Source: Candidatus Staskawiczbacteria bacterium RIFCSPHIGHO2_02_FULL_42_22
GTDB taxonomy: Bacteria > Patescibacteriota > Minisyncoccia > Minisyncoccales > Staskawiczbacteraceae
NCBI GenBank assembly: GCA_001820175.1
Contig: MHOT01000026.1
Span: forward strand, 1-38,790
DNA length: 38,790 nucleotides
Reading direction: 5' to 3'
Made by a program: the position numbers and the translations under genes. This document shows positions 1 to 38,790 of this stretch, piece by piece. The stretch's first letter is position 1; each line of letters opens with the position of its first letter. The notes beneath the pieces were generated by a model. That model ran no database searches. It was not told where the DNA came from and was given only the letters and a program-made list of their open reading frames with translations.

Positions 1-8932: not shown

Positions 8933-9499
8933 TTAGGGTTTATTTTCTTTCAGTGGGAATCCCATTAACCTGAATAATTCTAATCCTTCTTGGTGGGTTT
9001 TAGCGTTGGTAGATACGGTAACTTCTAAACCGAAAATGGTTTTTTCTTTTTCGATAAAAATTTCGGGGAATGAAATGTGCTCTCGAAAACCAAGATTCAT
9101 ATTACCTCTTTTATCAATCGACGAGGGGTTTAAACCTTGAAAATCCCGAGATCGCGGCAGTGATAAATAAATAAACCGTTCCAAAAAATCCCACATTTTG
9201 TCCTTTCTCAATGTTACCATGGCCGCAATTTGAAGGCCCTCCCGAAGGGCAAACCCCGCAATGGATTTTTTGGAAGCAACTAATCGGGGTTGTTGTCCAG
9301 CAATTAATGCCATATCTGAAAGGATGATATTTTGGACTTTTTCCCGTTCACCCGAAGTTTTATTGACCACTTGCTTACCAAAAGAACTATTCAGGGTAAC
9401 TTTGGTAAGGTGAGGAACCGCCATCGGATTTTTGTAACCGAACTTAACCATCATGGCAGGCACAACTTGTTCGTTATATTTTTTTCGTAAGCTTTCCAT
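8933..9499 (-). CDS. rplE: 50S ribosomal protein L5
   Basis: YKNPMAVPHLTKVTLNSSFG; SLPRSRDFQGLNPSSIDKRGNMNLGFREHISFPEI. Confidence 0.97.
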   Translation of the reverse strand: MESLRKKYNEQVVPAMMVKFGYKNPMAVPHLTKVTLNSSFGKQVVNKTSGEREKVQNIILSDMALIAGQQPRLVASKKSIAGFALREGLQIAAMVTLRKDKMWDFLERFIYLSLPRSRDFQGLNPSSIDKRGNMNLGFREHISFPEIFIEKEKTIFGLEVTVSTNAKTHQEGLELFRLMGFPLKENKP

Positions 9500-9601
9500 T
9501 GTTTTGAATCTTGAATCTAGTATCTTGTATCTTGAATTGAATGTTGAATTCAGAATTCTTTATTCTATTCCAGCTTCCAGATACAAGATACAAGATTCAC
9601 A
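9500..9601. repeat. Intergenic inverted repeat, ATCTTGA-heptamer family
   Basis: GAATCTTGAATCTAGTATCTTGTATCTTGAATTG...CCAGATACAAGATACAAGATTC. Confidence 0.82.
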
Positions 9602-9907
9602 CTATACTTCTGATTGGCACTTTTTGCAAATTCTGAATTTCTTATTGTCTGTAATTTTATATCCCACTCTAGTTGCTTTACCGCATTTTGGACAAAGGAA
9701 TTTCACATTCGATGCATCCATTGGGGAAGGAACGGGAATTACTTGGCCCTTTTCGCCCTGTTTTTTTGGTTTTATATGTTTCTTTTTTACATTAATTCCC
9801 TCAACCAAAATCTTCTTCTCTTTTGTAAGCGACCTTAAAATCTTGGCAGTTCTGCCTTTATCTTTTCCTGAAATCACTAGCACTGTGTCTCCTTTCTTTA
9901 ATTTCAT
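9602..9907 (-). CDS. rplX: 50S ribosomal protein L24
   Basis: MKLKKGDTVLVISGKDKGRTAKIL KOW motif. Confidence 0.95.
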   Translation of the reverse strand: MKLKKGDTVLVISGKDKGRTAKILRSLTKEKKILVEGINVKKKHIKPKKQGEKGQVIPVPSPMDASNVKFLCPKCGKATRVGYKITDNKKFRICKKCQSEV

Positions 9908-9938
9908 ATTCTATTTTCTATTTTCTAATTTCTATTTT

Positions 9939-10307
9939 CTAGAGCAGTTCTGTGGCCATCATCGCTATTTTATCAAAACCCTTTTCCTTTACTTCTTTTG
10001 CTGCGGGGCCAAATACTCTTCCGCCCTTCGGCAAATTACCTTCTCCTAAAATTACCACAGCGTTATCGTCAAAACGAATATACGAACCATCCTGCCTTTT
10101 AAATTCTTTGCGCTGTCTGATAATTACCGCTTTTACCACCTCGTGTTTTTTTACCAATTTTCTTGGTTCGGCTTTTTTTACGGTTCCTACCACAATATCT
10201 CCCAATTGAGCGTATTTTCGCCTAGTTCCGCCGGGCACATTAATACACTGAAGGATTTTAGCTCCAGAATTATCTGCCACTTTTAACATTGATCTTGGCT
10301 GTATCAT
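9939..10307 (-). CDS. rplN: 50S ribosomal protein L14
   Basis: MIQPRSMLKVADNSGAKILQCINVPGG; FDDNAVVI. Confidence 0.97.
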   Translation of the reverse strand: MIQPRSMLKVADNSGAKILQCINVPGGTRRKYAQLGDIVVGTVKKAEPRKLVKKHEVVKAVIIRQRKEFKRQDGSYIRFDDNAVVILGEGNLPKGGRVFGPAAKEVKEKGFDKIAMMATELL

Positions 10308-10318
10308 ATCTTTGAAAT

Positions 10319-10442
10319 TATTCTAATTAACCTAATTGCTCTAATTATTCTAAATAATGTCTAAATCCTAATTTCTAATTTTGACATTCACTTATTGGGA
10401 TTTGATTAGGTCAATTAGAATAATTAGGTTAATTAGAATAAT
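10319..10442. repeat. Intergenic inverted repeat, CTAATTNNN 9-nt words
   Basis: CTAATTAACCTAATTGCTCTAATTATTCTAA...TTAGAATAATTAGGTTAATTAGAATAATT. Confidence 0.75.
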
Positions 10443-10693
10443 TACACTTTCCCAATAACCCTAAAATGCTTATCTTTGCTTATTGGGGTGGTTTCTTCGA
10501 TTATTACTTTATCCCCCACCTTATATTCCTTTGCCTCATCATGGGCCTTATATTTTTTATGGGTTTTGTATCTCCTTTTGTATTTTGGATGCTCTTTGAT
10601 GCTTTCCACCTTCACTACCACGGTTTTTTGCATTTTATCGGAAACCACAATTCCGGTTAATTTTTTCTTAGGCATAATGCTTTTGCTTCGCAA
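10442..10693 (-). CDS. rpsQ: 30S ribosomal protein S17 (start likely at MPKKKLTG)
   Basis: GIVVSDKMQKTVVVKVE; KYKRRYKTHKKYKAHDE. Confidence 0.95.
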   Translation of the reverse strand: MRSKSIMPKKKLTGIVVSDKMQKTVVVKVESIKEHPKYKRRYKTHKKYKAHDEAKEYKVGDKVIIEETTPISKDKHFRVIGKV

Positions 10694-10753
10694 AAGAAAC
10701 TCTAAATTCTAATTTCTAAATTCTAAAACGGTTTAGGATTTAGAGTTTAGGAT

Positions 10754-10942
10754 TTAGGATTTCGCTTCTCGAATTATGGTTAACATTCTTGCGATTTCTT
10801 TTTTGACCGTATGAATTTCCTTAACATTCTTTAATTGATTAGCGGAAAACTTAAACCGAAGATCGTTCAGTTTTTTTCCATGATCTTGTACCATCTTTTT
10901 TAATTCAGTAATGTCTTTTTTTCGTAATTCTTCTGTCTTCAT
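10754..10942 (-). CDS. rpmC: 50S ribosomal protein L29
   Basis: KTEELRKKDITELKKMVQDHGKKLNDLRFKFSANQLKNVKEIHTVKKEIARMLTI. Confidence 0.94.
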   Translation of the reverse strand: MKTEELRKKDITELKKMVQDHGKKLNDLRFKFSANQLKNVKEIHTVKKEIARMLTIIREAKS

Positions 10943-11066
10943 AAAACTTGAATCTTGAATTTAGTATCTTGTAGCTTGAATAGAATAGATGAATTTTGAA
11001 TTTCGTACACATTCACTATTCCACATTCAATTCCAGCTTCAAGATACAAGATTCCAGATTCACACT
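10943..11066. repeat. Intergenic inverted repeat, ATCTTGA-heptamer family
   Basis: ACTTGAATCTTGAATTTAGTATCTTGTAGCTTGAATAG...CAGCTTCAAGATACAAGATTCCAGATTC. Confidence 0.8.
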
Positions 11067-11067
11067 T

Positions 11068-11535
11068 TTACACCTCGCGTTTAATAAACTTTGTCTTAAT
11101 CGGTAATTTGATACTCGCCCCCTTAAATGCTTCCCGAGCCACTTCCTCCTTCAAGCCGTCGATTTCAAAAATAATCCTTCCTGGTTTTATGGCGTAGACG
11201 TAGTGGTGCACCCCGCCCTTTCCCCCTCCGAGCGGCACCTCTTCTCCCTTTGAAGTTACGGGCTTGTCGGGAAAAATTCTCACCCACAATTTACCTCCCT
11301 TTTTCATATAGCGAATAATATGTCTGCGTGCCGCTTCTAATTGCCGCGCGGTTATCCATTTAGTGCCCATGGCTTTTAATCCAAAACTGCCGAAATTTAA
11401 TTCCGTAGCGCGGGTTTCAACTCCCCTGGTCACTCCTCTGTGCCATTTGCGGTGTTTTACTTTTTTGGGCATCAATAATGTCATAACGAACATTTGACAA
11501 TTAACAATTGACATTTGACTGACACTTTTGGTCAA
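11068..11535 (-). CDS. rplP: 50S ribosomal protein L16 (start likely at MPKKVKHRK)
   Basis: LNFGSFGLKAMGTKWITARQLEAARR; KGGVHHYVYAIKPGRIIFEI. Confidence 0.96.
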   Translation of the reverse strand: MTKSVSQMSIVNCQMFVMTLLMPKKVKHRKWHRGVTRGVETRATELNFGSFGLKAMGTKWITARQLEAARRHIIRYMKKGGKLWVRIFPDKPVTSKGEEVPLGGGKGGVHHYVYAIKPGRIIFEIDGLKEEVAREAFKGASIKLPIKTKFIKREV

Positions 11536-11559
11536 TGGTCAAATGTCAACTGTCAATTG

Positions 11560-12264
11560 TTATGTAAACTTCTCTCCTTTATAAATCCACACCTTAATTC
11601 CAATAACTCCGTACGTACAATACGCTTCACATTGGGCATAGTCAATATCGGCTCTAATGGTCTGGCGTGGAAGCCGTCCTTGTTTTAACCATTCTTTTCT
11701 GGCAATTTCTACTCCATTCAGTCGCCCCGAGACCTCAATTCTCACCCCCTTTATTTCCGGATTTTGCATCACCCGATCCAATACCATTTTCATCACCTGC
11801 CTAAAAGGAATTCTTTTTTCTAACTGCTGGGCAGCCCATTGAGCGACCAGCATAGCAGAAATCCATGGATTTTTTATTTCTTTAATATCTATTTTTATTT
11901 CCCTTGCTCCGGCCGCCCAGGCCCTGGCCAAGGCGGTTTCCTTTGCCCCTCCTGGTCTTGCCGATGAAAACACTTTATCGTGCATCTTTTTTACAATCAT
12001 TTTTTTTAAGCTTTCTATTCCTTCACCCCCTCGCCCAATAATAAGTCCTGGCCGCGCCGATTCGATGATAATATTTAATTTATTAGCTGAATGTTCTATT
12101 TCTATATTGGAAACCGACGCTTCCACTAAGATTTTTCGCAAAAAATCCTTGATCAAGAAGTCCTCTTCTAGATATCGTGGCATATTGGCACCATAAAAAC
12201 CGCGAACATTCCAGTCCTCTACGCCTTTTATCCTAAATGATTTTGGGTGAACCTTGTGACCCAT
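11560..12264 (-). CDS. rpsC: 30S ribosomal protein S3
   Basis: MGHKVHPKSFRIKG; IIGRGGEGIESLKK KH domain; GVRIEVSGRLNGVEIARKEW. Confidence 0.97.
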   Translation of the reverse strand: MGHKVHPKSFRIKGVEDWNVRGFYGANMPRYLEEDFLIKDFLRKILVEASVSNIEIEHSANKLNIIIESARPGLIIGRGGEGIESLKKMIVKKMHDKVFSSARPGGAKETALARAWAAGAREIKIDIKEIKNPWISAMLVAQWAAQQLEKRIPFRQVMKMVLDRVMQNPEIKGVRIEVSGRLNGVEIARKEWLKQGRLPRQTIRADIDYAQCEAYCTYGVIGIKVWIYKGEKFT

Positions 12265-12437
12265 AACTTTTACTTCGTAAAAGAAATTCTAAATTCTAAT
12301 AATTACTAGGGAGGGAGGAATGTGAAAAATGCGTTTTTCATATTCCGACCGAGCGACGTAATTATATAAGCAACCGAAGTTACTTCTATTTCTAAATCCT
12401 AAAGCGTTTTAGAATTTAGAGTTTAGGATTTAGAATT

Positions 12438-12782
12438 TCATTTTTTGGGATTAATTTCACTTATCACTAAAGTAATGTGTGACGTCCGTTTCATGATAGG
12501 ATATGCCCTGCCCCGACTCATGGGGTGCGATCGCTTTAATTTGGGACCTTCATCCACCGTAACCTCGGATATTACCAGATTATCTTCAATTAATTGGTAG
12601 TCATGGACCGCAGATGCTACGGCGCTATTGAGTAGGCGCAATACCGGATCTGCGCTTCGCTTTACGGTAAATTCCAACAAGGCCCTGGCGTCAGCCACGT
12701 TCTTGTTGCGTATTAAATCAATCACTTGACGTGATTTCCGGGGAGCAGTTCTTAAATTTCGTAATACGACTTTTACTTCCAT
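12438..12782 (-). CDS. rplV: 50S ribosomal protein L22
   Basis: RTAPRKSRQVIDLIRNKNVADARALLEF; SRGRAYPIMKRTSHITLV. Confidence 0.96.
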   Translation of the reverse strand: MEVKVVLRNLRTAPRKSRQVIDLIRNKNVADARALLEFTVKRSADPVLRLLNSAVASAVHDYQLIEDNLVISEVTVDEGPKLKRSHPMSRGRAYPIMKRTSHITLVISEINPKK

Positions 12783-12783
12783 A

Positions 12784-12866
12784 ATCTACATTTGACCATT
12801 AACATTTGACATTTGACCGACGGCGAAGTTCTTGGTCAATGGTCACATGTCAATGGTCAATTGTTA
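12784..12866. repeat. Intergenic inverted repeat, CATTTGA-heptamer family
   Basis: ACATTTGACCATTAACATTTGACATTTGACC...GGTCAATGGTCACATGTCAATGGTCAATTG. Confidence 0.78.
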
Positions 12867-13208
12867 CTTGGCTTCTGGTTTTTTAACTTCCGCTGCTCCG
12901 GCTACCTTAGCCGCCTGTGAAGCTTCGGCTTGCTGCTCTAATCCTTTTTGCATCTTTCCGCCGTGCCGTGAAAATTTGGTTGAAGGAGAAAATTCGCCCA
13001 ATTTATGCCCCACCATATCTTCGCCTACAAATACCGGTATAAATTCTTTTCCGTTATGAACTCCAAAAGTAAACCCGACCATTTCCGGAGAAATCGTACA
13101 GTGGCGTGCCCAGGTTTTAATAACCACCTTGTCCCCCTTTCTTACCCTAAGAACCTTTTCCATTAATCGGGGATCTACAAACGGACCTTTTTTTAAACTT
13201 CTGCTCAT
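12864..13208 (-). CDS. rpsS: 30S ribosomal protein S19 with Ala/Lys-rich tail
   Basis: [43 protein letters not shown]. Confidence 0.96.
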
Positions 13209-13296
13209 TTAAACATTTGACATTTGACATTTGACATTTGACATAACGAACTGTACGGAACGTTGTCAATTTGTCAATGGTTAATTGTCAATTGTT
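13208..13296. repeat. Intergenic inverted repeat, ACATTTG-heptamer family
   Basis: Four consecutive ACATTTG units, AACGAActgtacggAACGTT loop, GTCAATTTGTCAATGGTTAATTGTCAATTG arm. Confidence 0.85.
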
Positions 13297-14158
13297 ACTT
13301 CTTTTTACGTCTTTGTATAATAAATTTATTCGTCCACTTTTTACGATATCTCGTTTTCACTCCCAATGCCGGCAAGCCCCATGGTGTTTTTGGATGCTTC
13401 AATCCAATGGGCTGTCTGCCTTCTCCTCCGCCGTGTGGATGGTCAACGGGGTTCATAGCGCTTCCTCGTACATGCGGCCTCCTTCCCTTCAATCGTGATT
13501 TACCTGCTTTCCCTACCCTATAAAATCTATTTTCCGGATTTGAAACCATTCCAATAGTAGCAAAACATTCACCCTTTACTTTTCGTATTTCACTTGAAGG
13601 CATTTTTATATCAGTAAAACCATGTTCTTGCGCTAATACTTGAGCAGCATTCCCGGCAGATCGTACCAATATTCCCCCTTTTCCCGGCTCAAGTTCAATG
13701 TTGTACACGTTGGTCCCAACCGAAATATTTTTCAACTTCATCCGGTTTCCTGGAGTCAAAGGAGCTGCCTCTGAAAATACCACCGTATCGCCTACTTTTA
13801 ATCCTTGTGGAGCCACAATGTATTGCCTTACTTTACTTTGGCTCGCCGAAGCATTTTGCGAAGGCAGCTCTGAATATTCTATTAATGCAATAAAGCCGGT
13901 TCTATTCGGGTCATATTCAAGAGCGATTACCTTGGCCGGCATGTCCATTTTGGTCTGGGAAAATTCTATGATTCGGTACAACTTTTTTACTCCGCCACCC
14001 TTATGGCGCGTGGTAATTCTACCTGATGCCTTTGACCTTCCAACACTGCGTCTTACGTATTTTACAAGCGATTTTTCTGCACGTTTTTTTGTAAGCAAAG
14101 AAAAATCAATCCCGGTCATCCCTCGCCTCGATGGAGTTGTAGGTTTATAAACTTTCAT
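13295..14158 (-). CDS. rplB: 50S ribosomal protein L2 with a short insertion (PSQNASASQS)
   Basis: GRITTRHKGGGVKKLYRIIEF; AMNPVDHPHGGGEGRQPIGLKHPKTPWG. Confidence 0.97.
   Translation of the reverse strand: MKVYKPTTPSRRGMTGIDFSLLTKKRAEKSLVKYVRRSVGRSKASGRITTRHKGGGVKKLYRIIEFSQTKMDMPAKVIALEYDPNRTGFIALIEYSELPSQNASASQSKVRQYIVAPQGLKVGDTVVFSEAAPLTPGNRMKLKNISVGTNVYNIELEPGKGGILVRSAGNAAQVLAQEHGFTDIKMPSSEIRKVKGECFATIGMVSNPENRFYRVGKAGKSRLKGRRPHVRGSAMNPVDHPHGGGEGRQPIGLKHPKTPWGLPALGVKTRYRKKWTNKFIIQRRKKK
13840..13866. repeat. Short in-frame palindromic repeat within rplB
   Basis: TGCCTTCGCAAAATGCTTCGGCGAGCC on coding strand; matches copies at 14554, 24121, 27491. Confidence 0.65.
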
Positions 14159-14170
14159 AATTTTGGAGTA

Positions 14171-14275
14171 ATCACGAATATACGAATTTGCGTTAATATA
14201 CCAATATACGAATATGTGCCACGCCGCGATTTGTATATTCGTATATTATTTTAGATTTGTATATTCGCGATTACT
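14171..14275. repeat. Intergenic inverted repeat, ATATACGAA 9-nt words
   Basis: ACGAATATACGAATTTGCGTTAATATACCAATATACGAATATG...GTATATTCGTATATT. Confidence 0.75.
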
Positions 14276-14277
14276 CC

Positions 14278-14694
14278 TTAAAATAGTTCTATCTTTTGTC
14301 CTTCTTTAACCGTCACTACGGCTTTGGTGAAGGCCTTTTTAAATCCTTCGGTTCTACCCAAACGTCTTTTTTTACGCGGCGCTTTTATAATATTTACATC
14401 CAGCACATTCACCCCATAAATTCCCTCTACCGATTTTTTTATTTCCGGTTTATTGGTATTGTTGTATACCTTAAAGGTATATTTATTCTTTTCGGCCAAA
14501 TCAGTGGCTTTTTCAGAAATGTGCGGCTCTTTAACAATATTATAAGAAAATCCCTTGCCCGCAGTAGCTTTAGCGGAGGATGATTCTACTTTTACAGTGT
14601 TTTCAACTTTCGGTGTAACTGAAATCTTCGGAGCATTTTTCTCTTTCGCTTTATCTTTTTCCTTTTTTCTTTTTAAAAAATCTAGTAATGCCAT
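14278..14694 (-). CDS. rplW: 50S ribosomal protein L23 with N-terminal extension
   Basis: IVKEPHISEKATDLAEKNKYTFKVYNNTNKPEIKKSVEGIYGV. Confidence 0.95.
   Translation of the reverse strand: MALLDFLKRKKEKDKAKEKNAPKISVTPKVENTVKVESSSAKATAGKGFSYNIVKEPHISEKATDLAEKNKYTFKVYNNTNKPEIKKSVEGIYGVNVLDVNIIKAPRKKRRLGRTEGFKKAFTKAVVTVKEGQKIELF
14554..14581. repeat. Short in-frame palindromic repeat within rplW
   Basis: Coding ATCCTCCGCTAAAGCTACTGCGGGCAAG encodes SSAKATAGK; matches the short palindrome family. Confidence 0.6.
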
Positions 14695-14778
14695 AATTTT
14701 TACAGCGTAAAAATAAATCCTAAACTCTAATTTCTAAATTCTAAAACGGTTTAGGATTTAGGGTTTAGGGTTTAGTAT

Positions 14779-15411
14779 TTATGATTTGCCACCAAAGGTG
14801 GCTTCTATATCCTTAATTCCATCCTTACTTACCAGCACATACTTATAATTCAATAAATCCACCACATTCAAATTCCGTGCTTCCGATACTCCGGTTTTGG
14901 CAATGTTTCTTGCCACTAAAAATGTCTTTTTATCCGCATTCGGGGAAACAACCAATCTGCTATTTGTTTTAATGGGCAAATTTTTAATAGTCGCAGCCAT
15001 CTCTTTTGTTTTTGCTTCTGGTATTTGCAGTGAATCCACTACCACCAAGAGATTATTTTTCACTTTTTCCGAAAGCACCATATACAAGGCCTTTCTCCTC
15101 ATTTTTACTGGTAACGCTTTGGCATAATTTTTATCATTTCGTGGGCCTCCCGAGACCCCTCCGCCCTTCCAAATTGGGGACCTGGTCGATCCGTGTCGCG
15201 CCCTTCCCGTTCCTTTCTGTCGCCAGGGTTTTCGTCCTCCACCCCGCACTTCTCCTCTGGTTTGGGTATGAGCACCCACTTGCCTTTTGTTTGCAGTTTG
15301 TGAAATCAATACTTGGTGCACCAAATCAGCGTTCATTTTGACGTCAAAAATTTCTGCAGGTAATACTGAGTTTCCTATCACTTCGCCTTTTTGATTATAA
15401 ACATCAACCTT
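14779..15411 (-). CDS. rplD: 50S ribosomal protein L4 (start likely at MKVDVYNQ)
   Basis: TRGEVRGGGRKPWRQKGTGRARHGSTRSPIWKGGGV. Confidence 0.96.
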   Translation of the reverse strand, partial: KVDVYNQKGEVIGNSVLPAEIFDVKMNADLVHQVLISQTANKRQVGAHTQTRGEVRGGGRKPWRQKGTGRARHGSTRSPIWKGGGVSGGPRNDKNYAKALPVKMRRKALYMVLSEKVKNNLLVVVDSLQIPEAKTKEMAATIKNLPIKTNSRLVVSPNADKKTFLVARNIAKTGVSEARNLNVVDLLNYKYVLVSKDGIKDIEATFGGKS

Positions 15412-15412
15412 C

Positions 15413-15492
15413 ATGGAACATGGAACATGGAACATGGAACATGGAACAAAACTACGACGTCTTGTTATGTGTTCTATGTTATGTGTTATGTG
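15413..15492. repeat. Intergenic inverted repeat, CATGGAA-heptamer family
   Basis: Five CATGGAA-type units, acgacgt loop, ATGTGTTCTATGTTATGTGTTATG arm. Confidence 0.8.
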
Positions 15493-15544
15493 ACCCCACT
15501 TATCCACCCTCGCGCAAAATTCTTGTAGGAATTTCGCGCGACGG

Positions 15545-15573
15545 TTGACAAATTTAATTTATTGTTATATAGT
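15545..15573 (+). promoter_or_regulatory. Putative sigma70 promoter
   Basis: TTGACA 17 nt TATAGT. Confidence 0.65.
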
Positions 15574-15614
15574 GATGCTGTGTTCATTTTTGCTACCACC
15601 CATGGAGCAGCAAT

Positions 15615-15845
15615 ATGAGTATTCTTGATCAATACGAGCAGGTCTGCAAAAGTTGTGGAGTGACCATCGCTGACGTTGATCGCTTCTGCCATCAATGCAG
15701 ACACCCCGTTCTTCTTCCACCAAATGTGAGCGCACTAACTATCCAAGAAAAACAGGATCGAAACCCAGATGGTTGCTTGGATTTTCATAACCTATATCGC
15801 AGAATGCGATATAAGTTTTGTCCAACATGCGGCAACCAATTCTAA
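15615..15845 (+). CDS. Small double zinc-ribbon protein (76 aa)
   Basis: CKSCGVTIADVDRFCHQC and FCPTCGNQF; GGAGCAGCAAT SD; own promoter and terminator. Confidence 0.8.
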   Translation: MSILDQYEQVCKSCGVTIADVDRFCHQCRHPVLLPPNVSALTIQEKQDRNPDGCLDFHNLYRRMRYKFCPTCGNQF

Positions 15846-15849
15846 TATC

Positions 15850-15883
15850 GTAGCGCCAACCTTCAGGTTCGGCGCTCTTTTTT
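15850..15883 (+). terminator. Intrinsic terminator
   Basis: GTAGCGCCAACcttcagGTTCGGCGCT then T7. Confidence 0.8.
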
Positions 15884-15954
15884 TACTTCGTCATCGCGAA
15901 CCGCAGTGAAGCGATCTTTTTAAAAAAATCTAACTATTAGATTGCTTCGCTCTA

Positions 15955-16132
15955 TGGAACAAACATTATGAAACCGCACTAAACTCGCCGCAGGTTTGGC
16001 AATATTGGGCGGCTTGGAGCAAAAAGTTTGTGAGGCGTAGCCGAAGCTACGCCGAACAAACTTTTTGTGAAACCTGCCCAAGATTGGCAAATCCGGCAAG
16101 GGTTGGAGTGCGGTTTCATAATGTTTGTTCCA
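15955..16132 (+). mobile_element. 178-bp palindromic element, copy 1 (TGGAACAAACATTATG-arm type), flanked by TA
   Basis: TA|TGGAACAAACATTATGAAACCGCACT...AGTGCGGTTTCATAATGTTTGTTCCA|TA; exactly 178 nt. Confidence 0.88.
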
Positions 16133-16175
16133 TAGCTCGCAATGACAACGTTGACCAAACCCTAACCCCTAGACG

Positions 16176-16802
16176 CTAACCCCTAATCTCTAATAATGTC
16201 CCCCTGTGCCCCGGAATTGCCCCCTTCAGCGCTAAGACATTATTTTGGGCATCAATACTGGCAATTTTCAAATTTTTTACGGTGATTCTTTCAAAACCCA
16301 TGCGTCCCGGCATTTTTCTTCCTTTAATTACGTGCTGGGGAAATCGTTGGCCAATAGATCCAATGGTGCGGCTTTCGTGTTTGGCTCCGTGGGTGGCGTT
16401 TCGGCCATGAAAACCGTGCCGTTTTACTCCTCCCTGAAACCCTTTTCCTTTTGAGATTCCTGACACATTAACGGTATCTCCCTCCGTAAATTCACCGACT
16501 GAAACTTCGTCGCCAACGTTTTTTAGAAATTGGGAATTGGTAATTGGATATTCTCTCAAATATCGATACTCTTTGCCCTTCATGGTTTTTTTAATCTTGC
16601 TTTTCTTTTCAATTTTTACAAATCCCAACTGAAGCGCATCGTACCCCTCTTTATCTTTAGATATTTTTTGTAATACCGTGCATGGCCCTGCTTCAACCAA
16701 AGTCACCGGAGTGATATTTCCCTTTGCATCAAACATCTGAGTCATTCCAATTTTTTTCCCTAAGATAAACTTCATCCATGTGATGCAAATTACAAATGTC
16801 AT
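16176..16802 (-). CDS. rplC: 50S ribosomal protein L3
   Basis: ILGKKIGMTQMFD; GKGFQGGVKRHGFHG; IGQRFPQHVIKGRKMPGRMG. Confidence 0.96.
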   Translation of the reverse strand: MTFVICITWMKFILGKKIGMTQMFDAKGNITPVTLVEAGPCTVLQKISKDKEGYDALQLGFVKIEKKSKIKKTMKGKEYRYLREYPITNSQFLKNVGDEVSVGEFTEGDTVNVSGISKGKGFQGGVKRHGFHGRNATHGAKHESRTIGSIGQRFPQHVIKGRKMPGRMGFERITVKNLKIASIDAQNNVLALKGAIPGHRGTLLEIRG

Positions 16803-16977
16803 GCAAATTTACAAATATGCGAATACATATTCGCATATTCGCCAAATTGGCACTACATTCGCGTTATTGGCATCTTATAATCAAATAACGGGCCTTCAGC
16901 CCGATAAAGTAAAATCTTATAACAAGACCTTATTTTGGACTTTTCTCTTACCAGGTAAGAGTAGTATCTCGTTTTAA

Positions 16978-17116
16978 TTGTGAATATTGAATCTTGTATC
17001 TTGCCGCCCCAAAGGGCGAGCCTCGCCCAAAGGGCGGGAAGCTGGAATGTGGTGAGAAAATTCGTCATTCAAAATTCTATTCAAGCTACAAGATACAATA
17101 TTCAAGATTCTACTAT
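16978..17116. repeat. Intergenic inverted repeat, ATCTTGA-heptamer family
   Basis: GTGAATATTGAATCTTGTATCTTG...CAAGCTACAAGATACAATATTCAAGATTC. Confidence 0.75.
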
Positions 17117-17144
17117 ATTTTTATCAAAATATCAACCCCCCTTC

Positions 17145-17516
17145 TTAAATTTTTATGGATATATCTACTCCTGACGGTAAATTCAAGTCGCGCAGGGCTT
17201 CAATAATTCCCTCGTTTGGGCTTAAAATATCAATAATCCTTTTGTGTACCCGCATTTCAAACTGCTCACGGGCGTTTTTGTGGACAAAAGTTGATCGGTT
17301 TACGGTGTATTTTAAAATTTCCGTTGGCAGTGGCACGGGCCCCACCACTTCAACCCCCTGGCGATTGGCAATATCAATAATCTGTCGCACTGAATTATCT
17401 ATGATTTTGTGATCATAGGCCTTCAATTTTATCCTGATTTTTGGCATCACGGCAACAGCGGCCTCTTTTGGAGTATCAGTTTCTGGCTTCTTTTTTGCAG
17501 CTGGTTTTTTAATCAT
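17145..17516 (-). CDS. rpsJ: 30S ribosomal protein S10
   Basis: [40 protein letters not shown]. Confidence 0.97.
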
Positions 17517-17537
17517 TTTTATTCATTTTTGCTCGGC

Positions 17538-17630
17538 AAAAATCGCAGATTTACGCAGATACCACGCAGATTTACGCAGATCGTGATACGACGTATCCGC
17601 GATTATCTGCGTTGAATCCGCATTTTTCCG
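17538..17630. repeat. Intergenic inverted repeat, ACGCAGATTT words
   Basis: CGCAGATTTACGCAGATACCACGCAGATTTACGCAGATCG...CGCGATTATCTGCGTTGAATCCGC. Confidence 0.7.
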
Positions 17631-17649
17631 CGACAAAAATCATCAAGTA

Positions 17650-18843
17650 TTACTTGATGATTTTTGTTACCACTCCCGCTCCCACGGTTTTTCCTCCTTC
17701 TCGAATAGCGAATTTTGATTTTTCCTCCAAGGCAACTGGTACAATCAATTTAACCGTTAAGTTAGCAGTATCTCCGGGCATCACCATTTCGGTTCCGGCT
17801 GGCAAGGTTACGTCTCCCGTAATATCTGAAGTTCTAATGTATAATTGCGGTTTGTATCCGGTGAAAAATGGAGTGTGCCTGCCGCCTTCGTCTTTACTTA
17901 ATACATACACTTCGGCTTCAAATTCAGTGTGAGGGGTAATTGAACCGGGTTTTGCCAACACTTGGCCTCGTTCAATATCTTCTTTCTTTAATCCTCGTAG
18001 TAAAATTCCCACATTATCTCCGGCCTGCCCCTGATCCAATGATTTTTGGAACATTTCAACCGAAACCACCACGGACTTTTGCGTTGGCCTGATTCCCACA
18101 ATTTCAATTTCGTCGTTTTGTTTGATAATTCCCCGTTCAATTCTGCCGGTAGCTACGGTTCCTCGTCCCTCAATAGAGAAGACATCTTCAATAGCCATGG
18201 CAAACGGTTTATCTAATTCTCGCGCGGGTTCCGGAATATAGTTATCACAGGCATCCAATAATTCAACAATTGGCTTAGCGGCCGCGTCATCAACAGAAGT
18301 TGCGGCTAACGCCTTTACAGCCGATCCCCTGATAATAGGAGTGGTATCTCCCGGGAATCCATACTTTTTCAATAATTCCCTTACTTCTGATTCAACCAAA
18401 TCCAAAATTTCAGGGTCATCTACCATGTCGCACTTGTTCATCCAAACCAGCAAACTTGGCAAGCCAACCTGTTTGGCGAGCAAAATGTGTTCTTTGGTTT
18501 GAGGCATCGGTCCGTCTGGAGCTGACACTACTAAAATTCCGCCATCCATTTGAGCGGCTCCCGTAATCATATTTTTAATGTAGTCAGCGTGTCCAGGACA
18601 ATCAATCAATGCGTAGTGCCTTTTTGGCGTTTCCATTTCCAAGTGAGTAATAGAAATCGTAACCCCTCGCGCCTTTTCTTCAGGGGACTTGTCAATTTCG
18701 TCCACACCTTGTCCGGACGACTTTAAACCACGTAATTTGGTTACGTGCATAATTGCCGCCGAGGTGGTGGTTTTTCCGTGGTCAACGTGACCAATAGTTC
18801 CAATGTTTACGTGAGGTTTGGACCTCTCGAATTTATCTGCCAT
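17650..18843 (-). CDS. tuf: Elongation factor Tu
   Basis: [44 protein letters not shown]. Confidence 0.98.
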
Positions 18844-18849
18844 TTTTTT

Positions 18850-18935
18850 AAGATACAGATTCACACAGATGCTAAACAGATCCACACAGATCACGAATAC
18901 GTGAATCTGTGATTTGTGGAAATCTGTTTAGAATC
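18850..18935. repeat. Intergenic inverted repeat, ACAGATTCAC words
   Basis: ACAGATTCACACAGATGCTAAACAGATCCACACAGATCACG...GTGAATCTGTGATTTGTGGAAATCTG. Confidence 0.7.
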
Positions 18936-19042
18936 TGTGATGCTCTGCTTTTTTAATTTCTTTGTTAATACTATTATATTATTCTAAATAAGTCAATAAT
19001 CTGTAAATCAAAAAACGCTGAATTCTGCGCTTTATAGGAAAA

Positions 19043-19279
19043 TCATTCAATCTCCAATACTTCTTCAAGTTTTTTTACCCTCGGCCTAAGGTCTCCAATA
19101 TCTTCTAGTTTCTGCTCAACAACTTTAATCCTCTCATCTATTTTTTGAACCTGCACCTTAGTTGCTGCGTTATCAAAACTATCCTTCACCATTTGGGCAG
19201 TAGGAAAAACTTCTTTCATCGCCTTAATTAATTTTTGTACATCTTTATCGTCTAACATTTTGTTTGCTTTCTTTTTCAA
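19043..19279 (-). CDS. Small coiled-coil protein, unknown
   Basis: ORF overlapping the next ORF; heptad-like C-terminus. Confidence 0.5.
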   Translation of the reverse strand: MKKKANKMLDDKDVQKLIKAMKEVFPTAQMVKDSFDNAATKVQVQKIDERIKVVEQKLEDIGDLRPRVKKLEEVLEIE

Positions 19280-19427
19280 TAAGTTTTTTCTCTTTTAAAA
19301 AATTTATTATTGGTTGGCCACAATCTTCACACAATTCGGTTCTTCCCCAAAATCCAAACCCTGCCATCACCGGCTCTTTTTCAAGTTCGACTTTGCATAA
19401 ATCACATTTATTCACCATCATATACAA
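19245..19427 (-). CDS. Small CxxC/CxxC zinc-ribbon-like protein
   Basis: NKCDLCKVELEKEP...ELCEDCGQPI. Confidence 0.55.
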   Translation of the reverse strand: MYMMVNKCDLCKVELEKEPVMAGFGFWGRTELCEDCGQPIINFLKEKKLIEKESKQNVRR

Positions 19428-19459
19428 CCATTATAATCTTCCAGAAAACGTTGTCAAAT

Positions 19460-19488
19460 TTGACAAATAATAATAGTTATGATACATA
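19460..19488 (+). promoter_or_regulatory. Putative sigma70 promoter
   Basis: TTGACA 17 nt TACATA. Confidence 0.5.
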
Positions 19489-19535
19489 GATAACAGTACT
19501 CGCTCGTATCAACCAAACTCTTTGGGAGAAGAATC

Positions 19536-19847
19536 ATGAAAATCAAAATGGATTCTCTGGTTGCAATCAACTTCTATGACAACAGAGGTGATTCCACCAA
19601 AAAGAGAGCTATCGGCAAGGTCCTCATGGGAAATGACACAATACCACCAAGCAATTACTGCAAAGTGGAAATCACCTATCCTGTATCCTGCAAAGGAACT
19701 CTGATTGGTGTTTTGCTCCAAGACCTAAAATACTTGGGTCACGAGGTTACCTCTTCCGAGGGTACCATACCCTGGGAGGAAATTGTCCTTCGCCTGGCCA
19801 GAGAGCTCGACCAACAACAAAAGGAGGAAGTGAAATTAGGCACGTAA
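19536..19847 (+). CDS. Small protein, unknown (103 aa)
   Basis: GGGAGAAGAATC SD before ATG; own terminator. Confidence 0.7.
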   Translation: MKIKMDSLVAINFYDNRGDSTKKRAIGKVLMGNDTIPPSNYCKVEITYPVSCKGTLIGVLLQDLKYLGHEVTSSEGTIPWEEIVLRLARELDQQQKEEVKLGT

Positions 19848-19865
19848 GCCCCTTCTCTTTCTCAA

Positions 19866-19901
19866 CCGTACCTGCAATTGAAATACATTGCAGGCTTTTT
19901 T
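19866..19901 (+). terminator. Intrinsic terminator
   Basis: CCTGCAATtgaaataCATTGCAGG then CT7. Confidence 0.85.
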
Positions 19902-20046
19902 TGTAAAAATTTTTAGATTGGATTGCTGCGGCAATTACAACAAGCGCCGCGCCCGAAGGCGCGGCGAATTCAGAATGACGGGCGTATCCGCGATTATCTG
20001 CGTTGAATCCGCGCCAATCCGCGAATTTTTTGTTTACAAAAATGAA

Positions 20047-20131
20047 TTATTTCGTTTTTCCTTCTATAATCTGCTGGGCCACATTGTTTGGCACCTGTTC
20101 ATATGAATTAAATTCCATGGTAAAAGTCGCT
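20047..20131 (-). pseudogene. Divergent 3'-end remnant of a fusA gene
   Basis: Reads (A)TFTMEFNSYEQVPNNVAQQIIEGKTK*, homologous to the intact EF-G end ASFTMEFNSYEQVPANVALEIIEGRKK*. Confidence 0.85.
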
Positions 20132-20254
20132 CATTTCATTCGCTCCTCAGAAACCCGCGGTTTCTGATACTCGCTTCGCTCGTAGTTTCCTACACGGGGA
20201 GATACCCGATCTCCCCGACCTCCTCTGTATTTACTATGGAATTTCTCTAAACAA

Positions 20255-22330
20255 TTATTTCTTCCTACCTTCAATTATTTCCAGAGCAACATTAGCAGGA
20301 ACTTGTTCATAGCTGTTAAATTCCATAGTGAAAGATGCTCGGCCTTCGGTAAGAGATCTTAATGCCGTTGCGTATCCGAACATTTCGCTTAATGGCACCA
20401 TGGCATCTAAAATTTTCATGCCGGCGCGTTCTTTTGTTTCCTCAATTTTTCCGCGCCGTGAATTTAAATCGGAAATAACGGTTCCAAAAAATGCCTCGGG
20501 TGTGATGACCTCGGTTTTCATGATCGGTTCCAAAATAACCGGCTTGGCGCGCTTGGCGCCGTCTTGCACGGCCATGCTGCCGGCAATTTTAAAGGCAAAT
20601 TCAGAAGAGTCAACATCGTGGAACGATCCGTCAATCAACGTTACTTCCACATCAACCATGGGGTAGCCCGCAATAATGCCCTTGTCCAGTGCTTCAATAA
20701 TACCTTTTTCAGTCGGCTTGATAAATTCTTTCGGAATGGCGCCCCCCTTAATTTCGTCAATGAATTCAAAACCCGTACCGCGTTCTTTCGGCTTTAATTT
20801 AATGACAACGTGTCCGTATTGACCCTTTCCACCGGACTGCCTGACATACTTTTCCTCGGCTTCTGATTCACCGGTAATGGTTTCCTTGTAAGCAACCTGG
20901 GGCCTGCCGAAGTTTGCATCCACGTTAAATTCGCGCTTTAAACGGTCTTGAATAATATCCAAGTGCAATTCGCCCATACCCGAAATAATGGTCTCACCGG
21001 TTTCAATGTCTTCTTTAATTCTAAAGGTCGGGTCTTCCTGGGTTAATTTCCTGATGGACATGATCAGTTTTTCCTGATCGGCCTTGGTTTTTGGCTCAAC
21101 CCGCATGGCAATCACCGGTTCGGGGAATGAAATTTTTTCAAGCACCACTGGTTTGTCTTTGTCGCATAATGTGTGGCCGGTAACCGTATTTTTCAATCCA
21201 ACCGTGGCGCCAATTTCGCCGGCATACAATACATCTAATTCTTCCCGCGAATTTGATTTCATTCGCAAAATCCGGGCGATTCGTTCTTGTTCGCCCGTAA
21301 CTGAATTCAATAAATAGGTTCCCTTGTTAAGTGTGCCCGAATACACCCTAAAAAATGTCAGCTGACCCACAAAAGGATCCGTGGCCACTTTAAATACCAA
21401 AGCGGAAAATGGTTCCTCGTCCGTAAATTTCCGTTCAATTTCTGCCCCCGTTTTAGGATCAGTTCCTTTTACAGAACCGATGTCCATGGGACTTGGCAAA
21501 TAATCAATAACACCGTCTAAAATTAATTGAGTTCCCTTGTTTTTTAAGGCGGTCCCGCAAAATACCGGCACCAATTTGAAAGCCAAGGTTGCTGTACGCA
21601 ACGCTGCCATAAGCTCGTCTCTGGAAATTTCTTCTCCTCCTAATAATTTGTCGGTTAACATATCACTACTGCCGGCAATCATATCTACCATTTTCTCGCG
21701 CCATTGCTTTGCTTTTTCCACCATGTCAGCCGGAATTTCTTTTTCAACGACATTTTCTCCCATTTCGCCTTCGTAAGAAAGCATTTTCATTTTCAGTAAA
21801 TCAACTACACCGGCAAAATCGGCTTCAGTTCCAATAGGAATAGTTATAGCTACTGCGTTTTTGGTTAACTTATCATGAATACTCTGGAAGGACTTATCGA
21901 AAGATGCCCCCATGCGGTCCAGCTTATTAATAAAACAAATTCGCGGTGTGCCATATTTATCGGCCTGCCTCCAAACAGTTTCGGACTGCGGCTCAACTCC
22001 GGCAACGCCATCAAACACGACGCAAGCGCCGTCCAATACGCGCAAAGATCGCTGTACTTCGGCGGTAAAATCAATGTGGCCAGGAGTGTCAATTAAGTTC
22101 ATTTGTATCCCCTTCCAGTGCATAGTAATAGCGGCGGCGGTAATGGTAATTCCCCGTTCCCGTTCTTGCGGCATCCAGTCCATCACCGTATCTCCCTCGT
22201 GCACTTCTCCGATTTTGTGAGATACTCCGGTATAAAAAAGCAACCGTTCTGAAACCGTTGTCTTACCGGCGTCAATGTGGGCAATAATTCCGAAGTTACG
22301 CATTTTTTCGATGGGATACTGTCTAGTCAT
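20255..22330 (-). CDS. fusA: Elongation factor G (start likely at MTRQYPIEKMRN)
   Basis: RNFGIIAHIDAGKTTVSERLLFYTG; DTPGHIDFTAEVQRSLRVLDGA. Confidence 0.97.
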   Translation of the reverse strand: MTRQYPIEKMRNFGIIAHIDAGKTTVSERLLFYTGVSHKIGEVHEGDTVMDWMPQERERGITITAAAITMHWKGIQMNLIDTPGHIDFTAEVQRSLRVLDGACVVFDGVAGVEPQSETVWRQADKYGTPRICFINKLDRMGASFDKSFQSIHDKLTKNAVAITIPIGTEADFAGVVDLLKMKMLSYEGEMGENVVEKEIPADMVEKAKQWREKMVDMIAGSSDMLTDKLLGGEEISRDELMAALRTATLAFKLVPVFCGTALKNKGTQLILDGVIDYLPSPMDIGSVKGTDPKTGAEIERKFTDEEPFSALVFKVATDPFVGQLTFFRVYSGTLNKGTYLLNSVTGEQERIARILRMKSNSREELDVLYAGEIGATVGLKNTVTGHTLCDKDKPVVLEKISFPEPVIAMRVEPKTKADQEKLIMSIRKLTQEDPTFRIKEDIETGETIISGMGELHLDIIQDRLKREFNVDANFGRPQVAYKETITGESEAEEKYVRQSGGKGQYGHVVIKLKPKERGTGFEFIDEIKGGAIPKEFIKPTEKGIIEALDKGIIAGYPMVDVEVTLIDGSFHDVDSSEFAFKIAGSMAVQDGAKRAKPVILEPIMKTEVITPEAFFGTVISDLNSRRGKIEETKERAGMKILDAMVPLSEMFGYATALRSLTEGRASFTMEFNSYEQVPANVALEIIEGRKK

Positions 22331-22380
22331 ATGCGAGAATCTAGAAAATAGAAAGTAGAAAATAGAATTTCTACGGCCTA

Positions 22381-22408
22381 TTGACAAAATATTAATAAAT
22401 AGTAAAAT
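22381..22408 (+). promoter_or_regulatory. Putative sigma70 promoter
   Basis: TTGACA 16 nt TAAAAT. Confidence 0.6.
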
Positions 22409-22450
22409 GGGGACAGCTCATCAGTACCATTTTTCCAATGAGGTGATGCT

Positions 22451-22651
22451 ATGCAATATTGGGAGTGCTGCTTTGTTTCTATTGCGAATGCAAACATAGA
22501 AGAAGTGGAAGCGGAGGTTCAAAAACAAATCAATGCGCTAGGAAGGCAGGGATGAAGAATGGTGCCTATCACCATTCCTGGTCCGGGCGGGGCGGGTGGT
22601 CTTGGAGGAATTTGGATGGAGCGCGAAGTTTCATCTGAAAAAAAGGAATAA
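22451..22651 (+). pseudogene. DUF4177-like small protein interrupted by an in-frame TGA at a probable Trp codon
   Basis: MQYWECCFVSIANANIEEVEAEVQKQINALGRQG-TGA-RMVPITIPGPGGAGGLGGIWMEREVSSEKKE*; SD GAGGTGATGCT. Confidence 0.6.
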
Positions 22652-22677
22652 TCTCCCAACCAAGAATCAATGGAATG

Positions 22678-22708
22678 GGGCGCCGAAAGGATTCGGCGCT
22701 GTTTTTTT
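22678..22708 (+). terminator. Intrinsic terminator
   Basis: GGCGCCGAAaggaTTCGGCGCTG then T7. Confidence 0.85.
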
Positions 22709-22717
22709 ACAAAAAAT

Positions 22718-22966
22718 TTATTTTTTGTAATGATTCGTGATACTGAAAACTTCCGCTATACCATCGTTAATAAAAAACAATGCGCGATATTTTTGGTCAA
22801 TTCTGAAAGAATAAATCCCTCTCCAGTGCGGCTGTAATAATTCTGTTTTTAAAGAAGCGTGCCGAATATTTTTCCAAAACATCAAACTCGCTTTTTGCCA
22901 TTTTTTCTGGAGATTGTGAGCATTAACATATTCAATGATATCTTTTCGAAGCGGTGACAGTTTCAT
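22718..22966 (-). CDS. RelE/ParE-superfamily-like toxin
   Basis: WRGIYSFRIDQKYRALFFINDGIAEVFSITNHYKK, typical RelE/YoeB-like C-terminal pattern. Confidence 0.7.
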   Translation of the reverse strand: MKLSPLRKDIIEYVNAHNLQKKWQKASLMFWKNIRHASLKTELLQPHWRGIYSFRIDQKYRALFFINDGIAEVFSITNHYKK

Positions 22967-23175
22967 TTCTTTCCATAAGAGGATTTTTGCAAACCATCTT
23001 TCAAATCTCTTAAAAATCCTTTGGTGTAAAGATTGGTTTTTTTGAAATCTTCGGCAACATCTTCAGGGGAGTCCTTTATTAAAAATTCAAAAACACGCCC
23101 GGTCAGCTTTCGATAACCTTCCGCTTGACGTTGTAATTTCACATATTCATTTTTAGAAATAGTAACTTTGTTCAT
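22963..23175 (-). CDS. Cognate antitoxin-like protein (start likely at MNKVTISKNEY)
   Basis: Overlaps the toxin start by 4 nt; KVTISKNEYVKLQRQAEGYRKL. Confidence 0.6.
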   Translation of the reverse strand: MNKVTISKNEYVKLQRQAEGYRKLTGRVFEFLIKDSPEDVAEDFKKTNLYTKGFLRDLKDGLQKSSYGKK

Positions 23176-23298
23176 TAACGTATTGTAATGCACTCTCTAA
23201 AAAATTAAATCCTGGATTGCCGCGCCTGCGAGCTCGCAATGACGGACATTTTCATTTCCGCGATTTTCCGCGTAAATTTCCGCATCTTTCCGCGCGCT

Positions 23299-23418
23299 TT
23301 AGCGAGCGAAGTGCGCAAAAGCTTTGTTCGCCTCTGCCATTCGGTGCGTATCTGCCTTCCCCACCTGCAACGCTTCTGTGTAGCAATGCGGGCAGATTTT
23401 TCATGGCGTTGCCTTCAT
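23299..23418 (-). pseudogene. Divergent 3'-end remnant of rpsG with ~40-nt internal insertion
   Basis: EGNAMK ... [19 protein letters not shown], duplicating the intact S7 C-terminus [26 protein letters not shown]. Confidence 0.85.
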
Positions 23419-23829
23419 CTATAATAATAAATCTAAAAATTCTTCTACGGTTAATTCTGCTTGTTCAATAATTGACTTTATGGACATCACATCCAGAAAC
23501 CGCACTTAAGTTGCCGGCGGTTTGGCAGTATTGGGCGGCTTGGAGCAAAAAATTTGTGAGGCCTAGCCGTAGCTACGCCGAACAAATTTTTTGTGAAAAC
23601 TGCCCAAGATTGCCAAATCCGGCAAGACTTGGAGTGCGGTTTCAGGATGTGATGTCCATAAGGTCTTTGGATTAAGATCTTTTCTGTGAAAGGGAATGGT
23701 TACTCTTAAATGGGATTTTTCAGGGTGACGAAGTTGAACATGGCTCCCAGATTGGTGATATTCGTAAAAGCGACCTCTTTTTAATGCTCTCAATACCAAT
23801 AACGAAGGAATCCTAGGGAGTTTTGGCAT
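23419..23829 (-). pseudogene. hicA: hicA toxin gene split by in-frame 178-bp palindromic element
   Basis: MPKLPRIP...GSHVQLRHPEKSHLRVTIPFHRKDLNPKTL + element + KSIIEQAELTVEEFLDLLL*; frame kept across the insert but TAG (23563-23565) and TAA (23506-23508) within it. Confidence 0.85.
23481..23658 (+). mobile_element. 178-bp palindromic element, copy 2 (TGGACATCACATCC-arm type), flanked by TA, inside hicA
   Basis: TA|TGGACATCACATCCAGAAACCGCACT...AGTGCGGTTTCAGGATGTGATGTCCA|TA; exactly 178 nt. Confidence 0.9.
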
Positions 23830-23830
23830 A

Positions 23831-24061
23831 TTACATAGCTAATTTAATATTTTCTTTTTTTATTTTATTTACTATTATCCTATCCTTCAATAGGGCTTCA
23901 ATATAACAACGAATAGCATCCTTTGCCATTTCTCTAGCTTCTTTTAAATTATCTCCTTCCGTAACCAAACCAGGTAGATTTGGAACCGTCACCGTATACC
24001 TATCGGCGTTATTTTCAAAAACGACATCATAATGATAAATTTTTTCTATTTGATGTTTCAT
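23831..24061 (-). CDS. hicB: HicB-family antitoxin
   Basis: YDVVFENNADRYTVTVPNLPGLVTEGDNLKEAREMAKDAIRCYIEALLKD. Confidence 0.88.
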   Translation of the reverse strand: MKHQIEKIYHYDVVFENNADRYTVTVPNLPGLVTEGDNLKEAREMAKDAIRCYIEALLKDRIIVNKIKKENIKLAM

Positions 24062-24120
24062 GTTTATAATTTTAATTTTATTCGTAATTCGCTTAAATTC
24101 GTAATTTGTAGGATCATCTC

Positions 24121-24150
24121 GCCCGCCTTCGCTAAAGCTTCGGCGAGGCC
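24121..24150. repeat. Short palindromic repeat, intergenic copy
   Basis: GCCCGCCTTCGCTAAAGCTTCGGCGAGGCC. Confidence 0.65.
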
Positions 24151-24169
24151 CGTATAAAAATTGCTATTT

Positions 24170-24634
24170 TTATCGGGCAAAGTGCGCAAAAGCTTTATTC
24201 GCCTCTGCCATTCGGTGGGTGTCTACTTTCTTTTTCATGGCGTTGCCTTCATTGTTGGCTGCGGCTATGAGTTCTTCACTCAATTTTACGGCCATGCCTT
24301 TGCCCTTTTTTGATCTGGCGGCGTCTAAAATCCATTTAATCGACAAATCCAGTTTTCTTTCTTGGCGAACTTCCATAGGCACCTGATAGGTGGCTCCCCC
24401 AACTCTCTTTGGTTTTACTTCTAATAGTGGAGATACATTTTCAATGGCTTTGTTAAAAATTTCTAGCGGTTCTTTCTGGGTTTTTTCTTTGATAATATTA
24501 AAAGAATCGTACACAATTCTTTGTGCCACGGTTTTTTTGCCATCTTTCATCACTTTATTGATAAACTGCGAAACCACCAGGTCATTGTAGACCGAGTCGG
24601 GAGATAATTTGTGTTTTTTATACGCTCGCCTCAT
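24170..24634 (-). CDS. rpsG: 30S ribosomal protein S7
   Basis: [43 protein letters not shown]. Confidence 0.97.
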
Positions 24635-24745
24635 GGCTCGCTAAAGCGATCCCAATCTACGAATAACATCCTAATGATCCTAATACGTTACGACGCTATT
24701 CGGAACATTCGGATGCAAATTCGGATTATTCGGATCGCTGACTAA

Positions 24746-25156
24746 TTATTTTTTTAACTTGGTGCCATACCTGCTCCTTCCCTGTTTTCTATTTTCAACT
24801 CCCGTGGTATCTAAAATGCCTCGGACAATGTGGTAACGAACTCCCGGTAAATCCTTAACCCTTCCACCACGGATTAATACCACGCTGTGTTCTTGTAAAT
24901 TGTGGCCTTCTCCGGGAATATAGGCCGTTACTTCCATGCCATTTGACAACTTCACCCTGGCCACTTTTCTTAAGGCCGAGTTTGGTTTTCTTGGGGTTTG
25001 AGTGAAGACCTTCAAGCATACTCCTCGTTTAAATGGAGAAGGATAAATAGAAGGCCGGTTTTGCAAAGCATTAAAACCGTAATGCAAAGCCACGCCTTTC
25101 TTTTTGGCTTTTACTGACTTTCTGGGTTTTTTAATTAATTGACGAATGGTAGGCAC
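24746..25156 (-). CDS. rpsL: 30S ribosomal protein S12
   Basis: [51 protein letters not shown]. Confidence 0.98.
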
Positions 25157-25265
25157 AACTCTAGAATCTTGAATTTAGTATCTGGTATCTTGAATTGAAT
25201 ATTGAATTTGGAATTCTTAATTCCTGATTCTATTCCAGCTTCAAGATACGAGATTCCATATTCAG
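25157..25265. repeat. Intergenic inverted repeat, ATCTTGA-heptamer family
   Basis: GAATCTTGAATTTAGTATCTGGTATCTTGAATTG...CAGCTTCAAGATACGAGATTCCATATTC. Confidence 0.8.
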
Positions 25266-25346
25266 TCAGCAGATAAAATAATAAAGCGCAATGCGCTCAA
25301 TAGTTAAGAGTGTATCAGAAAAGAAACAGACAGTCAATATTTGGCC

Positions 25347-25973
25347 CTACATTCCCGTAATAACACCAAATAACAGGCCGGTAACAGTCCCAAGACCCTG
25401 CAAAACGCCAAAGAAAATAAGGAAGATCAAAATAAAAATTCCGTACTGGCTTAAAAAGGTTTTCAGATACTCGAATTGATATGGGATAAATTTAAATAAT
25501 ATCCACGAACCATCAAGGGGCGGAATAGGAATTAAATTAAATATGGCCAAGATAATATTAATCTGGACAATAAAAGAAAATACGATCAGCATGCCCGGAA
25601 CCACTGTGAAAAAATCGGAAATATTGATAATGCGTATTAATAACCCAAAAAACAGCGCCAGTGCAATATTGGTTAAGGGGCCCGCGATGGAAACCTTCAG
25701 CCCCCCCCAGGCCTGATCCTTAAAGTTATAAGGGTTAATTGGCACGGGCCTGGCCCATCCTACAACAAAAGGGCTGCCGGCAATAAATAATAACAGGGGT
25801 AAGATAACGGACCCGAACGGATCTAGGTGCTTTAAGGGGTTTAAGGTTAAACGCCCGGCATATTTGGCGGTAGGATCCCCCAGCGAATAAGCAACATAGC
25901 CATGAGCCAATTCGTGGATAATAACCGAAAATAACAGTACGATTAATGAAAGAATGGTGATAAGAATGTCCAT
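25347..25973 (-). CDS. Site-2 protease family (M50) membrane metalloprotease
   Basis: VIIHELAHGYVAYSLGDPTAKYAGRLTLNPLKHLDPFGS; FNLIPIPPLDGS. Confidence 0.93.
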   Translation of the reverse strand: MDILITILSLIVLLFSVIIHELAHGYVAYSLGDPTAKYAGRLTLNPLKHLDPFGSVILPLLLFIAGSPFVVGWARPVPINPYNFKDQAWGGLKVSIAGPLTNIALALFFGLLIRIINISDFFTVVPGMLIVFSFIVQINIILAIFNLIPIPPLDGSWILFKFIPYQFEYLKTFLSQYGIFILIFLIFFGVLQGLGTVTGLLFGVITGM

Positions 25974-25976
25974 AAA

Positions 25977-26176
25977 TTGAATTTGAAATTTACAATTTGA
26001 AATTTGAAATTAGTAAGTATCAATATTTTAACAAAGCAAAATCTTGATAGATTTACATTATTTATAGCAGATATTGCAAAAAAGTGAAATATACGATATA
26101 GTGTTATTATTGTAATTTCAAATTCGACAATTTCAAATTGATTTCAAATTGTAAATTTCAAATTTCAAATTCAAAA
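25977..26176. repeat. Intergenic inverted repeat, TTGAAAT-heptamer family
   Basis: TTGAAATTTACAATTTGAAATTTGAAATT...AATTTCAAATTGTAAATTTCAAATTTCAAATT. Confidence 0.8.
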
Positions 26177-26178
26177 AC

Positions 26179-26364
26179 GTGGCTTCAAAAATTTGTTCAA
26201 TCTGTGCTAAAAAATCAGGAGTGTCTTGGTCTTTGGTTAAATTACGCGGAAAATACAACCCCACCCAAAAAATTCGCAAGTACCCCAATCTACAATGGAC
26301 TCGCACTCTTGCGGGCCAACGCGTTTTAGCTTGCGCCAAATGCATAAAAGCGATGGCAAAATAG
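26179..26364 (+). CDS. rpmB: 50S ribosomal protein L28-like, GTG start
   Basis: MASKICSICAKKSGVSWSLVKLRGKYNPTQKIRKYPNLQWTRTLAGQRVLACAKCIKAMAK*. Confidence 0.8.
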   Translation: MASKICSICAKKSGVSWSLVKLRGKYNPTQKIRKYPNLQWTRTLAGQRVLACAKCIKAMAK

Positions 26365-26581
26365 CTGTGAATTACCAAACCCCTCGGAGCTATTTTTTTC
26401 AGATTTTGAGTCAGAAATTTGATAGAATTTTCAGCCCTACCCAAAGGGCCCAAAGATGGGAAAATTTACTGTGGTAAATTTGCCCACATCTTAACCTAAA
26501 AATTCTAGCGAATGTATGGCCAAAATCTGGGAAAAAGAGTCCGAAACTCTTTTAACATGGGGGTTTCGTAATTCACAGCTA
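26362..26581. mobile_element. ~216-bp palindromic element flanked by TA, inserted in the rpmB stop codon
   Basis: TA|GCTGTGAATTACCAAACCCC...GGGGTTTCGTAATTCACAGC|TA. Confidence 0.8.
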
Positions 26582-26601
26582 AATAGGGGTCTGACACGTT
26601 G

Positions 26602-26633
26602 CCGCCAAAAAACGCCCTAAGGCGTTTTTTTGG
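26602..26633. terminator. Bidirectional hairpin terminator
   Basis: CCAAAAAAACGCCctaaGGCGTTTTTTTGG. Confidence 0.75.
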
Positions 26634-26932
26634 TATATCCATGGCGTCCGTAAAACCCACGTTTTATATCATCAACATGGAGTAACATAGAAGCGCCCCT
26701 GAAACAAAAAAATCAACTGAACATTGATTTTTTTGTTGCTCTGATTTCCTGATACTAAGATTTCTATGAAAAATCTAAGTGGGTGTTCGCAAGTCCCAAG
26801 CCACGGCCGGGACAAATATTGAACTCCCTTAAAAATGATAATATAGAATCTTTATTGGAAAAGTCAGAGCTACTTACATTTTAACTTTTTCAAAAAACCA
26901 GGTCAAGCCCAATTATCCACAAGTCCTTATAA

Positions 26933-27141
26933 TGCGAATCTCGTTTGGCAATCGGAGTTAGTTGCGGCAGAATTTTGCCGCCAGGTTCGGAAAAATTTTT
27001 AGGCGTAGCTTGCCTACGACGAGCACATTTTTACCAAGCTTTGCGGAAAAATTATCCGCAAATAACCCGCCAAAAGGCGAGGATCGCCCCTCTTGGGCGG
27101 CCCGAAACTCTTTTACATTTTTGCCAAACGAGATTCGCATT
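26933..27141. mobile_element. ~205-bp palindromic element downstream of adenylate-kinase-like gene
   Basis: AATGCGAATCTCGTTTGGCAA ... TTGCCAAACGAGATTCGCATT, with several internal hairpins. Confidence 0.75.
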
Positions 27142-28241
27142 TATAGTTCAAGTACGCCTACTAATTGTTTTATCAACGACACTACCACCGGCGGAGGCAT
27201 TAAGCTATTAGAAGCTACTCCCTGATCATCTAACACTTCCCAGGACTTTTGTAAAACTTCAACTTTTCCAGAGGATTCATTAAAAGTGTAATGATACTCC
27301 GGCGTAATTTCATAGTCATCGGCAAATTCAGTGGTTTTTTCTTTAGGAATTGAGTTTCGTAGTAGAATTTTTGATATGCCATGCATAGCTTGGATTTGAC
27401 TCATGAGCAGTTCATCTTTTTCTAAACGGGAACGAATCGGCTCAATACCCTGCAAATCCCCTTCCTTGGTAACCATTCTTGGGCCCGCACCCTCCTTTGC
27501 CAATGCTTCGGCGGGCAGGCACGCCGGATTGTCGCACATTAGGTAAAATTGATTTTTCTCTTTGTCGTACTGAACATTTTTTGTCGGCAATAACTTTACG
27601 TTGCGGGAAGTATTGCACTGCGGGCAAATCACACGGTATTTTATGCGCTCATCAATAATATTGGTTGGCACATCAATGAGCACAAAAATATCCGGGTCGT
27701 TTCGATAATCAACCAAATGCTTGAAAAATAATGAATAAGAAACCTGATCGACATCGCGCGGGAATCCGTCAATAAAAATGGCTTTTTTACCAAGCCGTGT
27801 AATTTCTTTTTCTACGAGCGCCAGAATTAATTCCGATGGCAACAGCACCTTAGTGGACCGCTCTTCCATGGCCGTTATAAGCTCTGGCAGTGGTTTGGGC
27901 CCCCGATATTTTTTTTGCAAAAATTCCACCAGTTCCTGTTTTTTTACCGGATCTTTTAAAACTTCATCGAATGAGCGGATTAAGTCCCCCACTGATAAAT
28001 GCTCTACTCTTTCAGGACTAATAATTTCTTTAAACATTTTGGAATACGTTCCCTTCCCCGAAGATTTTTTTCCTAAAAGATAGACAATAAACGTGTTATT
28101 TTTCAAATAATCCTGCAGTTTTTTAATTTCCGGCCCCGCCTTGTATTCAAAATACTCCCGACGCCTGTTGGCATCGGTTAAGTCAAAGGTCTTGCCTTCA
28201 GAAGTTTTAGTACTAAAGATTGGAAATTCGATGTCTTTCAT
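27141..28241 (-). CDS. Adenylate-kinase-like nucleoside monophosphate kinase with Zn lid
   Basis: FIVYLLGKKSSGKGTYSKMF P-loop; FIDGFPRDVDQ; CPQC...CDNPAC lid. Confidence 0.85.
   Translation of the reverse strand: MKDIEFPIFSTKTSEGKTFDLTDANRRREYFEYKAGPEIKKLQDYLKNNTFIVYLLGKKSSGKGTYSKMFKEIISPERVEHLSVGDLIRSFDEVLKDPVKKQELVEFLQKKYRGPKPLPELITAMEERSTKVLLPSELILALVEKEITRLGKKAIFIDGFPRDVDQVSYSLFFKHLVDYRNDPDIFVLIDVPTNIIDERIKYRVICPQCNTSRNVKLLPTKNVQYDKEKNQFYLMCDNPACLPAEALAKEGAGPRMVTKEGDLQGIEPIRSRLEKDELLMSQIQAMHGISKILLRNSIPKEKTTEFADDYEITPEYHYTFNESSGKVEVLQKSWEVLDDQGVASNSLMPPPVVVSLIKQLVGVLEL
27491..27520. repeat. Short in-frame palindromic repeat within adenylate-kinase-like gene
   Basis: CCTCCTTTGCCAATGCTTCGGCGGGCAGGC; encodes PAEALAKEG. 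Confidence 0.65.
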
Positions 28242-28246
28242 TACCT

Positions 28247-28356
28247 TGAATCTTGAATCTTGAATCTGGAATCTTGTATCTTGAATTGAATAACTGAATG
28301 TGGAATTCTGGATTCCTTATTCTATTCCAGCTTCAAGATACGAGATTCTAGATTCA
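28247..28356. repeat. Intergenic inverted repeat, ATCTTGA-heptamer family
   Basis: TTGAATCTTGAATCTTGAATCTGGAATCTTGTATCTTGAATTG...CAGCTTCAAGATACGAGATTC. Confidence 0.82.
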
Positions 28357-29244
28357 TTTTATCACTTTTATATTCTCTCCATCGCTCAAAATTTCCACCG
28401 TTCCCTGCTCATCCGTCCTTAACGTGGTTATACCAAAATTCTGTAATCTTTGCAAAACTTCGATAGCTGGATGCCCGTAGGTATTTTTTGCGCCAACGGA
28501 AATAACTGCCAGATCAGGATGCACTGCTTCCAAAAAATTTTCTGACGTTGAAAACCGCGACCCATGGTGGGCCACCTTCAATACATCTGAAGTTAATGTC
28601 GCCTCGCCTTTTACCAATGCCTCTTCAACCACACTTGAAACATCGGCAGTAAATAAAAAAGAATTTTTACCGTAGGTTAGCCGGCTTACAATACCCGTAT
28701 CATTATCTTCATTTTTGGGCCGGGCGTCCCGGCCTTCTATGTTAATAAAAGGATGCAAAGTTTCAATGGCTACCTTGTCGTTTTTTATTTGGTCGCCAGC
28801 TTTGGTAATAATGATTTTTGTCCCCTGTTTTTTGGCTTTTTCCAACAGCGTAAGCCATACTTGGTATTGCTCTCCGCCGCGCACGACACCGTTCCATATA
28901 ATATAGTCCACCTTATACTTTTTTAAAACGTAGAGCAGTCCGTTTAGGTGATCAGCGTCGGGGTGGGTTAACATGACCACGTCTAAGTGGCGCTGCCAGA
29001 AGGGTAATAGTTTGTGTAATTTACTCATTACCATAGCGTCTACTCCGCCATCAATGATAATGTGGCGCATACTGGGAGTTTCTATAAAAATGGAGTCACC
29101 CTGGCCGATATCTAATACCCGCACTTTTAAATGGCGGGGAAGAGCCAATATCCAAACCTGCTGCCAAATAAATATGTTTAACAATAATAAAACAGTTATT
29201 GCTCCCAAACATATTTTTTGTCTTGTGGTAAAAAAATTTTCCAT
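28354..29244 (-). CDS. ComEC/Rec2-like MBL-fold hydrolase
   Basis: RVLDIGQGDSIFIETPSMRHIIIDGG; LTHPDADHLNGL; LKVAHHGSRFSTS. Confidence 0.92.
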   Translation of the reverse strand: MENFFTTRQKICLGAITVLLLLNIFIWQQVWILALPRHLKVRVLDIGQGDSIFIETPSMRHIIIDGGVDAMVMSKLHKLLPFWQRHLDVVMLTHPDADHLNGLLYVLKKYKVDYIIWNGVVRGGEQYQVWLTLLEKAKKQGTKIIITKAGDQIKNDKVAIETLHPFINIEGRDARPKNEDNDTGIVSRLTYGKNSFLFTADVSSVVEEALVKGEATLTSDVLKVAHHGSRFSTSENFLEAVHPDLAVISVGAKNTYGHPAIEVLQRLQNFGITTLRTDEQGTVEILSDGENIKVIK

Positions 29245-29246
29245 AG

Positions 29247-29276
29247 AAAATGGCGGGCCCGCGGGCCCGCCATTTT
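29247..29276. terminator. Perfect 30-nt palindrome, probable terminator
   Basis: AAAATGGCGGGCCCGCGGGCCCGCCATTTT. Confidence 0.65.
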
Positions 29277-29287
29277 AAATACGTTTT

Positions 29288-29452
29288 CTACTTTTTTGCT
29301 CCCATAATCCTAAACATCTTGGTACCGCATTTTTCGCACGTACCGGTCATTGCTCGCCTTTCAGTACCCCCCTTCCCCTTCATTGCAACTTCTTTTTCAT
29401 CTTTCATAAGCCGCTTTGCTTTGCATTTTACGCAGTATGCTTCTGTCGCCAT
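29288..29452 (-). CDS. DUF5679-like small zinc protein
   Basis: MATEAYCVKCKAKRLMKDEKEVAMKGKGGTERRAMTGTCEKCGTKMFRI. Confidence 0.85.
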   Translation of the reverse strand: MATEAYCVKCKAKRLMKDEKEVAMKGKGGTERRAMTGTCEKCGTKMFRIMGAKK

Positions 29453-29547
29453 TTGTTTTCGCGGAATTTCACGGAATTTCACGCGGAATTCTACGGAAAC
29501 GGTTCCGCGTTGTTCTGCGTTAATTTCTGCGCGATTCAGCGACATTA

Positions 29548-29805
29548 TTAAGAGAGATGCTTTGAGACCAATTTTGTCATTTCAAACATATTCACCATTG
29601 CTTTTCCGCCAAATAACACTTTTAATTTAGCATCTGCATTAATGTTTCTTCTATTGGTGGCATCCTGTAAATTATTTTTCTTAATGTATTCCCAAAGTTT
29701 TTTTACTACCTGGCCTCTTGGCAAAGGTCCTTTACCAACTACGGCCTCTAAATCAGCAGTAAGTTGCATGGGCTTCAATAAAGCTGGATTTGCTTTTCTT
29801 GGCAT
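29548..29805 (-). CDS. SWIB/MDM2 domain protein
   Basis: MPRKANPALLKPMQLTADLEAVVGKGPLPRGQVVKKLWEYIKKNNLQD. Confidence 0.93.
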   Translation of the reverse strand: MPRKANPALLKPMQLTADLEAVVGKGPLPRGQVVKKLWEYIKKNNLQDATNRRNINADAKLKVLFGGKAMVNMFEMTKLVSKHLS

Positions 29806-29813
29806 ATAATTCA

Positions 29814-29885
29814 TAGAACATACAACATGGAACATGGAACAAACGAAACGGCGTTTGTTATGTGTTCTATGTTATGTGTTATGTA
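29814..29885. repeat. Intergenic inverted repeat, CATGGAA-heptamer family
   Basis: AGAACATACAACATGGAACATGGAACAAACGAAACGGCGTTTGTTATGTGTTCTATGTTATG. Confidence 0.78.
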
Positions 29886-29996
29886 ATTCTTATATCGACC
29901 TTGGTTCTTGCATCACACTAACTGCAAGAATATGATTACTAATCCTTAAGTACATTTTACCCGATAATGGTTCTAAGGTCAATCATGTCAAGAACA

Positions 29997-30455
29997 TTAA
30001 CTATCAATTAGGGGTTTTTGGGTAACAGATTTTATCTTTTCCTCAAAAAAATGAATCACGTCAACATAACCCAATACACAATGCTGGCCATCCCACAAAA
30101 ATGGTACCCCGACATCCGACGGATTTAGCCCGCATATCTGGGCCTTATCAGCCAAAATGGTTACATTTTTACTGCTACCCGATATTTCCAGGGTAGTAAA
30201 TGCGAAGATTTGCTCAATATTGCTATTTTTAATAAAATCATCCACCTTGGCGCAAGGCGCGCACCCCGCTTCTTTAAATAGTATGATGCCGGATATCGAG
30301 GTATCGCTTGTTTTAAAATAAGAAGCGACGGTACCAGGCACATCACCGTAGGCAAAAAATAATACTCCCTCCAAGAAAACCAACGCCGCAATAACCAAAA
30401 AAAACAATCTGTTTTTTTGCAACCAGGATAGTAGGGCACTAGTTGGTTTTTTCAT
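29997..30455 (-). CDS. Membrane-anchored thioredoxin-fold protein
   Basis: N-terminal TM; ILFKEAGCAPCAKVDDFI; GVPFLWDGQHCVLGY. Confidence 0.65.
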   Translation of the reverse strand: MKKPTSALLSWLQKNRLFFLVIAALVFLEGVLFFAYGDVPGTVASYFKTSDTSISGIILFKEAGCAPCAKVDDFIKNSNIEQIFAFTTLEISGSSKNVTILADKAQICGLNPSDVGVPFLWDGQHCVLGYVDVIHFFEEKIKSVTQKPLIDS

Positions 30456-30687
30456 CTTTTTTAACGGCCGTTGATTTTTTATTAAAATAAAAAATATAAG
30501 CCATCTCTAGTATGCCAAAAGTATTTACTACCAACATGGCAATAAACCAGTTTCTTTGCCCATTTTTTGCCGCACGCCAAAGAGCTATCCCCTTCCAGAT
30601 GAGTCCCCAAATAAGCAACACCAAAAACAGCAAGGTGTACTTTGGGTCGTTTAATATATTAATGATGGCGGTGGTTTGTGAATCCAT
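30439..30687 (-). CDS. DUF5652-like small membrane protein
   Basis: LVLLIWGLIWKGIALWRAAKNGQRNWFIAMLVVNTFGILEMAYIFYF. Confidence 0.75.
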   Translation of the reverse strand: MDSQTTAIINILNDPKYTLLFLVLLIWGLIWKGIALWRAAKNGQRNWFIAMLVVNTFGILEMAYIFYFNKKSTAVKKDEKTN

Positions 30688-30770
30688 AGCTTTTGCTTCG
30701 CAAAAGAAATTCTAAATTAAAAATCCTAAATCCTAAACCGTTTGAGAATTTAGAATTTAGAGTTTAGAGT

Positions 30771-31229
30771 TTAGGATTTCATGTTTCGGATTTCATAGCC
30801 GGCTGCTCCAAACGCTACCGACACGTTCAGCGACTCTTTTTTGCCGTACATGGGCAAATAGATGACTTTATCTGATAATTCCAGGGCTTTTTTAGAAACC
30901 CCTTTTACTTCATTCCCAATTATCAGAGCCAGAGGGAATTTCGGTTTCAATTTGGTGTATAATATGTTTTTTGGCGTCTGTTCCAAAGCTACTACCAACA
31001 CTTTTTCTTTCTTTAACTTTTCTATCAATCGCCAGGTTTGTTTATGATATTCAAAGGGAATGGTTTTTTCCGCTCCTAACGCTGTCTTCGAAATTTTATG
31101 GTCTGGCGGCCGCCCGGTAATCCCGCACAAAAATATTTTCGTTACCCCCAATGCATCGGCCGTTCTAAAAATTGAACCCACATTTTCCAAGCTGCGGATA
31201 TTATCGCAAATGACATAGAATTCCTTCAT
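30771..31229 (-). CDS. TrmH/SpoU-family RNA methyltransferase
   Basis: NIRSLENVGSIFRTADALGV; LIIGNEVKGVS; IYLPMYGKKESLNVSVAFG. Confidence 0.93.
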   Translation of the reverse strand: MKEFYVICDNIRSLENVGSIFRTADALGVTKIFLCGITGRPPDHKISKTALGAEKTIPFEYHKQTWRLIEKLKKEKVLVVALEQTPKNILYTKLKPKFPLALIIGNEVKGVSKKALELSDKVIYLPMYGKKESLNVSVAFGAAGYEIRNMKS

Positions 31230-31340
31230 TTGAGTGCGATGCCAATATGCGAATGCATACTAATGATACGAATCACGAAACGTACGCACGGCGTTATTAG
31301 TATTATTAGTATGAATTAGTATATTAGCATCGCATTACAA

Positions 31341-32003
31341 CTACAACAATCTAAACTTATTTATCACCAACCCGAAATCGTACCCCAAAAATTGGGCGGC
31401 TTTGCGGCAAAATACCATGCGTTCGGTAAAAATTTCAAAATATTCCATGACGGGGCAAAAGTTAGTATCAATTTTCAAGGTCAAGGTAATTCTCTTTTTA
31501 TCCTTTTCCACTTTTAACATACTTTCGCGTGCCGCATAATTAACCCGGTCATGAATATCAGTTTTAAAATGATCCGGATCCGTTTTTGTAACCCGGGACC
31601 GGTCCACATCCGATTTATCGGCCAGCACTAAAATGGCAGATATGCGGTGGGTAAAATTCATTTCTTCTTTATCGTGATTAGAAATGGCCTGCATGATAAC
31701 CGCCAGTTCATTTGGGTCGAACTGATTTCCAAACACTTGGCCGAAAAGAAGCGCGCCAAAAAAATGGTGGAATGTGCGGGTCATAAAGTTTCCCATATCG
31801 TGGCAAAAACCGGCAATACCGGCCAGTTCGCACCGGCGCTCATCTAATCCGATTTTTTTGGCGATATCCATGGCCCGACTAGACACCACGCTAGAATGGC
31901 GCAACCCGTGGTTGGTATATGATAAGGCCTGCATAGCCCCTTCGGTTTGCTTAATAAACTCCAGTATTTGGGGATTTTTTTTGACGTCGTCTAAATTTAT
32001 CAT
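31341..32003 (-). CDS. HD-domain phosphohydrolase-like protein
   Basis: HGLRHSSVVSSRAMDIAKKIG; AGFCHDMGNF; SNHDKEE. Confidence 0.85.
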   Translation of the reverse strand: MINLDDVKKNPQILEFIKQTEGAMQALSYTNHGLRHSSVVSSRAMDIAKKIGLDERRCELAGIAGFCHDMGNFMTRTFHHFFGALLFGQVFGNQFDPNELAVIMQAISNHDKEEMNFTHRISAILVLADKSDVDRSRVTKTDPDHFKTDIHDRVNYAARESMLKVEKDKKRITLTLKIDTNFCPVMEYFEIFTERMVFCRKAAQFLGYDFGLVINKFRLL

Positions 32004-32010
32004 CGGATAA

Positions 32011-32100
32011 ATTTAACATTTAACATTTGACAATTGACATTTGACTTAACGAATTTCGTAAAACGTTGTCAATTGTCAATGGTCACATGTCAATTGTTAT
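32011..32100. repeat. Intergenic inverted repeat, CATTTGA-heptamer family
   Basis: ACATTTAACATTTGACAATTGACATTTGACTTAACGAATTTCGTAAAACGTTGTCAATTGTCAATGGTCACATGTCAATTG. Confidence 0.8.
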
Positions 32101-32707
32101 TAAATCTTTTCTCTATTTTCTCCCAATTTACCACATTCCACCACGCTTTCAAATAATCTGGTCGCACATTTTTATACTGCAAATAGTAGGCATGTTCCCA
32201 GACATCGTTTCCCATAATGGGCGCCGAGCCCTCGCTCATGGGGTTGTCCTGGTTTGCGGTAGACACAATTTCTAAAGCACCAGTTTTGGTACGCACTAAC
32301 CACACCCACCCTGAACCAAATCGTTTGGCACCCGCATCATTAAACTTGGTTTGAAATTCAGCAAAACTGCCGAATTGATTTTCAATAGCTCCCAGCAACT
32401 GGCCTTCTGGCTTTTGGCCAGATGACGGAGCCATAATCTGCCAAAACATTGAGTGATTAACGTGTCCCCCGCCATTATTTTTAACAGCCATACGAATTTC
32501 TTCTGGCACTTGATCTAAATTCATCAATAATTCTTCCGGGGTCTTTTCAAAAAGATCCGGATATTTCTCCAGTGCCGCATTTAAATTATTCACGTAAGCG
32601 GCGTGATGTTTATCATGGTGCAACATCATAATTTCTTTTGAAATATAGGGTTCCAGGGCATCGTAGGCGTAAGGTAAATCAGACAATGTGTGTATTATTT
32701 TTCCCAT
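32090..32707 (-). CDS. Fe/Mn superoxide dismutase (start at MGKIIHTL)
   Basis: [56 protein letters not shown]. Confidence 0.96.
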
Positions 32708-32734
32708 AACATTATTCTGCTTTTTTATCTTATT

Positions 32735-32895
32735 AGACCCACTGATCAAAGATTTTCCTACCGAAATGCCCAAATTTCAGCTGCAAATTTGCTAGAATTT
32801 CTCAACGTACCCTCTGGGTATGTCTCAAAATTCTATCAAATTTTCGCTATGAAATTTTGACGTTTCGCCTACGGAAACCTTTAATCAGTGGGTCT
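32735..32895. repeat. 161-nt palindromic element
   Basis: AGACCCACTGATCAAAGATTTTCCTACCGAAA ... ACGGAAACCTTTAATCAGTGGGTCT; provides the stop codon of the adjacent DUF5654-like gene. Confidence 0.8.
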
Positions 32896-33144
32896 TTGAC
32901 TAAATCTTAATAAATAAACAGTAATTAGCACTATAAAAATTGTTACCGCAATAGCATACAAAAAATTCGCCAAAACATTATTTCCGGGATTAGGGAAGAA
33001 TGTAACAATAAAAGATTTAATCGCCTCGTTCCAAGCAAGACCAGCTACTAAACCAAGTGCGGCCAAAATGTAGCCGGTGGTTTTTTCCTTAATTTCTTTC
33101 TGGATTTTCTTTCGCTCTTCTTTTATTTTATGTAGTACCATTGC
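32881..33144 (-). CDS. DUF5654-like small membrane protein
   Basis: KIKEERKKIQKEIKEKTTGYILAALGLVAGLAWNEAIKSFI. Confidence 0.75.
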   Translation of the reverse strand, partial: AMVLHKIKEERKKIQKEIKEKTTGYILAALGLVAGLAWNEAIKSFIVTFFPNPGNNVLANFLYAIAVTIFIVLITVYLLRFSQRPTD

Positions 33145-33174
33145 TTTCATTATACACAAAAAAACAACGATTGG

Positions 33175-34332
33175 CTACAATTCCCCATTTTTTATTCTTG
33201 CCCTAATCCCCTCAACCACTCCATTAAAATAATTTACATTATGAAAGGTGATTAACTTTAGGGCCGTAATCTCACCGGCTCTGAGCAAATGGCAAATGTA
33301 GTCCTTTTTATAGTGCAAACACACGTCACACACACACCCTTTATCCAGCGGCTCACGTTTTTTTAAAAATTTAACTTGCCTCATATTTAATTTTCCTTCA
33401 CTGGTAAAAGCGACGCCGCGACGAGCGTAGTGCGTTGGAATGGTACAGTCAAAAGTATCAACTCCGGCTTTGATAATATTTTCCAAATCATCCAACTTGC
33501 CAATACCCAGCAAATGTCGCGGCTTTCTTTCTGGTAATTCGGCTATGACCCAAGCCAACATCTCTGATATTATTTTTTTGTCGCTGCCAAATTCCCCGCC
33601 AATCCCAAAACCATCAAATGGCAGCGACCCAATAAATTTAGCGCTTTCCTGGCGCAGGTCCTTAAACCGGCCGCCTTGGACAATACCATATAGCGCCTGA
33701 TTACTCTTTTTAACCTTCAAGCACACTTTCGCCCATTGATGCGTTTTTAACAAAGAGTTTTTCGTATACTCATAATCAGCTAAAGGTGCAGTACATTCGT
33801 CGAAGGCAAAAATAATATCAGCGCCAATTTGCTCCTGGATTTTTATGGACTCCTTGGGACCGATAAATAATTCCCTGCCATCAACCGGTGAACGAAAAAA
33901 AACTCCGTCCTGTCGGATTTTTATCTTTTTGGGCTGGGCGCCAATCTTAATTTGCTCCCGAAGATCAGCATCCGATCCCATGCGGTCTTTTGAATTTATT
34001 ATTTTACCCAAATTCAAATCCTGGCCAAAACCCAAGGAAAACACTTGGAAACCGCCCGAATCGGTCATGAGCGGTTTTTTCCAATTCATGAATTCGTGCA
34101 AACCGCCGGCTTTTTGAATCACTTTTTCACCTGGTTTTAAATGCAAATGGAAGGTATTGGAAATCAATATTTGACTTTTGGTTTCCTCAACTTCTTTGCT
34201 GGTTAACGTTTTTACCACGGCTTGCGTTGCCACAGGAACTAAACACGGGGTCTCAACGACTCCGTGTGATGTTTCTATAAATCCCAATCGGGCATTACTG
34301 ACTTTTGATTTTTTTAAAATTTTAAAATTCAT
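33175..34332 (-). CDS. tgt: tRNA-guanine transglycosylase
   Basis: LMTDSGGFQVFSLG; DRMGSD; FAFDECTAP; CVCDVCLHYKKDYICHLLRAGE. Confidence 0.97.
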   Translation of the reverse strand: MNFKILKKSKVSNARLGFIETSHGVVETPCLVPVATQAVVKTLTSKEVEETKSQILISNTFHLHLKPGEKVIQKAGGLHEFMNWKKPLMTDSGGFQVFSLGFGQDLNLGKIINSKDRMGSDADLREQIKIGAQPKKIKIRQDGVFFRSPVDGRELFIGPKESIKIQEQIGADIIFAFDECTAPLADYEYTKNSLLKTHQWAKVCLKVKKSNQALYGIVQGGRFKDLRQESAKFIGSLPFDGFGIGGEFGSDKKIISEMLAWVIAELPERKPRHLLGIGKLDDLENIIKAGVDTFDCTIPTHYARRGVAFTSEGKLNMRQVKFLKKREPLDKGCVCDVCLHYKKDYICHLLRAGEITALKLITFHNVNYFNGVVEGIRARIKNGEL

Positions 34333-34420
34333 ACTGGCGATCTTAGGCCCCGTCCATTAATGCATAATAATCGGTTGGCGCCGAAAAATCAATCGGGTGG
34401 GCATTACACAATACTGGCAG

Positions 34421-34449
34421 TTGACATGGCTGTTTATAAAAGGTATCAT
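34421..34449 (+). promoter_or_regulatory. Putative sigma70 promoter
   Basis: TTGACA 17 nt TATCAT. Confidence 0.55.
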
Positions 34450-34623
34450 TTATCTAGACAATAAGTCGTCACACATAACGGCTTTTCGTCATGATCCTAT
34501 GGTTGCTATAAAAAGCACCTAGAGAAAGGTCGTTATATTATTTTTAACCATTAATTTCGCCGAAAAAATAGCAGATATTACAAAATATCTGCAGTAAACA
34601 TAGTAGGGATTAATGGTAAATAA

Positions 34624-34815
34624 ATGTTCAATAAATTCGATAACAACAAAGGCGGAGGAAGCTTTGCCCCACGACAAATGGTGCAGGGAAACTGGAAATG
34701 CAGTGACTGCGGAAAAGAAATTACCGAACTGCCTTTTGAGCCAGCTCCTGACCGACCTATCTACTGCCGGGACTGCTGGGCAAAAAACCGACCACCACGA
34801 CAAAATCGTTACTAA
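34624..34815 (+). CDS. CxxC...CxxC zinc-ribbon small protein
   Basis: GNWKCSDCGKEITELPFEPAPDRPIYCRDCWAKNRP. Confidence 0.85.
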   Translation: MFNKFDNNKGGGSFAPRQMVQGNWKCSDCGKEITELPFEPAPDRPIYCRDCWAKNRPPRQNRY

Positions 34816-34846
34816 TCGGTTTTGCAGATCTGGCAAAGCCAGACAA

Positions 34847-34875
34847 CAAAAAATCCCGCAATGCGGGATTTTTTG
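34847..34875 (+). terminator. Intrinsic terminator
   Basis: AAAAAATCCCGCAatGCGGGATTTTTT. Confidence 0.85.
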
Positions 34876-34890
34876 TTGCGACACATTTAC

Positions 34891-35254
34891 CACGACTTAT
34901 GGACATCACATCCAGAAACCACACTCCAAGTCTTGCCGGATTTGCCAATCTTGGGCAGTTTTCAAAAAAAATATGTTCGCCGTAGCTTCGGCTACGCCTC
35001 GCATATTTTTTGTTCCAAGCCGCCCAAGATTGCCAAACCGCCGGCGACTTTAGTGCGGTTTCTGGATGTGATGTCCATACGCAGTTGCGTCATTGCGAGG
35101 GCATCGCAATGCCCGAAGCAATCTCTCCTCATCTTTAGATTGTCCCGATTGCGAAGCGATCGAGGATCCTCGACAAATCGGGACTTCGTCGCCCTTCGAC
35201 AAACTTAGGACTCTTCGCAATGACGATGATGTTGATTTAACTGCGTAGGTCGTG
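34891..35254. repeat. BIME-like palindrome split by 178-bp element
   Basis: CACGACT[TA-element-TA]CGCAGTTGCGTCATTGCGAGG...CTTCGCAATGACG...AACTGCGTAGGTCGTG. Confidence 0.7.
34900..35077 (-). mobile_element. 178-bp palindromic element, copy 3 (TGGACATCACATCC-arm type), flanked by TA
   Basis: TA|TGGACATCACATCCAG...CTGGATGTGATGTCCA|TA; exactly 178 nt. Confidence 0.9.
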
Positions 35255-35263
35255 ATTTACTTA

Positions 35264-36010
35264 TCAGAATTTTGCCCAAGAATTTTGTTGATAATATTGC
35301 CATGGCCGCATCTGCTCAACCTGGGCTTTTTTAAGAATCATATCTTGAATATGCAATGCGGATTTTTTCTCAATAGCCGGCAAAAAAACGGTGTCTTTGT
35401 GCTCAAAGTTCTCATTTTGACCCTCTTCCCCGGAAATGGTAATCACAATATCGCTCATGCCCAGAATTTGATCCAACAAACTTCTTTGAATTTTAACATC
35501 TTGGATGTGGCGGTAAGGAATGACGGTTATATCTTCTGAAATTATGGAACAAACATTATGAAACCGCACTCCAAGTCTTGACGGATTTGCCAATCTTGGG
35601 CAGTTTTCACAAAAAATTTGTTTGCCGTAGCTACGGCTACGCCAAACATATTTTTTGCTCCAAGCCGCCCAATATTGCCAAACCGTCGGCAACTTTAGTG
35701 CGGTTTCATAATGTTTGTTCCATAGCCCCTTTTTAATTTTTAAATTTTTCTGGGCAATGAAAATTCCGTAGTGAATGTACTCAAGCCAACCGATGGCAAA
35801 CACCAAAACCAATGCAAATAACAAAAAGGCCAAAAAAAGAAGTAGCACATTAGCAGTCACTGCAACATAAGTTACCGGAATATAGTTTAGTGAAACTAGT
35901 CCCGCAAACAGCATGGGTACCAGCACAAAAAATACTCCACTTTTACGCAAAATCAGCATAAAAAGTGTTTTCTGCCCCAGTGGATGGTACGTATGAATAT
36001 TTTCTTCCAT
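35264..36010 (-). CDS. bPH2 (YdbS-like) membrane protein containing an in-frame 60-codon palindromic element insert
   Basis: Two TM segments, KIKKGL[WNKHYETALKLPTVWQYWAAW...RLGVRFHNVCSI]ISEDITVIPYRHIQDVKIQRSLLDQILGMSDIVI. Confidence 0.85.
   Translation of the reverse strand: MEENIHTYHPLGQKTLFMLILRKSGVFFVLVPMLFAGLVSLNYIPVTYVAVTANVLLLFLAFLLFALVLVFAIGWLEYIHYGIFIAQKNLKIKKGLWNKHYETALKLPTVWQYWAAWSKKYVWRSRSYGKQIFCENCPRLANPSRLGVRFHNVCSIISEDITVIPYRHIQDVKIQRSLLDQILGMSDIVITISGEEGQNENFEHKDTVFLPAIEKKSALHIQDMILKKAQVEQMRPWQYYQQNSWAKF
35545..35722 (-). mobile_element. 178-bp palindromic element, copy 4 (TGGAACAAACATTATG-arm type), flanked by TA, inside bPH2 CDS
   Basis: TA|TGGAACAAACATTATGAAACCGCACT...AGTGCGGTTTCATAATGTTTGTTCCA|TA; exactly 178 nt. 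Confidence 0.92.
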
Positions 36011-36118
36011 GCTTTGAATGCGATCCCAATATACGAATGCATACTAATAATACTAATGCTCGACGCGTACGTTTCGTTGATTCGGATCATTCGGATGAAT
36101 TCGTAGATTAGAATCGCA

Positions 36119-36358
36119 TTACTCAATGATACACCGTACCTCGTTTCCCTGACGAACCTCTAAAAAACCTGAATTTATTTCAAAAAAATGCTCTTTTCTA
36201 GCAACATCAACTACCTTCATAACTCCTGTCGTCAATTTACCAATATAGGTCTCATGGTTGTCCAACACCGTAATTTCACCCATCACCGTTTTGCAATTTA
36301 AAGACAATGCCTGTCCGGCAAATAATATTTTTTTGAGTGAATAGATAGAAATCTTCAT
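36119..36358 (-). CDS. atpC: ATP synthase epsilon subunit-like, short
   Basis: Downstream of atpD; GEITVLDNHETYIGKLTTGVMKV. Confidence 0.8.
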   Translation of the reverse strand: MKISIYSLKKILFAGQALSLNCKTVMGEITVLDNHETYIGKLTTGVMKVVDVARKEHFFEINSGFLEVRQGNEVRCIIE

Positions 36359-36360
36359 AA

Positions 36361-36495
36361 CGAATTTTCAATTATCAATTTTCAATTATCAATGAAGTAT
36401 TAAATTACTAAATTATCAAACCGACGTTTTCATCATTAAAAATTCGTTCCGTTGATAATTTATTGAAAATTGATACTTGATAATTGATAATTTAG
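36361..36495. repeat. Intergenic inverted repeat, CAATTTT/CAATTAT-heptamer family
   Basis: CAATTATCAATTTTCAATTATCAATG...TTGATAATTTATTGAAAATTGATACTTGATAATTG. Confidence 0.8.
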
Positions 36496-36498
36496 AAA

Positions 36499-37893
<1,395 letters not shown>

Positions 37894-37901
37894 TTATTAA
37901 A

Positions 37902-38486
37902 TTACAAACGAGGCAAACCGAGCAATTCAATGGCCCGATCTAGTCCGTATGCTTTTAAAAATCTTGTGCCAAAATTTTTTTGAGTATCAATACTATATTC
38001 GCCTCTATCCAAATCTTCCTTCATTGATCTAATCTGCGCCGCCAATCCCCAGGGAGTAATCTTATCCTCTTGCCTTGTCATATCGGTAGCTGGCGAAATC
38101 ATTCCCCCCATAAGAATCACCTCTCCTCTTGAGAGAATATCGCACAACTCATCAATCGAATTTGCCTTATTTGCTTCTTTGACTAATTGATCAGACCTAT
38201 ATTTTATTGTCTCAAATTCTTCGTCATACCAATTTTCTTGTTCTTCTTGATCCTTTTTTCTTTTTTTTAAATATGCAATCTCTTCTTCCCTTGAAGGCCC
38301 CTTTTTTTCTTTTAGCTCATAATATTCCCCCTCCTTATCTGTCTTCTTTTCCCAAACTTCCGGATTACCAGAACCCGATCTTTTTTCTAAATCTTCTGCC
38401 ATTTCCCTCAATCTTCGCGATTCTTCTGCTTGCTCTGAAGTTTCTCCTAATCCCTGATCATCTCTTAATTCTTCTTGATTTACCAT
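37902..38486 (-). CDS. Hypothetical charged protein between atpG and atpD
   Basis: 194-aa ORF, Glu/Lys-rich N-terminus. Confidence 0.65.
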   Translation of the reverse strand: MVNQEELRDDQGLGETSEQAEESRRLREMAEDLEKRSGSGNPEVWEKKTDKEGEYYELKEKKGPSREEEIAYLKKRKKDQEEQENWYDEEFETIKYRSDQLVKEANKANSIDELCDILSRGEVILMGGMISPATDMTRQEDKITPWGLAAQIRSMKEDLDRGEYSIDTQKNFGTRFLKAYGLDRAIELLGLPRL

Positions 38487-38512
38487 ATTTTTATTGAAAA
38501 TATTAGTATTCC

Positions 38513-38790
38513 CTAATTTAAACTTTCCGCTCCCGCGATAATTTCTGTAATTTCCTTGGTAATCGCCCCTTGCCTGGACTTATTGTACTGTAAATTAAGT
38601 GCCTGGCCCAAGTCGCTGGCGTTGTCGGAAGCGGTTTTCATGGCCATTCGACGAGCGGCGTGTTCCGAGGCATTGGCTTCTAAAATTAAGTGGTACATTT
38701 GCATAAAAAACAAATGCTTCACTAGGTCATCCAATATTTCTTTTGCCGATGGCTCAATTAAATACTCTTGCGGTTTGGTGTTATTTGGCA
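38513..38790 (-). CDS. atpG: ATP synthase gamma subunit, C-terminal part (runs off window)
   Basis: EANASEHAARRMAMKTASDNASDLGQALNLQYNKSRQGAITKEITEIIAGA. Confidence 0.9.
   Translation of the reverse strand, partial: PNNTKPQEYLIEPSAKEILDDLVKHLFFMQMYHLILEANASEHAARRMAMKTASDNASDLGQALNLQYNKSRQGAITKEITEIIAGAESLN

Follow-up and report, generated by a model that had tools for sequence, protein, structure and literature searches.

Results

The bPH2 gene and its neighbours

The window, that is the whole stretch of 38,790 nucleotides analysed here, is one contig (C26) of a draft genome of 821 kb in 30 contigs (G000). Two named relatives of its bPH2 protein come from Candidatus Staskawiczbacteria MAGs, and the host appears to be a Staskawiczbacteria-like member of the Patescibacteria. 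The gene under study and its neighbours are:

33175..34332, minus strand: queuine tRNA-ribosyltransferase (TGT) gene, downstream neighbour of bPH2 (Pfam TGT, E 4e-119)
35264..36010, minus strand: gene for a bPH2-domain membrane protein, which carries the insertion (open ORF of 248 codons and Pfam bPH_2 match)
36499..37887, minus strand: ATP synthase beta-subunit gene, upstream neighbour of bPH2 (Pfam ATP-synt_ab, E 1.5e-74)

The 248-aa protein scores 34.7 bits against Pfam bPH_2 (PF03703; cut-off 22), and a Pfam profile search returned no second match to this domain in the genome. Within the genus the domain was detected in 6 of 13 genomes and was absent from the other 7, and the gene is thus accessory. 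The orthologue in G004 likewise has the end of a beta-subunit gene upstream, as read by eye.

A 60-codon insertion at a TA dinucleotide

The sequence-only reading had described a palindromic element forming a 60-aa in-frame insert in this ORF. We found the quoted segment at residues 97-156, and the frame runs open across all 248 aa, free of stops and frameshifts as had been stated. The alignment with orthologues that it had proposed was run against the proteins of G001, G004, G005, G006 and G010, all of the same genus. They align on both flanks, and residues 97-156 are missing exactly from all five, the gap falling directly after an invariant Gly-Leu; none naturally carries the 60 aa, and the insert occurs in one genome only. 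The empty target site is thereby placed at the protein level, from five same-genus orthologues, and the alignment indicates that the segment is a clean insertion and no naturally variable region. The insertion was delimited as follows:

35545..35722, minus strand: MITE of 178 nt, end type A (TGGAACAAACATTATGAAACC...), in the sense orientation as read in bPH2 (quasi-palindrome; multicopy; missing from orthologues)
35543..35544, no strand: TA target-site duplication, copy 1 on the plus strand (sequence; TA...TA borders in most other copies)
35723..35724, no strand: TA target-site duplication, copy 2 on the plus strand (sequence; TA...TA borders in most other copies)
35543..35722, minus strand: 60 inserted codons, residues 97-156, WNKHYET...NVCSI (translation and orthologue alignment)
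35543..35590, no strand: inverted repeat, arm 1 (inverted-repeat analysis)
35677..35724, no strand: inverted repeat, arm 2 (inverted-repeat analysis)

The inverted repeat (35543-35724) has TA at both termini and arms of 48 nt that are 81% complementary. Folded as a single strand, this repeat reaches -108 kcal/mol (z = -15 versus dinucleotide shuffles), an energy matched by none of 200 such shuffles. Because one TA is the target's own, the gene gained 178 + 2 = 180 nt, or 60 codons. When the flanks are rejoined keeping one TA, an ORF of 188 aa results, reading ...NLKIKKGLISEDITVIPYRHIQDV... / KKGLISEDITVIPYRHIQD. The earlier statement that removal of 180 nt restores bPH2 therefore holds, with the amendment that the element proper measures 178 nt and that 180 is the element plus the duplicated TA. 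Outside the insert the ORF is intact and the family-conserved residues are retained in the orthologue alignment. The bPH2 domain itself is split near its start, at about profile position 18: the Pfam match covers profile positions 19-77 here versus 2-77 in an orthologue without the insert, and to call the protein intact, as had been done, was therefore too strong.

A family of hairpin elements with several end types

A DNA search with the element gave 75 local matches in G000, many of them to a second arm or to fragments, from which 37 copies or fragments were delimited (25 near full length), the sequence used being the surroundings of each copy; most copies are bordered by TA on both sides. 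Complete copies were also found in G010 (three) and G007 (one). The element is short, lacks a transposase gene, occurs in many copies and has terminal inverted repeats and a target-site duplication, which together define a MITE. Given a multicopy, TA-duplicating element with delimited ends, and orthologues that lack the segment, the original reading of the segment as a mobile-DNA insertion was right. The window holds three further copies, each recognised by similarity to the family:

34898..35079, plus strand: family copy 2, end type B, between the bPH2 and TGT genes
23479..23660, minus strand: family copy 3, end type B, with no confirmed gene across it
15953..16134, minus strand: family copy 4, end type A, within another repeat (GCTTCGC...GCTCGCAATGAC)

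Several end types are mounted on one similar core, namely A (TATGGAACAAACATTATG or ...TTACA), B (TATGGACATCACATCCA), C (TATAGAACAAACATTATCAC) and D (TATAGAACACACATTCCA), and the end sequences include TATGGACATCACATCC, TATGGAACAAACATTATG and TATAGAACAAACATTATC. B ends occur in G000 and G010 only, out of 247 genomes of the order. Paired A and C ends were found only in G000, G010 and G007. Nearly all complete copies carry the same end type on both arms. Of the 71 pairs in the consensus hairpin, 31 show at least one two-sided compensatory change among 27 aligned copies, counts that include shared ancestry, and the aligned copies indicate that the hairpin is maintained by many paired arm-to-arm changes across the family. 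One way to account for matched arms of several types would be arm-to-arm correction within the quasi-palindrome after recombination had mixed the ends. An 81-bp copy (C12:49169-49249) has a B end on the left and a C-like end on the right; it is possibly an intermediate of such correction.

Some copies are associated with other repeats or with each other. Two copies on C27 (17783-17964 and 17997-18178) point the same way, with 32 nt between them, and share a flank (CCTCAAAGTTCTTAAAAGTATGGAAAAGTAAC), for which reasons one of them probably arose by tandem duplication and not by transposition. Four copies (C8:2040-2266, C13:4942-5168, C18:68332-68635 and C23 near 39850) contain a nested insert with a second inverted repeat (GAGACGGGGCGAAT...ATTACGCCTCGCGTCT), which is a second small palindromic repeat within the MITE. 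A separate repeat, GTCATTGCGAG...CTCGCAATGAC, adjoins one copy in the window (35090-35230) and was the target of another (about 15880-16160).

Source of mobility

Members of the IS630/Tc1-mariner family and their MITEs duplicate a TA target and have inverted repeat ends. Both features are seen in the present element, which has no transposase gene of its own, and the TA duplication suggests that an IS630/Tc1-type transposase mobilised it in trans. The one IS630-type transposase ORF of G000 (341 aa, on C30; L111:958-1983) has its own ends, TATAGCCTGTTAAAAACAAAATGTCGC, which are unlike those of the MITE. An autonomous partner with MITE ends was not found when terminal inverted repeat patterns were searched across the genus and across 247 genomes of its order; such repeat pairs in the genus are spaced by at most about 300 nt, and among the DDE_3 and DDE_Tnp_1 families of the genus no transposase is bounded by MITE ends. 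For lone matches to TATAGAACAAACATTA in G203, G023 and G035 no second end lies near enough to pair, and they were set aside as probable chance matches. An autonomous copy may simply not be present, may have fallen into a gap of the assembly, or may have died out. Since many MITE families have no surviving autonomous partner, its absence weakens only the claim on the source of mobility.

Copies within and near genes

By ORF inspection, 2 of the 37 copies in G000 are clearly intragenic, the open one in bPH2 and one at C27:20007-20188 (L101:3823-4195). The latter introduces a stop and ends a 23S_rRNA_IVP (PF05635) gene early; its joined flanks give a protein of 124 aa (Pfam E 1e-23). Set against the near full-length copies, 2 of 25 amounts to a strong depletion if coding density is at least 80%, a density that we assumed, with genes recognised by ORF inspection. 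Five other candidates were rejected as intragenic: C18:83218 precedes a start codon that has a plausible ribosome-binding site, C19:20411 is placed at the stop codon of an ORF identified by eye as NuoB/hydrogenase-subunit-like, and the ORFs overlapped by C10:60493, C12:8475 and C26:34898 appear spurious.

A clear in-frame case is thus limited to 1 of 37 copies in G000, to which G007 adds a C-terminal one: there a PrmC-like ORF (L098:352-1212) closes with the element-encoded residues WNKHYENRTP. In the same ORF the peptides FGFAQGK and PALSGAEG are encoded by small palindromes, CCCTTCGGCTTCGCTCAGGG and CCCTGAGTGGAGCCGAAGGG, perhaps another, smaller translated palindrome.

Coding potential of the element

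The frame used in bPH2 is free of stops in 17 of 29 copies and is the commonest open frame of the element; over all six orientations and phases together, 18% are open. From these two figures, a copy entering a gene stands a fair chance of keeping the ORF open. Across the family no excess of third-position variation was seen in the encoded frame (p = 0.54). The bPH2 copy shows zero private substitutions relative to the family, which indicates that it is young in comparison, and the lack of stops therefore says nothing on selection. Two structure models built from a three-sequence alignment were of low confidence (mean pLDDT 46 and 51), with the insert as the lowest stretch (about 24-34). A search of Rfam, group I and II intron families included, gave no match for the element. 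With regard to the earlier proposal that a palindrome had become protein sequence, the part that stands is the presence of 60 in-frame sense codons; a lasting status as protein sequence does not follow, given zero private substitutions and no coding signature, and the gene may be without function or expression.

Discussion

The account that we consider very probable is that a non-autonomous, TA-duplicating MITE inserted into the bPH2 gene at a TA that separates the Gly-Leu from the Ile-Ser codons; the result is a single ORF of 248 aa, whose 60-aa insert is passive and sits close to where the bPH2 domain begins. Mobilisation in trans, translation and the cause of persistence are its predicted parts. 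The ORF reads through because the gain of 178 + 2 nt makes 180 nt and the favoured sense frame is stop-free, and the insert is predicted to be translated. Persistence would then reflect a young insertion in an accessory gene rather than a useful insert, and tolerance of the insertion may reflect the dispensability of the bPH2 gene.

The most serious rival accepts the same DNA event and parts from this account only over whether the protein product functions. It holds that the gene is in effect a knock-out, the frame being open by luck, while the insert or an mRNA hairpin (through RNase III cutting or stalled translation, for example) abolishes function and decay is too early to show. We regard this as a real possibility that falls somewhat short of probable. 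A domain interrupted near profile position 18, a hairpin of -108 kcal/mol and the lack of the gene from 7 of 13 genus genomes are all in its favour, zero private changes would have left no time for decay, and a sister copy cuts short the IVP gene. However, the remaining ORF is intact with its family-conserved residues kept, and a Rickettsia guanylate kinase with a comparable insert is both translated and active (PMC2229807). At the other extreme, the insert could have been adopted as a useful protein part with its open frame maintained by selection, as the stop-free frame and the element-encoded final residues of the PrmC-like ORF in G007 might suggest. We give this little credence, as the codon-position signal is absent (p = 0.54), private changes are zero, the insert is found in one genome only and it forms the least confident stretch of a poor structure model.

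Two further explanations would remove the insert from the protein or from the genome altogether. The very stable hairpin could be taken to mean that the segment is lost from the RNA, as an intron-like or cleaved hairpin, leaving a protein without it; but the element has no Rfam match, group I and II introns included, and is unlike known self-removing RNAs, and we judge such removal to be highly improbable. A draft of 30 contigs with a high-copy repeat also invites the suspicion that repeat copies were wrongly joined and that the junction is artificial. Misassembly is nevertheless very unlikely, indeed the least probable of these explanations, because the flanks belong to one gene, are collinear to the residue with five orthologues and each carry a matching TA, and a chance join would not produce such a match.

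Our preferred account, a passive MITE insertion with read-through, overturns nothing, as palindromes lying in frame in proteins have been on record since 2000. What it offers is a cleanly delimited case in a candidate-phylum bacterium, with exact ends, a TA duplication and five orthologues without the insert. The family moreover constitutes a natural experiment on the persistence of hairpin elements in very small genomes and on the joint change of their arms. A literature search of incomplete coverage yielded no account of MITEs in Patescibacteria.

The Rickettsia palindromic elements (RPE; Ogata et al. 2000, 2002) measure 105-146 bp, form long hairpins, carry an open frame and are found in many protein genes as in-frame inserts (PMC10969869, PMC2229807). 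Likened by description, both they and the present MITE are short palindromes with long hairpins and an open frame that occur in frame in genes. RPE are shorter than the 178 nt found here and belong to a different phylum; their target duplication is given as unknown and their TA ends as variable (PMC2229807), whereas most copies here have a TA duplication. Moreover, about half of RPE lie in genes, as opposed to 2 of 37 copies here, and a frequent in-frame location is not seen in this family. We think it unlikely that the family is a Patescibacterial counterpart of the Rickettsia coding palindromes, with an open favoured frame, entry into genes without breaking them and a lasting 60-aa insert in bPH2.

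Short bacterial MITEs are described that form stable hairpins, end in TA and carry ORFs joined in frame to genes (PMC2229807). ERIC/RU-1, Correia/NEMIS and YPAL/RU-2 are hairpin MITEs of about 100-200 bp with in-frame gene fusions reported for all three, and ERIC and Correia have TA ends with target duplication (PMC2229807). The hairpin and the in-frame fusion are as in our element, again likened by description and in unrelated hosts, while the several end types on one core set the present family apart from ERIC, Correia and YPAL. Set beside RPE, ERIC, Correia and YPAL by their descriptions, the MITE is a new family of a known kind, in Staskawiczbacteria-like Patescibacteria.
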